Positions 1 to 64,000 of a stretch of DNA of 64,000 bases are shown one piece after another. The stretch is from assembly GCA_026005015.1 (NCBI GenBank), contig BPKG01000003.1, positions 124,001-188,000 on the forward strand, read 5' to 3'. The position numbers were made by a program, and so were the translations under genes. The notes beneath the pieces are model-generated. The model made no database searches, was not told the DNA's origin, and saw only the letters and a list, made by a program, of their open reading frames with translations. Each line of letters begins with the position of its first letter. Position 1 is the first letter of the stretch. This DNA is from Burkholderiales bacterium (lineage in GTDB: Bacteria; Pseudomonadota; Gammaproteobacteria; Burkholderiales; UBA6910).

Positions 1-575
1 AAGCGGCTCATGAACTCCCCCGACACCGGCGGGGCCTTTTCGGGCAGGTATTCCGGGTAGCGCGGCCGCCGCAGGCCCAGGTGCACGTTCACGTACTGCT
101 CCAGAGCGAGGGCCGCGTCCAGCACGGCTTCCACCCGCGCCTCCCCGTAGACCTCGATCGCTTCGGTGATCTGGCGGGCGTGGGCGGCCGCCTGCTCGAC
201 GATGTGGTAGCCCACCTCCTCCTGGGTCCGTTTGAACAGCAGGTTGTTCTTGGCGAAATCGGCGTGGCCCAGGACGTGGGCCATCACCAGGGTGTTCTCT
301 TCGAGGCTGTTGCGCTGGGCCAGGTAGGCCCGGTTGGGGTTGCCGGGAAAGACCACCTCGAACAGCCGCGAATGCCCCATGCGGTGCTGGACGAACTGGT
401 AGATGTAGCGCACGCCGAAGGACCAGTGGGGCATGCGCACCGGCAGCCCGTAGACCGCCACCTCGGTCATAAAGCTGTCGGGGACCGTCTCGAAGCTGAC
501 CGGGTAGTAGTCGAGCCCCTCCTCGCGGGCGAGGCTTTCGAGCTTGGCGCAATAGCTGGCGAGGGAATCGTCCAT
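1..575 (-). CDS. SpoVR family protein (N-terminal part; C-terminus outside window)
   Basis: The first 191 or so codons of a SpoVR/YcgB-type protein read off the minus strand and run out of the window. Visible stretches such as SFGVRYIYQFVQHRMGHS, FPGNPNRAYLAQRNSLEENT and VMAHVLGHADFAKNN are typical of the family. SpoVR proteins have no settled biochemical role; in enterobacteria the gene belongs to the PrkA/YeaH stress set. The ATG lies 10 bp after the yeaH stop, so it is the third gene of a prkA-yeaH-spoVR operon. No strong ribosome-binding site is visible, which fits translational coupling. Confidence 0.93.
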   Translation of the reverse strand, partial: MDDSLASYCAKLESLAREEGLDYYPVSFETVPDSFMTEVAVYGLPVRMPHWSFGVRYIYQFVQHRMGHSRLFEVVFPGNPNRAYLAQRNSLEENTLVMAHVLGHADFAKNNLLFKRTQEEVGYHIVEQAAAHARQITEAIEVYGEARVEAVLDAALALEQYVNVHLGLRRPRYPEYLPEKAPPVSGEFMSR

Positions 576-585
576 GGGGTCGCCG

Positions 586-1788
586 TTACGCGGCCTGCTC
601 CTCCGCCCGCTCCCGGAAGAAGGCCCGGATCGCGTCCCAGACCATGGTCTCTTCGGACAGGTGGTAGACCCCCACCGGCGCGCGGGCGTGCTGCAGCTCC
701 CGGAAGATCTGAGCCATCTCGGAGGTCTCCCGGCCTCCGTCGGCCGCTCCGACCTCCACGAAGCCCATGTAGTTCGCCACGCTCCCCAGGCGGGTGAGGG
801 CCTGGGTGGCCGCCTCCCGGTCCTGCACGAAGTTCTGCCCGTCGGAGGCGTAGAACACGTAAATGTTGTAGCGGGAAGGGGCGAACCCCCCTTCGATCCG
901 CTGGATCACCCGGTTGAAAGCCGTGGAGGCGACGGTACCGCCGGTGCCCCGCACCTCGAAGAACTGCTGCTCATCGAACTCCCAGGCGTTTTCCGTATGG
1001 GCGATGAACACGGTGCTGATGTGCCGGTACTGCCTGCGCAAGCCCTGCACCACCCAGAAAAAGAAGGTCTTGGCGAGCTGGCGATCGCGGCCGCCCATGC
1101 TGGCGGAGACGTCCATCACGAAAAACACCACCGCCTCCGAGGCCGGGCGCACGCGCTTGATGAGCTGGCGGTAGCGCAGGTCGGTATCGTGGAACGACGG
1201 CCCACCCTTCTGGATGTTGCGCCGCTTGATGGATTCGATGAGGGAGCGGCGCCGGTCCAGCCGCGACCGGGCCCCCCGCCGGTCCCACCCTTCCCGGGTG
1301 TAGTCGGTCTGCTCCACCGACCCGGCCTTGGCGGTGAGATTGGGCAATTCCAGCTCCTCCCACAGCCAGTCCACGATGTCGTCCACCGTGAGCTCCACCA
1401 CGAATTGGATTTCGCCCCGGTTGTTGCCCCCGCTGCCGGGTCCCTTGTCTTCGCCCGCCCCTCGCCCCCGGCGCAGGACGTCCCCCGGCTTCACGTCCCC
1501 CTGCCCGACGCCTGCGTGCTCGCCGTGCTCGGAGAGGCGAAAGCGGTAGTGCTCCAGCAGCCTCACCGGCACCTGCACGCGCCGGTTGCCGTCGGTGCCC
1601 AGGATGTCCGCCTGGGAAATCAAGTCCGGCAGGTTGGACCGGACCGCCTCCCGCACCTTCTCGTTGTGGCGCAGCCAATCCCGCGCCCCGCGGGAGAACA
1701 GGTCATACCACGCGCCGCTGCCCTGCTCACCGACCGGGGAAGCGGGAGTGCTGGAGGTGCCGCTCGTCATGCCTGTCATGCGCGTCAT
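586..1788 (-). CDS. yeaH: YeaH/YhbH family protein (DUF444, von Willebrand A-like)
   Basis: A 400-residue DUF444 protein. The middle contains the basic stretch RRRSLIESIKRRNIQKGG and then a vWA-like core, VVFFVMDVSASMGGRDR, whose DxSxS motif is a metal-ion adhesion site. YeaH homologues are co-expressed with the PrkA kinase under stress and starvation, and YeaH is probably its functional partner. It sits 25 bp downstream of prkA and 10 bp upstream of spoVR on the same strand. Three in-frame ATGs lie close together (1788, 1779, 1770), so the exact start is uncertain by a few codons. Confidence 0.92.
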   Translation of the reverse strand: MTRMTGMTSGTSSTPASPVGEQGSGAWYDLFSRGARDWLRHNEKVREAVRSNLPDLISQADILGTDGNRRVQVPVRLLEHYRFRLSEHGEHAGVGQGDVKPGDVLRRGRGAGEDKGPGSGGNNRGEIQFVVELTVDDIVDWLWEELELPNLTAKAGSVEQTDYTREGWDRRGARSRLDRRRSLIESIKRRNIQKGGPSFHDTDLRYRQLIKRVRPASEAVVFFVMDVSASMGGRDRQLAKTFFFWVVQGLRRQYRHISTVFIAHTENAWEFDEQQFFEVRGTGGTVASTAFNRVIQRIEGGFAPSRYNIYVFYASDGQNFVQDREAATQALTRLGSVANYMGFVEVGAADGGRETSEMAQIFRELQHARAPVGVYHLSEETMVWDAIRAFFRERAEEQAA

Positions 1789-1813
1789 CGTCTTGGGGCG
1801 ATCCGGCCGCCCC

Positions 1814-3748
1814 TTACTCCTGGGACAACAGGGTGGTCACGTAATTCATGGCCTCCTTGGCGCTATGGTCATCATAACCGTAATGGCTGACGAGCCTTTC
1901 CTGCACCGCGGAAATCTTCTTCTGGGCCTCTTCGTCCGGCCGGGCGGCCGAGGTCACCAGCCGCAGCACGTCCCGGCGCTCCTCAAACAGGTATTGCTCG
2001 ATGGCGTCGTGGAGCCGGGAATGGCTGTCCAGGGTGAACTTCTGCCCGGCCTTGTAGGCCACCATGGCCTTGCGCACCACTTCCTGGCGGAACGTCTCCT
2101 TGCCCGAATCCGAGATCTTGATCTTCTCTTCCACGGAGCGCAGGAAGCGCTCGTCCGGCGCCCGGCTTTCCCCGGTGATGGGATCGACCACCTCGCGCCG
2201 GTCCAGGGAGGCCTCCACCTCGTCCAGGTACTTGTCCAAGAGCTGCTGGGCCTCCTCCTCGAAGGAGGTGAACAGGGCCTTGTGCACGTCTTCCTTCACC
2301 CACCGGTTGTAGAAGTCCTTGCGGGTCACCACCAGGTAGTCCATCCACTGCCGCTTCTGGTGGGCGTCCATGCGGGCATCTGACTCGATGGCGTCCTTGA
2401 GGGCAAGCAGCACCTCCATGCTGGTCAGGCTCGAGGTCTCGCTTCGGGTGATGGCGTTGGACAAGGCGTTGATCACGAAGCGGGGGCTCGCCCCGGACAG
2501 GCCCTCGTCCGGGTGCTCCGCCCGCACCCGCTCCACCTCGGTCTCCGGGAAGCCGTCCACGTGCTCGCCCGCATACAGGCGCACCTTCTTCGACATGTCC
2601 AGGTCGTCCCGGGCCGACTTCTTGAGGCGGGTAAGCACCGCAAACACCGCCGCCACCTTGAGCGCATGGGGGTCCAGGTGCACGTCGCGGAAGGTCTTGG
2701 CCGCCGAGACCAGCTTGGCGTAGATCCTCGCCTCGTCCAGGTAGGAGAGGGTATAGGGCACCTTGACGATCACCATGCGGTCCAGCAGCGCCTCGTTTTC
2801 CTTTTCCTGCAAGAACTTGTGGAACTCAGCCAGGTTGGTATGGGCGACGATGGTCTCGTCCAGGTAGATCAGGGGGAAGCGGGAGACCTTCACGTTCTTT
2901 TCCTGAGTGAGGGTGAGCAGAACGTAGAGAAACTCCCGCTTGACCTTGAGGATCTCGATCATCTCCAGTAGGCCCCGGCTGGCCGAGTACAGCGCTCCCG
3001 ACCAGGACCAGGCACGAGGATCGCCCTCGTCCCCGATCTCGGCCACCTTGGACAGGTTCACGGAGCCCACCAGGTCGGCGATGTCGGCGGTGCTGGGGTC
3101 ATGGGGCGCGTAGGTACCCACCCCGGAGCGGGCCGCCTCCGAAATGAACATGCGGCGAACCGGGAACTGCATGAAATCGCCGCCGAACTCCATCTCCAGA
3201 CGCACCCGGCAGTAGGGGCAGAGCTCCCCCTGGATCTCCACCCCATAGGTCTCCCGGACCTGGGCCCGGAGGGTATGGGGAATCAGGTGCAGGGGCGACT
3301 CGTTGACCGGGCAGCCGGCGATGGCGTAGAGGGCTCCCTCGTCGGTGCGGCTGTACTCTTCCAGCCCCTGCTTGAGCAGGATCACTAGGGTCGACTTGCC
3401 GCCGGAGGGCGGGCCCAGGAGCAGGAGCAGCCGGCGGCCCACGTCGGAGCCAGCGCTCGCCGCCTTGAAGTACTCGGTGACCCGGGTCAGCGCTGCGTCG
3501 ATGCCGAAGAGTTCATGGGAGAAGAGAGCCGTCGCCGGCTTCGTTTCCCCATCGCTCTGCTTCTCGGCATACCAGCGCAGCATGTCCCAGATGTACTCAT
3601 GGCTCAGCCGGCTGTGGCGCTGGGGCGCCTGGGGAACGATCTGCTCGATGAATTCCCTGAACGTTCCCGACCAGTGTTGGGCGTTGTGCTGACGCGCGAA
3701 GGCGGTCAGCGACTCCACCAGGCTGTTGCTCGAGTTTCGTTCCGTCAT
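1814..3748 (-). CDS. prkA: PrkA family serine protein kinase
   Basis: A PrkA/YeaG-type kinase with an AAA-like N-terminal module; the Walker A motif is LLLGPPSGGKSTLV. The C-terminal half contains the PrkA kinase region. An ATG at 3763 would add five residues, but it has no ribosome-binding site. The ATG at 3748 follows GAAGCGAG and gives 644 residues, the length of E. coli YeaG. It is the first gene of the prkA-yeaH-spoVR operon, a three-gene order common in Proteobacteria and linked to starvation and general stress. Confidence 0.93.
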   Translation of the reverse strand: MTERNSSNSLVESLTAFARQHNAQHWSGTFREFIEQIVPQAPQRHSRLSHEYIWDMLRWYAEKQSDGETKPATALFSHELFGIDAALTRVTEYFKAASAGSDVGRRLLLLLGPPSGGKSTLVILLKQGLEEYSRTDEGALYAIAGCPVNESPLHLIPHTLRAQVRETYGVEIQGELCPYCRVRLEMEFGGDFMQFPVRRMFISEAARSGVGTYAPHDPSTADIADLVGSVNLSKVAEIGDEGDPRAWSWSGALYSASRGLLEMIEILKVKREFLYVLLTLTQEKNVKVSRFPLIYLDETIVAHTNLAEFHKFLQEKENEALLDRMVIVKVPYTLSYLDEARIYAKLVSAAKTFRDVHLDPHALKVAAVFAVLTRLKKSARDDLDMSKKVRLYAGEHVDGFPETEVERVRAEHPDEGLSGASPRFVINALSNAITRSETSSLTSMEVLLALKDAIESDARMDAHQKRQWMDYLVVTRKDFYNRWVKEDVHKALFTSFEEEAQQLLDKYLDEVEASLDRREVVDPITGESRAPDERFLRSVEEKIKISDSGKETFRQEVVRKAMVAYKAGQKFTLDSHSRLHDAIEQYLFEERRDVLRLVTSAARPDEEAQKKISAVQERLVSHYGYDDHSAKEAMNYVTTLLSQE

Positions 3749-4340
3749 GTCTCGCTTCACCATGTTTGGGGCATCGGCTACTTCCAGTCTAGACGAAGCG
3801 CTGGAGGAAGTAGGAGTCGCAAGCCCGAATTACCCTCAATTTAACCTCTTTTTAGACGCCCCTGGCGAGGGAAACGTTCTGATCCCAGGGACCTTTTGCC
3901 CGCCTCGCCCGTCGCGCGCCTTTCCCGGCGGCCCGCTCCCGGTTCCCCTTCTCCCCGCACCCGGCAAGCCGCGGCGTGACACCTGCTTTTCGTCTCGGCC
4001 CGGAGTGGGGCAGGCTTGCTTCTCTATTTCATAGCAAACGCCCGCCGCGTCGGTGGGTTGACCGTAGCGCAAGGAAGTGCCCTCTTCGCCGGCGCTTGAA
4101 AAGCCCACCGGACCCGAACCCTGATCGTCGGAAACGCATCCCAAAGCGGGATGGGACAGGTGGGCCGGCCGCAATCCTCGAAGAGACCCCATGCAAGACT
4201 GGGGCCAAGCCGAAAGAGATTCGACGACGCCGAGGAACTACCCTCCAGCGTCCACGAAGTGCCGTAAAGCGTCCGGCGCCACCGCCCTCACGCAGCAAAG
4301 CGGGCATTTCGACCGGCATGGATCTTGCGAAGCCGCAGCG
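3749..4340. other. Gene-free divergent intergenic region
   Basis: About 590 bp between divergent prkA and the NlpC/P60 gene. Open frames here have no family resemblance and no ribosome-binding sites. It should hold the promoters of both flanking genes. I could not find a convincing sigma-70, sigma-54 or sigma-32 promoter. The part next to prkA (3780-3860) is less GC-rich than the rest. Confidence 0.4.
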
Positions 4341-4886
4341 ATGGTGAAATCTCTCCCTCGCCTCGTCTTGATCGCCGTGGTGGTCCATGGACTCGGGGGC
4401 TGCGCCAGTGCGCCCCCGCCCCGGCCGCCGATGGCGCCTCCCGTGGCCTCCGCCCCCCTTTCCGCGGAAGAGGTAAACCCCGCGCTCCCCGGACCGATGG
4501 TCCAAGCCCAGGAAGCCGCCGGCCACGCCACCAGGGCTGTCCGCCATGCGCTGGCCATGGTGGGCAGACCGTACCGGGCGGGAGGCGTCGGTCCGGACGG
4601 ATTCGACTGCAGCGGGCTGGTCCACTACAGCTTTCTCCGCGCCGGCCTACCGGTGCCCCGGGATACCCGCTCCCTCCTTCAAGCGGGCAGGCCGGTCGAG
4701 ACGGAGGCGCTGGCCCCAGGCGACCTGGTGTTCTTCGACCAGGAGGGCAAAAAGGCCTCCCACGTGGGCATTTACTTGGGCCGGGGCCGATTCGTGCACG
4801 CGCCGTCCACCGGCGGCCGGGTACGGGTGGATCGCCTGGATGCCCCCCACTGGCGCTTGAGCTTCAGCGAAGCCCGGCGGCTCTGA
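4341..4886 (+). CDS. NlpC/P60 family cell-wall hydrolase, lipoprotein
   Basis: 181 residues starting MVKSLPRL. A hydrophobic segment and the lipobox-like GLGGC predict a lipoprotein with Cys21 as the first mature residue. After a proline-rich linker comes an NlpC/P60 domain: FDCSGLVHYSF carries the catalytic Cys, SHVGIYLGRGRFVHAP the catalytic His, and GDLVFFD the usual strand. Such enzymes cleave peptide crosslinks in peptidoglycan, and this one would act from the inner face of the outer membrane. Upstream ATGs in frame would place the signal peptide internally and are rejected. Confidence 0.9.
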   Translation: MVKSLPRLVLIAVVVHGLGGCASAPPPRPPMAPPVASAPLSAEEVNPALPGPMVQAQEAAGHATRAVRHALAMVGRPYRAGGVGPDGFDCSGLVHYSFLRAGLPVPRDTRSLLQAGRPVETEALAPGDLVFFDQEGKKASHVGIYLGRGRFVHAPSTGGRVRVDRLDAPHWRLSFSEARRL

Positions 4887-5027
4887 CCGTTCGAAACCCA
4901 TTTCCGATGCCGGGGGAAAGGCCCAGGCGTCCGCCGGGGCCGGCGTCCTGGATTACCATAAAAAACCCGGCGGGCCGCGGGTGAACCCGTCCCTTTCATC
5001 AATAGGACTCAGAATGGAGAACCGACC

Positions 5028-5782
5028 ATGAGCGCTCCCCCCAAGGCGGCGGTGGTGACCGGCGCCGGCACCGGCATCGGAAAAGTAGTGGCCCTCGCCC
5101 TGCTGAAGGAGGGCTACCGGGTCGCCCTGGCGGGACGCCGCCGGGAGCCCCTGGAGCAGGCCGCCGCCGAGGCCGGCCCCGCGGCCCCTCGGGCCTTGGT
5201 GGTGCCCACCGACGTGAGCGATCCGGCCTCCGTGCGCCAGCTCTTCGCCCGGGTTCGAGAAGCCTTCGGGCGGCTGGACCTGCTCTTTAACAACGCCGGG
5301 GTCTTTGTGCCGGGGGCGTCGCTGGAGGACGTCCCCTTCGAGCACTGGAAGGCCTCGGTGGACGTCAACCTGACCGGCGCCTTCCTGTGCACCCAGGAAG
5401 CGTTCAACATCATGAAAAATCAGACGCCGCGGGGCGGCCGCATCATCAACAACGGCTCCATCTCGGCCCACGCCCCCCGGCTCCACTCGGCCCCCTACAC
5501 CGCCACCAAGCACGCCATCACGGGGCTGACCAAATCCACCTCCCTGGACGGGCGCAAATACGACATCGCCTGCGGCCAGATCGACATCGGCAACGCCGCC
5601 ACCGACATGGCCGCCAAGTTCGCCCAGGGCGCGTTACAGGCGGACGGCTCGGTCAAACCCGAGCCGCTCCTGGACCTCACCCACGTGGCGAGCGCCGTGC
5701 TCTACATGGCCAGCCTGCCCCTGGACGCCAACGTGCAGTTCATGACCCTCATGGCCACCAAGATGCCCTTCATCGGCAGGGG

Positions 5783-5786
<4 letters not shown>
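5028..5786 (+). CDS. SDR family NAD(P)-dependent oxidoreductase
   Basis: A 252-residue classical short-chain dehydrogenase. The N-terminal Rossmann motif is TGAGTGIGK, followed by LFNNAGVF (NNAG). The catalytic set is Ser in [10 protein letters not shown] and YTATK (Tyr-x3-Lys). The substrate cannot be told from sequence. GGAG precedes the start by about 10 bases. The gene is convergent with ettA: the two stop codons overlap by four bases (5783-5786). Confidence 0.92.
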
Positions 5787-7456
<1,670 letters not shown>

Positions 7457-7788
7457 TCGATGTGCCGTCCGATTCCGGTTGTCCTGGAAAGGCGAAATTA
7501 TGAAGAAAAAAGGCGGCTACAACACGGCGCGGGAAGCACCGCCCCTGTGTCGAATGCGCCGATTCCCCCACGGTCTCGGGGCGAGGGCATGAGATGACGA
7601 GGCCGCGAGCCCAAAGGTTGCGACCGGACGGGCGGTACGACGAGACGGGCGCGTTTCGCTTTCTCATCGGCAAACCACGCAAGGGCATGCGCGCCCGGCA
7701 AATCCGTTTCGTCGATCGCTGAAAAACCTTCACTCATGCGACTCCGGAGGCCGCCTACAATGAGCCTGTCAGCAACGCGGCCCAGCCC
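7457..7788. other. Divergent intergenic region ettA / DUF2917
   Basis: 332 bp between two divergently transcribed genes. A TACAAT hexamer at 7756-7761 could be a -10 element for the DUF2917 gene, but no good -35 lies 16-18 bp upstream. A minus-strand open frame through this segment has no recognisable family. Nothing else seen. Confidence 0.35.
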
Positions 7789-8217
7789 ATGCCTCATTCT
7801 ATCCACGTCGCTTTTCGATCCGAGTGCAGCAGCCTGGGGGATCGTCTGCGCCGGTTGCTGTCGGGGCTCTTTCCCCTTCCCGGGACCCAGGGTGTTCATT
7901 GCGTCCCCGCGGTCGCGATCCCGTTCCGCCGCCTGGTGGTGCATCTCTCCAAGGGACAGCTCCTCGCGATCCGGGATGGAAGTGGCTGCGCCGTCCGGTG
8001 CGTGTCGGGAGAGTTGTGGATCACCCAGGACTGCTCGACGAGGGACGTCATTCTGAGTGCGCGTGAGGAATTTGTCCTGGACCTGCCGGGGCTTGCCCTC
8101 GTTCACGCGACGAAAGAGAGCGTTGCCTGTGTCGCCCGGCCAGCGCCAGTCCCATCGCCCGAGCACGCATGGTGGATCAAGCTCTTCGACATGGTTACTG
8201 CGGCAGGCAAGCCCTGA
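7789..8217 (+). CDS. DUF2917 domain-containing protein
   Basis: 142 residues. The core VRCVSGELWITQDCSTRDVILSA followed by EEFVLD matches DUF2917, a small beta-rich domain of unknown function frequent in Burkholderiales and relatives, often with a cupin-like look. No signal peptide or membrane segment. It faces the crotonase operon across a truncated aldehyde dehydrogenase stump. The ATG at 7789 opens the conserved region, but no strong ribosome-binding site is visible, so the start is provisional. Confidence 0.75.
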   Translation: MPHSIHVAFRSECSSLGDRLRRLLSGLFPLPGTQGVHCVPAVAIPFRRLVVHLSKGQLLAIRDGSGCAVRCVSGELWITQDCSTRDVILSAREEFVLDLPGLALVHATKESVACVARPAPVPSPEHAWWIKLFDMVTAAGKP

Positions 8218-8267
8218 CCGGGAAGTTGCACGATGGCTGACAAGGAGACCCCGTTCGCCATCTGTGC

Positions 8268-8379
8268 GCTCCGGAATCCGCCCTATCACCTCGTCCCGCG
8301 CCGCGTCGATGACCGGAATGGAATCGCGGCGGGTCGGCGGGCACCACTTACCGCCCACATAGATCCGAGCAAATTGCAT
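8268..8379 (-). pseudogene. Aldehyde dehydrogenase N-terminal remnant
   Basis: From an ATG at 8379 the minus strand encodes MQFARIYVGGKWCPPTRR and continues through VIDAARDEVIGRIPE, the classic beginning of an NAD-dependent aldehyde dehydrogenase. Resemblance ends at about residue 37, where family members continue with the alanine-rich helix before the Rossmann fold. The frame stays open to 7498 but encodes nothing recognisable. The stump lies 75 bp downstream of the crotonase gene on the same strand, so it was probably the third gene of that operon before a deletion or rearrangement. Confidence 0.6.
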
Positions 8380-8454
8380 GTCTCGTTGCTACTTATCCAT
8401 CGGAGTCCTCCGAAGCGCTTCGGCACAAGAGGCAGCGAGGTTCATGGTAGGGCA

Positions 8455-9264
8455 TTACGCCCCTGTTGCGGCACGGCGGCCAACCCGTCCCGGATCGCTT
8501 TTTTCGTAGAACTGCTGCAACCGCCGCCTGACCTCATTCCCCAAGGCCATCCTCGAGTAGCCATTGATCGCCTCGATGCGGAGCTGATCGTCGAGGCCTC
8601 TGCCGATCATCTCCAGCACCGTGGCCTTGGCCGAGCGCACTGCCTCCTGATCGTTGCGCAGGATGTGTTCGGCGACGGCCAGCGCCTGATCCATGAGCGC
8701 CTCGTGAGGAACGACCCGGGAGACGAGCCCCGCCCGCAGGGCGCGCTCGGCGTCGACCGGCTCCGCGGTCAGCACCATCTCCATGGCGAAGCCCACGCCG
8801 CAACTGTTGACCAGCCTCGGAATGCCCCCGTCGCCGTGATGAAACCCGCGGCGGGCCTCGAAGGATCCGAACACGGCGCGCTCGGAAGCGATGCGGATGT
8901 CCGCCGCCAGCGCAAGCTCGAATCCGGCGGCGATGGCCCATCCGTTCACCGCCGCGATGATGGGCTTGCGCAGCCAATGCATGCCGCGGGTGATTCCGCC
9001 CAGGCCCACGGGAACGAGATCGAGCACCTTCTGCTGGTCCGCGCCCACGTACTCGGGGACGAAGGTCTTGAGGTCCATGCCGGCGCAGAACGCCTCCCCG
9101 TTGCCGGTGATCACAGCGACGTCGAGATCGGCGCTTCGGCCAAATTCCCGCCACGCTTCAACCAGCAGATGATGCACGTCCTGGTCGATGGCGTTTCTCG
9201 CCTCGGGACGGTTCAGCGTCACCCACAGGACGCGCCCGCGCCGTTCCACCAATACCTTGCTCAT
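8455..9264 (-). CDS. Enoyl-CoA hydratase/isomerase family protein (crotonase)
   Basis: 269 residues with the crotonase fold. NRPEARNAID, the oxyanion-hole stretch GEAFCAGMDLKTF, and KPIIAAVNGWAIAAGFELALAADIRIAS in two blocks are characteristic. The region around the second catalytic glutamate reads RRGFHHGDGGIPRL rather than the usual PGAGGTQRL, so the exact reaction (hydratase, isomerase or other) is open. An AAGGAGG ribosome-binding site precedes the ATG by five bases. It lies 16 bp downstream of the lipoprotein gene in the same operon. Confidence 0.9.
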   Translation of the reverse strand: MSKVLVERRGRVLWVTLNRPEARNAIDQDVHHLLVEAWREFGRSADLDVAVITGNGEAFCAGMDLKTFVPEYVGADQQKVLDLVPVGLGGITRGMHWLRKPIIAAVNGWAIAAGFELALAADIRIASERAVFGSFEARRGFHHGDGGIPRLVNSCGVGFAMEMVLTAEPVDAERALRAGLVSRVVPHEALMDQALAVAEHILRNDQEAVRSAKATVLEMIGRGLDDQLRIEAINGYSRMALGNEVRRRLQQFYEKSDPGRVGRRAATGA

Positions 9265-9280
9265 AGGTCCTCCTTTTTCT

Positions 9281-10264
9281 TTAACAGGGGGGCTTGTAAA
9301 CCAGGTTGTTGTGGGGAACGTCGCCGCTCACCCGGTGATTCCACAAGGCTTTCAGCCTCGAATGGGTGACGTAGAGCCTCGTGCCATCGCTGTCCAGGCT
9401 CGTCGGCATTTCCACCGTGAAGCCCCCGAGGCATTCCGCGACGTCCGCCATTTCCCCTTCGCGGAGGCGAATGCGCGCCACCCGGTCGGTGAATCCGAGC
9501 GCGGCATAGGCGAGCGCATCTTCTTCCGCAGGCGCCTTTCCGCCCGTGTCGGCGCTGCGAACCGTCGAACGGATCGCCAGACCGCAAACGCCGGCAAGCC
9601 GCCCTGGGGGCGCGAGTCGTTCCGCGCGCCGGGTATCGAGATCGAACCGCCACAGCTCTCCCGCCGCCGAGGAGCCGGCCAGCAGCCACTTTCCGTCGGG
9701 CGAGACGGCCAGCGCGGAAAATCCCTCGGCCCCCGGCCCGCCGCCGCCAGCCGCGGCATGCCATGGGGCCAGCTCGAGGCTTTCCCCATCCACCCGGTAA
9801 ATGTCCCCGCGGGTGTTGTCGGAGATGAATGCGCTTCCGTCCGGAGCCAGGGCGATGTCGGGCAGACAATGCCTCGCGCTCGCCCGCGTCGCCAGGAAAA
9901 CGCCGTCTTTGACGAGCCGGAGCGATCCCAGGTCGTACACGTAGAGCGCGCCGTGATCCAGCACCCAGAGCCGGTTGCGCTTCTCGTCCACGCGCACCCG
10001 CACGGCGCCGTATTTCCCGTCTGCATGGGGCGCGAGGAGCTGCTTCTGCGCCTTTGCCGGGTCCAGGGGCAGGAGCACCAGGGTGCCGTCCTGGTGGCTT
10101 CCCACGATGAGCGCGTCCTGCGCCGGCCAGTAGGCGAGCGCCGTGGGGTGCCATAGGGGAGACGGGTCTTTCCAGAAGAGCCAGTTGTCTTGGGGCTTGC
10201 AACCCTGCGCCATCAGAACAGTTGCAGCCAGGAGGAGGAGATACAGTGTCGTTCGCGATGACAT
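9281..10264 (-). CDS. Beta-propeller-type lipoprotein (SMP-30/NHL-like), function unknown
   Basis: 327 residues. The N-terminus MSSRTTLYLLLLAATVLMA leads into AQGC, a lipobox-like end, so a lipoprotein with Cys22 is likely. The rest shows repeating blade-like units such as DIALAPDGSAFISDN, ALAVSPDGKWLLAGS and LDSDGTRLYVTHS, as in SMP-30/NHL-type propellers. No enzyme can be assigned. It is the first gene of an operon with the crotonase and is divergent from a LysR regulator 104 bp away, which may control it. Confidence 0.72.
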   Translation of the reverse strand: MSSRTTLYLLLLAATVLMAQGCKPQDNWLFWKDPSPLWHPTALAYWPAQDALIVGSHQDGTLVLLPLDPAKAQKQLLAPHADGKYGAVRVRVDEKRNRLWVLDHGALYVYDLGSLRLVKDGVFLATRASARHCLPDIALAPDGSAFISDNTRGDIYRVDGESLELAPWHAAAGGGGPGAEGFSALAVSPDGKWLLAGSSAAGELWRFDLDTRRAERLAPPGRLAGVCGLAIRSTVRSADTGGKAPAEEDALAYAALGFTDRVARIRLREGEMADVAECLGGFTVEMPTSLDSDGTRLYVTHSRLKALWNHRVSGDVPHNNLVYKPPC

Positions 10265-10368
10265 GTGCGTGCCCGGATGTTTCCCGCGGAAGTACCAGCG
10301 GCTATCATAGAGATGACGCCCCAGCGCCGCGCGGATTCTTTTTCATCGTTCGTTGAGCCCTTCTCACC

Positions 10369-11274
10369 ATGGCATCGGTTCGGCACCTTCCGCCCCTCCA
10401 AACCTTGGCCGCCTTCGAGGCGGCCGCGCGTCTGGAGAGTTTCGCCCGCGCCGCCGACGAGCTCTGCGTGACCCACAGCGCCGTTAGCCATCGCATCCGT
10501 CTGCTGGAGAATCACCTGGGCGCCCGGCTGTTCCTGCGCCTGGGAAAGAAGGTCGTGCTCACGCCCCAGGGAATGAGTTTCCTCGAGACGGTCACGCGTG
10601 CCCTGGAACTGCTCCGCGCCGGGGCCGCATCGGTCGCGCGCCAGAGCGGCCGCCGGCTTCGCCTCTCGACGCTTCCGGCCTTCGCCCATAGCTGGCTGGT
10701 CTACCGCATCGAGCGCTTTCTCCGGGCCCATCCGGACATCGACCTGGAGATCGACACGACCCCCAGCGTGGTGGATCTCAAGTCCGGAGAAGCGGACCTC
10801 GCCATTCGCCACGGCCTGGGAAACTGGGAAGGGCTGGAAGTGATACGCTTCCTGGACGACGAGCTGCAGGCGGTCTGCAGTCCTAACTTCCGGGACGCGC
10901 ATCCGGAAATCAAGGAACCCCGCGATCTGAAGGAAGCGCCGCTGCTTCGCCACACCGCCCAGCGCTGGGCGCCGTGGTTTCGGGCGGCGGGACTGGACTG
11001 GCCGGAACCCGCCCGGGGGCCCGCCTACAGCGACAGCGCGGTGATGCTGGCTGCGGCCGCCGAAGGGCACGGCGTCGCGCTGGCCAAGCGGCTGCTCGCC
11101 GCGCCGGCGATCGAAAGCGGCCGCCTCGTCTCGCTGTTCCCGCTAGCGGTCAAGGCCCGGGAGGCCTATCACATCGTATACGTGAAACCCGCCCGGGATC
11201 GGCCGGAGGTCAACGCGTTCGTGCAGTGGCTTCTTTCCGAGGCCGAGCCTTCCGGGAACGGGGCGAATTGCTGA
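10369..11274 (+). CDS. LysR family transcriptional regulator, GcvA-like
   Basis: 301 residues. The N-terminal winged helix-turn-helix (about residues 5-65) contains LQTLAAFEAAARLESFARAA and THSAVSHRIRLLE, close to the GcvA subgroup; a periplasmic-binding-like effector domain follows. The gene is divergent from the lipoprotein-crotonase operon, and LysR regulators usually control the divergent neighbour. A nitronate monooxygenase follows 66 bp downstream on the same strand. The inducer cannot be predicted. Confidence 0.92.
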   Translation: MASVRHLPPLQTLAAFEAAARLESFARAADELCVTHSAVSHRIRLLENHLGARLFLRLGKKVVLTPQGMSFLETVTRALELLRAGAASVARQSGRRLRLSTLPAFAHSWLVYRIERFLRAHPDIDLEIDTTPSVVDLKSGEADLAIRHGLGNWEGLEVIRFLDDELQAVCSPNFRDAHPEIKEPRDLKEAPLLRHTAQRWAPWFRAAGLDWPEPARGPAYSDSAVMLAAAAEGHGVALAKRLLAAPAIESGRLVSLFPLAVKAREAYHIVYVKPARDRPEVNAFVQWLLSEAEPSGNGANC

Positions 11275-11340
11275 GGCCCTATGCCCCTTTAAGCGCTTCT
11301 GGACGACAATCGATCTTCTCCAAGCCACCCCACATCGCCC

Positions 11341-12438
11341 ATGCCGATCCACACAGCACTGACACGAAAGCTGCCCCTCGATTGCCCCATCATCCAGGCG
11401 CCCATGGCCGGTGGCGCGACGACCGTGGACCTGGTCGCCGCGGTGTGCGAGGCCGGCGCTCTGGGTTTCATCGCCGGGGCCTATACTACGCCCGCCCAGA
11501 TCCTGGAGACGGCGCGAGCCGTGCGCGAGCGCACCGCCAGGCCCTTCGGCATCAACCTGTTTGCGCCCCAGCCGGTGCCCGAGCTGCCGGGGGACGCTGG
11601 CCGCGCCCTCGAGCGGGTCGCCCTCTACCACGCCGAGCTGGGCCTGCCGCCGCCCGAGCTCCCCGCCCCGGCGCCGGACCCGTTCGAGGAGCAGCTTCCC
11701 GCGGCGCTGGAATCCGGCGCCTCGGTCTTCAGCTTCACCTTCGGCCCCTTGCCCGAGGCGGCCGTCGCCGCCATCAAGGCCCGCGGCATGTTCCTGATGG
11801 GAACCGCCACCACGGTGGAAGAAGCGATCGCCCTGGAGAAGTCGGGCGTGGACGCCGTCGTGGCCCAGGGCGCGGAGGCCGGCGCCCACCGTGGGACCTT
11901 CGCCGCCGATTTCGACGCCGCGATGGTGGGAACCCTGGCGCTGGTGCCCCAGGTGGTGGACGCGGTCCGGGTGCCGGTGGTCGCCTCCGGCGGCATCATG
12001 GACGGCCGGGGCATCGCGGCGGCGCTGGCGCTGGGGGCGGCCGGGGTGCAGATGGGCACGGCGTTCCTCGCCTGTCCCGAGGCGGGTGTTCCCGAAGCCC
12101 ATAAGGCGGCGATCCTCACGGCGCGGGAGCATCGGACGCGGGTGACGCGAGCCTTCTCCGGCCGCCCGGCGCGGGGGCTCGTCAACCGCTTCATGACGGA
12201 AGTGGACGAGAGCGGCGCGATCCTGCCGTTCCCGCTGCAGAACAGCCTCACCCGGCCGCTGCGCGCGGCCGCCGCCCGGTTGAACCGCCCGGAATTTCTC
12301 TCCCTGTGGGCGGGTCAGGGGGTGGGGCTTGCCCGGCGGCAGCCGGCGGGCGCACTCATCGCCCGGCTCAACCGGGAACTGGAGCAGGCGCTCGAGCGCC
12401 TGGCGGCGTCACAAAGAACGCCCGCGCAAGAAGGGTAA
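11341..12438 (+). CDS. Nitronate monooxygenase (2-nitropropane dioxygenase family)
   Basis: 365 residues with the FMN-binding TIM-barrel features of the family: CPIIQAPMAGG near the N-terminus, VVAQGAEAGAHRGTF in the middle and VVASGGIMDGRG followed by GAAGVQMGTAFLACPEA. These flavoenzymes oxidise alkyl nitronates such as propionate 3-nitronate and are usually a detoxification step. The gene follows the LysR regulator and may be its target. The ATG gives the expected family N-terminus. Confidence 0.93.
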   Translation: MPIHTALTRKLPLDCPIIQAPMAGGATTVDLVAAVCEAGALGFIAGAYTTPAQILETARAVRERTARPFGINLFAPQPVPELPGDAGRALERVALYHAELGLPPPELPAPAPDPFEEQLPAALESGASVFSFTFGPLPEAAVAAIKARGMFLMGTATTVEEAIALEKSGVDAVVAQGAEAGAHRGTFAADFDAAMVGTLALVPQVVDAVRVPVVASGGIMDGRGIAAALALGAAGVQMGTAFLACPEAGVPEAHKAAILTAREHRTRVTRAFSGRPARGLVNRFMTEVDESGAILPFPLQNSLTRPLRAAAARLNRPEFLSLWAGQGVGLARRQPAGALIARLNRELEQALERLAASQRTPAQEG

Positions 12439-12510
12439 GGGCCCGGCGTCCCAAGGGCACAAAACCGGGGGCGGCCTTCCACACGGGCGAGTCAGCCTCC
12501 CCGGCCGTCT

Positions 12511-13482
12511 CTACAGCCAGCCCGCCTTCTTGAAGCGCCGCCACAGCAGCGCGTCCGCCCCCGCCATCACCGCCAGGACCAGGGGATAGCCGAAGGTCCA
12601 GTCCAGCTCCGGCATGTGGCGGAAGTTCATGCCGTAGATGCCGGCGATCATGGTCGGAACGGCGAACAACGCGGCGTAGGAGGCGAGCCGCTTCATCACC
12701 TCGTTTTCCGCCAGGGTGATCATGGCAAGATTGACCTGCATCACGGTGTTCAGCATCTCGCGCCGGCCCTCGATGGTCCGCAGCATCCGCAGCAGGTGAT
12801 CGGAGACGTCGCGGAAGTACTCCTGCATGCCGCCGCACACCGGGGGAGTGCGCCCGCCGTGGAGCTTGCTCACCGCCTCCAGCAGCGGGGCGACCGCATG
12901 CTGCACGATCATCAGGCGGTGCTTGAGGGAATAGAGATCCTCGATGATCCGGCGCGCCGGCGTAGATTGCTGGAAGATGCGCTCTTCGATGCGCTCCAGC
13001 TCGTCCTCGAGCGCCCCGACGATGGGGAAGTAGCGGTCCACCACGCTGTCCATCAGCGCGTAGAGCACGAAACCGGCACCGTACCTGAGAAGCTCGGGCT
13101 CGCGCTCGCAGCGGGCGCGCACGTCCTGGAAGCCCCGCTCGGCGCCGGATCGGATGGATAGCACGTAGTTGGATCCGACGAAGATGTCCACTTCCCCCAC
13201 GGTGAGCTCGCCGTCATCGCGCATCTCGATCACCTGCAGCACCACGAACAGGGAATCGCCATATTCCTCGATTTTGGGCCGCTGGTGGCCGTGGCGGGCA
13301 TCCTCCACGGCGAGCTCGTGCAGGTTGAATTCCTCCTGCATCTGGGAGAGCTCTTGCGGAGTGGGGTCCTTGAGCGCCACCCACACGAAGCCGCCGGGTT
13401 TGACCAGATAATCGCTGATCCTCTCTACGGGGAGATCGGCAAGCTTTCGACCGTCCTGATAGGCAACGCAGTTGATGAGCAT
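12511..13482 (-). CDS. corA: Magnesium/cobalt transporter CorA family protein
   Basis: 323 residues. The C-terminus has two transmembrane helices with the signature IYGMNFRHMPELDW in the loop between them. The long acidic, helical N-terminal cytoplasmic domain includes RIIEDLYSLKHRLMIVQHAV. CorA is a pentameric inner-membrane channel for Mg2+ and Co2+/Ni2+. It is convergent with the nitronate monooxygenase gene across 72 bp. No ion-sensing leader was recognised upstream. Confidence 0.95.
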   Translation of the reverse strand: MLINCVAYQDGRKLADLPVERISDYLVKPGGFVWVALKDPTPQELSQMQEEFNLHELAVEDARHGHQRPKIEEYGDSLFVVLQVIEMRDDGELTVGEVDIFVGSNYVLSIRSGAERGFQDVRARCEREPELLRYGAGFVLYALMDSVVDRYFPIVGALEDELERIEERIFQQSTPARRIIEDLYSLKHRLMIVQHAVAPLLEAVSKLHGGRTPPVCGGMQEYFRDVSDHLLRMLRTIEGRREMLNTVMQVNLAMITLAENEVMKRLASYAALFAVPTMIAGIYGMNFRHMPELDWTFGYPLVLAVMAGADALLWRRFKKAGWL

Positions 13483-13602
13483 AGGCGGGCTGGCACCGAT
13501 TCGGGGGGCGAAGAAGAAAAGGCAACCGCCGCCTGCGCCTTGTGCGGGGGGAAGGCGCGGGCGCGGGAATTCCAGAGGCCGGGGAGTGCACCCCGCGCCG
13601 GA

Positions 13603-13959
13603 TCAAACGATAAGGGCGACCAGCAGGACCACCAGGATGATGATGAGGAGATCCCGGACGCTCAGATCGCCGCCCGCCGGCAGGGTGTTGATCCTTTCGG
13701 ACACCATCCTGACTTCCTCGGCGGTCATGGCGTCTACGCGCTTTTTCGCCAGCTCGGGCTCGACCCCCAGGGCCTTGAGTTTTTCCCGGGCCTCGTCCCG
13801 GTCGAGGACGCCCTTAAGCTGCTCGCGCTGGACCTCTACGCCGGCGGGATCCAGGAGCCGCTCGGTCGAGACGATTTCCGCCTGCCCGGCGACGCTCTGA
13901 AGCGCGAACATCGACCCCGCCAAGAAGCGGCTGCAAAAAGCAGGCACACGCAATGCCAT
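13603..13959 (-). CDS. PA2779 family protein (small membrane protein)
   Basis: 118 residues. An N-terminal hydrophobic segment ends near GQAEIVSTERLL. A charged helical middle follows (EQLKGVLDRDEAREKLKALG), and a C-terminal transmembrane helix (LLIIILVVLLVALIV) ends the protein. This arrangement matches the PA2779 family of unknown function. Family members often neighbour a PA2778-type cysteine peptidase, which is absent here. The start is supported by GGAGGAT eight bases upstream of the ATG. Longer upstream frames lack the conserved N-terminus. Confidence 0.8.
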   Translation of the reverse strand: MALRVPAFCSRFLAGSMFALQSVAGQAEIVSTERLLDPAGVEVQREQLKGVLDRDEAREKLKALGVEPELAKKRVDAMTAEEVRMVSERINTLPAGGDLSVRDLLIIILVVLLVALIV

Positions 13960-14060
13960 CTTGATCCTCCCTATTGGACGGTGACAAGGCGATGCCATGT
14001 TAACCCCAACCCGGCCCGTATTTCCAGGCTCCCGCCAAAAGCCCTTGGTCCCTTCCCGGC

Positions 14061-14327
14061 TCAGCGCGGTGAATTGACTCCCTCGTTCTTGAGCTTGCGC
14101 AGGATCAGGTAGATCTCGTCCTTGAGCTTGAGCCGCCGTTTCTTCATCGCTTCGAACTCGAAGTCTTCGAACGGCTTGTCGTTTTCCTCGATGTCCACGA
14201 TCTCCGCGTTCACTTTTTCGTACTCGTCGAACAGGTGCGCGAGATGGGGATCCCGCTCCCTGAGCTCGTGGATGAGGGGGACGAATTCCGGAAACTCGTG
14301 ATCCAGGTCGTGGGGAAGAACTCGCAT
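14061..14327 (-). CDS. YdcH family protein (DUF465)
   Basis: 88 residues, mostly helical and highly charged: FPEFVPLIHELRERDPHLAHL, then EYEKVNAEI, and MKKRRLKLKDEIYLILRK at the end. This is the DUF465/YdcH pattern, a short antiparallel helical hairpin of unknown function. The ATG at 14327 gives the family-typical MRVLPHDLDHEFPEF start. It lies 101 bp upstream of the PA2779-family gene on the same strand. Confidence 0.85.
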   Translation of the reverse strand: MRVLPHDLDHEFPEFVPLIHELRERDPHLAHLFDEYEKVNAEIVDIEENDKPFEDFEFEAMKKRRLKLKDEIYLILRKLKNEGVNSPR

Positions 14328-14497
14328 ACTGGCCTCCCGTGTCCATCGGAACCTGCACGCCGGGGTGGGGTCCGGCGCCAGACAGCATAACGCCGGCGAG
14401 GCGACCCGACCAACCGGGCACGACCGGAAGCCCCCGCCGCGAGCGGGGCGCCCTTTCCCTCCGCGGGGAGCGGGAAGACCGGGGCTGGCCCACGCGC

Positions 14498-14803
14498 CTA
14501 TTTCTTGTTTTCGGCGAGCTGGGCGATCAGCCACTGAAGCTCACGGTCCACGATGGCGTGGGAGACCTCCACCCCTTGGGCGTACGCGATCACTTCCTCG
14601 GTGCTCAGGATGATGGATTTGGAACCCCGGGGGCTTTCCACGGTGACGCGGTGATGCTTCGCCCCCGGCAACCATCCAGCTTCATCCCACACGGGCTCGC
14701 CCCGCAACGCAACCCCCGCCTGCCTGGCCAGCGCGACCAACTTGCGCGAGATCTCTTTGGCTCCCAGTTTGGCCAGCTCGCTTGCCTCGGGCCTGGTGTC
14801 CAT
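14498..14803 (-). CDS. Hypothetical protein, 101 aa
   Basis: I do not recognise this family. The protein starts MDTRPEASELAKLG and is soluble-looking, with an alternating basic/hydrophobic pattern, a central VTVESPRGSKSIILSTEEVI and a helical C-terminus (VDRELQWLIAQLAENKK). There are no Cys-rich motifs, signal peptide or membrane helix. It is co-directional with the DUF465 gene, 170 bp upstream of it. Composition and the intact frame suggest a real gene. Confidence 0.6.
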   Translation of the reverse strand: MDTRPEASELAKLGAKEISRKLVALARQAGVALRGEPVWDEAGWLPGAKHHRVTVESPRGSKSIILSTEEVIAYAQGVEVSHAIVDRELQWLIAQLAENKK

Positions 14804-15139
14804 GGCTACGCGGGTAGGAATTTTTCGGACTCGAGGGGTGCAACAATAAGCATCCGCGGCAGGGAACCCCCATCACCACCTGCCCGGCGATGAAACAAAC
14901 TTCTCCTTTCAATTATTTAGACTGTTTATGGGGCAGAAATTCCCGCGAATCCCCGTTCGCCCGCGAACCTGCCGCCGGAAGGAGAAGGGCGCCCGGGGGC
15001 GGCCGCGGTCTAAGGCACCCGGGCAGCCGCCGGACAGTCTAAGGGCGTGAAAAGGGCCGGACGCTGCCCCGGCATGTCCATCATCGGGGTGTGGCGGTAC
15101 CCCAGGCCCGGCCCGGGCGTAACGAAACGGAGGAGAAGT
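14804..15139. other. Divergent intergenic region upstream of FmdB gene
   Basis: 336 bp. A short AT-rich island at about 14905-14935 is the best place for promoters in this GC-rich gap, but I cannot fix a -35/-10 pair. The octamer GTCTAAGG occurs twice further on, in a GC-rich setting. No coding frame with family resemblance seen. Confidence 0.35.
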
Positions 15140-15304
15140 ATGCCGATCTACGAATACCAGTGCCGGGAGTGCGGCGAGAAGTTCGAGCGCTCCGAGCACA
15201 TAGCCGAGCACGGCCGTGAGAAGCCCCGCTGCCCCAAGTGCGGGGGTGACAAGGTGGAGCCGCTCCTCACGCCCTTCTTCGCCAAGACCTCCCGAAAGAG
15301 CTGA
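15140..15304 (+). CDS. FmdB family zinc ribbon protein
   Basis: 54 residues. MPIYEYQCRECGEKFE and RCPKCGGDKVEPLL supply two CxxC pairs of a zinc ribbon, and the C-terminal FFAKTSRKS is a common ending in this subgroup, so the protein is complete. FmdB-type ribbons are small putative regulators or nucleic-acid-associated proteins. GGAGGAG sits just upstream of the ATG. The next open frame continues in the same reading frame directly after its TGA. Confidence 0.88.
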   Translation: MPIYEYQCRECGEKFERSEHIAEHGREKPRCPKCGGDKVEPLLTPFFAKTSRKS

Positions 15305-15778
15305 AAACCCCGCCAGGCGTGCTGGTTCGAGCGGGTCGCGAAGCAGGAGCGCCCCTACACCGGCGCCGTGATCGGCGGCATCGCGGGCGGGCTCCTGGGC
15401 CATCAAGTGGGCAAGGGAAGCGGCAAAACCCTCGCCACCGCGGCGGGGGCCGTTACCGGCGCCCTGGTGGGTGATCACTTGGCGAACCGGGACCGGGCCC
15501 CCGGCTACCGGGATGTGAAACGCTGCCGCACGGTGGAGCACGTCCGGCAAGTGCACGACGGCTACGAGGTGGTCTACCGCCACGCGGGCCGGGAGCACGT
15601 GACCGTCCTGCCCCACCCTCCCGGACCTACGGTGCGCATCCCGGTCTCCGTCCACGCGGTCCACGTCCATCCGGCGCATCCCTTTCCTCCCGGCTTGTAC
15701 AAGCACAAGGTCAAGCACAAGGAAAAGCACAAGCACGGGGACTACGAGTACGAATACGAGTACGAGTGGGACGATTGA
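15305..15778 (+). pseudogene. Glycine-zipper 2TM domain protein lacking its N-terminus
   Basis: Directly after the FmdB stop, in the same frame, the DNA encodes QACWFERVAKQERPYTGAV and then IGGIAGGLLGHQVGKGSGKT, the glycine-zipper part of a family of outer-membrane-type proteins. Full-length members begin with a signal peptide and about 50 residues before this Cys-Trp motif; both are missing. The only starts are internal (GTG at 15368), giving 136 residues without an export signal. The conserved YRDVKRCRTVEHVRQVHDGY follows. The tail is His/Lys-rich and ends in repeated Glu-Tyr. It is probably a truncated gene left by a deletion. Confidence 0.65.
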
Positions 15779-16323
15779 AGCCCGCCCGCCGGGCGCCGGT
15801 CACTCCGGGTCGCCCGGCCTCTCTTTGTCGCGCACTTCGAATCGGGTCTCCCCTCGATCGATCAGGGGCGCCGGATCTCCGCCGTCATTACCGGCCTCTT
15901 GGCCCGTGGCGGCGGAGAGCCTCCCCGGGACGGGCAGGCAATCGGCGGCACTGAACCACTGGCGGTGGGACGGCGCGCGGTGGTGCAATGCGCAACCCCG
16001 GCGCCGCCGGGCCCTGAACCGCGCCCGCGGCGGGAGGTACGGCACGCCCCGGGGCTTCCCCGAACGCAGCTGGCGGGTACGAAACCCGGTGGGGAGGCGG
16101 ACGGAGAGGACCTGCCTGGCCGGATCCGGGCAGCGCTCGCAGGGGGTACGGTGTTTTCAGCCGGTGCGGCTAGCCCCGGGGCGGGGCGGTGGGACGTTGG
16201 ACAACGGGGCAGAACTTCCGGCTCTTGCGCCCTCCGGTATGAGTCTTGTGGACCCCCAGGGCCAGGGAAGCGGTTGGCCTTTGGGCTGGTTGAGCCAAGG
16301 AGGACTGCATTTTCGCCAGCGCC
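15779..16323. other. Gene-poor GC-rich region
   Basis: 545 bp with no convincing gene. Overlapping open frames on both strands reflect high GC and show no family motif. A GC-rich hairpin, CCGGG-TCG-CCCGG at 15805-15817 followed by CCTCTCTTT, could be a weak terminator for the FmdB/glycine-zipper transcript. The rest lies downstream of the convergent 2OG oxygenase gene. Confidence 0.35.
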
Positions 16324-16977
16324 TTATTCTTCTCCCCAAAGGGGCCGGCTCAACTCTTCGGCGTAGCGCGGGAACATGATGTTGAAGCTCAGGCTCACCC
16401 GCTCTTCCGCGCTCGCGTTCTCCGGCACCGAATGGGGCAGCCAGGCAGGGAAGAGAAGCAGCATCCCCGGCCGCACCTGGATTACCGCCAGGTCGGTGTT
16501 CTCCCGGGTGAGCTCCGTCACCGGAGGACGGATCACCCCGGCCTGGGGCCTCGGATCGTGGAAGTAAATGGTGTCCGCGCCCGCCGGAGTGCGGACGTAG
16601 TAGACCCCGCTCAGGAAGTTGTTGGGGTGGTGGTGCACGGGGTGGGCCGCCCCGGGGGCGAGCACCGTGGCCCAGCAGCCGGTCACCTGGAACTCCGCCG
16701 CCCCCACCTTGAGAAAAGTCAGCACCCCATGGCCCGCCAGCTCGATGATCTCCACCAGCGCCCGCAGCTCGGTCCGCTTGTGCAGCCCATAACCGGACTG
16801 CCAGCCCTGGCCGCGGGCGAGGGGCGGCAACCTCCGGCGCCCTTCCTCCAGCACCCGGGTCACCGCCGCCTGGATCGGCCCGGAGGTCTCCTCCTTGAGC
16901 TGGAACTGCCACACCATCGCGGGAAACAGGGCGTGAAGATCCGTCGCCGCGAGGTGGGGTTTGAGCCTGGCGATCAT
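16324..16977 (-). CDS. TIGR02466-type 2OG-Fe(II) oxygenase family protein
   Basis: 217 residues starting MIARLKPHL. The jelly-roll core includes HPVHHHPNNFLSGVYYVRTP, the metal-site region with clustered His, then TIYFHDPRPQAG and GMLLLFPAWLPHSVPENAS carrying the distal His, and ERVSLSFNIMF. This matches the TIGR02466 family of putative 2-oxoglutarate/Fe(II) hydroxylases of unknown substrate. An upstream in-frame start at 17058 would add 27 unconserved residues and is rejected. It is an isolated gene facing the gene-poor region. Confidence 0.82.
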   Translation of the reverse strand: MIARLKPHLAATDLHALFPAMVWQFQLKEETSGPIQAAVTRVLEEGRRRLPPLARGQGWQSGYGLHKRTELRALVEIIELAGHGVLTFLKVGAAEFQVTGCWATVLAPGAAHPVHHHPNNFLSGVYYVRTPAGADTIYFHDPRPQAGVIRPPVTELTRENTDLAVIQVRPGMLLLFPAWLPHSVPENASAEERVSLSFNIMFPRYAEELSRPLWGEE

Positions 16978-17174
16978 AGCGCCACCGGAACCGGGACGGG
17001 CAATCTTCGCCCCAGGGCGCACTACCCGTCCTATTCCAGTCAAGCAAATCTGGACCAAGTTGCAACCGCGGCCCGCCTGGCCCGGGCCGGGTTGGAAACC
17101 AGCCGGATCAAGGGATTTGCCCGGCCTGTCCGAGAGGGCTTCCCAGGGTCGGCCGGTATTTCTCCTTGACGGGT

Positions 17175-17560
17175 CGGAGCGACTTTCCTAGTTTTAAAGC
17201 AGGCGAGGAAGCGCGCGGTCCTGCTTTCCGCCGCTCCGGGCAGAGCACACGGATCTCTCTCGACCGCCTGGAGTTTTGCGCTGCACATCGAGGCACGACG
17301 TGCCGGTCGAGAGGTCGTGCAACAGTCGCAGCGCCGCGCACGCGATTTCCGTGCGACGAGAAAAGCCGCATGAGTTCCCCGCTCTCTTGCGGGGAGACAG
17401 CTTGCACATATGGCCGCCGCCTGAAACGCGGCCTGGTCCGCGGGGCGATACCGACCGGTTGTGCGGTCTAACGTGCAAGCCGGGGCCGCAAGCACCTCCA
17501 TGAGCTCGTGGGGGTCAAGGCTCCAGGCCCGGGGACGGAAGCCCTGCCCCGGGCCTTTCA
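17175..17560 (+). other. Stem-rich intergenic block, candidate structured RNA or leader
   Basis: The 752-bp gap between the 2OG oxygenase gene and pepN holds many perfect inverted repeats: CGGAGCG 17175-17181 with 17232-17238; AAAGCAGG 17196-17203 with 17220-17227; CTCTCGACCG 17257-17266 with 17304-17313; GGCAC 17292-17296 with 17300-17304; TCCCCGC 17376-17382 with 17389-17395; GCTTGCAC 17400-17407 with 17473-17480, enclosing GGCCGC 17412-17417 with 17428-17433. It ends in a terminator-like hairpin. A promoter-like TTGACG (17166) and TAGTTT (17189) are 17 bp apart. I found no tmRNA tag, RNase P or 6S signature. It could be a free RNA or a pepN leader. Confidence 0.35.
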
Positions 17561-17563
17561 TTT
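17525..17563 (+). terminator. Terminator-like hairpin upstream of pepN
   Basis: AGGCCCGGGG (17525-17534) pairs perfectly with CCCCGGGCCT (17547-17556) around a 12-base loop and is followed by TTCATTT. The U-rich tail is only on the plus-strand side, so it would end a rightward transcript about 170 bp before the pepN ATG. Confidence 0.5.
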
Positions 17564-17729
17564 GGAGCGCTTTCCGGCCTTCGTCCCCCATGGCCGCGTC
17601 TTCCCTCCCGGCGCCGGCTATGCAAAGATTTCCGCCGCCCGGAACTCATGCTGGCGCGCCCGAGTCAACCCAACGCGGCCGGGTGGCATTCCCGTTCCGT
17701 TTCTTCGCACGACAACTCGACGACTTCCC

Positions 17730-20399
17730 ATGCGCGACCCGACTCCGAAGGCCATCTATCTCAAGGACTACACTCCGCCCCCCTTCCTGGTGGACGCCGT
17801 CGACCTGGACATCGATCTTCGTGACGACCATGCCCGGGTGCGGGCGCGACTCGACCTTCGCCGCAATCCCAGGGCCGGCGCCTCCAGTGGGTTGGCACTG
17901 GACGGGGACGAGCTCGCGCTGGAGTCCGTGCGGCTGGATGGCCGCCCCCTCAGCGAAGGGGAGTACGTGCTGAAGGATTCCCAGCTCCTCATCCCCGGGG
18001 CGCCGGATGCCCTCACCCTGGAGACGGTGGTGCGCATCCATCCCCATCAGAACACCCAGCTCATGGGGCTTTACGTTTCCAAGGACGGGTTCTTCACTCA
18101 GTGCGAGCCGGAGGGTTTCCGCCGCATCACTTTCTTCATCGACCGGCCGGACGTGATGGCCCGTTACACCACCACCCTCCATGCCAGCAAGACGGAGTGC
18201 CCCTGGCTTCTCTCCAACGGCAACCTGATCGCCCAGGGGGAGGAAGAAGGAAATCGCCATTGGGCCAGATGGGAGGATCCGTTCCCTAAGCCTTCGTACC
18301 TCTTCGCCATGGTGGCGGCCAGGCTCGACAAGCTGGAGGACACCTTCGTCACCCGCTCGGGCAAGCGGGCGAAGCTGCAGATCTACGTGGAGCCCGGCAA
18401 GCTGGACCAGGCGGGCTTCGCCATGCAGGCGCTCAAAAAGGCGATGAAATGGGACGAGGATACCTTCGGCCTGGAGCTGGACCTGGACCAGTACATGATC
18501 GTCGCGGTGGGCGACTTCAACATGGGGGCCATGGAGAACAAGGGCCTCAACATCTTCAACACCAAGTACGTACTGGCCCGGCCCGACATCGCCACCGACC
18601 AGGATTTCCGGCACATCGACCAGGTGGTGGCCCACGAGTACTTCCACAACTGGACCGGAAACCGGGTGACCTGCCGTGACTGGTTCCAGCTCTCGCTGAA
18701 GGAGGGCCTTACCGTGTTCCGCGACCAGGAGTTCACCGCGGACCTGTACTCCCGCCCGGTCCAGCGCATCCGGGACGTGCGCCACCTGCGCGCCGTCCAG
18801 TTCCCCGAGGACGCGGGTCCCATGGCCCACCCGGTGCGCCCCCAATCCTACATGGAGATCAGCAATTTCTACACCGCCACCGTGTACGAGAAGGGCGCGG
18901 AAGTGGTGCGCATGCTCCAAACCCTGCTCGGCAAGGAAGGGTTCCGCAAGGGCATGGACCTCTACTTCCAGCGCCACGACGGCCAGGCCGTCACCTGCGA
19001 TGATTTCGTGCGCGCCATGGCCGATGCCAACGGCATGAACCTTGCCCAGTTCATGCGCTGGTACGACCAGGCGGGCACGCCCGTGCTGGACGTCACGGAC
19101 CATTACGACCCGGCGAGCCGGCGCTACGCCCTCACGGTGAAGCAGTCCTGCCCGCCCACGCCCGGCCAGCCGGAGAAGCTGCCGTTCCACATTCCCCTGG
19201 CGGTGGGACTGCTGGATCGGGACGGCAAAGACATTCAGCTCCGGCTCGAGGGCGAGCCCCCCGCGCCCCGCTCCCCGGACGGCACCACCCGTGTGCTCCC
19301 CATCACCCGGCCCGAACACCGCTTCGTCTTCGTGGACGTGCCTGAGAGACCGGTGCCCTCCCTCGCCCGAGGCTTCTCCGCGCCGGTCGACGTGCGCTAC
19401 CCCTATAGCAGAGAGGCCCTCACCCATCTCATTGCCCACGACACGGATCCCTTCAACCGCTGGGACGCGGGCCAGCGCCTGGCCACCGATCTCATCCTCC
19501 AGGGCATCGAAGCGCTGAAGGCCGGCCGCGAGCCGGCGGTGCCGGAGGCCTTTGTCCGAGCCATGGCCCGGCAGCTCCAGGGAGAAGACGGACACGGACC
19601 CCGGGATCCGGCCTTCGCCGCGGAAGCCCTGTCGCTCCCCGAAGAGAGCTTCATCGCTGAGCGCATGGAGGTGGTGGACCCGGACGCGATCCACGGCGTG
19701 CGCACGGGCCTCGCCCGCACCCTGGCCGAACGCCTGCACGGCGAGTTCATGCACGCCTACCGCGCCCAGGCGGTGCCGGGCCCGTACCGCCCGGACCCGG
19801 CTTCCGCCGGCAAGCGGGCGCTGCGCAATTTGTGCCTCGCCTATCTGGCCGAGACCGAGGACCCGGAGGCGCTGCGCCTCGCCTTCGTCCAGTTCGAAAC
19901 CGCCGACAACATGACCGACGCCCTGGCGGCGCTTTCCATCCTCGCCCACTTCGACTGCCCCGAGCGGGAGCGGGCGCTGGAAGCGTTCTACGCCCGGTGG
20001 AAGGACGAGCCCCTGGTGGTGGACAAGTGGCTGCGGGTGCAGGCCGTCTCCCGCCTTCCGGGGACGCTGGAGAACGTCAAGCGCCTCACCGAGCACCCGG
20101 CCTTCTCCCTGCGGAACCCGAACAAGGTGTACGCCCTGATCGGGGCGTTCAGCATGGGCAACCACGTGCGCTTCCACGCCGCCGACGGCAGCGGCTACCA
20201 GTTCCTCGCCGACCAGGTGATCGTCCTGGACAAGCTCAATCCCCAGGTGGCGGCGCGCCTCGCCCGGGCGTTCGACCGCTGGCAGAAGTTCGATGAAGGG
20301 CGCAAGGCCCATGCCCGGGCAGCCCTGGAGCGCATCCGGGACACGGCCGGTCTCTCCAAGGACGTGGCCGAGATCGTCACCAAGGCGCTGGGCGATTAG
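17730..20399 (+). CDS. pepN: Aminopeptidase N (M1 metallopeptidase)
   Basis: 889 residues, close to the E. coli enzyme. The substrate-binding GAMEN motif lies in NMGAMENKGLNIFN; the zinc site is HEYFHNWTGNRVTCRDW with the distal Glu in SLKEGLTVF (HExxH-x18-E). The C-terminal half is the helical domain typical of proteobacterial PepN. It is a cytosolic zinc peptidase that removes N-terminal residues from peptides. The ATG at 17730 opens MRDPTPKAIYLKDYTPPPF, the conserved start; 74 in-frame codons upstream lie in the terminator-hairpin region and are not part of the protein. Confidence 0.96.
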   Translation: MRDPTPKAIYLKDYTPPPFLVDAVDLDIDLRDDHARVRARLDLRRNPRAGASSGLALDGDELALESVRLDGRPLSEGEYVLKDSQLLIPGAPDALTLETVVRIHPHQNTQLMGLYVSKDGFFTQCEPEGFRRITFFIDRPDVMARYTTTLHASKTECPWLLSNGNLIAQGEEEGNRHWARWEDPFPKPSYLFAMVAARLDKLEDTFVTRSGKRAKLQIYVEPGKLDQAGFAMQALKKAMKWDEDTFGLELDLDQYMIVAVGDFNMGAMENKGLNIFNTKYVLARPDIATDQDFRHIDQVVAHEYFHNWTGNRVTCRDWFQLSLKEGLTVFRDQEFTADLYSRPVQRIRDVRHLRAVQFPEDAGPMAHPVRPQSYMEISNFYTATVYEKGAEVVRMLQTLLGKEGFRKGMDLYFQRHDGQAVTCDDFVRAMADANGMNLAQFMRWYDQAGTPVLDVTDHYDPASRRYALTVKQSCPPTPGQPEKLPFHIPLAVGLLDRDGKDIQLRLEGEPPAPRSPDGTTRVLPITRPEHRFVFVDVPERPVPSLARGFSAPVDVRYPYSREALTHLIAHDTDPFNRWDAGQRLATDLILQGIEALKAGREPAVPEAFVRAMARQLQGEDGHGPRDPAFAAEALSLPEESFIAERMEVVDPDAIHGVRTGLARTLAERLHGEFMHAYRAQAVPGPYRPDPASAGKRALRNLCLAYLAETEDPEALRLAFVQFETADNMTDALAALSILAHFDCPERERALEAFYARWKDEPLVVDKWLRVQAVSRLPGTLENVKRLTEHPAFSLRNPNKVYALIGAFSMGNHVRFHAADGSGYQFLADQVIVLDKLNPQVAARLARAFDRWQKFDEGRKAHARAALERIRDTAGLSKDVAEIVTKALGD

Positions 20400-20421
20400 C
20401 CTGGATTCCAGAACCCCGGAA

Positions 20422-21192
20422 ATGGCCTCCTCGACCGGCGCTTCCAGGGCGGCCGCTCGGCTCGCCGGCCTCGGCCTCGGGCTGGCCCTCGCCGCCGCGA
20501 CGGTGGGGCTCGCTTCCGGGATCGGCCACCGTCTCGGATGGTGGCACTACGCGACCGGCATCCCCATGCTGCGCTGGGCCTTCTGGATCGCCCTGGCGGC
20601 GATCGTGCCCGCGGCGCTCGCCCTCGTCGTGGCGCGCGCCGGGCGGGTCGTTCCGATGGCGCTGCTGGGCCTCGCCGTCGCCGCCGTCACCGCCTATCTT
20701 CCCTGGAGCCACTGGCGCCTCGCCCGAAGCGTTCCCCCGATCCACGACATCACCACCGACACCGAGCACCCGCCGGCCTTCGTCGCCGCGGCCGCCCTGC
20801 GCAAGCCCGGCGACCATACCCCCGCCTACGCCGGACCCGCCGCCGCCGAGCAGCAGCGGCAAGCCTATCCCGACATCGCGCCCCTCATCGTGAAGGCGTC
20901 CAAGGAGGACGCCTTCGACGCCGCCCGCTCGGTCCTGGCGGCGATGGGGCTGGAGATCATCGATGCCGACCCGTCGGAAGGGCGCTTGGAGGCCACGGAC
21001 ACGAGCCTGCTCTTCGGCTTCAAGGACGACCTGGTGGTTCGCGTGACCGGCACCGCCGAAGGCACCCGCATCGACGCGCGCTCCCAGTCCCGGGTGGGGC
21101 GAAGCGACCTGGGCGTCAACGCCAAGCGAGTGCGCACCTTTCTTCGGGAGCTCGCCTCCCGCCTGGAAGCGGAGCGGCGAGCGCCTGGCTGA
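20422..21192 (+). CDS. DUF1499 domain-containing membrane protein
   Basis: 256 residues. Three hydrophobic segments occupy about residues 10-110 (GLGLGLALAAATVGLASG, FWIALAAIVPAALALVV and MALLGLAVAAVTAYLPW). A DUF1499 domain follows, marked by IHDITTDTEHPPAF, LGLEIIDADPSEGRLEATDT-like spacing and RIDARSQSRVGRSDLGVNAKR. The function is unknown. The start lies 22 bp after pepN, so the two may be co-transcribed. Confidence 0.85.
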   Translation: MASSTGASRAAARLAGLGLGLALAAATVGLASGIGHRLGWWHYATGIPMLRWAFWIALAAIVPAALALVVARAGRVVPMALLGLAVAAVTAYLPWSHWRLARSVPPIHDITTDTEHPPAFVAAAALRKPGDHTPAYAGPAAAEQQRQAYPDIAPLIVKASKEDAFDAARSVLAAMGLEIIDADPSEGRLEATDTSLLFGFKDDLVVRVTGTAEGTRIDARSQSRVGRSDLGVNAKRVRTFLRELASRLEAERRAPG

Positions 21193-21290
21193 TCCGCCGC
21201 TTCACCGATCCCGAGAGGCGTTCTTTCTGGGGCTGGAAAAGCCTTCCGACTGCCACCAAAATCGCGTCATCTCAGGACCTGTCGAAATCC

Positions 21291-22685
21291 ATGCGCGAAG
21301 AAGAGACGGCCGCCCACCGGGCGAGGGAGCGATACGGCCACTCCATCGCCTTCGCCGAGGCGCTGAAGGTCTGGGCCCGGGTCGCCGCCCTGAGCTTCGG
21401 CGGGCCCGCGGGCCAGATCGCGGTCATGCACCGCATCCTGGTGGAAGAGAAGAAATGGGTGAGCGAAGGCCGCTTTCTCCACGCCCTCAACTACTGCATG
21501 CTGCTGCCCGGCCCGGAGGCGCAGCAGCTCGCCACCTACATCGGCTGGCTGCTACACGGGACCGCCGGGGGCCTGGTCGCCGGGACCCTCTTCGTGCTGC
21601 CGGGTTTCCTCAGCATCCTGGCCTTGAGCGTCCTCTACGCCGGGTTCCAGGAGTTGACCGTGGTCCAGGCGGTGTTCTTCGGCATCAAGGCGGCGGTGCT
21701 GGCCGTGGTGGTGGAGGCGGTGCTGCGCATCGGCAAGCGGGCGCTCAAGACCGCGCCCATGGTCCTGCTCGCCGCGGCGGCGTTCATCGCGATCTTTTTC
21801 TTCGACATGCCCTTCCCCGCCATCATCCTGGCCGCCGCCGCCATCGGCTTCCTCGGCGGACGCCTGGACCCCCGGCGCTTCGTGGTCATCAAGGGGCATG
21901 AGCCGGCCGGCGGAGATGAACCCGCCGTGGACGCCCTGCTGGCCGAGGGCCGCCCTAGCCACACCCGCCCTTCCCTCGCCCGGGCGGTCAAGGTGGCCGC
22001 CGTGTGGCTTAGCCTGTGGTTTGCGCCTTTGATCGCCCTCGGCGCCACGCTGGGATCGGGCAACGTCTTCACCCAGATCGGGATCTTCTTCAGCAAGCTC
22101 GCGGTGGTCACCTTCGGCGGCGCCTACGCGGTGCTCGCCTACATGGCCCAGGAAGCAGTGGAGCGCTACGGCTGGCTCGCCCCCGGCGAGATGCTGGACG
22201 GCCTCGGCATGGCGGAGACCACCCCGGGCCCCCTGATCCAGGTGGTGCAGTTCGTAGCCTTCATGGGCGCCTTCCGCGACCCCGGCGCCCTGGACCCCTA
22301 CAGCGCCGGCATTCTCGCCTCGGTGCTCGCCACCTGGGTCACCTTCGTGCCCTGCTTCCTCTGGATCTTTCTGGGGGCGCCCTACGTGGAGTCCCTGCGC
22401 GGGAGCGGCGCCTTGAGCGCCGCCCTCTCCGGCATCACCGCGGCGGTGGTGGGCGTGGTGCTGAACCTGGCCGTGTGGTTCGCCCTCCACGTAAGCTTCG
22501 GGGAGATCGAAGAGATGCACGCCTATGGAATAAAGCTGCTGGTGCCGGCGCTCGACACCGTCAACGTCCCGAGCGTGCTCCTCACCCTCGCAGCCTTCGC
22601 CGCCCTGATGCGCTTCAAAGCGGGGATGATCCCGGTGATCGGCGGAGCCGCCGCCCTGGGCGCCGCCTATTACCTGCTGGCCTGA
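21291..22685 (+). CDS. chrA: Chromate efflux transporter ChrA (long-chain CHR family)
   Basis: 464 residues with two homologous CHR halves. The first carries LSFGGPAGQIAVMH and LNYCMLLPGPEAQQLATYIGW; the second carries VTFGGAYAVLAYMAQ and GLGMAETTPGPLIQVVQFVAF. The FGG...PGP pattern in each half is the CHR signature, and hydrophobic helices fill the rest. Long-chain ChrA proteins export chromate from the cytoplasm; sulfate transport has also been proposed. The ATG at 21291 gives the typical MREEET start. No chrB regulator is nearby. Confidence 0.95.
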   Translation: MREEETAAHRARERYGHSIAFAEALKVWARVAALSFGGPAGQIAVMHRILVEEKKWVSEGRFLHALNYCMLLPGPEAQQLATYIGWLLHGTAGGLVAGTLFVLPGFLSILALSVLYAGFQELTVVQAVFFGIKAAVLAVVVEAVLRIGKRALKTAPMVLLAAAAFIAIFFFDMPFPAIILAAAAIGFLGGRLDPRRFVVIKGHEPAGGDEPAVDALLAEGRPSHTRPSLARAVKVAAVWLSLWFAPLIALGATLGSGNVFTQIGIFFSKLAVVTFGGAYAVLAYMAQEAVERYGWLAPGEMLDGLGMAETTPGPLIQVVQFVAFMGAFRDPGALDPYSAGILASVLATWVTFVPCFLWIFLGAPYVESLRGSGALSAALSGITAAVVGVVLNLAVWFALHVSFGEIEEMHAYGIKLLVPALDTVNVPSVLLTLAAFAALMRFKAGMIPVIGGAAALGAAYYLLA

Positions 22686-22725
22686 GGGCTAACGCCCTTT
22701 TCGGGGCGTTAGCCCCGAAAGGGCC
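22686..22725. terminator. Overlapping hairpins between convergent chrA and ribA
   Basis: GGGCTAACGCC (22686-22696) pairs perfectly with GGCGTTAGCCC (22705-22715). A second, mutually exclusive hairpin pairs CCTTTTCGGGGC with GCCCCGAAAGGG across the GTTA at 22708-22711. Placed between two convergent genes, it probably stops transcription from both sides. Confidence 0.6.
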
Positions 22726-22740
22726 GCCGGAAGCTTCCGG

Positions 22741-23373
22741 TCAGACCGGGATCCAGTGGCCGAGCCGCCGGGCCTTGGCTCGTAGGTAACGGTGGTTGTG
22801 GGGATTGGTCCCGGCCACCAGGGGCCGGCGGGAGGCGACCTGGATGCCGAGGGCTTCCAGCGCCGCCACCTTGCGCGGGTTGTTGGTCATGAGGTGCACC
22901 GCCCCCACGCCCAGGTGCTCGAAGATGGGCTTCACCGCGTCGTAACGGCGTTCGTCCTCGCCAAAGCCCAGGTGCCGGTTCGCCTCTACCGTGTCCATGC
23001 CCTCGTCCTGGAGGCGGTAGGCGCGGATCTTGTTGAGAAGCCCGATGCCGCGCCCTTCCTGGCGCAGGTACACCAGCACGCCCCGGCCCTTGGCGGCGAT
23101 GCGCTTCATCGCCGCCTCGAGCTGGGCGCCGCAGTCGCAGCGGCGGCTGAAAAGGGCGTCCCCGGTCAGGCATTCCGAGTGCACCCGGGCGAGCACCGGC
23201 TCCCCGCCCGCCACGTCTCCCAGGGTGAGGGCCACGTGCTCCCGGCTGCCGGCCCGGTCGATGAAACCGTGCAGGCGGAAGGTGGCCCAGGGAGTGGGCA
23301 GGTCGCTCGACTCCACGTATTCGACCGAAAGCTCCCGCTCTCCGGCGGGCACCAGAGGGATTACGTTGGTCAT
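22741..23373 (-). CDS. ribA: GTP cyclohydrolase II
   Basis: 210 residues, a stand-alone RibA not fused to a RibB domain. The zinc-binding cysteines are in HSECLTGDALFSRRCDCGAQ; the catalytic stretch VYLRQEGRGIGLLNKIRAY and LMTNNPRKVAALEALGI are diagnostic. It converts GTP to the first riboflavin precursor with formate and pyrophosphate release. No FMN riboswitch was recognised upstream; a short hairpin lies there instead. Confidence 0.96.
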   Translation of the reverse strand: MTNVIPLVPAGERELSVEYVESSDLPTPWATFRLHGFIDRAGSREHVALTLGDVAGGEPVLARVHSECLTGDALFSRRCDCGAQLEAAMKRIAAKGRGVLVYLRQEGRGIGLLNKIRAYRLQDEGMDTVEANRHLGFGEDERRYDAVKPIFEHLGVGAVHLMTNNPRKVAALEALGIQVASRRPLVAGTNPHNHRYLRAKARRLGHWIPV

Positions 23374-23398
23374 GGCTGTTGTTTCCCTTCGCCGCGAT

Positions 23399-23413
23399 GG
23401 GGCGCTTTGCCCC
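23399..23413 (-). promoter_or_regulatory. Short hairpin in the ribA leader
   Basis: GGGGC-GCTTT-GCCCC forms a five-base-pair stem about 25 bases upstream of the ribA ATG. It could end the thioesterase transcript or shape the ribA leader. Weak evidence. Confidence 0.25.
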
Positions 23414-23515
23414 GCAAAGATAAGGGCATTGCCCCCGCAAATGCCAGAAAATTCTTTTCATTGGGCCATTCAATCCCGTTGAAGGACGGAAAGCCAGCCC
23501 ATCTCCCCTGGCGCC

Positions 23516-23929
23516 TCAGGGCCCGCGCCCCCGGGCTTTCTCCTGGACCCGCCGGTCGAAGCGCTCCACGTTGACCACCACCCGCTCGTGGGTGCCCTCC
23601 CCGATCAGCTCCCGCTCGTCCTCGGCGCGCACGCGGAAGATCAACCGGCGCCCGTCCACCCGCAGGAGCACCGCCTCAGCCCGCACCCGCATGCCCACCG
23701 GGGTGGCGGCCACGTGGGACACCTCCAGGCGCGTGCCCAGGCTCTGGTGGCCAGCCGGCAGGTAGGCTTCCACTGCGGCGAGGGCCGCCGCCTCCATCAG
23801 GTTCACCATCACCGGGGTGGCCAGGACGGGGATCTTGCCGCTGCCCACGTGAGGCGCGGTGTGCTCGGGTCCCACCACCACTTCGTGGCTCCCCGCCATG
23901 CCCGGCTCGAGCTGCAAAGTCAGTCCCAT
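23516..23929 (-). CDS. Thioesterase family protein (FlK-like hot-dog fold)
   Basis: 137 residues. HTAPHVGSGKIPVLATPVMV, NLMEAAALAAVEAYLPAGHQS and GTRLEVSHVAATPVGMRVRAEA match the thioesterase/FlK-like hot-dog family, which hydrolyses acyl-CoA-type thioesters. The actual substrate is not predictable. The ATG at 23929 is the family-typical MGLTLQLEPG start. It lies 14 bp downstream of the ceramidase-like gene on the same strand, so the two probably form one transcript. Confidence 0.85.
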   Translation of the reverse strand: MGLTLQLEPGMAGSHEVVVGPEHTAPHVGSGKIPVLATPVMVNLMEAAALAAVEAYLPAGHQSLGTRLEVSHVAATPVGMRVRAEAVLLRVDGRRLIFRVRAEDERELIGEGTHERVVVNVERFDRRVQEKARGRGP

Positions 23930-23943
23930 GAAATCCCCCCTTG

Positions 23944-24615
23944 TTATGTGCGCGCCGCAAGGACCGAAGCCGCCTGGCGCACCAGCGCCGCCACCAGGCG
24001 GTAAAGCACCACCGCGTTCAGAAGATGCCAGAGAAAATGGGTCCCCACCGGCCATCCCTCGCACACCCACAAGTCCCCGGTGCGCAACGCCAGGGACAGG
24101 GTGAAGAGGGCCCAGGTCAAGGCGAAATCCCGCCCGAGGGGCGAGTCCCGGAGGCCCAGCCAGGCCACCAGGATGCCCAGGGTCGCCCAGGCGGGCCCGT
24201 AGAAGATGGAGCCGTTCAGGAAGTCCGGAGGGAAAAGTCCCCGCAGGCCGAAGTTGGCCGCCTGGAACAGTCCGAACCAGAAGAGGACCCAGGGGAGCGG
24301 AAGGGCCCCGACCCGGTGGAGGAAGCTCGGCAGGAACACGCTGATGAAGAGTAGGATCGGGATCTCGTCGGCCAGCGCCGCCCAGCGGGTGGCCAGTAGA
24401 TGCCACAGGGTGCTCCCCACCCCGATGGCGACGACCAGGGCGATCAGGAGCGCCAGGTCCCAGCCGTTGCGAAGGCTTAGGCCCGGGGTTTCCCTGAAGC
24501 GCCGGACCGCGGCGGCCGCCGCCAGGAAAAAGGCCCCGTTGCTCAAGGTGTTCGCCGGCTCCTGCCACCAGCCCGGACCCGCGCGCTCACAGTAGGCGTC
24601 GATCAGCTCGTTCAT
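23944..24615 (-). CDS. Ceramidase domain-containing integral membrane hydrolase (CREST family)
   Basis: 223 residues with about seven hydrophobic segments. The order of polar motifs matches the alkaline ceramidase/CREST superfamily: IDAYCERAGPGWWQEPANTL near the start, GSTLWHLLATRWAALADEIPI in the middle and THFLWHLLNAVVLY near the C-terminus, supplying the conserved Ser, His, Asp and paired His residues. In bacteria most members have no known substrate. It is the first gene of a short operon with a thioesterase. A second CREST-like gene occurs at 35370-36140. Confidence 0.8.
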   Translation of the reverse strand: MNELIDAYCERAGPGWWQEPANTLSNGAFFLAAAAAVRRFRETPGLSLRNGWDLALLIALVVAIGVGSTLWHLLATRWAALADEIPILLFISVFLPSFLHRVGALPLPWVLFWFGLFQAANFGLRGLFPPDFLNGSIFYGPAWATLGILVAWLGLRDSPLGRDFALTWALFTLSLALRTGDLWVCEGWPVGTHFLWHLLNAVVLYRLVAALVRQAASVLAART

Positions 24616-24681
24616 GGAGGGAGAGGCTCCTCTGGCGAGCCGCCAGTGTGCCCGAACGCTCCCGCCGCAGCCAAGATGGCA

Positions 24682-24708
24682 ACAAAAAAGCCCGGCCGCG
24701 CCGGGCTT
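24682..24708 (-). terminator. Rho-independent terminator of hsp20
   Basis: AAGCCCGGC (24688-24696) and GCCGGGCTT (24700-24708) form a nine-base-pair stem with a three-base loop. On the minus strand it is followed by TTTTTTGTT, a good U tract, 18 bp after the hsp20 stop codon. Confidence 0.85.
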
Positions 24709-24725
24709 CTTGGAGTAAACGGAAA

Positions 24726-25217
24726 TCAGCTCACCTTGATGGTGCGCTTGCGGGACTTCTCCACCTTGGGCAGCGTGACCTCCAGGACACCGTCGGCCAG
24801 GGTGGCTTTGGCCTTGGACTCATCCACCGCGGCCGGAAGCGGGAGGGTGCGGGAGAAGGCGCCGTAGGCCATCTCGGACCGGTAGTAGTCGCCTTTTTCT
24901 TCCTTCTCTTCCCGCTTCACTTCGCCCTTCAGGGTGATGAGATCCCCGTCGATGGTGATTTCCACGTCCTCTTTCTTCACGCCTGGCATTTCGGCCCTGA
25001 CCACCACTTCCTCGTCCCGGTCGATCACGTCCACCCGGGGCACTCGCCCTTCGAAGGGGAGTTCCGCCGGAAGCGCCCGCTCCCACCGGAACGGACGGAG
25101 CCAACCCCGCCCAAGGAACTCTTCGAAGAGCCGGTCGATGTCCTCGAACGGGGTTAGCGCCCGGGTCACGCCACGCCCCCGGGTCACGGGTACGTCTTTC
25201 CTGGTGTTCTCAGCCAT
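24726..25217 (-). CDS. Hsp20/alpha-crystallin family small heat-shock protein
   Basis: 163 residues starting MAENTRKDVPV. The alpha-crystallin domain spans about residues 55-155, with RVDVIDRDEEVVVRAEMPGV, LITLKGEVKREE, the loop YGAFSRTLPLP and the closing ADGVLEVTLPK. It is an ATP-independent holdase that oligomerises and keeps unfolding proteins soluble. GGAGG lies six bases before this ATG; a start 16 codons upstream at 25265 is within the leader. A sigma-32-like promoter and a palindromic leader precede it, and a strong terminator follows. Confidence 0.93.
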   Translation of the reverse strand: MAENTRKDVPVTRGRGVTRALTPFEDIDRLFEEFLGRGWLRPFRWERALPAELPFEGRVPRVDVIDRDEEVVVRAEMPGVKKEDVEITIDGDLITLKGEVKREEKEEKGDYYRSEMAYGAFSRTLPLPAAVDESKAKATLADGVLEVTLPKVEKSRKRTIKVS

Positions 25218-25222
25218 AAAAA

Positions 25223-25270
25223 CCTCCATTCGAAATCCGATCTGGTCAACGAATGCTTGATCCATTCGTT
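25223..25270 (-). promoter_or_regulatory. hsp20 leader with competing CGAATG/CATTCG pairings
   Basis: AACGAATG (25270-25263) and CATTCGTT (25255-25248) form a perfect inverted repeat with a seven-base loop. A second CGAATG (25232-25227) overlaps the GGAGG ribosome-binding site (25227-25223). The central CATTCG can therefore pair with either flank, which would leave the ribosome-binding site free or partly closed. It could be an RNA thermometer-like switch or a DNA operator. Confidence 0.4.
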
Positions 25271-25275
25271 ATGTA

Positions 25276-25303
25276 ATATGGTGGCGCTCGGCGCGCCATC
25301 AAG
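25276..25303 (-). promoter_or_regulatory. Sigma-32-like heat-shock promoter of hsp20
   Basis: On the minus strand CTTGAT (25303-25298) and CACCATAT (25283-25276) are 14 bp apart, close to the CTTGAA / CCCCATNT sigma-32 consensus. The leader to the ATG would be about 50 bases. Confidence 0.5.
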
Positions 25304-25387
25304 CGGGCCGGGTTCGGATCACCCGCATCACGCGAGTCGGAAACCGGAGAGGGCGTTTTGATCCGGGCCGGCGCCCATGGGTGCGGG

Positions 25388-27841
<2,454 letters not shown>

Positions 27842-27854
27842 GATGACTCCGTCG

Positions 27855-28262
27855 TCACGGCAGTTTGCGCAGCAAAAGCCTGAGGCATCCGTCGCGAAGC
27901 TCTTGCCGTTCCAGTTGCAGGCGCCCCGCGACCAGCTCGATGCGGCGCTCGAAGCGGCCATAGGGAATCTCCAGGCGGTGGATCACCGCGCGGCGGGAGC
28001 CCGCCGGCAACGGCCGATGACCGACCACCCGCAGCATCGGCCCGTCGATCATGACCTCCACCGCCTCGGAAGGCACTCCGGGCAGCGCCACCAGGATGGT
28101 GACCAGGGCCCCGTCCTCCACGATGTCCACCGGCGGCTCCCAAGTGGGACGCCGGGCAAGGCCGCGCCCCAACTGGAAGAACCGGCGTTGCAGCCGGTCC
28201 GCCCGCTCCAGCAACTCGCAGGCCTCCGCCCACATCCACTCTGGCGTGTCGCGTATCGTCAT
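27855..28262 (-). CDS. Second Hsp20/alpha-crystallin family protein
   Basis: 135 residues starting MTIRDTPEWMW. After a helical N-terminus, WEPPVDIVEDGALVTILVALPGV, VMIDGPMLRVVGHR and YGRFERRIELVAGRL outline the alpha-crystallin domain; the C-terminal IxI tail is not obvious. It is divergent from the first Hsp20 and shorter. It lies 13 bp upstream of lon and behind a sigma-32-like promoter, so holdase and protease are probably induced together. An upstream in-frame start at 28391 would place the start before the promoter and is rejected. Confidence 0.85.
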   Translation of the reverse strand: MTIRDTPEWMWAEACELLERADRLQRRFFQLGRGLARRPTWEPPVDIVEDGALVTILVALPGVPSEAVEVMIDGPMLRVVGHRPLPAGSRRAVIHRLEIPYGRFERRIELVAGRLQLERQELRDGCLRLLLRKLP

Positions 28263-28326
28263 CGGCGCCGTTTCCTGTCGAAGATGGCAGCGCAGCGTCC
28301 GGTGCCGCCGCCCGCACTTTCTGTCA

Positions 28327-28355
28327 ACATGGGCACCGCGGGGCGGGTTTTCAAT
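28327..28355 (-). promoter_or_regulatory. Sigma-32-like promoter of the hsp20-lon operon
   Basis: On the minus strand TTGAAA (28354-28349) and GCCCATGT (28334-28327) are 14 bp apart; the -10 matches CCCCATNT at seven of eight positions. A leader of about 57 bases would follow. The layout resembles the promoter in front of the other hsp20. Confidence 0.6.
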
Positions 28356-28422
28356 AGAGGCGAATCCGGCCCCTCCCGCAGCGCTGCTCAATCTCTGAAA
28401 AACAGACGCTTATACCCTTTCC

Positions 28423-29151
28423 ATGGCCGCACCCCGGGATATCCGCGTCGGCTGCTGCGGCTTCTCCATGGCCCGGGCGGCCTACTTCCGCCGCCTCCGG
28501 GTGGTAGAAGTGCAGCAAACCTTCTACCAGCCGCCCCGGATCGGGACCCTGGAGCGCTGGCGGGCGGAGGCCGGCGCCGGGTTCGAGTTCACCCTCAAGG
28601 CCTGGCAGCTCATCACCCACGAGCCGGCGAGCCCTACCTACCGCCGCCTCAGGTCCCCCATTCCCGAGGCGCTCAAGGACCGCTACGGCAGTTTTCGGCC
28701 GACGCAGGAAGTCATGGAAGCCTGGCGGGTGACGGCGGCCTGCGCCCGGGCGTTGCAGGCCCGGATTGTGGTCTTCCAGTGCCCGACCTCCTTCGGCCCC
28801 ACGGAAGAGCGCATCGCCCACCTCATCCGCTTCTTCCGGGCGGCGCGGGCGGGCCACGAGGATCTCGTCTTTGCCTGGGAGCCCCGGGGACCGTGGCCCG
28901 AGGCCACGGTCGCCGGGCTCTGCCGCGACTTGGGTCTAGTCCACGTGGTGGATCCGTTCCAGGCCCTGCCTGCGGCGCCGGGCCTGCGCTATTACCGGCT
29001 CCACGGCATCGGTGGCTACCGCTACCGCTACACGGACGCGGACCTGAAGCGCCTGGCGGGGTGGTGCCGGGGCACTACCTACTGCCTGTTCAACAACATG
29101 ACCATGGCCAAGGACGCGGCCCGCTTCGCGCGATTGTTAAAGAACCTCTGA
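28423..29151 (+). CDS. DUF72 domain-containing protein
   Basis: 242 residues of the DUF72 (YecE-like) TIM-barrel family. IRVGCCGFSMARAAYF, VVEVQQTFYQPPRIGTLERW, FEFTLKAWQLITH, VFQCPTSFGPTEE, FAWEPRGPW and the closing LFNNMTMAKDAARFARLL follow the family order. The biochemical role is unknown. It is divergent from the hsp20-lon operon with 160 bp between. Starting at ATG 28423 keeps the conserved first strand intact. Confidence 0.9.
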   Translation: MAAPRDIRVGCCGFSMARAAYFRRLRVVEVQQTFYQPPRIGTLERWRAEAGAGFEFTLKAWQLITHEPASPTYRRLRSPIPEALKDRYGSFRPTQEVMEAWRVTAACARALQARIVVFQCPTSFGPTEERIAHLIRFFRAARAGHEDLVFAWEPRGPWPEATVAGLCRDLGLVHVVDPFQALPAAPGLRYYRLHGIGGYRYRYTDADLKRLAGWCRGTTYCLFNNMTMAKDAARFARLLKNL

Positions 29152-29257
29152 GCGGCCGGCGTCCGGTCGCGGGTCCCGGCATCCTGGTCTACAATGGGGC
29201 AGGTGTCTGATTCTTAAAACAGGAGCGGGCCACCGTTCCATACTCCGGACGGAAGTC

Positions 29258-30598
29258 ATGAAACGCAAGGTGGCGGTGGAGGAGCTTAAGTACGGCATGT
29301 TCGTGTGCGAGCTGGATCGGCCCTGGCTCGAGACACCTTTCCTATTCCAGGGTTTTCTTCTGGAAACGGAAGAGCAGCTCCAGATGCTCAAGCGCTACTG
29401 CCAGTACGTCTACGTGGACGTCATGCGCTCGGCCGAGCCCGGGACCGCCGGGCGCCCTCCCCAGAGCGTGGCTTTCGAGCGGGCGGCCGTGGCCGAGCCG
29501 TCCCCCCGCGCCGGGAGACCCCTCACCCTCTCCAGCACACCGTTCAAGACCGAACGCGGGTCCGGCATCCAGGCCGAGCTTGCCATCCCCCACGCCTCCC
29601 TGGCCGGGCTCCACCATCCCGGGCTGGGAGCGGTCACCTATTCGGACGCCGCCTGCGTCGAGGAAGAGGTCGCGCCCGCCCGGGAATCCACGGCGAACCT
29701 GGAGCGCCTAGTGGACGAGATCCATGTCCACCTCCTGGCGGAGTCCACCTTCGACCTCAAGCGGGTCCATTCCGCCATCCGGGAGATGGTGGACAGCATC
29801 GCCAGGAACCCCGACGCCCTGCTGCTCTTGAACCGGCTGAAGATCAAGGACACCAAGTCCTTCCAGCAGTCCATCTATACTGCCGCCCTCCTCATGGCCT
29901 TCGGCCGCCAGCTCGGCCTACCCAAGGAAGACCTGGTGGTGCTCGGGGAGGGGGGCCTGCTTTTCGACGTGGGCAAGATAAGGCTACCCCGGCAGGTGCT
30001 GGATCCCCAGCGCTCCCTCACCCCCGATGAGCTCAAGGAGTTCAAGAGCCACGTGGTGATCGGAGAACAGCTCCTCGGCGGCATGCGGGAGTTTCCCGAG
30101 GCCGCCCTCGCCATCGTGTCCCAGCACCACGAGCGGGAAAACGGCAGCGGCTATCCCCGTGGCCTGGTGGGCAACAAGATCTCCCTCTTCGGCAAGATGG
30201 CCGCCATCGTGGACTGTTACCAGAGCCTGTGCCAGGGCTACATGGGCGGCTCGCCCATGGCGTCCCACAGCGCCCTGCAGATGCTGCACGGGCTCGCGGG
30301 CAGCGCCTTCCATCCCGGCCTGGTGGAGCAGTTCATCCGCTGCATCGGCATCTACCCGGTGGGCACCCTGGTGGAGCTGCAGACGGGGGAAGTAGCCATC
30401 GTGTTCGCCCAGCACCGGGGCAGGAGCATGGAGCCGCGGGTCATGGTGGTGCTCGACGGCGCCAAGAAGCCCTATCCCAAGCCCTTCATCCTGGATCTGG
30501 CCGAGGGCCCCGCCGCGGCCTCGGGCGAGCCCTACCGCATCGTGAAGGGTCTGGAAGACGGAGCGCACGGCATCGACGCGCGGGAATACTATCTCTGA
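29258..30598 (+). CDS. DUF3391 / HD-GYP domain protein with degenerate metal site
   Basis: 446 residues. DUF3391 lies at about residues 1-130 (VEELKYGMFVCELDRPWLE). An HD-GYP domain lies at about 190-390. HHERENGSGYPRGL keeps the paired His and GYP loop. The HD dipeptide is replaced by Phe236-Asp237 in GGLLFDVGKIRLP, and the upstream His position appears to be Gln in FQQSIYTAAL. HD-GYP proteins hydrolyse cyclic di-GMP with a two- or three-metal centre, so activity is doubtful here. It is followed 75 bp later by an EAL protein on the same strand. Confidence 0.9.
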   Translation: MKRKVAVEELKYGMFVCELDRPWLETPFLFQGFLLETEEQLQMLKRYCQYVYVDVMRSAEPGTAGRPPQSVAFERAAVAEPSPRAGRPLTLSSTPFKTERGSGIQAELAIPHASLAGLHHPGLGAVTYSDAACVEEEVAPARESTANLERLVDEIHVHLLAESTFDLKRVHSAIREMVDSIARNPDALLLLNRLKIKDTKSFQQSIYTAALLMAFGRQLGLPKEDLVVLGEGGLLFDVGKIRLPRQVLDPQRSLTPDELKEFKSHVVIGEQLLGGMREFPEAALAIVSQHHERENGSGYPRGLVGNKISLFGKMAAIVDCYQSLCQGYMGGSPMASHSALQMLHGLAGSAFHPGLVEQFIRCIGIYPVGTLVELQTGEVAIVFAQHRGRSMEPRVMVVLDGAKKPYPKPFILDLAEGPAAASGEPYRIVKGLEDGAHGIDAREYYL

Positions 30599-30673
30599 TC
30601 CGATGGGAGCCGCCGATCCGCTAGAACCCCCCGCGACCCGGGCCCCCGGGCCGCGGGGCTGCGCGAGGGCCGG

Positions 30674-32446
30674 TTGATCCCGATCCCGCCGGCCAACGAT
30701 CCCCAGGACGGGGCCTGGATCCGCAAGATCCACGCCTGCCTCGGCGGAGAGCTCCTTCCCACCCTGGAAGCGCTGATCGACGCAGCCACCACGCCCGCAG
30801 ACCCGCCCTTCGATCCCGAGGAACGCGCCCGCTTCCGGGCCTTCGCCCTAGCCTACTTCCGGCATCTGGACCGGAGCGAGCCCGGCGACGAAATGGCGAG
30901 CGCCCTGGAAAGGACCTGGCACCAATACGGCGGCGCCGGCTTGAGCCTCGACTGGGTGCACCGGGCTTTCAACGCCTATCTGGCCGCCATGACCCGGGCC
31001 GCCCTCACCCGGCTGCCAGCGCCGGCGGAGGAGCGCGCCCAGGCCGCCCTGGCCCTGCAGCAGGCCGTACTGGCGAAGCTCGCCGCCGTGGCCCGGGCGG
31101 TACACGTTCCCGCCGCCGCGGCCCGGGCGATTGGCGAGGAAGCGCTGGCTGACCGGGTGGACTATCCCGCCTTTCTCGAGCGTTTGCGCTTTGAGATGGA
31201 CGGCAAGGGTACCGAAGCGACCCTGGTGGCGGTGCTGGTGGCGGAGATCGACACCATCCGGGAGGTGGACAGCGTCATGGGCTATGCCTCCGGGGACCGG
31301 CTGGCGGAGGCCCTCCTCGAGCGGCTGCGCCGGGCCCTGCGCACCCGGGACGTGGTGGGCCGCATCGGCCGCAGCGACATGGGCTTCATCCTTCCCGGCA
31401 TCCTCCACGAAGGCACGGCCACCCTGGCGGCCAACAAGATCCTGCGCGTCCTGGCCGAGCCTTTCCAGATGGAGGCCCGGCAGGTGGCGGTGGACGCCCG
31501 GGTCGGCATCACCCTGGACACCCGGGGCTCCGTCACGGCGGAGGAGGCCCTGCGCCAGGCCTGCATCGCCGCGCGGGAAGCGCGGCGCAACCACGTGGGC
31601 TACACCGCCCACGCCGAGCTGGACGCGCTCGCGGGAGACTCTCCCCTCATCCTGCGCACCGATCTGCGGGAGGCGATCGAGGAGAACGAGATCTTTCTAT
31701 GCTTCCAGCCCCAGGTGGACCTACGCACCGGTCGCGTCGCGGGGGCGGAGGCCCTGCTCCGCTGGGTGCACAGCAAGCGCGGGCCGGTGCCGCCCAACGT
31801 GTTCGTGCGCATCGCCGAGCACGGGGGGCTCATCTCCTCCCTCACCACCTGGGTGCTGAACGCCGCCGCCCGACACTGTGCCAGTCTGGTGGGCGCGGGC
31901 CTCGACGTGCGCATGGCGGTCAACGTGTCCGCCTACGACCTGCTGGACACCGATTTCGCCGATTTCACCGCCCACGCCCTGGAGCTGTGGGGCGTGCCGC
32001 CGGAGCGGCTGGTGGTGGAAGTGACGGAGACCGCGGTCATGGAAGACCAGCAGCGGGCCTTCGAGATGCTGGTGCGGCTCAAGCAACTGGGGGTGCGGGT
32101 CTCCATGGACGACTTCGGCACGGGCTACTCGTCCATGGCCCGGTTGCGGCACCTGCCCATCGACGAGCTGAAAATCGACCTTTCCTTCGTGAAGGCGGTG
32201 CTGGACGGGGACAAGGACAAGAAGATCGTCAAGTCCATGATCGACCTGGGGCATGGGCTCGACATGGAAGTGGTGGCGGAAGGCGTGGAGAACCAAGACA
32301 CCCTGGGCTGCCTGGCCGAGCTGGGGATCGACCTCGCCCAGGGCTACCTGATCTCCAAGCCCCTGCCGTTCGCCGACTTCGAGCGCTTCGTCCGCGCTTT
32401 CGACCCGGGGCAGCTCGCCGTGCGTCGGTCGAAGGAATCGCGCTGA
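30674..32446 (+). CDS. Degenerate GGDEF plus EAL domain cyclic-di-GMP phosphodiesterase
   Basis: 590 residues from a TTG start at 30674. An all-helical N-terminal region (about 1-150) has no assigned domain. The GGDEF fold (about 180-320) has the signature degenerated to GRIGRSDMGF, so no cyclase activity is expected. The EAL domain (about 335-580) is well kept: GAEALLRW, NVSAYDLLD, EVTETAVMED, DDFGTGYSSMARL, KIDLSFV and EGVEN. It should hydrolyse c-di-GMP to pGpG. No membrane segment, so probably cytosolic. It is likely co-transcribed with the HD-GYP gene. Confidence 0.92.
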   Translation: MIPIPPANDPQDGAWIRKIHACLGGELLPTLEALIDAATTPADPPFDPEERARFRAFALAYFRHLDRSEPGDEMASALERTWHQYGGAGLSLDWVHRAFNAYLAAMTRAALTRLPAPAEERAQAALALQQAVLAKLAAVARAVHVPAAAARAIGEEALADRVDYPAFLERLRFEMDGKGTEATLVAVLVAEIDTIREVDSVMGYASGDRLAEALLERLRRALRTRDVVGRIGRSDMGFILPGILHEGTATLAANKILRVLAEPFQMEARQVAVDARVGITLDTRGSVTAEEALRQACIAAREARRNHVGYTAHAELDALAGDSPLILRTDLREAIEENEIFLCFQPQVDLRTGRVAGAEALLRWVHSKRGPVPPNVFVRIAEHGGLISSLTTWVLNAAARHCASLVGAGLDVRMAVNVSAYDLLDTDFADFTAHALELWGVPPERLVVEVTETAVMEDQQRAFEMLVRLKQLGVRVSMDDFGTGYSSMARLRHLPIDELKIDLSFVKAVLDGDKDKKIVKSMIDLGHGLDMEVVAEGVENQDTLGCLAELGIDLAQGYLISKPLPFADFERFVRAFDPGQLAVRRSKESR

Positions 32447-32482
32447 TCCCTTGCGGAGCTGGGCAGGTTCCAGAGCAGAAAC

Positions 32483-32509
32483 AAAAACCCCGGGGGATGC
32501 CCGGGGTTT
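32483..32509 (-). terminator. Rho-independent terminator of the cold-shock gene
   Basis: AAACCCCGGG (32485-32494) pairs with CCCGGGGTTT (32500-32509) around a five-base loop. Read on the minus strand it is followed by a run of T (TTTTTGTTT), 27 bp after the csp stop. It may also stop the convergent EAL gene. Confidence 0.85.
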
Positions 32510-32535
32510 CGGCTACAACGTTTTTTTCCCGCGCT

Positions 32536-32739
32536 TCAGGCGGCCTGGATGTTGGACGCCTGCAGCCCCTTGGGGCCGCGGGTTACCTCGAAGCTCACCC
32601 GCTGGCCTTCCTTAAGGGTCTTGAAGCCCTGTCCCTGGATGGCGGAGAAATGGGCGAAGAGATCTTCGCCGCCGCCGTCGGGGGTGATGAAGCCGAAGCC
32701 TTTAGCGTCGTTGAACCACTTGACGATACCGGTTGCCAT
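32536..32739 (-). CDS. Cold-shock protein (CspA family)
   Basis: 67 residues: [18 protein letters not shown], then DLFAHFSAI and a closing [16 protein letters not shown]1 (KGFGFI) and RNP2-like (DLFAHFS) motifs define the cold-shock OB fold that binds single-stranded RNA/DNA as an RNA chaperone. A consensus-like promoter 120-150 bp upstream gives a leader of about 115 bases, as is common for csp genes, and a strong terminator follows. Confidence 0.97.
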
Positions 32740-32861
32740 TTACAGTCCTTTTCAACAAATCAAACGAAAGCGGGCGATTCCCGCACCCTCGATGCCTGAA
32801 TCGCAAGACTGCAAACCGCCAAACGGGTATCGCACAACTTGGAATCCGACAACGAGCCGCC

Positions 32862-32890
32862 TTTGTACGCGGTTTCCGGGCCGGAGTCAA
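32862..32890 (-). promoter_or_regulatory. Sigma-70-type promoter of the cold-shock gene
   Basis: TTGACT (32890-32885) and TACAAA (32867-32862) are separated by exactly 17 bp on the minus strand. Transcription from about 32855 would leave a leader of about 115 bases before the ATG at 32739. Confidence 0.7.
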
Positions 32891-32920
32891 ATGTTTTTTT
32901 ACGGGCGGCGGCAAACGCCT

Positions 32921-34474
32921 TCAAGCGGTCGTCGAGCCCGCCGCGAGCGCCCGGGCGAACAGCCGCCGCACGGTCTCCACGGTGTCTGCCTCCTCCGGCC
33001 GCTTGTCGGGCCGCAGCCGCTTCACTCGGGCGAAGCGCAGCGCCATCCCGGTCGGGTACTGGGGGCTCGCCTGGACCTCGTTGCATTCGATTTCCACCAC
33101 CAGCTCCGGCTTCACGTACACGGTCCAGTCGTCCCGGGAGAGCTCCAGGGCGAGGAGCTTCTCCGTCTGCCAGTGCAGCATCTCGTCGCTCAGGCCCTTG
33201 AAGGTCTTGCCCAGCATGACGAAGGTGCCCGTCTCCGGGTCCCGGGCGGCGAGGTGCAGGTTGGAGAGCCAGCCCTGGCGCCGTCCGTGCCCCCACTCGG
33301 CGGCGATCACCACCAGGTCCAGGGTATGGGCCCGCTTCACCTTGAGCCAGGCGGCGCCCCGGCTGCCGGCCGCGTAGGGCGCATCCAGCGCCTTGGCCAT
33401 GACTCCTTCATGGCCACGCGCCACCGCGGCGTCGAAAAACGCCTGGGCCTCGGACAGGTCGTTCGTGATAATCCGGGGTACCACCAGCCCGGCGGAAACG
33501 GCTTCCGCCAGGGCCTCGAAGCGGCTGCGGGCCGGCCGGTCGAGAAGGTTCTCCCCGTCGAGATAGAGGCAGTCGAAGAAAAAAACCGACAGGGGAAGCT
33601 GCCGGCGCATGGCCGCCACGTCCAGCTTGCGCCCAAAGCGGCGCATGGTCACCTGGAAGGGCTCGGGGGTGCCGTCGCGCCGCAAGGCAATGGCTTCCCC
33701 GTCCAGGATCAGCTCGCGGGCGGGAAGCGCCGCCACCGCTTCCGCCACTTCGGGCACGGAGCCGGTCACCTCGTTGAGGCGCCGCGTGAAGACCGCCACG
33801 TCCGCGCCCTGCTTGTGCACCTGGACCCGGGCGCCGTCCAGCTTCCACTCCAGGGCCGCCTGGCCCAACTGGGCCAGGGCGTCGCCCGCGTCCTCGGCGC
33901 TCCCCGCCAACATGGGCAGGACAGGATGAAACAGGCGCAGGGAGAACCGCTCGAGTCCCGCCGCGCCCTGGACGAGGGCGGCCACGGCTACCGCGCCGAG
34001 ATCGCCAGCAAGCATCGCAGCGCGGCGCACCCCCGCCGGCGGAAGCCCCGCCGCCTGGGCCACCGCATCCATCATGACCCCTTCCAGGGCGCCCTGGCGC
34101 AGCTCGCCGGCAAGCAACCGGAGCAGGAACGCTTGCTCATCCCCGGTGGCCTGCCGAAGCAGGGTGCGCAGCCGCTCGCTTCGCTTGGCCGCCGAGCTCG
34201 GGCCGGAAAGGCCGGCGATCCCGGCCAGGGCCCGGTCCACATCAGTGAGGGTCAAGGTGGGCGAGGGCGCCGAAGGGCCGAGGGCCTGGCGCAGCGCCGC
34301 CGGGCCGATGCCGAGCTTTTTCTGGCGCGGCTCGCCGGAGAGAAAGGCCACGCCGATCGGCACCTCCTCGGGCGCAAGGCACTTCAAGCACTCGGCGAGC
34401 GCCTGCACCTTGGCGCTGCGGCTGGAGGTCGCGGCCACCCGGTTCGAGGCGGCCACCAGTTCCGCGAGCTGCAT
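32921..34474 (-). CDS. ATP-dependent DNA ligase
   Basis: 517 residues. An N-terminal helical DNA-binding domain (about 1-180) is followed by the nucleotidyltransferase core with adenylation motif EWKLDGARVQVH (Lys211). LILDGEAIALRRDG, FFFDCLYLDGENLLDRP, HEGVMAKALDAPY and AAWLKVKRAHTLDLVV are the later ligase motifs, and a C-terminal OB domain follows. The architecture resembles archaeal/LigB-type ligases. Bacteria replicate with NAD-dependent LigA, so this is an accessory, probably repair, ligase. The next gene upstream starts six bases away from its start codon. Confidence 0.95.
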   Translation of the reverse strand: MQLAELVAASNRVAATSSRSAKVQALAECLKCLAPEEVPIGVAFLSGEPRQKKLGIGPAALRQALGPSAPSPTLTLTDVDRALAGIAGLSGPSSAAKRSERLRTLLRQATGDEQAFLLRLLAGELRQGALEGVMMDAVAQAAGLPPAGVRRAAMLAGDLGAVAVAALVQGAAGLERFSLRLFHPVLPMLAGSAEDAGDALAQLGQAALEWKLDGARVQVHKQGADVAVFTRRLNEVTGSVPEVAEAVAALPARELILDGEAIALRRDGTPEPFQVTMRRFGRKLDVAAMRRQLPLSVFFFDCLYLDGENLLDRPARSRFEALAEAVSAGLVVPRIITNDLSEAQAFFDAAVARGHEGVMAKALDAPYAAGSRGAAWLKVKRAHTLDLVVIAAEWGHGRRQGWLSNLHLAARDPETGTFVMLGKTFKGLSDEMLHWQTEKLLALELSRDDWTVYVKPELVVEIECNEVQASPQYPTGMALRFARVKRLRPDKRPEEADTVETVRRLFARALAAGSTTA

Positions 34475-34479
34475 GGAAC

Positions 34480-35373
34480 TCAGCCGATCGCGCCCCGCGC
34501 CGCCTGCAGGCAGGCCTCGATCACGGCCTGCGGGCGCTCGCGCTGGGGAAAATGCCCCACGCCGGGCAGCACTTCCCGGCGATAGCCGGCGGTGAAGAAC
34601 CCCTCCTTACCCGCCGAGGTTTCCAGCAGGGTCGCCCCGTCCTCGGCCCCGTGGAGCATGAAGGTGGGGACCTGCACTTTTTCCGGCGTCGCGAGCCGCC
34701 GCTCCAGCGCCTCATGGTGGGGATCCCCCGGGGCATAGCCCCAGCGATGGCGGTAGGAGTGGAGGGTGACGTCGATCCAGTCCGGGTTGTCGAAGGAAAC
34801 CGCCGTCGCCTCGAATTCTTCGTCGGTGAATCGCCAGGAAGGCGACCACAGGCGCCACAGGCGGCGGGTGAAGTCCTGGCGGTCCCGCTCCAGCGCCTGC
34901 CGCCCCCGCTCCAGGGCGAAGTACCAGTGGTACCAGTACTGGCGTGCCTGGTCGAAGGACAGGATTTGATCGGGCGTATTGGTGCCGTAGCCCACGGAAA
35001 GAGTCACCAGGGCGCGGATGCGCTCGGGGATCAATACCGCCGCCACATAGGCGGCGCGGGCGCCCCAATCGTGGCCTACCAGCACGAAATCGCGCAGCTC
35101 CAGGGTCTCGGCGAAGTCCACCACGTCCTGCCCCAGGGCCGAGATCTGGCCGCTGCGCATGACAGAAGCATTGCGAAAGCGGGTGGGCCCGAAGCCACGC
35201 AAATAGGGGCACAGGACCCGGTAGCCCTCCTCCGCCAGCCGGTCGGCCACGTAGCCCCAGGTGCGGACATCGTCCGGCCAGCCATGGAGCAGCAGGAAAG
35301 TGGCGGCGTCCCGCACGCCCCGCTCTTCATAGGCGATTCGAAGGGTGGGCGTAGTCACGGTTTTCGCGCTCAT
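34480..35373 (-). CDS. Alpha/beta hydrolase, epoxide-hydrolase-like (Asp nucleophile)
   Basis: 297 residues. LLLHGWPDDVRTW supplies the oxyanion region; VLVGHDWGARAAYVAAV has an Asp at the nucleophile elbow, as in epoxide hydrolases and haloalkane dehalogenases, rather than the Ser of esterases; GVGHFPQRERP carries the catalytic His. The substrate is unknown. The ATG at 35373 follows GAGGAGGATCGA. Its ATG overlaps the TGA of the CREST-like gene upstream (ATGA), and the DNA ligase starts 5 bp downstream: three genes in one operon. Confidence 0.88.
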   Translation of the reverse strand: MSAKTVTTPTLRIAYEERGVRDAATFLLLHGWPDDVRTWGYVADRLAEEGYRVLCPYLRGFGPTRFRNASVMRSGQISALGQDVVDFAETLELRDFVLVGHDWGARAAYVAAVLIPERIRALVTLSVGYGTNTPDQILSFDQARQYWYHWYFALERGRQALERDRQDFTRRLWRLWSPSWRFTDEEFEATAVSFDNPDWIDVTLHSYRHRWGYAPGDPHHEALERRLATPEKVQVPTFMLHGAEDGATLLETSAGKEGFFTAGYRREVLPGVGHFPQRERPQAVIEACLQAARGAIG

Positions 35374-36140
35374 TCGATCCTCCTCGCCGGACTTTTTCGC
35401 GGCAAGCCACGGGGCGCGCGCCGCATCAACATGCGCAGCACCCAATACATGGCCGCGGCCGCCAGCAGATGCTTCAGGGTGTGGCCGCTCACCCCATAGC
35501 CCAGGGCGAAGATAGCATGATCATGCCACTCCGCCGTCAGCGCGGCCGCGTACAGCAGGAACGCCGCCCATAGGTCCCCGCGCCTCGTGTAGCGCGACGG
35601 CAACGCGGTAAGGGTGAGCGTCGCCGCGCACGCGGCGGCCTGGAACGCCAGGTAAGGAAGCACGTTCTCGGCCCCCAGCGCGGCGCTCGCGCGCCAGTAG
35701 GCGACCGTTCCTACCCCGAGGGCGGCGATGAGTAGAAAGGCCGGCAGCACCGCCTTCGAATCGCTGCGATCCGCCAGGGCGGCGGCCACGAGGGCCGAAA
35801 AGACAAGCGTCATGGCGGCGCGGTCCCATGCCAGGGTGTCGTCCGTCGGCGCCCAGTGATAATACGCCGAGCCCAGCCCCGTGAGCACGGCACCGGCGAA
35901 GAAGGCGAGATAAGGCCAATGGCCCCGCTCCTCCAGGAAAGCCAGGCGGCCCGGGCCGCGAAGGAAGCGCAACCCGAGCCATCCCACCGCCAGGAAGCCC
36001 GCGTTGGAGACCACGTTGGCGAAGTTGGAAACGCCGAGAAACGCGCGGGCATCCGCGAAGGCGTGATACGCCTGGGGCTGGGGGTAGGCGGGTGCGAGCA
36101 GGGCCACGGCCGCCACGAAGAGCCCCAGGACGGCCACCAC
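35370..36140 (-). CDS. Ceramidase/phytoceramidase-like membrane protein (CREST family)
   Basis: 256 residues, seven or so hydrophobic segments. AFADARAFLGVSNFANVVSN, LTGLGSAYYHWAPTDDTLAWDRAAMT and the C-terminal SGHTLKHLLAAAAMYW match the alkaline phytoceramidase-like order of Ser/His, Asp and paired-His motifs. A GTG at 36140 is the first available start; the frame stays open upstream without any ATG, GTG or TTG, so the N-terminus is uncertain. The stop overlaps the start of the hydrolase gene downstream. It belongs to the operon ending with the DNA ligase. Confidence 0.75.
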   Translation of the reverse strand: MVAVLGLFVAAVALLAPAYPQPQAYHAFADARAFLGVSNFANVVSNAGFLAVGWLGLRFLRGPGRLAFLEERGHWPYLAFFAGAVLTGLGSAYYHWAPTDDTLAWDRAAMTLVFSALVAAALADRSDSKAVLPAFLLIAALGVGTVAYWRASAALGAENVLPYLAFQAAACAATLTLTALPSRYTRRGDLWAAFLLYAAALTAEWHDHAIFALGYGVSGHTLKHLLAAAAMYWVLRMLMRRAPRGLPRKSPARRIE

Positions 36141-36391
36141 GCCGAAACAGGCCGCCCCGGAAAGCGCGCGGTCACGCCGGCCGGCTCGGGCTGGAGTTTC
36201 CGGATAGGCCGATGCGGCGATGGGCCGATCCTCCTCGTCGGGATGGTTCCGCAGCCGCTCGGCGGCGGGGGTTGCCGTTCTTTCGCCGGCGCGGGCGAGC
36301 CCCGGCCTCCGCGCTCAACCGGCCCGGAAGGGCCGATTCGATCAAGCGCGTTGCGCCCATCGTCGCGTCGCCGCACCCGTCTTCCGCCGGC

Positions 36392-39818
<3,427 letters not shown>

Positions 39819-39954
39819 GGGCGCTACAATGGCGCGCGCTTCGAAGTCGGGAGCGTGCCCCCAACGGCAGCACGCGGTGAAATTCTACCTCAGGCGGCAA
39901 CACCCCTTGAACCGAATCGATCTGGACACGCGCGCCGGGGTTCCTGAAGGTTCC

Positions 39955-40368
39955 TTACGCCAGCATTTCGAAGGCAACGTGGCGGTGGCCGCGCCGGACG
40001 CGGTACACGCCGAAGTCCTTGCGATCGATGGTGAAAATCCTCTGTAACCGGAGCTGCTCGGCAGCAACGACCAGGGACGCGTCGGCCAGGTCCATCGGCA
40101 CGTCGCGGTAGCGGATCATCAGCTCGAACGCGCGCCCGAGCGTGGGCTCGTCGAGGAACTAGACGCTTAAGCCCCCGCCGGCGACGAAATCCATCAGGCG
40201 CTGCGCTCCATTGCTCCCCGGAGCGAGCAAATGGAACGCCTCCGCGAGAACCGGCGTCGTGGTGCAAAGCGGCTCGTTCACGCGCTTGAGCCGATCCACG
40301 TACCTGCCGTGCCACTCGTCGGCCGGATCGAACAACGCAACCAGCGGGCCTATATCGACGAGGATCAC
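39955..40368 (-). pseudogene. PIN-domain toxin (VapC-like) with in-frame amber stop
   Basis: A GTG start at 40368 opens VILVDIGPLVALFDPADEWH. Conserved acids are Asp5, Glu43 in LAEAFHLL, and after the break the Asp residues in MDLADASLVVAAEQL and FTIDRKDFGVY. Codon 70 is TAG (40161-40159) in GGLSV-stop-FLDEP. Relatives as I recall them have Trp here, so a single TGG to TAG change is likely. Past the stop the frame is intact to TAA at 39955. The truncated product would lack half of the RNase active site. It follows the antitoxin gene by 14 bp. Confidence 0.75.
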
Positions 40369-40382
40369 CTGGCAACCGCGGG

Positions 40383-40718
40383 TCAAGGGTCCTTTCTGGT
40401 CCGGGTGTTGGCCAAACCGGGGGGCTCGGGATGGAACGCGCCCCGTTGCCCGGATATCTTCTTGCGATGTTTGCGCCGGATCACCTCCGCGACGGCGTGC
40501 TTCGCGTCCGCGGCAGCGGCCCGGGACCAGCCGCCGGCGCCTAGGTCCAAGCGCCGGTAGACTTCGTAGGGCCGGAGGGAGCCCTCGTGCCGAGCGTGTT
40601 TCTCGTATGCCTCCAAACCGCGCTTGAGCACTTCGGAGATGGAGAGGCCGGTCGCCTTGCGCAGTCTGGAGAAGGTTCTCTCGGCGTCTTCGTCGAGCCT
40701 TACCGTGCGGGTGCCCAT
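40383..40718 (-). CDS. Ribbon-helix-helix antitoxin of a PIN-type toxin-antitoxin pair
   Basis: 111 residues from ATG 40718. TRTVRLDEDAERTFSRLRK and TGLSISEVLKRGLEAYEKHA form the RHH DNA-binding module; RPYEVYRRLDLGAGGW and VAEVIRRKHRK are the toxin-binding part. The last 25 residues beyond KHRK look unlike the family and may be read-through of a lost stop. It lies upstream of and next to the broken PIN toxin, and a direct-repeat operator candidate precedes it. The antitoxin itself seems intact. Confidence 0.75.
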   Translation of the reverse strand: MGTRTVRLDEDAERTFSRLRKATGLSISEVLKRGLEAYEKHARHEGSLRPYEVYRRLDLGAGGWSRAAAADAKHAVAEVIRRKHRKKISGQRGAFHPEPPGLANTRTRKDP

Positions 40719-40744
40719 TGGTCTTGCCCGCCGATGCGCGTCTT

Positions 40745-40765
40745 TGTAATACGGAATGTAATACG
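40745..40765 (-). repeat. Tandem TGTAATACG repeats, probable antitoxin operator
   Basis: TGTAATACG occurs at 40745-40753 and 40757-40765, a perfect nine-base direct repeat with a 12-bp period, 27-47 bp upstream of the antitoxin ATG. On the minus strand it contains TATTAC, a plausible -10. RHH antitoxins usually autoregulate through such short repeats. Confidence 0.5.
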
Positions 40766-40854
40766 AAATATTCCGGGTCAACGCGCTGTCCGCCTTGCTC
40801 CGGTTCCCTGGAGAGACGCGCCGGCGGTCCCCGTTCTTGCGGCAGGCGCTGCCC

Positions 40855-40860
40855 TATAAT
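40855..40860 (+). promoter_or_regulatory. Perfect -10 hexamer (TATAAT) upstream of DUF4124 gene
   Basis: TATAAT at 40855-40860 ends 31 bp before the chosen ATG at 40892. No good -35 is present 16-18 bp upstream. The element overlaps an alternative ATG at 40859, which argues for the later start. Confidence 0.45.
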
Positions 40861-40891
40861 GCTCCCCATCGACCCTGCTGCTCCTTCCCCG

Positions 40892-41377
40892 ATGGGATCC
40901 GCCCGCCTCCTGTTCCTGGCCGCCCTCGCGTTCACCCCCGCCGCGGCCCAGGTCTACAAGTCCACCCTGCCCGACGGCCGGGTGGTCTACGGGGACAAGC
41001 CCGCGCCGGGGGCGCGGAAGGTGGAGCAGATGGCGGCGGCGCCCCAGCCTTCGGAAGCGGAACGGCAAGCTGGCGAAGCGCAGCGGCAAAAGGCCCTGGA
41101 GCGGGCCGAGCAGACCGCCGCGCGGCTGCGCGAGCGGGAGCGTGAGCGGGCGGCCGCCGAGGAAGAAGTGCGCCGGGCGGAAGCGGCCCTCGAGGAGGCG
41201 CGGCAGGCCCGGGAGGCGGGGCGTGCGCCGCTCCCGGGGGAGTACCTGGGCACGGCGGGTGGCGGAATGCGCCCCACCGAGGTCTACCAGGCCCGACAGC
41301 GGGCCCTGGAGGAAGCCGTCTCCGCTGCCGAGGCGCAGCTCGCCCGGGCCCGCCAGGCGCTGGAGGCGCTGCGCTGA
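40892..41377 (+). CDS. DUF4124 domain-containing exported protein
   Basis: 161 residues. MGSARLLFLAALAFTPAAA is a signal peptide, and the mature protein begins QVYKSTLPDGRVVYGDKPAPGA, the DUF4124 motif found in many proteobacterial envelope proteins. A long charged coiled coil follows (RAEQTAARLRERERERAAA and similar) to the C-terminus. Function unknown. The start at 40892 is preferred because the upstream ATG lies inside a TATAAT box. The alpha/beta hydrolase gene follows after 5 bp. Confidence 0.82.
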   Translation: MGSARLLFLAALAFTPAAAQVYKSTLPDGRVVYGDKPAPGARKVEQMAAAPQPSEAERQAGEAQRQKALERAEQTAARLRERERERAAAEEEVRRAEAALEEARQAREAGRAPLPGEYLGTAGGGMRPTEVYQARQRALEEAVSAAEAQLARARQALEALR

Positions 41378-41382
41378 GGGCG

Positions 41383-42261
41383 ATGCGCTCCGGTAAACCG
41401 AGCCGGTCCAGCTTCCTGACGATCCGCGGGGTGCGCTACCACGTGCGCCGTTGGGGGCCGCCCGATGGGCCCCCGCTCTTTCTGTTGCACGGCTGGATGG
41501 ACGTCTCGGCCTCCTTCCAGTTTCTGGTGGATGCCCTCGAAGGGCCCTGGCAGTGCATCGCCCCCGACTGGCGCGGCTTCGGGCTCTCCGGCTGGAACGA
41601 AGAGGGCTACTGGTTCCCCGATTACCTGGCGGACCTGGACGCCCTGCTCGATCTTTGCCCCGGCCGGGGGCTCGTTCCGCTGGTAGGCCACAGCATGGGC
41701 GGCAACATCGCCTGTCTCTACGCCGGGGTGCGGCCCGAACGGGTGAGCCGCGTGGTGTCCCTGGAAGGCTTCGGGCTCCCCGCCACCCGCCCGGAAGAGG
41801 CCCCCGAACGCTACCGGCGCTGGCTGGATGAGCTGAAGACCCCTGCGGCCTTCTCCGACTATCCTTCGCTGGAGGCGGTGGCCGCGCGGCTGCGGAAAAA
41901 CAATCCGCGCCTCACCGAACACCAGGCCCGGTTCCTCGCCCCCCACTGGGCCGCGCCCGGCCCCGACGGCCGGGTGCGGCCGCGCAGCGACCCCCAGCAT
42001 AAGCGGGTGAACCCGGTCCTCTACCGGCTGGAGGAGGCGATGGCCTGCTGGCGCGGGATCGAGGCGCCGGTGCTGTGGGTGCTGGGGGAGGAGTCCGCCC
42101 TCGCCCGCCGGCGCCGGGAAGCCCCGGAAGAGTTCGACCAGCGCAGCGCCGCCATCCGCCGGCTGCGGGTGGAGACCCTGGCGGGTGCCGGCCATATGAT
42201 GCACCATGACCAGCCCCGCGCCCTGGCGCGGCTGGTCGAAGCGTTTTTAATGGAGTCCTGA
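41383..42261 (+). CDS. Alpha/beta fold hydrolase
   Basis: 292 residues. LFLLHGWMDVSASFQFLVD forms the oxyanion region, WRGFGLSGWNEEGYW is the DxRGxGxS-like stretch, PLVGHSMGGNIACLYAG has the nucleophile Ser, and LAGAGHMMHHDQP the catalytic His. It is an esterase- or lipase-type cytosolic hydrolase with unknown substrate. It sits in a tight run: 5 bp after the DUF4124 gene and 1 bp before the isomerase-like gene, so co-transcription is likely. Confidence 0.9.
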   Translation: MRSGKPSRSSFLTIRGVRYHVRRWGPPDGPPLFLLHGWMDVSASFQFLVDALEGPWQCIAPDWRGFGLSGWNEEGYWFPDYLADLDALLDLCPGRGLVPLVGHSMGGNIACLYAGVRPERVSRVVSLEGFGLPATRPEEAPERYRRWLDELKTPAAFSDYPSLEAVAARLRKNNPRLTEHQARFLAPHWAAPGPDGRVRPRSDPQHKRVNPVLYRLEEAMACWRGIEAPVLWVLGEESALARRRREAPEEFDQRSAAIRRLRVETLAGAGHMMHHDQPRALARLVEAFLMES

Positions 42262-42262
42262 T

Positions 42263-42916
42263 ATGGCCGTTGCGACGCCGAGGGTCCTGGACTGGTACTT
42301 CGACTACGTCTCGCCCTTTTCCTACCTGCAGCTCGAAGCGTTCCACCGCCTGCCGGCCGGCGTGACCGTGCGGCCGCGGCCGATCCTCTTCGCCGGACTC
42401 CTGGACGCATGGGGGCACAAGGGGCCGGCCGAGATCCCGGAGAAGCGCAAGTTCACCTACCGCTTCGCGGTATGGACCGCGGGCAAGTACGGCATCCCCT
42501 TGAAGTTTCCGCCGGCCCACCCGTTCAACCCCCTCAAGCCCCTGCGCCTCACGGTGGCCCTCGGCGAACAGCCGGCCGTGATCCGCCACATCTTCCGCTT
42601 CATCTGGCGGGAAGGCCGGCTGGTGGAAGATCCCAAGGAGTGGGCGCGGCTCGCCGCGGAGCTGGGCGCGCCGGACGCGGACGCGAAGATCGCCCAGCCC
42701 TGGGTCAAGGAGCGGCTGAAAGCGAACGGCGAGGAGGCCGTCGGCCGCGGCGTTTTCGGCGTGCCCACCTTCTGGGTCGAGGCAGAGTTGTTCTGGGGCT
42801 TCGACGCCACCGATTTCCTGCTCGCCTTCCTGGAGAACCCGGGTCTCTTGCGCGAAGGCGAGCTGGCCCGCGTCTCCAGCCTTCCCGCCGCCACCCAGCG
42901 CAAGGGCCACCCATGA
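42263..42916 (+). CDS. 2-hydroxychromene-2-carboxylate isomerase family protein (DsbA-like)
   Basis: 217 residues with the DsbA/kappa-GST fold. LDWYFDYVSPFSYLQLEAF carries the Ser that activates glutathione in NahD-type isomerases; a helical insert follows, and GVPTFWVEAELFWGFDATDFL is the cis-Pro loop and C-terminal helix. NahD isomerises a naphthalene-pathway intermediate, but many homologues sit outside such pathways and no other aromatic-degradation gene is near, so the true substrate is open. Confidence 0.9.
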   Translation: MAVATPRVLDWYFDYVSPFSYLQLEAFHRLPAGVTVRPRPILFAGLLDAWGHKGPAEIPEKRKFTYRFAVWTAGKYGIPLKFPPAHPFNPLKPLRLTVALGEQPAVIRHIFRFIWREGRLVEDPKEWARLAAELGAPDADAKIAQPWVKERLKANGEEAVGRGVFGVPTFWVEAELFWGFDATDFLLAFLENPGLLREGELARVSSLPAATQRKGHP

Positions 42917-43077
42917 GGCTGCCGCCCCGGCGGCCTTGCCGGGCCTGGGCGCCCGGGGCACGCCTTCTGGACAAAGGGGGGCGCTTGGGCTAGATTCCTC
43001 TGCGGCCCGGAAGGAATCACAACGATTACAAGGCCTAACGTTTTCCACCCCAAACGCCATCGAGAGGAGAGAACAAC

Positions 43078-43977
43078 ATGAAACTCAGAAGCCGCATCGC
43101 CACCGCGGCCGCCGTCGTCGTCGCCCTCGTCGCGGCGCCGGCCCTGGCCGCCGAGCTCACCGGCACGATGAAGAAGATCAAGGACACCGGCGCCATCGTG
43201 ATCGGCCACCGGGAGGCGTCAATCCCGTTCTCCTATCTGGACGACCAGCAGCGGCCCATCGGCTACTCCATGGACATCTGCGCTCGCATCGTGGAGGCGG
43301 TGAAGAAAGAGCTCAACATGCCCAATCTCCAGGTGCGGTACAACCCGGTGACGCCCCAGACGCGCATCCCCCTCATGGCCAACGGCACCATCGACCTGGA
43401 GTGCGGCTCCACCACCAACACCGTGGAGCGCCAGAAACAGGTGGGCTTCGCCGTGACCACCTTCATCACCGGCACCAAGCTGCTGGTGAAGAAGGACTCC
43501 GGGATCAAGAGCATCGACGACCTGAAGGGCAAGACCGTGGTGGTGACCCAGGGGACCACCAACGAGCGGGCGGTGAAGCAGATCAACGACGAGAAGAATC
43601 TGGGCATCCGCTTTCTTCACGCCAAGGACCACGCCGAGTCGTTCCTGACCGTGGAGACGGGCCGGGCGGTGGCCTTCCCCATGGATCACATCCTGCTCTA
43701 CGGTCTGATCGCCAACTCCAAGAACCCGGCCGAGTGGGACGTGGTGGGCGACTTCCTGTCCTTCGATCCCTACGCCGTCATGCTACGCAAGGACGACCCC
43801 CAGTGGAAGAAGTTCGTCGACGCCGTGATCATCGGCCTGATGAAGAGCGGCGAGCTGGAGAAGCTCTACAATAAGTGGTTCCTGTCGCCGATTCCGCCCA
43901 AGAACGTGACGCTCAACGTGCCCATGACCCCGCAGCTCGTGGAGCAGTTCAAGAACCCCAACGACAAGGGCGCGTAA
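43078..43977 (+). CDS. gltI: Glutamate/aspartate ABC transporter substrate-binding protein
   Basis: 299 residues with signal peptide MKLRSRIATAAAVVVALVAA ending near PALAAELTG. The mature protein is a type II periplasmic amino-acid-binding fold: GAIVIGHREASIPFSYLDDQ, YSMDICARIVEAVK, IDLECGSTTNT and VVTQGTTNERAVKQI. These match GltI/DEBP-type proteins that bind glutamate and aspartate. It is the first gene of gltIJKL; a strong hairpin separates it from the permease genes, as is common for highly expressed binding proteins. Confidence 0.95.
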   Translation: MKLRSRIATAAAVVVALVAAPALAAELTGTMKKIKDTGAIVIGHREASIPFSYLDDQQRPIGYSMDICARIVEAVKKELNMPNLQVRYNPVTPQTRIPLMANGTIDLECGSTTNTVERQKQVGFAVTTFITGTKLLVKKDSGIKSIDDLKGKTVVVTQGTTNERAVKQINDEKNLGIRFLHAKDHAESFLTVETGRAVAFPMDHILLYGLIANSKNPAEWDVVGDFLSFDPYAVMLRKDDPQWKKFVDAVIIGLMKSGELEKLYNKWFLSPIPPKNVTLNVPMTPQLVEQFKNPNDKGA

Positions 43978-43993
43978 AGCGCGCAGTCAGCCT

Positions 43994-44018
43994 GGGGAGG
44001 GGCATCCGGCCCCTCCCC
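43994..44018 (+). terminator. Intra-operon hairpin between gltI and gltJ
   Basis: GGGGAGGGGC (43994-44003) pairs perfectly with GCCCCTCCCC (44009-44018) around a five-base loop, 16 bp after the gltI stop and 19 bp before gltJ. There is no U tract. It probably acts as a partial attenuator or an mRNA 3'-end stabiliser that favours gltI expression. Confidence 0.65.
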
Positions 44019-44037
44019 GTCGTTTCAAGCCCGCGCA

Positions 44038-44778
44038 ATGCAGTACAACTGGAACTGGGGCATTTTCTTCCAGCCCGCCTTTTCCGGGGGCGGAACCTAC
44101 CTGGACTGGATCCTTTCCGGGCTCAAGTGGACCGTCCTGGTGTCCCTGGCGGCCTGGGCGATCGCCTTCAGCCTGGGCTCGGTCATCGGCGTCCTGCGCA
44201 CGACACCCGTCAAGCCGCTGCGCGCGATTGCCACCTGGTACGTGGAGCTGTTCCGCAACGTGCCGCTGCTGGTGCAGATGTTCCTGTGGTTCTTCGTAGT
44301 GCCGGAGCTCCTGCCCAAGGCCTGGGGCGATTGGCTCAAGCAGGAACTACCCCTGCCCGCCTTCTGGACCGCGGTGGTGAGCCTGGGCACCTACACCGCT
44401 TCCCGGGTCGCCGAGCAGGTGCGCTCCGGCATCCAGTCGATCCCCAAAGGGCAGACCTACGCGGGGCTCGCCATGGGGCTGTCGCTGCCCCAGGTGTACC
44501 GCCACGTGCTGCTCCCCATGGCCTACCGGATCATCATCCCGCCCTTGACCTCCGAGTTCCTGACCATTTTCAAGAACTCCTCCGTGGCCCTCACCATTGG
44601 GCTCCTGGAGCTCACCGCCCAGAGCCGCCAGATCACCGACTTCACCTTCCACGGCTTCGAGGCCTTCACCGTGGCCACGCTCCTGTACGTGATGATCACC
44701 ATGATCGTCATGGTGGGCATGCGGATCCTGGAAGCCCGGGTGCGGGTCCCGGGCTACATCGGCAGCGGCGGACGGTAG
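44038..44778 (+). CDS. gltJ: Glutamate/aspartate ABC transporter permease
   Basis: 246 residues of the HisM/GltJ polar amino-acid permease family, with about five transmembrane helices. WTVLVSLAAWAIAFSLGSVIG starts the permease core; VAEQVRSGIQSIPKGQTYAGLAMGLS and the following region form the EAA loop that docks the ATPase. It forms a heterodimeric inner-membrane channel with GltK. The gltK ATG follows 3 bp after its stop. Confidence 0.95.
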   Translation: MQYNWNWGIFFQPAFSGGGTYLDWILSGLKWTVLVSLAAWAIAFSLGSVIGVLRTTPVKPLRAIATWYVELFRNVPLLVQMFLWFFVVPELLPKAWGDWLKQELPLPAFWTAVVSLGTYTASRVAEQVRSGIQSIPKGQTYAGLAMGLSLPQVYRHVLLPMAYRIIIPPLTSEFLTIFKNSSVALTIGLLELTAQSRQITDFTFHGFEAFTVATLLYVMITMIVMVGMRILEARVRVPGYIGSGGR

Positions 44779-44781
44779 CCC

Positions 44782-45465
44782 ATGTTCGGGGAATTCGACT
44801 TCAATGTGATCGTGCGGGCGCTGCCTTTCCTGTGGCAGGGCATGCAGTTCTCCCTCTACCTCACGGCCCTTGCCATGGCAGGAGGCATCGTGCTGGGCAC
44901 GCTGCTCGCCCTCATGCGGCTCTCCCGCTTCAAGCTCCTCAACCTGCCCGCGGGCGCCTACGTCAACCTGCTGCGCTCCATTCCCCTCATCCTGGTGATC
45001 TTCTGGTTCTACTTCCTGGTGCCCATCGTCATGCGCGCCATCCAGGGCACCGAGTACGCCGCGGGCATCGGCCCGTTCTACTCCGCCCTTATCGCCTTCA
45101 CCCTGTTCGAGGCCGCCTACTATTGCGAGATCATCCGCGCCGGCATCCAGAGCGTGCCCAAGGGCCAGGTCAACGCTGCCTACGCCCTCGGGCTCTCCTA
45201 TGGCCAGGCGATGCGCCACGTGGTACTGCCCCAGGCGTTCCGCAACATGGTCCCGATCCTGCTCACCCAGGGCATCATCCTGTTCCAGGACACCTCCCTG
45301 GTGTACGTGGTGGGCCTGTCCGACTTCATGGGGGTGGCGAGCAAGGTGGCCCAGCGGGACGGCCGCCTGGTGGAGCTCTATCTCTTCGCCGCCCTCGTGT
45401 ATTTCGTCATGTGCTACGCCGCCTCCTACTTGGTGAAGCGCTTGCAACAGAGGTTCTCCGTATGA
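44782..45465 (+). CDS. gltK: Glutamate/aspartate ABC transporter permease
   Basis: 227 residues. Five hydrophobic segments, including MQFSLYLTALAMAGGIVLG and IPLILVIFWFYFLVPIVM, and the EAA loop YYCEIIRAGIQSVPKGQVNAAYA identify the partner permease of GltJ. Its TGA overlaps the gltL ATG (ATGA at 45462-45465), consistent with translational coupling of permease and ATPase. Confidence 0.95.
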   Translation: MFGEFDFNVIVRALPFLWQGMQFSLYLTALAMAGGIVLGTLLALMRLSRFKLLNLPAGAYVNLLRSIPLILVIFWFYFLVPIVMRAIQGTEYAAGIGPFYSALIAFTLFEAAYYCEIIRAGIQSVPKGQVNAAYALGLSYGQAMRHVVLPQAFRNMVPILLTQGIILFQDTSLVYVVGLSDFMGVASKVAQRDGRLVELYLFAALVYFVMCYAASYLVKRLQQRFSV

Positions 45466-46190
45466 TCACGATCAAGAACGTCTCCAAGTGGTACGGGAAC
45501 TTCCAGGTGCTCAAGAACTGCTCCACCCACGTGGACAAGGGCCAGGTGGTGGTGGTGTGCGGCCCATCCGGTTCGGGAAAGTCGACCCTGATCAAGTGCG
45601 TGAACGGGCTGGAACCGTTCCAGGAGGGAGAGATCATTGTCAATGGCGTGTCGGTGGGGGACCCGAAGACCAACCTCACCAAGCTGCGCTCCCAGGTGGG
45701 CATGGTGTTCCAGCACTTCGAGCTGTTCCCCCACATGAAGGTCATCGACAACGTCAACCTGGCCCAGGTCAAGGTGCTGGGCCGGTCCAAGGAGGAAGCC
45801 ACCGAGAAGTCGTTGAAGCTCCTGGACCGGGTCGGCCTCAAGGATCAGGCGTACAAGTACCCCGGGCAGCTCTCCGGCGGCCAGCAGCAGCGGGTGGCCA
45901 TCGCCCGGGCGCTGGCTATGGACCCGGTGTGCATGCTGTTCGACGAGCCTACCTCCGCCCTCGACCCGGAGATGATCAACGAGGTGCTGGACGTGATGGT
46001 GGAGCTCGCCCGGGAAGGCATGACCATGATGGTGGTCACCCACGAGATGGGCTTCGCGCGCAAGGTAGCCCACCGGGTGGTCTTCATGGACGAGGGCGAG
46101 ATTGTGGAGGACGCTCTCAAGGAGGATTTCTTCGGCAAGCCCCGCTCCGACCGGGCCCAGCAGTTCCTGTCCAAGATCCTTCATCACTGA
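45462..46190 (+). CDS. gltL: Glutamate/aspartate ABC transporter ATP-binding protein
   Basis: 242 residues. Walker A GPSGSGKST, Q-loop GMVFQHFELFPHM, signature LSGGQQQRVAIARAL, Walker B CMLFDEPTSALDPE and the switch His in VVTHEMGF are all present. It energises import through GltJK. The start is fixed by the overlap with gltK. It ends the operon; no clear terminator follows before the convergent dodecin gene. Confidence 0.96.
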   Translation: MITIKNVSKWYGNFQVLKNCSTHVDKGQVVVVCGPSGSGKSTLIKCVNGLEPFQEGEIIVNGVSVGDPKTNLTKLRSQVGMVFQHFELFPHMKVIDNVNLAQVKVLGRSKEEATEKSLKLLDRVGLKDQAYKYPGQLSGGQQQRVAIARALAMDPVCMLFDEPTSALDPEMINEVLDVMVELAREGMTMMVVTHEMGFARKVAHRVVFMDEGEIVEDALKEDFFGKPRSDRAQQFLSKILHH

Positions 46191-46314
46191 AGCCCGCGGG
46201 GCCGTCAGCCGGCGCCAGCCTGCAGCCTTGATCACGGGCCAGACCAGGGTCGACACTTACCCCAGCCCCGCCACCAGGAGGGCGAGGAGAACGACACTCC
46301 CCAGGACCGTCTAT

Positions 46315-46524
46315 TCAGTCTTCGAGGGTGAAACCCATCTTGAGAGTCACCTGCCAATGGGCCACCTTGCCCTCGGCGATGGCGCCCCGGGTTTCCACGA
46401 TCTGGAACCAGTGAAGGTTGCGCAGCGTCTTCGACGCCTTGGCGATCGCGTTCTGCACCGCATCCTCGATGCTGGTGCTCGACGAGCCGGTCAGCTCGAT
46501 CAGCTTGTACACATGGTCGGTCAT
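46315..46524 (-). CDS. Dodecin family protein
   Basis: 69 residues: [39 protein letters not shown] and [16 protein letters not shown]. Dodecins assemble into hollow dodecamers that store flavins (or CoA); the Trp in LHWFQ is the usual flavin-stacking residue. AGGAGG directly abuts an ATG at 46530 and lies six bases before the ATG at 46524, so the latter is the better start. Confidence 0.93.
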
Positions 46525-46572
46525 GGTCATCCTCCTTTCGATCGACTTGCCCTCCCTCCGCGGAAGCCCGAT

Positions 46573-47592
46573 TCAAGCAAACACATCCGCGTAGGCAAAC
46601 AGACCCGGCAGCCCGCCGGTGTGCAGAAACGCCACCGTCTCGTCGCGGCCGATCCCGCCCTTGCGCGCGAGGTCCACGAGCCCCGCCATGGCCTTGCCGG
46701 TGTACACCGGATCGAGGAGCAGGCCTTCGGTGCCCGCGGCCAGGGCGAGCGCCTCCTTCATCGGCTGCGTCGGTTCACCGTAGCCCGCCCCGAGGTAGGC
46801 GTCGGTCACCTCCACCGCCTCGTCCGGCGGCGCCGACTCGGAACCAAGGGCCCCCGCGGCTTGAGCGGCAAGCCGGGTGACCAGCGGCCGCTGCTCGGAC
46901 GCGCTCGCGCGCACGGCGATGCCCGTCACCCGGACCGCTGCACCCATCACGTGGAAACCGGCCACGAGCCCCGCGTGGCTGCCGCCGCTGCCGCTGGCGA
47001 GCACCACCCGGTCGAGGTGGACGCCCTGGGCCCGCGCCTGGGCCAGAAGCTCAACGGCGCATTCGGCGTAGCCGAGATCGCCGAGAAGGCACGTGCCGCC
47101 GCGAGGGATGACGTAAGGTTTCGCCCCTTGGGAGGCAAGCTTCGCCGCCAGCCGCTCCATCGCCGCCGTCGGCTCCTCGCCCGGTTCGAGGGCATGGAGG
47201 CGGGCGCCCAGCAGCCGATCGAGCAGCAGGTTGCCGCCCCGGGTGTATTCGATGCCCGCGTCCGGGCGGGAGGGCGAGAGCAGCAGATGGCAGGCGAGCC
47301 CAAGCCGGGCGGCCGCGGCGGCGGTCTGGCGGGCGTGGTTCGACTGCCACGCGCCGGTGGTGATGAGGGTGTCCGCCCCGCGGGCGAGGGCCTCGCCCAA
47401 CAGGTATTCCAGCTTGCGGACCTTGTTGCCGCCGCCCCCGAGCCCCGTCAAGTCGTCGCGCTTGACCCACAACCGCAACCCGCCGAGGGCCCGCCCCAGC
47501 CGCGAGAGCGGCTCCAGGGGCGTGGGCTTGACCGCCAGCGACAACTTGGGATAGCGGCCGAGCTGCTCCATCAGCACGTCAGCCGCGGACAT
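46573..47592 (-). CDS. dcyD: D-cysteine desulfhydrase / ACC-deaminase-like PLP enzyme
   Basis: 339 residues of fold-type II PLP enzymes. RLWVKRDDLTGLGGGGNKVRK contains the PLP-binding Lys; TTGAWQSNHARQTAAAAARLG and LASGSGGSHAGLVAGF are the substrate and phosphate-binding loops. The family converts D-cysteine to pyruvate, sulfide and ammonia, or opens 1-aminocyclopropane-1-carboxylate; sequence alone favours the desulfhydrase branch without proving it. The ATG is 2 bp after the gamma-glutamyltransferase stop, so the pair is one operon. Confidence 0.85.
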   Translation of the reverse strand: MSAADVLMEQLGRYPKLSLAVKPTPLEPLSRLGRALGGLRLWVKRDDLTGLGGGGNKVRKLEYLLGEALARGADTLITTGAWQSNHARQTAAAAARLGLACHLLLSPSRPDAGIEYTRGGNLLLDRLLGARLHALEPGEEPTAAMERLAAKLASQGAKPYVIPRGGTCLLGDLGYAECAVELLAQARAQGVHLDRVVLASGSGGSHAGLVAGFHVMGAAVRVTGIAVRASASEQRPLVTRLAAQAAGALGSESAPPDEAVEVTDAYLGAGYGEPTQPMKEALALAAGTEGLLLDPVYTGKAMAGLVDLARKGGIGRDETVAFLHTGGLPGLFAYADVFA

Positions 47593-47594
47593 TT

Positions 47595-49217
47595 TCAGTA
47601 TCCCACCGCCTGGCCATCGGCCCGGGGCTCGGACGCCCCCAGGTAGCCGCCCTCCAGGCGGTAGATAGCCTGGGCGCGCCCGAATTCCGTGGCGAAGCGG
47701 GGCGCGACCCGCACGACGTGGCCCCGGCGCCGGAGCGCCTCCACGGTGGCCGCCGGCATGGAATGCTCCACCGCCAGGATATCGCCGGGATCGATCCGCC
47801 AGCGGGGCCCGTCGGCCGCCGCCTGGGGGTTCTGGCGGTAGTCGGCGAGCCGCACCAGTATCTGCACGTGGCCCTGCGCCTGCATGGCACCTCCCATCAC
47901 GCCGAAGCTCATCACCGGCGCGCCGTCCCGGGTAACGAAGCCGGGAATGATGGTGTGCAACGGCCGTTTGCCGCCGGCCACCTGGTTGGGGTGTCCCTCG
48001 GCCAGGACGAAGCCCGCGCCCCGGTTCTGCAGGCTCACACCGGTGCCCGGCACCACCACGCCCGAGCCGAAGCCCATGTAGTTGGACTGGATCAATGACA
48101 CCATCATGCCAGAGGCGTCGGCGGCGGTGAGGTACACGGTGCCGCCGCCCGGGTGCCTGTGAGCGGGGCGGGAAGCTTTCTTCCTGTCGATGCGCGTCAC
48201 CCGCTCCCGGAGATAGGCCGGGTCGAGAAGCTCGGCGGGAGTCACGGTCATGGAAGCCGGATCCCCCACATAGCGATAGAGGTCGGCGAAGGCGAGCTTC
48301 ATGGCCTCCACCTGCAGGTGCACGCTGTCGGCGGAGTCCGCCGGACACGAGGCGAGATCGAAGTGGGAGAGGATCCCGAGGGCCTCGAGCGCCGCGATGC
48401 CCTGGGTGTTGGGCGGTATCTCGTGCAGCGTGAAGCCGCGGTAGCGCTGGGCGACCGGCTCCACCCAGTCCACCGCGTGGCTCGCCAGATCCTCCAGGGT
48501 CAGCGCCGCGCCGTGGGCTCGGGCATGGGCGGCGATTCTCTCCGCCAGCTCGCCTCGGTAGAACGCTTCCCCTTCCGAGGCGGCGATCATGGCCAGGCTC
48601 TTCGCCAGATCGGGAAAGGCGAAGCGCTCGCCGGGGAGCGGCGGACGCCCCTTGGGCAGATAGGCTTGGGCAAAACCCGGCTGGGAGGCGAGGACGGGCG
48701 CCATGGCGGCCCACAGCCGGGCGATGGTGGGCGACACCAGGAAGCCGTCGGCGGCGTAGCGGATCGCCAGCTCGAACAGGTCGGCGAAGGGCAGCTTCCC
48801 GAAGCGCCGGGAAAGGGCCACCCAGCCCGCCACCGCCCCCGGCACGGTCACCGCCTCCCAGCCGAGGACGGGCATCGCCGTCATGCCCTGGAAGCGCTCC
48901 GGGCTCCACGCCTTCGGCGCCCGGCCCGAGGCGTTGAGGCCGTGCAGGCGCGTGCCGTCCCACACCAGGGCGAAGGCGTCCGAGCCGAGGCCGTTGCCGG
49001 TGGGCTCCACCACGGTGAGGGCGATGGCGCAGGCGAGGGCCGCGTCCACCGCGTTGCCGCCCCGCTGGAGCATGGCGAGCCCCGCCTGGGCCGCCAGGGG
49101 CTGGGAGGTGGCCACCACGTTCGCCGCCAGCACCGGCATGCGCTGAGAGGGATAGGGGAAGTCCCAATCGAAGGGAAGCGTTATGGGCGAGGAGGAAAGC
49201 TCGGGCGAGTCGTTCAT
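47595..49217 (-). CDS. Gamma-glutamyltransferase family protein (Ntn hydrolase)
   Basis: 540 residues starting MNDSPELSSSP. The family signature runs from VVATSQPLAAQAGLAMLQRGGNAVDAALA, through VVEPTGNGLGSDAF, to the presumed autocleavage site HPGGGTVYLTAADASG, where the Thr would become the N-terminal nucleophile of the small subunit, and VMGGAMQAQGHVQILVRL. No signal peptide is visible, so it is probably cytosolic, unlike E. coli Ggt. It may be a glutathione hydrolase or an acylase-type relative. It is paired with the desulfhydrase gene. Confidence 0.88.
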   Translation of the reverse strand: MNDSPELSSSPITLPFDWDFPYPSQRMPVLAANVVATSQPLAAQAGLAMLQRGGNAVDAALACAIALTVVEPTGNGLGSDAFALVWDGTRLHGLNASGRAPKAWSPERFQGMTAMPVLGWEAVTVPGAVAGWVALSRRFGKLPFADLFELAIRYAADGFLVSPTIARLWAAMAPVLASQPGFAQAYLPKGRPPLPGERFAFPDLAKSLAMIAASEGEAFYRGELAERIAAHARAHGAALTLEDLASHAVDWVEPVAQRYRGFTLHEIPPNTQGIAALEALGILSHFDLASCPADSADSVHLQVEAMKLAFADLYRYVGDPASMTVTPAELLDPAYLRERVTRIDRKKASRPAHRHPGGGTVYLTAADASGMMVSLIQSNYMGFGSGVVVPGTGVSLQNRGAGFVLAEGHPNQVAGGKRPLHTIIPGFVTRDGAPVMSFGVMGGAMQAQGHVQILVRLADYRQNPQAAADGPRWRIDPGDILAVEHSMPAATVEALRRRGHVVRVAPRFATEFGRAQAIYRLEGGYLGASEPRADGQAVGY

Positions 49218-49249
49218 GGGGAAAACTCGGGAAATATCCGGGCTAGCAC

Positions 49250-51682
49250 CTAGCCCGCAATCCACGGGGAGCGGGCCTCCCAGGCGGGAAACTCGTCCGC
49301 GGGAATCGGCGCGCTGATGCAATAGCCCTGGGCTATGTCGCACCCCAGCTCCGCCAGGCGTCCCCAGATCGCCTCGTTCTCCACCCCTTCGGCTACCACC
49401 TCCAGGTCCAGGCTATGGGCCAGCTCGATGGTGGAGCGCACGATCACGGCGGAGTCGGCGCTGTCCACCATTCGCCCGACGAAGGACTGGTCGATCTTGA
49501 TGGTGTCCACCGGCAGCCTCTGCAGATAGGCCAGGGACGAGTAGCCGGTGCCGAAGTCGTCGATGAGCAGCTCCACCCCCAGGTCCTTCAGCCGCCGCAG
49601 GGTCTCCAGGGATCCGGCCGGGTCGTCCATGAGGGCGCTCTCGGTAAGCTCGAACTGGATCCAGTCGGGCCGGGCGCCCCAGGTGGCGAACAGCCCGTTC
49701 ATCCGGTCGAGCAACTGGGGATCGTGCAGGTCCCGGGCCGACAGGTTGACCGCCAGCGGGCTCTCGACGCCTCGCTCCCGCCAGACGTAGCGCTGGCGCA
49801 AAGCGGCCTCCAGGACCCAGTAGGTGAGGGGCGTGATGAGCCCCGTGCCTTCGGCCAGCTTGATGAACTCGCCCGGGTTGATCATGCCGTGGCGCGTATG
49901 CCGCCAGCGCACCAGGGCTTCCGCGCCGCAGACGCGGCGCGAGGCCATGCGCACCTTGGGCTGGCAGTAGAGCAGGAGCTCGTGGTGCTCGATGGCCCGG
50001 CGCAGGTCGCCCATGAGCTCGAGGCGCCGGGTGCTGTCGCTGTCGAGGGCCCCGGCGTAGACGGCGAACCCGCTGCCCCGGCGCCTGGCCTGGTAGGCCG
50101 CCATGCTGGCCCGGCGCATGAGCACGTCCGGCTCCGTGCCGTGGCCGGGGAAAAGGGCGATGCCGATATGGGCCCGGGCATCCACCTGCAGCCCGGAAAG
50201 CTCTACCGGATCGTAGAGGGCCACCAGCAGGCGCTGGGCGAGCTGGATCGCCTTCTCGGCGTTCACCCGGGGCAGGAGCAGCGCGAACTCGCCCTCCCCC
50301 ACCCGTGCCACGATGCCCCCTTCTCCCACGACGCCGGAAAGCCGCGAGCCGATCTCCTTGAGCAGCGCATCGCCCTCCCGGTAGCCCAGGGTCTCGTTTA
50401 TCTCGCGAAAGCGGCCCAGCTCGAGGTGCAGCAGGGCGAAGGAGCGGTTCTGCGCCCGGGACTCGGCGACGACCTGCTCCAGCCGCTCCCCTAGGCTCAC
50501 CCGGTTGAGCAGCCCGGTGAGTGGGTCGAAGTAGGCCATGCGGCGGATGGTCTCCTCCGCCTCCCGCGCCCGGGCCCGGGCGAGCAGGGCGGACAGCCCG
50601 TAGCTCAGGTCCTGCGCCGTTTTCTTGAGCAGCTCCACCTCGGCTGCGTCGAACGCGTCCGGCTCCGGCGCGCAGATGGCGAGCGCCCCGAAAATCCGCC
50701 CGTCCACCCGCAGGGGCAGCGCGATCAGCGAGGCGTAGCCCCGAGCCAGGAACTCCTCCTTCCACACCATGACATTGGGATCGGTCGCCACATTGCGGAT
50801 GACGGCGGGCTCGCCGGTGCGCACCGCCGTGCCGCTCGCCCCCCGGCCCCGCTCCTCGTCCGCCCAGGAGAGCCGGAGGGCGTCCAGGAAATCTTGGTCC
50901 ACTCCCGCCCAGGCCACCGGCCGCAGGGTGCACGCCTCGTCGTCTTCCGCCCGGGTCACGTACGCGGAGCGGTAACCCGCTTCCTCCACCACCACCCGGC
51001 AGATCTCCTTGAGGAGGCTTTCCTCGTCCTGGGCGTGGAGCAGGGCGTGGTTCGACGCCGCGAGGGTGCGGTGGGCGCGGTTGAGCCGGTGGAGCTCCTC
51101 CTCCGCCCGCCGGCGCCGGGCCCGTTCCCGCAGCGTCTCGATGCCGTAGGCCAGGTCATCGGCCAGCTCGGTCAAGAGCTTGACCTCCTCGGGATCGAAG
51201 GCGTCGGGCTCTGGCGCGTAGATGCTGAGCGCTCCCCCCACGGCCCCTTCGATCCGCAGCGGCAGCGCGATCACCGAGACATAGCCCCGCCGGGCGGCCT
51301 CATCCCGCCAGAAGGGATAGTTGGGATCGGTACGGATGTCCCGCACGATGCAGGGCTCCCCGGTGCGGATGGCGACGGGGTTCGGGCCCTTGCCCCGCTC
51401 GGAATCCTCCCGCCAGGTGCGCTTGATGGCGAGGAAGCCCTCGTCCACGCCCCAACAGGCGACGGGCGTGACGGTCTTCTCCTCGTCGTGCTCGGCCCGG
51501 CTCACCCAGGCCAGGCGGTAGCCGCCCTCCTCCACGATGACCCGGCAGATGTCCCGGAGCAGCGCCGCCTCGTCTTCCGCCCGTACCAGGGCCCGGTTGC
51601 ACGCTGACAGCGTCCTGAGCGCCCGCTGCAGCCGCTCGATCTCGGACAGGGCCTCGGCGCAGGCGGAGGGTTGCTCGGGCAT
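49250..51682 (-). CDS. GAF-GAF-GGDEF-EAL protein, degenerate GGDEF
   Basis: 810 residues, no membrane segments. Two similar GAF domains (about 45-190 and 225-370) each contain the pattern YRLAWVSRAEHDE / YRSAYVTRAEDDE and a VxxIALPLRxxG strand; they probably arose by duplication. The GGDEF fold (about 385-540) reads RVGEGEFALLLPR, a degenerate signature. EAL (about 560-800) keeps GAEALVRW, NLSARDL, ELTESALMDD, DDFGTGYSS, KIDQSFV and EGVEN. A cytosolic c-di-GMP phosphodiesterase sensing small ligands is the likely role. Confidence 0.92.
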   Translation of the reverse strand: MPEQPSACAEALSEIERLQRALRTLSACNRALVRAEDEAALLRDICRVIVEEGGYRLAWVSRAEHDEEKTVTPVACWGVDEGFLAIKRTWREDSERGKGPNPVAIRTGEPCIVRDIRTDPNYPFWRDEAARRGYVSVIALPLRIEGAVGGALSIYAPEPDAFDPEEVKLLTELADDLAYGIETLRERARRRRAEEELHRLNRAHRTLAASNHALLHAQDEESLLKEICRVVVEEAGYRSAYVTRAEDDEACTLRPVAWAGVDQDFLDALRLSWADEERGRGASGTAVRTGEPAVIRNVATDPNVMVWKEEFLARGYASLIALPLRVDGRIFGALAICAPEPDAFDAAEVELLKKTAQDLSYGLSALLARARAREAEETIRRMAYFDPLTGLLNRVSLGERLEQVVAESRAQNRSFALLHLELGRFREINETLGYREGDALLKEIGSRLSGVVGEGGIVARVGEGEFALLLPRVNAEKAIQLAQRLLVALYDPVELSGLQVDARAHIGIALFPGHGTEPDVLMRRASMAAYQARRRGSGFAVYAGALDSDSTRRLELMGDLRRAIEHHELLLYCQPKVRMASRRVCGAEALVRWRHTRHGMINPGEFIKLAEGTGLITPLTYWVLEAALRQRYVWRERGVESPLAVNLSARDLHDPQLLDRMNGLFATWGARPDWIQFELTESALMDDPAGSLETLRRLKDLGVELLIDDFGTGYSSLAYLQRLPVDTIKIDQSFVGRMVDSADSAVIVRSTIELAHSLDLEVVAEGVENEAIWGRLAELGCDIAQGYCISAPIPADEFPAWEARSPWIAG

Positions 51683-51774
51683 CGTTTCGGACCTTTCTTG
51701 ATCTATTCTTCATTATAGGTCCGCGCCCGACGGAAACGGGGGAGCACTGCACCCCGGTTCGGTGTCGCGCGACG

Positions 51775-52563
51775 CTAAAGGGTCTCGCTCCCCGCCGCGG
51801 TGGGCCGCCAGACCAGGAGCCGCCGCTCGGCGAAGGTCACCACCGCGTCCAGCAGCAGGGCGAAGCCCGTGAGCACCAGGATCCCGGCGAACACGGTGTT
51901 GATGTCGAAGGTGCCCTCGGCCTGGAGGATCAGGTAGCCCACGCCCTGGGCCGAGCCCAGGTACTCGCCCACCACGGCGCCCACGAAGGCCATGCCCACC
52001 GAGGTGTGCAGGCTGGAGAACACCCAGCTCGTGGCCGAGGGCAGATACACGTAGCGCAGGAGATGCCGTCGGCTGGCGCCCAGCATGCGGGCGTTAGCGA
52101 GCACCACGGGGCTCACCTCCCTCACCCCCTGGTACACGTTGAAGAACACGATGAAGTATACCAGCGTCACCCCGAGGGCCACCTTGGACCAGATGCCCAG
52201 CCCGAACCACACGGCGAAGATAGGGGCAAGGATCACCCGCGGCATGGCGTTCAAGGCCTTGATGTACGGATCGAGAATGGCGGAAGCGACGGGGGACAGG
52301 GCGAGCCACATGCCGATCACCAGGCCGAACACGGTGCCCACGGCGAAGGCGAGGAGCGTCTCCACGAGGGTGACCGCCAGGTGCCGGTAGATCTCCCCGC
52401 CCGCGAACCACTCCCACACCTTGGCCAGCACCACCAGGGGCCGGCCGAAGAAGAAGGGCGTCAGGATCTCCGTCTCGGTGAGGACCCACCAGGCGAAGAA
52501 CACGCCCACCAGCACCAGGAGCTGGTAGATCCACAGGGTGCGGGCGCTTGGCTTACCTTTCAT
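51775..52563 (-). CDS. ABC transporter permease (SsuC/TauC-like)
   Basis: 262 residues, about six transmembrane helices. The EAA loop reads VYQGVREVSPVVLANARMLGASRRHLLRYV, then GMAFVGAVVGEYLGSAQGVGYL, typical of the nitrate/sulfonate/taurine/pyrimidine-precursor permease family. Last transport gene of a three-gene set with an ATPase 21 bp upstream and a binding protein. The substrate is not identified. Confidence 0.92.
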   Translation of the reverse strand: MKGKPSARTLWIYQLLVLVGVFFAWWVLTETEILTPFFFGRPLVVLAKVWEWFAGGEIYRHLAVTLVETLLAFAVGTVFGLVIGMWLALSPVASAILDPYIKALNAMPRVILAPIFAVWFGLGIWSKVALGVTLVYFIVFFNVYQGVREVSPVVLANARMLGASRRHLLRYVYLPSATSWVFSSLHTSVGMAFVGAVVGEYLGSAQGVGYLILQAEGTFDINTVFAGILVLTGFALLLDAVVTFAERRLLVWRPTAAGSETL

Positions 52564-52584
52564 CCCTCGCGCTCCCCGGCCCGG

Positions 52585-53430
52585 TCAGCCTTCCATGGTC
52601 TGGGCATAGCCCTTCAGCACCTCGGCCTTCATGGTGTGCCAGATCCGGCTGTGCAGGTCGACGAAATGGGGCGCGAGTCGGATCTCCGCCACGTCCCGCG
52701 GGCGGGGCAGGTCGATCGGGTACTCGCCAATGGGATGGGTACCGGGACCCGCCGAGAGCACCACCACCCGGTCGGAGAGGGCGATGGCCTCCTCCAGGTC
52801 GTGGGTGATGAACACCACCGACTTGCGATCCGCAGACCACAGCTCCAGCAGCTCGTTCTCCATGAGCTGGCGGGTCTGGACGTCGAGGGCCGAGAAAGGC
52901 TCGTCCATGAGCAGGATCTGCGGGTCCAGGATGAGCATCTGGGCCAGCGCGGTACGCTTGCGCATGCCGCCCGAGAGCTGGTGGGGGAAGCTGTGCCCGT
53001 GGCCGGCGAGCCCCACCCGTTTCAACCACTCGGCGGCCCGCTCCAGGGCTTCCGGCTTCGGGACGCCGCGGAAGATGAGCCCGGCGGCCACGTTCTCCAG
53101 GGCGCTGCGCCAGGGCATGAGGGCGTCGGCCTGGAACATGTAGCCGGCTTGGCGGTTGATCCCTTGGAGCCGCTCGCCGAAGACTTCCACGTGCCCGCCC
53201 GTGGGCGCGAGCAGCCCCGCCGCCACGTTGAGCAAAGTGGACTTACCGCAGCCGGTGGGCCCCACCACCGATACGAATTCCCCGCGGGCGACCCGCAGCG
53301 TCGTGTCGCGCACCGCGGTGTAAGATTCCCCCGGGCCGCTACGGGAGGGGAACGTCACGGTGATATCGACGAGGGCCAGCGCGACCTCGTGGAATGCGCT
53401 TGCGGCGAAACCCCCTTGAGACGGGCTCAT
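52585..53430 (-). CDS. ABC transporter ATP-binding protein (SsuB/TauB-like)
   Basis: 281 residues. Walker A VGPTGCGKST, the signature LSGGMRKRTALAQMLI, Walker B ILLMDEPFSALD and the switch His in FITHDLEEAIALSDRVVVLS are all present. The SGGMRKR variant and the C-terminal HxxIWHxMxxE-like helix are common in nitrate/taurine-type importers. It sits between the binding-protein gene (47 bp) and the permease gene (21 bp). Confidence 0.95.
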   Translation of the reverse strand: MSPSQGGFAASAFHEVALALVDITVTFPSRSGPGESYTAVRDTTLRVARGEFVSVVGPTGCGKSTLLNVAAGLLAPTGGHVEVFGERLQGINRQAGYMFQADALMPWRSALENVAAGLIFRGVPKPEALERAAEWLKRVGLAGHGHSFPHQLSGGMRKRTALAQMLILDPQILLMDEPFSALDVQTRQLMENELLELWSADRKSVVFITHDLEEAIALSDRVVVLSAGPGTHPIGEYPIDLPRPRDVAEIRLAPHFVDLHSRIWHTMKAEVLKGYAQTMEG

Positions 53431-53477
53431 GCTCGGATTTTCCCGCCCCTACCCGCATCCTCCCCGGCGGACCACGG

Positions 53478-54512
53478 CTACTTGTATTTCTGCAGGGCCT
53501 TCCGGACGAAGCCGTTGTCGAAAGTGGCGGCGAGATCAATGTGGGCCGCCTTCTGCACGGAAGGTTCGAACTGCTTGAGCACCGCGTACACGCTCCTGGC
53601 GCCTTCCATCGTGAGCTGGCCGTCCGGGGACAGGGTCGGCAGGTTCTTGATCAGGCCCACCCGGTACAGGCCCACGTCGTCGCCGTAATATTCCGGCGGC
53701 ACCGCGGCGATGATCTCCTTGTCGGTAGCCTTCTGCAGCCAGCGGTTAGCGCGCACCATGGCGTTCACCACTGCCTGCACCGTGTTGGGGTATTTTTTCA
53801 CGAAGTCTTCTTTCACGTAGATGCAGCCGGCATGGTAGGCGGCGCTGCCGTAGGCCTGCCGCATGCCCTCCTCGGTACGGGTGTCCACCTTGATCACGAT
53901 GTCGCCCGCCGCCTCCAGGCGCGTAATCACCGGGTCCAGGTTGGAAATGGCGTCGATTTCGTTCCGCTTCATCGCCGCCACCGCCCCGCCGGTGGCGCCC
54001 ACCCCGATGATGGCCACGTCGGCGGGCTTGAGACCGTGCTTCACCAGCAGGTTGGACACGAACATGTGGGTGGAGGAGCCGGGCGCCGTGACGCCCACTT
54101 TCCATCCTTTCATATCCGCGGGGGAGCGCCATTGCTCCGTCCTGGATCTATGCACCCCCAGCACGATGCCCGAGTAGCGGCCCTGCAGCACCACCGCCTT
54201 GATGGGGATGCCCTTGGCCTGCATGTTGATGGTGTGCTCGTAGGCCCCGGAGACCATGTCCGCGCTGCCGCCCACCAGGGCTTGCAGCGCCTTGGCGCCC
54301 CCGGGGAAGTCCACGATCTGGACATTGAGCCCCTCGTCCTTGAAGAAACCCTTTTGCTCGGCGATGGTGAGGGGCAGGTAGTAAAAAAGGCTCTTGCCCC
54401 CCACCGCGATGGTGAGATCCGGTTTTTCGAGCTTGCCCTGGGCTAAGCCGGCGGGCGCGAACGCCAGCGCCGCCATGGCGAGGATCCATCGGATAGGTCG
54501 CGCGCGTTTCAT
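53478..54512 (-). CDS. ABC transporter substrate-binding protein (NMT1/SsuA-like)
   Basis: 344 residues. Signal peptide MKRARPIRWILAMAALAFAP ending GLAQGKLEK. DLTIAVGGKSLFYYLPLTIAEQ, GFFKDEGLNVQIVDFPGGAKALQALVGGSADMV in two blocks and GWKVGVTAPGSSTHMFVSNLL are typical of SsuA/THI5/NMT1-like proteins that bind sulfonates, nitrate or pyrimidine-type ligands. GAGGAGGAAG precedes the ATG at 54512. It heads the importer operon; the actual ligand is unknown. Confidence 0.92.
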   Translation of the reverse strand: MKRARPIRWILAMAALAFAPAGLAQGKLEKPDLTIAVGGKSLFYYLPLTIAEQKGFFKDEGLNVQIVDFPGGAKALQALVGGSADMVSGAYEHTINMQAKGIPIKAVVLQGRYSGIVLGVHRSRTEQWRSPADMKGWKVGVTAPGSSTHMFVSNLLVKHGLKPADVAIIGVGATGGAVAAMKRNEIDAISNLDPVITRLEAAGDIVIKVDTRTEEGMRQAYGSAAYHAGCIYVKEDFVKKYPNTVQAVVNAMVRANRWLQKATDKEIIAAVPPEYYGDDVGLYRVGLIKNLPTLSPDGQLTMEGARSVYAVLKQFEPSVQKAAHIDLAATFDNGFVRKALQKYK

Positions 54513-54603
54513 CTTCTTCCTCCTCGTTTGTTTCGGACCGAACGACGGCGCGGGGATGCTCACACGGCGGCCTCGGCGGTGTCAATCCCGCGGCCGTGCG
54601 CTC

Positions 54604-55215
54604 CTAACCGCCTTCGCGAATCCCCTCGACGGAGATGCTGAGACGCACTTCGTCGCTCACCAGGTCGAGGAACCGGTCCATGCCGAAGTCCGAGCGGCGC
54701 ACCACGGCGCTCAAGTCCCCGCCGCAGATGTAGCGTCGCACCAGAAGGATTTTCACGTCCCGGCAGGCAAAGCGCTCGACGGTGAGGGTGAGCTTGCGGG
54801 TCCGGCCCCGCACCGTGAGCCAGCCCTCGAACTCCCGGGGCAGCCCCTCCTCGAAGCGCGTGGCCTTCGCCACGAAGCGCGCCACCGGAAACGAGGCGGC
54901 GTCGAAGAAATCGGGATCCCGCAACAGGCGGTCCAGCGCCTCCGCGCCGGTGGAAACGCTTCCCGTATCGATCAGCGCGTCCACCTCGGCCGTCTGCGCC
55001 CGGGTGTCCAGGATCGCGCGGCCCTTGTCGATATTGAACCGGCCCCGCAAGGTGGATACCCCGACGTGGGTGACGGCGAAGTACACATAGGTGTGCTGGG
55101 GATCCAGGCGGAAACTCTCCGCCGCGACACCCTGGCCGGCCAGCGACAGCAGAAGCGCAGCGGCTGCCCAGCGGCGTAACGGACCCGGCCTAGCCGACTT
55201 GCGCGAGCAGGCCAT
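54604..55215 (-). CDS. YceI family protein, exported
   Basis: 203 residues. A basic N-terminus and WAAAALLLSLAGQGVAAES form a signal peptide. SFRLDPQHTYVYFAVTHVGVSTLRG opens the YceI lipocalin-like barrel, which in homologues binds polyisoprenoids; the closing VRRSDFGMDRFLDLVSDEV is also typical. Its ATG overlaps the TGA of the CoA-transferase gene (TGATG), so the two are translationally linked although their functions seem unrelated. Confidence 0.9.
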   Translation of the reverse strand: MACSRKSARPGPLRRWAAAALLLSLAGQGVAAESFRLDPQHTYVYFAVTHVGVSTLRGRFNIDKGRAILDTRAQTAEVDALIDTGSVSTGAEALDRLLRDPDFFDAASFPVARFVAKATRFEEGLPREFEGWLTVRGRTRKLTLTVERFACRDVKILLVRRYICGGDLSAVVRRSDFGMDRFLDLVSDEVRLSISVEGIREGG

Positions 55216-56411
55216 CAAATCACCCCGGCCTTCCGCAGCCGCTCCCGCGCTGGGGCGTCGTAGCCCAGCCGCTCCAGCACCTCGTCGGTATGCTCCCCCA
55301 GCGCCGGCCCGAGCCAGCGGGTGTCCCCCGGCGTCTCCGAGAGCTTGGGCACGATGCCGGGCAGCTTGAGGGGGTGCCCGTCGGGCAGGCGATACTCGCG
55401 GATCATTTCCCGCGCTTGGTAGTGGGGGTCGGCCACGATGTCGGCGATGTCGTAGATGCGGCCCGCGGGCACCTCCGCCCGCTCCAGGGTTTCGAGCACT
55501 TCCTCTAGGGAGTGGGCCCGGGTCCAGTCGCGGATGGCGGTCTCGATGCGCTCGGTGTGCTTGACCCGCCCGTCGTTGCGGGCGAGCTCCGGGTCGTTCG
55601 CCAGGTCCTCGCGCCCGATGGCAGTCATCATGCGCCTGAAGATGGAATCGGCGTTGGCGCCGATCACCACGTATTTGCCGTCCTTGCAGGGATAGGTGTT
55701 GGAGGGAACGATGCCGGGGAGCGAGGAGCCGCTGCGCTGCCGCACGAATCCGTACATGTCGTACTCGGGCAGCAGGCTCTCCATCAGGTTGAACACCGAT
55801 TCGTAGAGGGCCACGTCCACCACCTGGCCCCGCCCGCCCTTCACCTCCCGGTGGCGCAGCGCCATGAGGGCGCCGATCACCCCGTGCAGAGCGGCGATGG
55901 AGTCGCCGATGGACACCCCGACCCGTACCGGGGGCTGGTCCGGAAAACCGGTGAGATGGCGCAAGCCCCCCATGGATTCGCCGATGGCGCCGAAGCCAGG
56001 CCGGTCCCGGTACGGACCCGTCTGGCCGTAACCGGAGATGCGCACCATGACGAGCCCGGGGTTGATGGCGGAGAGCTGCTCCCAGCCCAGGTTCCATTTC
56101 TCCATGGCGCCGGGGCGGAAGTTCTCCACCACGATGTCTGCGTCCCGGGCGAGCCGGCGCACGATCTCCTGCCCTTCAGGCGCGCGCAGGTTCACCGTGA
56201 CCGATTTCTTGTTGCGCCCCTGCACGTACCACCACAGGGACGTCTCCTTGTACAGCATGCGCCACTTGCGCAGGGGATCGCCCTCGCCAGGCGGCTCGAT
56301 CTTGATCACCTCAGCGCCGAATTCGGCGAGCAGCCGGGCGCAGAACGGCCCGGCGATGAGGGTGCCGAGCTCGATGACCTTGATTCCGGCAAGGGGCACA
56401 GGCTGACGCAT
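55215..56411 (-). CDS. Class III CoA-transferase (CaiB/BaiF family)
   Basis: 398 residues. IKVIELGTLIAGPFCARLLAE, GAEVIKIEPPGEGDPLRKW in sequence, FRPGAMEKWNLGWEQL and GVSIGDSIAALHGVIGAL are the family motifs; the Asp in SIGDS is the expected catalytic residue. These enzymes move CoA between carboxylic acids. The donor and acceptor cannot be predicted. It lies 45 bp downstream of putA on the same strand. Confidence 0.93.
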   Translation of the reverse strand: MRQPVPLAGIKVIELGTLIAGPFCARLLAEFGAEVIKIEPPGEGDPLRKWRMLYKETSLWWYVQGRNKKSVTVNLRAPEGQEIVRRLARDADIVVENFRPGAMEKWNLGWEQLSAINPGLVMVRISGYGQTGPYRDRPGFGAIGESMGGLRHLTGFPDQPPVRVGVSIGDSIAALHGVIGALMALRHREVKGGRGQVVDVALYESVFNLMESLLPEYDMYGFVRQRSGSSLPGIVPSNTYPCKDGKYVVIGANADSIFRRMMTAIGREDLANDPELARNDGRVKHTERIETAIRDWTRAHSLEEVLETLERAEVPAGRIYDIADIVADPHYQAREMIREYRLPDGHPLKLPGIVPKLSETPGDTRWLGPALGEHTDEVLERLGYDAPARERLRKAGVI

Positions 56412-56456
56412 GCGCGATCTCCGTCGAACGAAGGGCGATAGTTTAGCGTGGATCGA

Positions 56457-59400
56457 TCAGTCGCCCAGCGAGGCGAGCAACGCCGCGTTGCCCCCGGCCG
56501 CGGCGGTATTCACACAAACCGAGCGCTCCACGGCGAAGCGGGGGAGCGTGTGGGGACTGCCCGCCTTGGGCCCGGTGCCCGAGAGCCCCTCGCCGCCGAA
56601 GGGCTGCGAGCCCACCACCGCACCGATCATGTTGCGGTTAACGTACATGTTGCCCACTCGAGCCCCCTCCACCACCCGCCGGATGGTGGACTCCACCCGG
56701 CTGTGCACGCCCAGGGTTAGTCCGTAGCCCGTGGCGTTGATGGCCCCCACCACCCGGTCCAGCTCGGACGCCTTCCAGCGCACGACGTGCAGGATGGGCC
56801 CGAATACCTCCCGCCGCAGGAGGTCCGGGTTCTCGATCTCGAGCACCCGGGGCGCAAAGAAGCAGCCCGTGTCCTCCTCCCCCGGAAGTCTCGCCATGCA
56901 CACCAGCCGCGCCTGGCGCTCGATCGAGCGGACATGGGCCAGCAGCCGCTCCCGGGCCGCCTCGTCGATCAGGGGCCCCACGTCGGTGTCGAGGCGAAGC
57001 GGATCGCCCAGCTTGAGCTCATCCACCGCCCCGGCGAGCATTTCCAGGGTGCGCTCCGCCACTTCCTCCTGGAGGAACAGGAGCCGCAGGGCCGAGCAGC
57101 GCTGGCCAGCGCTGTCGAAGGCGGACTGGATCGCGTCGGTCACCACCTGCTCGGTCAAGGCGGAGCTGTCCACCACCATGGCGTTGAGCCCACCGGTTTC
57201 GGCGATGAGGGGCACCATGGGGCCTTCCCGTCGCCCGAGGACGGCGTCGATGGCCCGGGCGGTCTCGAAAGAGCCGGTAAACGCCACCCCGGCGATGGCG
57301 GGATGGGCCGTGAGGGCCGCCCCCAGCGCCCGCCCGCCGGGCACGAGATGCAGCACGTCCTCGGGAACGCCCGCTTCCAGCAGGAGCTCCACCGCCCCCA
57401 TGGCGGTCAGCGGCGTCTGGGGCGCGGGCTTGGCCACCACGCCGTTGCCCGCCGCCAGGGCGGCGGCGACCTGGCCCACGAAGATGGAGAGGGGGAAGTT
57501 CCAAGGGCTCACGCACACGAACACGCCCCGGCCCCGCAGGCGCAGCCGGTTCTCCTCCCCCGTCGGGCCGGGAAGCGCCAGGTCGGCGAATTGTTTTCGC
57601 GCTTGAGCTGCGTAGTAGCGGCAGAAGTCGGCCGCCTCCCGTACTTCCGCCAGGGCGTTGGGCAGGGTGCGCCCGGCCTCCCGCACGATGCGGGCCATGA
57701 GCTCGTCCCGGTGGGCTTCCAGGAGACCGGCCGCCCGCTCCAGGATGGAAGCCCGCTCCTCCACGGGCGTCCGGTCCCATGCGGGCGCGGCGGCCCGGGC
57801 CCGTTCGATGGCCTCTCCGCCCTGCTCCGGGGTCGCCTCGATCACCTCCCCCACTTGCCGCCGGCGGTCGGAAGGATCCCGCACCGGCGCGGGCCTGCCC
57901 GGCAGCCGCCGGCCGGAGACGAGGGGCGCGGCGGACCAGGGCCGGGACAAGGCCCGCTCCAGGCCCTCCGCCATCGCCTGCAACGCGACGGGATCGGCGA
58001 AGGAAAAACCCAGGGAGTTCTTCCGCTCGGGCCCGAACAGGTCCACCGGGAGAGGAATTCGAGGATGAGGTACCGCCCCCTCCCGTTCCACCGTGGCCAC
58101 CGGATCCTCCACCAGCCGCTCGATGGGCACCTCCGGATGCCCCACCCGGTTCACGAAGGACGTGTTGGCCCCGTTCTCCAGCAGCCGCCGCACCAGATAA
58201 GGAAGCAGGGCATCGAAGCTTCCCACCGGCGCGTATACCCGGCACGGCACCGGCGCTACCGTCTGCACTTCGCGGTAGAGCGCTTCCCCCATGCCGTGGA
58301 GCCGCTGGAACTCGAAAGCCCGCCCGTCGCCCGCGCACTCCAGCACGTAGGCGATGGTCTGGGCATTGTGGGTGGCGAACTGGCAGAAAAAGGCGTCCTC
58401 GGCCGAAAGCATCGCCCGCGCGCAGGCCAAATAGGAAACGTCGGTGTGGCGCTTGCGGGTGAAGACGGGATAGCCTTCGAGCCCCTGGACCTGGGCGCGC
58501 TTGATCTCGGTGTCCCAGTAGGCACCCTTGACCAGCCGCAAGGGGATCCGGCGGCGCTGGGCGCGGGAGAGCGCTGCTAGCCATTCGATCACCGGGGCCG
58601 CCCGCTTCTGGTAGGCCTGCACCGCAAGGCCAAAACCCTCCCAGCCCGCGCACTCGCCGGATTCATACACCGCGGCGAAGACGTCCAGCATGAGCTCCAG
58701 CCGCTCGCTCTCCTCCGCGTCCAGGGTCACCACCAGCCGGGCGTCCCGGGCGCGGCGGACGAGGGCCTTCAAGCGCGGCACCAGCTCCTCCATGACCCGC
58801 CGGCGCTGGCTGTACTCGTAGCGGGGATGCAGCGCCGAGAGCTTGATGGAGACGCCGGGGGCCGCCCAGGGATCGGTCCCTTCCGCTTGGTCTGCCAGCG
58901 CCTCGATGGCGTGGGCGTAGGCCTGGAAATAGCGCTCTGCGTCCCGCGCGGTGAGAGCCGCTTCCCCCAGCATGTCGAAGGAATAGCGGGTGAGGGGCGA
59001 TGGGTCGCGCGCCTGCAGTGCCTCCTCGATGGTCTCGCCCGCCACGAACTGGCGGGCAAGGATGCTCATGGCGCTCTTCAATACCGCCCGCACCACGGCC
59101 TCGCCGCCCCGGGCGGCGAGGCGCTTCAACGCCGCGGTCAGCGTCTCGCCGGGTGCCTCTTCCAGCGCCACCACCCGTCCGGTCAGGAGCAGCCCGAAGG
59201 TGGAAGCGTTGACGAAAAACGAGGCGGAACGGCCCAGGTGTTTTTCCCAGTCCCCCCGGGGCAACTGGTCGCGGATCAGGCGGTCCGCGGTGGCGGCATC
59301 AGGGATGCGCAGCAGCGCTTCTGCCAGGCACATGAGCACGACCCCCTCATGGGACGAAAGGTCGTACTCGCGCAGGAAGGCGTCCAGGGGAGAGGCGGCC

Positions 59401-59585
59401 TGGCGCGAACGCACCCCCTTTACCAGGTTTTCTGCAGCCGCGCGCACCCGCGAGGCACCGGCGGGGGCCAGCCGGGCGCGGCGGGCGAGGCCCTCCACCG
59501 TCTCCCCCTCGTCGGCCAGATAGGTAGCGCGAATGGCCGCCCGCGGCGGCGGGGTCTCCAAGGGAGGAACGATCTCCAAATCCAT
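56457..59585 (-). CDS. putA: Bifunctional proline dehydrogenase / P5C dehydrogenase, minimal PutA
   Basis: 1,042 residues. The FAD-dependent PRODH barrel spans about 130-490 (FDMLGEAALTARDAERYFQA, GVSIKLSALHPRYEYSQR, RLVKGAYWDTEIKRAQVQG). The NAD-dependent aldehyde dehydrogenase spans about 540-1020, with Glu in IAETGGLNAMVVDSS and catalytic Cys in FDSAGQRCSALRLL. It oxidises proline to glutamate. It lacks the N-terminal ribbon-helix-helix repressor domain and the C-terminal extension of the about 1,320-residue E. coli PutA. The ATG at 59585 begins MDLEIVPPLETPPP; an upstream start overlaps the divergent gene. Confidence 0.96.
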   Translation of the reverse strand: MDLEIVPPLETPPPRAAIRATYLADEGETVEGLARRARLAPAGASRVRAAAENLVKGVRSRQAASPLDAFLREYDLSSHEGVVLMCLAEALLRIPDAATADRLIRDQLPRGDWEKHLGRSASFFVNASTFGLLLTGRVVALEEAPGETLTAALKRLAARGGEAVVRAVLKSAMSILARQFVAGETIEEALQARDPSPLTRYSFDMLGEAALTARDAERYFQAYAHAIEALADQAEGTDPWAAPGVSIKLSALHPRYEYSQRRRVMEELVPRLKALVRRARDARLVVTLDAEESERLELMLDVFAAVYESGECAGWEGFGLAVQAYQKRAAPVIEWLAALSRAQRRRIPLRLVKGAYWDTEIKRAQVQGLEGYPVFTRKRHTDVSYLACARAMLSAEDAFFCQFATHNAQTIAYVLECAGDGRAFEFQRLHGMGEALYREVQTVAPVPCRVYAPVGSFDALLPYLVRRLLENGANTSFVNRVGHPEVPIERLVEDPVATVEREGAVPHPRIPLPVDLFGPERKNSLGFSFADPVALQAMAEGLERALSRPWSAAPLVSGRRLPGRPAPVRDPSDRRRQVGEVIEATPEQGGEAIERARAAAPAWDRTPVEERASILERAAGLLEAHRDELMARIVREAGRTLPNALAEVREAADFCRYYAAQARKQFADLALPGPTGEENRLRLRGRGVFVCVSPWNFPLSIFVGQVAAALAAGNGVVAKPAPQTPLTAMGAVELLLEAGVPEDVLHLVPGGRALGAALTAHPAIAGVAFTGSFETARAIDAVLGRREGPMVPLIAETGGLNAMVVDSSALTEQVVTDAIQSAFDSAGQRCSALRLLFLQEEVAERTLEMLAGAVDELKLGDPLRLDTDVGPLIDEAARERLLAHVRSIERQARLVCMARLPGEEDTGCFFAPRVLEIENPDLLRREVFGPILHVVRWKASELDRVVGAINATGYGLTLGVHSRVESTIRRVVEGARVGNMYVNRNMIGAVVGSQPFGGEGLSGTGPKAGSPHTLPRFAVERSVCVNTAAAGGNAALLASLGD

Positions 59586-59670
59586 GGCAGCGGCGCGATG
59601 GTGCCAGCGGGCGGCGGCCCGTGGGCTCCGGGCTCGCTTCCATTTTAGGCGTAAAATCCCGCTCGCCTCC

Positions 59671-60753
59671 ATGCACCTGCTGGTCGACATCTCGCCCCAC
59701 GGCTACGGGCATATCGCCCAGTGCGCCCCCGTGGTGAACGCCCTGGGGGAGCGCCTTCCCCGGTTGCGTGTGACGGTGCGCTCCGCAGCGCCCCGCCCGG
59801 TGCTAGCGTCCCATTTCCAAGGGGAGCTGCAAGTGCTGGCGCCGGGACCGGAGCCGGGACTTGTCATGGCCGATGCCATGACGGTGCTGCCCAGGGCTTC
59901 CTACGACACCTATCGGGCGCTTCATACCCGCTGGGACGCAGAGGTGGCGGAAGCTGCCCGGGCCCTCAAGACGCTCCGGGTCGACCTGGTGCTCTCGGCC
60001 GTGAGCTGCCTGCCGCTAGCCGCCGCGCGCCGGGCCGGCGTTCCGGCGGTGGGCATCGGCTCGTTCCATTGGGCCGCCATGTTCCAATCCTATTGCGGAA
60101 CTTTCGAAGGGGCCGGGGAAATCGCTGCCCGGATGCTCGCCGCCTACCGGGATGCGACCCGCTTCATCGCGCTTACGCCGGGCATGCCCATGCCGGAGCT
60201 GGAGCCGATCCTGGTGGGACCCGTGGCCCGGCTGGGACGCAGCCGCTCGGCGGAAATCCGCGCCCGGCTCCACCTCGAAGGGACGACGCGCCTCGCCCTG
60301 GTAGCCCTGGGCGGAATTCCCGCCCTCTTGCCCCTGGACAGCCTTCCCCGTATCCCTGGCCTCCACTGGCTGACGCCAGGGGATGCGGCCCCCGAACGGG
60401 AGGATGCGACCCCATTCGACCGGCTGGACCTCCCTTTCGGCGACCTGATCGCCTCCTCCGACCTGGTGCTCACCAAGCCCGGTTACGGCACCTTCGTGGA
60501 AGCCGCCTGCGCCGGCGCCGCGGTGGTGACGCTGGCGCGGCCCGACTGGCCGGAGACGCCCCATCTCGTGGAGTGGCTACGGTCCCACGCCCGATGCGAA
60601 GTGCTGCCGCCCGAGGATCTCGCGTCACGGGAACTCCAGACCACGGTGGAGCGGCTGCTGGCGCTGCCCCGCCCGGCGGCGGTCCGCCCCACCGGCATTC
60701 AGGAGGCGGCGAGGGTGTTGCAGGAGCTATTGCCCATCCGTCGCGATGAGTAA
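59671..60753 (+). CDS. MurG-like glycosyltransferase family protein
   Basis: 360 residues. MHLLVDISPHGYGHIAQCAPV has the N-terminal GxGH loop of GT-B nucleotide-sugar glycosyltransferases; the C-terminal KPGYGTFVEAACAGAAVVTL is the donor-binding motif of the MurG/GT28 type. The acceptor is unknown. It is divergent from putA (85 bp), convergent with metY (8 bp). A TAAAAT at 59652-59657, 13 bp before the ATG, may be a -10. Confidence 0.8.
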   Translation: MHLLVDISPHGYGHIAQCAPVVNALGERLPRLRVTVRSAAPRPVLASHFQGELQVLAPGPEPGLVMADAMTVLPRASYDTYRALHTRWDAEVAEAARALKTLRVDLVLSAVSCLPLAAARRAGVPAVGIGSFHWAAMFQSYCGTFEGAGEIAARMLAAYRDATRFIALTPGMPMPELEPILVGPVARLGRSRSAEIRARLHLEGTTRLALVALGGIPALLPLDSLPRIPGLHWLTPGDAAPEREDATPFDRLDLPFGDLIASSDLVLTKPGYGTFVEAACAGAAVVTLARPDWPETPHLVEWLRSHARCEVLPPEDLASRELQTTVERLLALPRPAAVRPTGIQEAARVLQELLPIRRDE

Positions 60754-60761
60754 GCTGCTCG

Positions 60762-63563
<2,802 letters not shown>

Positions 63564-63579
63564 GGTCGTTTCCCCGCCG

Positions 63580-64000
63580 CTACTGGCGCAGCTTATAGCC
63601 CATTTTGAGCAGCCAGAGCGCGCCCAATGATATCGCCAAAAAACACGCCCCCACAATCGCCAGGCTCACGGGGGGCGGGACGTCGGAGACGCCGAAAAAG
63701 CCGTAGCGGAACCCGTCGATCATGTAGAAAAACGGGTTCAAGTGGGAAACCGCCTGCCAGAAGCCCGGCAGGGAGTGCACCGAGTAGAACACCCCGGCGA
63801 GAAAGGTGAGGGGCATGATAATGAAGTTCTGGAAGGCGGCGAGCTGATCGAACTTCTCCGCCCAAATGCCGGCGACGAGCCCCAGGCTGCCGGCGATGGC
63901 GCTGCCCAGGACGGCGAAGGCGAGCACCCACGGGGCGTGGCGCACCGGTAGCGCGACGAAGGCTGCGGAGAGGAGCAACACCCCTAGTCCGACGATGAGC
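63580..64000 (-). CDS. ABC-2 type transporter permease (C-terminal part)
   Basis: At least 139 residues; the frame continues past the window end. Hydrophobic segments with FAVLGSAIAGSLGLVAGIWAE, the family loop FQNFIIMPLTFLAGVFYSVHSLPGFW and HLNPFFYMIDGFRYGFFGVSD match the YadH/NodJ-type ABC-2 permeases next to bolA-murA in many Proteobacteria. The partner ATPase is presumably just outside the window. Confidence 0.9.
   Translation of the reverse strand, partial: LIVGLGVLLLSAAFVALPVRHAPWVLAFAVLGSAIAGSLGLVAGIWAEKFDQLAAFQNFIIMPLTFLAGVFYSVHSLPGFWQAVSHLNPFFYMIDGFRYGFFGVSDVPPPVSLAIVGACFLAISLGALWLLKMGYKLRQ

What the first reader, a model, noticed from the sequence alone, without database searches (positions are those of the whole stretch)
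17175..17560. Intergenic block with at least seven perfect stems ending in a terminator: candidate new structured RNA
A 752-bp gap before pepN contains seven perfect inverted-repeat stems of 5-10 bp packed into about 300 bp, plus a 10-bp terminator-like hairpin. GCACGAC (17293-17299) can also pair with GTCGTGC (17314-17320), which would break the GGCAC hairpin, so the fold may switch. A promoter-like TTGACG-17-TAGTTT (17166-17194) lies at its start, giving a transcript of about 360 bases. It lacks the tmRNA tag and RNase P core motifs I know. It could be a free regulatory RNA or a terminating leader of pepN.
Basis: partly seen in the sequence, partly recalled or inferred. Interest (0 to 1): 0.6.

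Follow-up and report, generated by a model that had tools for sequence, protein, structure and literature searches.

The report
Orphan hairpin-rich leader before pepN
A strongly folding stretch of about 190 bases with a terminator-like end sits between what looks like the promoter of the peptidase gene pepN and the gene itself; no relative turned up in the genomes searched, so it is at most a lineage-specific leader or small RNA rather than a new conserved RNA family.

Summary
The hairpins, the alternative pairing and the promoter-like pair exist as described, but the number of perfect stems is ordinary for DNA of 66% G+C (17; shuffles 13.5 +/- 3.6; 62 of 300 reach it). Only the 3' half folds clearly better than shuffles (17366-17562 z -4.0, 17371-17562 z -4.96); 17196-17361 does not (z -0.23), and without the terminator-like hairpin the 3' half drops to -2.67. 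No codon signal, no Rfam match here; 6S, tmRNA and RNase P lie elsewhere. TTTCTCCTTGACGG occurs exactly once in each of the two genus genomes held, both times before pepN: probably the pepN promoter. The sister species has about 420 bp less between it and the gene. No relative by DNA in 3 other family and 273 other class genomes, none by a single-sequence structure model in 398 other order and 368 other class genomes (limited sensitivity). Best reading: a lineage-specific, probably terminating pepN leader that may release a short RNA. Low interest.

The parts
16324..16977 (-). divergent 2OG-Fe(II) oxygenase gene (upstream boundary of the gap)
   Evidence: ORF; Pfam PF13759 E 7.5e-29
17159..17194 (+). 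probable pepN promoter: TTTCTCCTTGACGG at 17159-17172, TAGTTT at 17189-17194
   Evidence: 14-base string exact once in G000 and once in G002, both before pepN; local alignment score 33, reached by 2 of 1000 mononucleotide shuffles. Not reported by the consensus scan
17195..17361 (+). 5' part of the extra segment; stems present but no excess folding (includes the proposed switch at 17292-17320)
   Evidence: 17196-17361 z -0.23
17371..17562 (+). strongly folding element: hairpin 17375-17396, branched stem 17400-17480, hairpin with paired ACCTCC 17482-17524, terminator-like hairpin 17525-17556
   Evidence: z -4.96, 0 of 200 shuffles; energies. In the fold of the longer leader the branched stem is replaced by long-range pairs
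17525..17563 (+). terminator-like hairpin (about -26 kcal/mol) with tail TTCATTT
   Evidence: not among the two sites listed by the scan, probably because its perfect stem leaves a loop of 12 and the scan allows 8
17641..17721 (+). leader next to pepN, with two stretches complementary to the block (17641-17651 with 17368-17378; 17707-17721 with 17306-17320)
   Evidence: weak: 115 of 1000 shuffles hold an exact 11-base inverted repeat at this distance; the longer inverted alignment is reached by 3 of 500
17730..20399 (+). pepN, aminopeptidase N (M1 family)
   Evidence: ORF; Pfam; 84% identity over the first 301 residues in the genus mate G002

Best explanation
The segment is a lineage-specific part of the pepN 5' leader. 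Transcription starts at the promoter shared with the sister species (TTGACG at 17166), runs through about 365 bases, folds into the stable 3' element and is at least partly stopped at the hairpin 17525-17556. pepN is then expressed by read-through, or from a second, weaker start close to the gene, while the stopped product is a short structured RNA. Shown: shared promoter sequence, a much shorter promoter-to-gene distance in the sister species, excess folding of 17371-17562, no codon signal. Inferred: transcription start, termination, read-through and any effect on pepN.
For: TTTCTCCTTGACGG occurs exactly once in G000 and once in G002 and lies before pepN in both. In G002 TTGACG is 142 bp from the pepN start and the gap to the preceding ORF is 174 bp; in the window the distance is 564 bp. 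The 3' element has z -4.96 and is more stable on the + than on the - strand (-107 against -97.5 kcal/mol; z -4.96 against -2.73). The folds of 17306-17721 (z -4.63, 0 of 60 shuffles) and 17196-17735 (z -3.61, 0 of 40) are also low, while the next 540 bases, inside pepN, give +1.78. The gene upstream is divergent, so a + strand terminator here is most simply explained by a transcript begun in the gap. Five frames in the block lack the codon signature of the genes compared.
Against: No transcript data. TAGTTT is a weak -10 and the scan reports no promoter. The tail TTCATTT is short and interrupted, and the scan does not list this hairpin, while it lists two others in the gap (17171-17185 and 17681-17697; 0.7 +/- 0.9 expected). 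Without the hairpin the fold signal is modest (z -2.67), over a stretch chosen after the fact. If the RNA continues to pepN, the predicted fold changes and the branched stem 17400-17480 is lost to long-range pairs. No relative found, not even in the genus mate.
Confidence: 0.42

Rival explanations
1. A free-standing small RNA of about 190-360 bases with its own promoter and terminator, recently arisen, independent of pepN.
For: Stable element ending in a terminator-like hairpin in a divergent gap; a further 167 bp remain between the hairpin's tail and pepN, room for a separate pepN start (inference).
Against: The only promoter with comparative support is the one shared with pepN of the sister species; no relative found in the searches made.
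Confidence: 0.25
2. Non-functional G+C-rich intergenic DNA, with or without one real terminator, whose structure is a by-product of composition and chance.
For: Stem numbers at chance; 5' part z -0.23 and much of the signal in one hairpin; no relative found within genus, family or the samples of order and class.
Against: z -4.96 with 0 of 200 shuffles for 17371-17562 and the lowest tile of 100 in the window, although the stretch was chosen after the fact.
Confidence: 0.25
3. Remnant of a mobile element or of a rearrangement that inserted between promoter and gene; 17306-17450 and 17580-17721 would be the arms of an old inverted repeat.
For: About 420 bp more than in the sister species; long inverted alignment (score 52, reached by 3 of 500 shuffles); the ORFs that precede pepN also differ between the two species.
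Against: No second copy in the genome, no match in the plasmid and phage collections, best flanking direct alignment at chance (108 of 1000 shuffles).
Confidence: 0.08

Closest known systems
Terminating (attenuated) mRNA leaders and leader-derived small RNAs of bacteria
   Same: probable gene promoter, long folded leader, terminator-like hairpin before the gene
   Different: no known ligand-binding class found, no conservation found, no transcript data; a leader peptide was not specifically tested beyond codon statistics
anti-hemB (Burkholderia RNA 7, Rfam RF02837)
   Same: general layout: hairpin with a CCUCC stretch, then a G+C-rich hairpin with a T-rich tail; one of three sub-threshold matches in the gap (15.1 bits, E 1)
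   Different: far below the gathering score (49.5 bits); here the CCUCC lies in a stem, in the family's consensus in a loop

Membership tests
anti-hemB RF02837 | covariance-model score at or above 49.5 bits | tested here: not met
   15.1 bits, E 1
any Rfam 15 family | match at gathering score at this place | tested here: not met
   the only match in the window is cspA at 32481-32884
6S, tmRNA or RNase P RNA | model match at this place | tested here: not met
   each found over its cut-off elsewhere in the genome; no match of these here at E up to 10
conserved structured RNA (new family) | homologues with compensatory changes | tested here: not met
   no homologue found by DNA or structure model, so covariation could not be tested; sensitivity limited (single-sequence model, capped candidates per genome)
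attenuated leader / terminating 5' UTR | transcript from the gene's promoter with a 3' end before the gene | not testable with these tools
   promoter similarity with the sister species found; transcript ends need RNA data
attenuated leader / terminating 5' UTR | intrinsic terminator: stable G+C hairpin plus T-rich tail | tested here: inconclusive
   hairpin about -26 kcal/mol, tail TTCATTT interrupted; not listed by the scan
protein-coding gene | codon usage and G+C by codon position like the genome's genes | tested here: not met
   log-odds -0.49 to -0.84 per codon for five frames, against +0.61 and +0.44 for two training genes and +0.56 and +0.17 for two frames outside the training set

The most novel reading that the evidence does not exclude
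A newly arisen, species-specific structured RNA of about 190-360 bases that was built into the leader of an otherwise conserved peptidase gene and controls it by termination, or by switching between the local fold of 17371-17562 and long-range pairing with the leader next to the start codon.
Probability: 0.12. Interest if true: 0.4.

Novelty: new member of a known kind. Interest (0 to 1): 0.17.

Why it matters
If transcribed, it would be one more lineage-specific structured leader and a small example of how fast regulatory RNA can appear between a conserved promoter and its gene. It does not open a new class: no relative was found to compare it with.

Tried and rejected
Known RNA: whole-window Rfam scan and a permissive scan of the gap gave no family here (three chance-level matches). 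A housekeeping RNA missing from the genome: 6S, tmRNA and RNase P are elsewhere; SRP RNA was not looked for on its own. Coding or decayed gene: four frames in the gap gave no Pfam match over a cut-off (one DUF7089 match at E 0.34), and five frames no codon signal. Repeated or mobile element: no second copy, no plasmid or phage match, flanking direct alignment at chance. Integron recombination site: the GTCTAAC string lies on the inner side of the stem, not at its outer ends as I recall for such sites, so dropped (memory, no call). Structure-model matches in G002 (three: 17.4 bits at E 0.63, then 14.7 and 13.5): the two best overlap what I judge to be coding frames and align poorly; the third and the two further weak ones in the own genome (14.8 bits, the minus strand of the terminator-like hairpin itself, and 14.1) were not followed into their ORFs. 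DNA matches of 17-45 bases in relatives were taken as chance; L007 and L009 look like coding sequence by eye. Similarity of the block to the RNase P RNA of this genome: at chance (28 of 200 and, for the reverse strand, 173 of 200 mononucleotide shuffles). Whether a long gap before pepN is usual in relatives was not counted.

Full report
Where it lies. The window is part of contig C3 of a 3.38 Mb genome, 95% complete. The gap 16978-17729 separates a divergent 2OG-Fe(II) oxygenase gene on the minus strand from pepN on the plus strand.

The stems. A script listed all perfect Watson-Crick stems of at least 5 bp with loops of 3-30 in 17175-17560: 17 stems, 8 of them non-overlapping. Dinucleotide-preserving shuffles give 13.5 +/- 3.6 and 6.5 +/- 1.3; 62 and 65 of 300 shuffles reach the observed values, and 53 and 55 of 165 window tiles do. 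'Seven stems in 300 bp' is therefore expected in DNA of this composition. Stems of 7 bp or more (4; 10 of 300 shuffles, 6 of 165 tiles) and the longest stem (10 bp; 8 of 300, 8 of 165) are somewhat unusual.

The fold. 17200-17562 folds with z -3.08 on the plus and -2.70 on the minus strand. Of 100 tiles of 363 bases over the window (plus strand, 20 shuffles each) the one at 17281-17643 is the lowest, z -3.33. The signal is uneven: 17196-17361 z -0.23; 17366-17562 z -4.0; 17366-17524, without the terminator-like hairpin, z -2.67. For 17371-17562, z is -4.96 with 0 of 200 shuffles as stable; its minus strand gives -2.73, 2 of 200. These limits were chosen after seeing the fold, so the z values flatter the case. 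Fixed steps of 192 bases through the gap give values between +0.52 and -4.36, the lowest at 17411-17602, and -2.66 at 17363-17554. Mean probability of the predicted pairs of 17371-17562 is 0.88, with 39 of 68 pairs above 0.9.

The longer leader. 17306-17721 gives z -4.63 (0 of 60 shuffles) and 17196-17735 z -3.61 (0 of 40); the 540 bases that follow, inside pepN, give +1.78 and the leader of G002 -1.41. In the predicted fold of 17196-17760 the branched stem 17400-17480 is not kept: its arms pair with the stretch before pepN, and so do 17306-17320 (13 of 15 bases, with 17707-17721) and the start of 17368-17378 (with 17644-17651). An 11-base exact inverted repeat at such a distance arises in 115 of 1000 shuffles; the longer inverted alignment of block and leader (score 52) is reached by 3 of 500. 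So the fold of the RNA would depend on where it ends, which is either a possible switch or a sign that the prediction is loose.

The promoter. TTTCTCCTTGACGG at 17159-17172 recurs exactly in the only other genome of the genus among those searched, G002, before pepN. With up to two mismatches the pattern has 27 matches in G000 and 44 in G002 (reversed-pattern control 16 and 12), but only one exact match in each and none in G001 and G003. The local alignment of the two promoter regions scores 33, reached by 2 of 1000 mononucleotide shuffles; the stretch next to the pepN start aligns weakly, 51 of 1000. TAGTTT is a poor -10, and the consensus scan reports no promoter. In G002 the distance from TTGACG to the pepN ATG is 142 bp; here it is 564 bp. 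About 420 bp are thus extra in this species, or lost in the other. What precedes differs too: in G002 a ParA-like ORF and, before it, a CorA-like one; in the window the CorA-like ORF lies at 12511-13482 with several ORFs between it and pepN (the names ParA and CorA are mine from the sequences, not from a search).

Relatives. DNA searches gave no match longer than 45 bases beyond the locus itself in 4 genomes of the family, own included, or in 274 of the class, own included. In the latter 17 genomes had a match at E <= 0.01; the 16 others have matches of 20-34 bases (at most two candidates were scored per genome). Blastn of the gap against the loci held at that time gave, at E <= 0.01, three copies of the locus itself and two short matches in its own genome; some of those loci reach only a short way upstream of pepN. 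Plasmids and phages: no match. A structure model made from this one sequence found, beyond itself, only weak matches in the family (best 17.4 bits, E 0.63); the two best fall in what I judge to be coding frames. It found no other genome at E <= 0.05 among 399 of the order, own included, nor at E <= 0.02 among 369 of the class, own included. In these two runs at most six candidates per genome were scored, with stricter filters, and the samples overlap in part. A diverged relative could therefore have been missed. With no homologue in hand, covariation cannot be tested.

What it is not. No Rfam family at this place. 6S RNA at C4:238534, tmRNA at C1:634169 and RNase P RNA at C1:1476698 are accounted for. 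Frames in the block show flat G+C by codon position (for example 0.61/0.69/0.63 against 0.70/0.43/0.89 in pepN) and codon log-odds of -0.49 to -0.84, against +0.17 to +0.61 for the four genes or gene parts compared, two of which were in the training set.

How it most likely works. A transcript from the pepN promoter runs into a stable structure that ends with a hairpin of about -26 kcal/mol and the tail TTCATTT. The upstream gene is divergent, so a plus-strand terminator here is most simply explained by a transcript begun in the gap. This gives a terminating leader of pepN, possibly releasing a small RNA. Start, stop and effect are inferred.

Literature. A search for pepN, small RNA and aminopeptidase N together gave 7 papers, 6 listed; judged from titles and the starts of abstracts shown, none is about a pepN leader RNA. 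Two broader searches (12 papers listed; 12 of 116 listed) were also seen only as listings. The start of the abstract of PMC2965389, shown, says that attenuator structures are diverse and rapidly evolving, which fits an orphan leader. No paper was opened.

Verdict. A real but modest feature: an orphan, well-folding, probably terminating leader in one species. The claim of a new conserved structured RNA is not supported.

Noticed in passing
L172 1501-2068 (G000:C1:1476698-1477265), L174, L173: RNase P RNA (class A) is long: 568 bases here, with 150 bases where the model has 2 and 55 where it has 11; the match spans 566 bases in the genus mate G002 and 507 in G001 of the same family.
   Followed up: partly
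32481-32884 (-): cspA thermoregulator leader (Rfam RF01766, 86.6 bits), the only Rfam match at gathering score in the window.
   Followed up: no
13483-17158: The ORFs between the CorA-like gene and pepN differ from the genus mate, where a ParA-like ORF lies between the two (names mine): the neighbourhood has been rearranged.
   Followed up: partly
17059-17099: Imperfect inverted repeat GTTGCAACCGCGGCCCG / CGGGCCGGGTTGGAAAC, 7 bases apart, before the divergent oxygenase gene; possible operator or hairpin. 16979-17198 folds with z -2.09 and -2.25 on the two strands.
   Followed up: no
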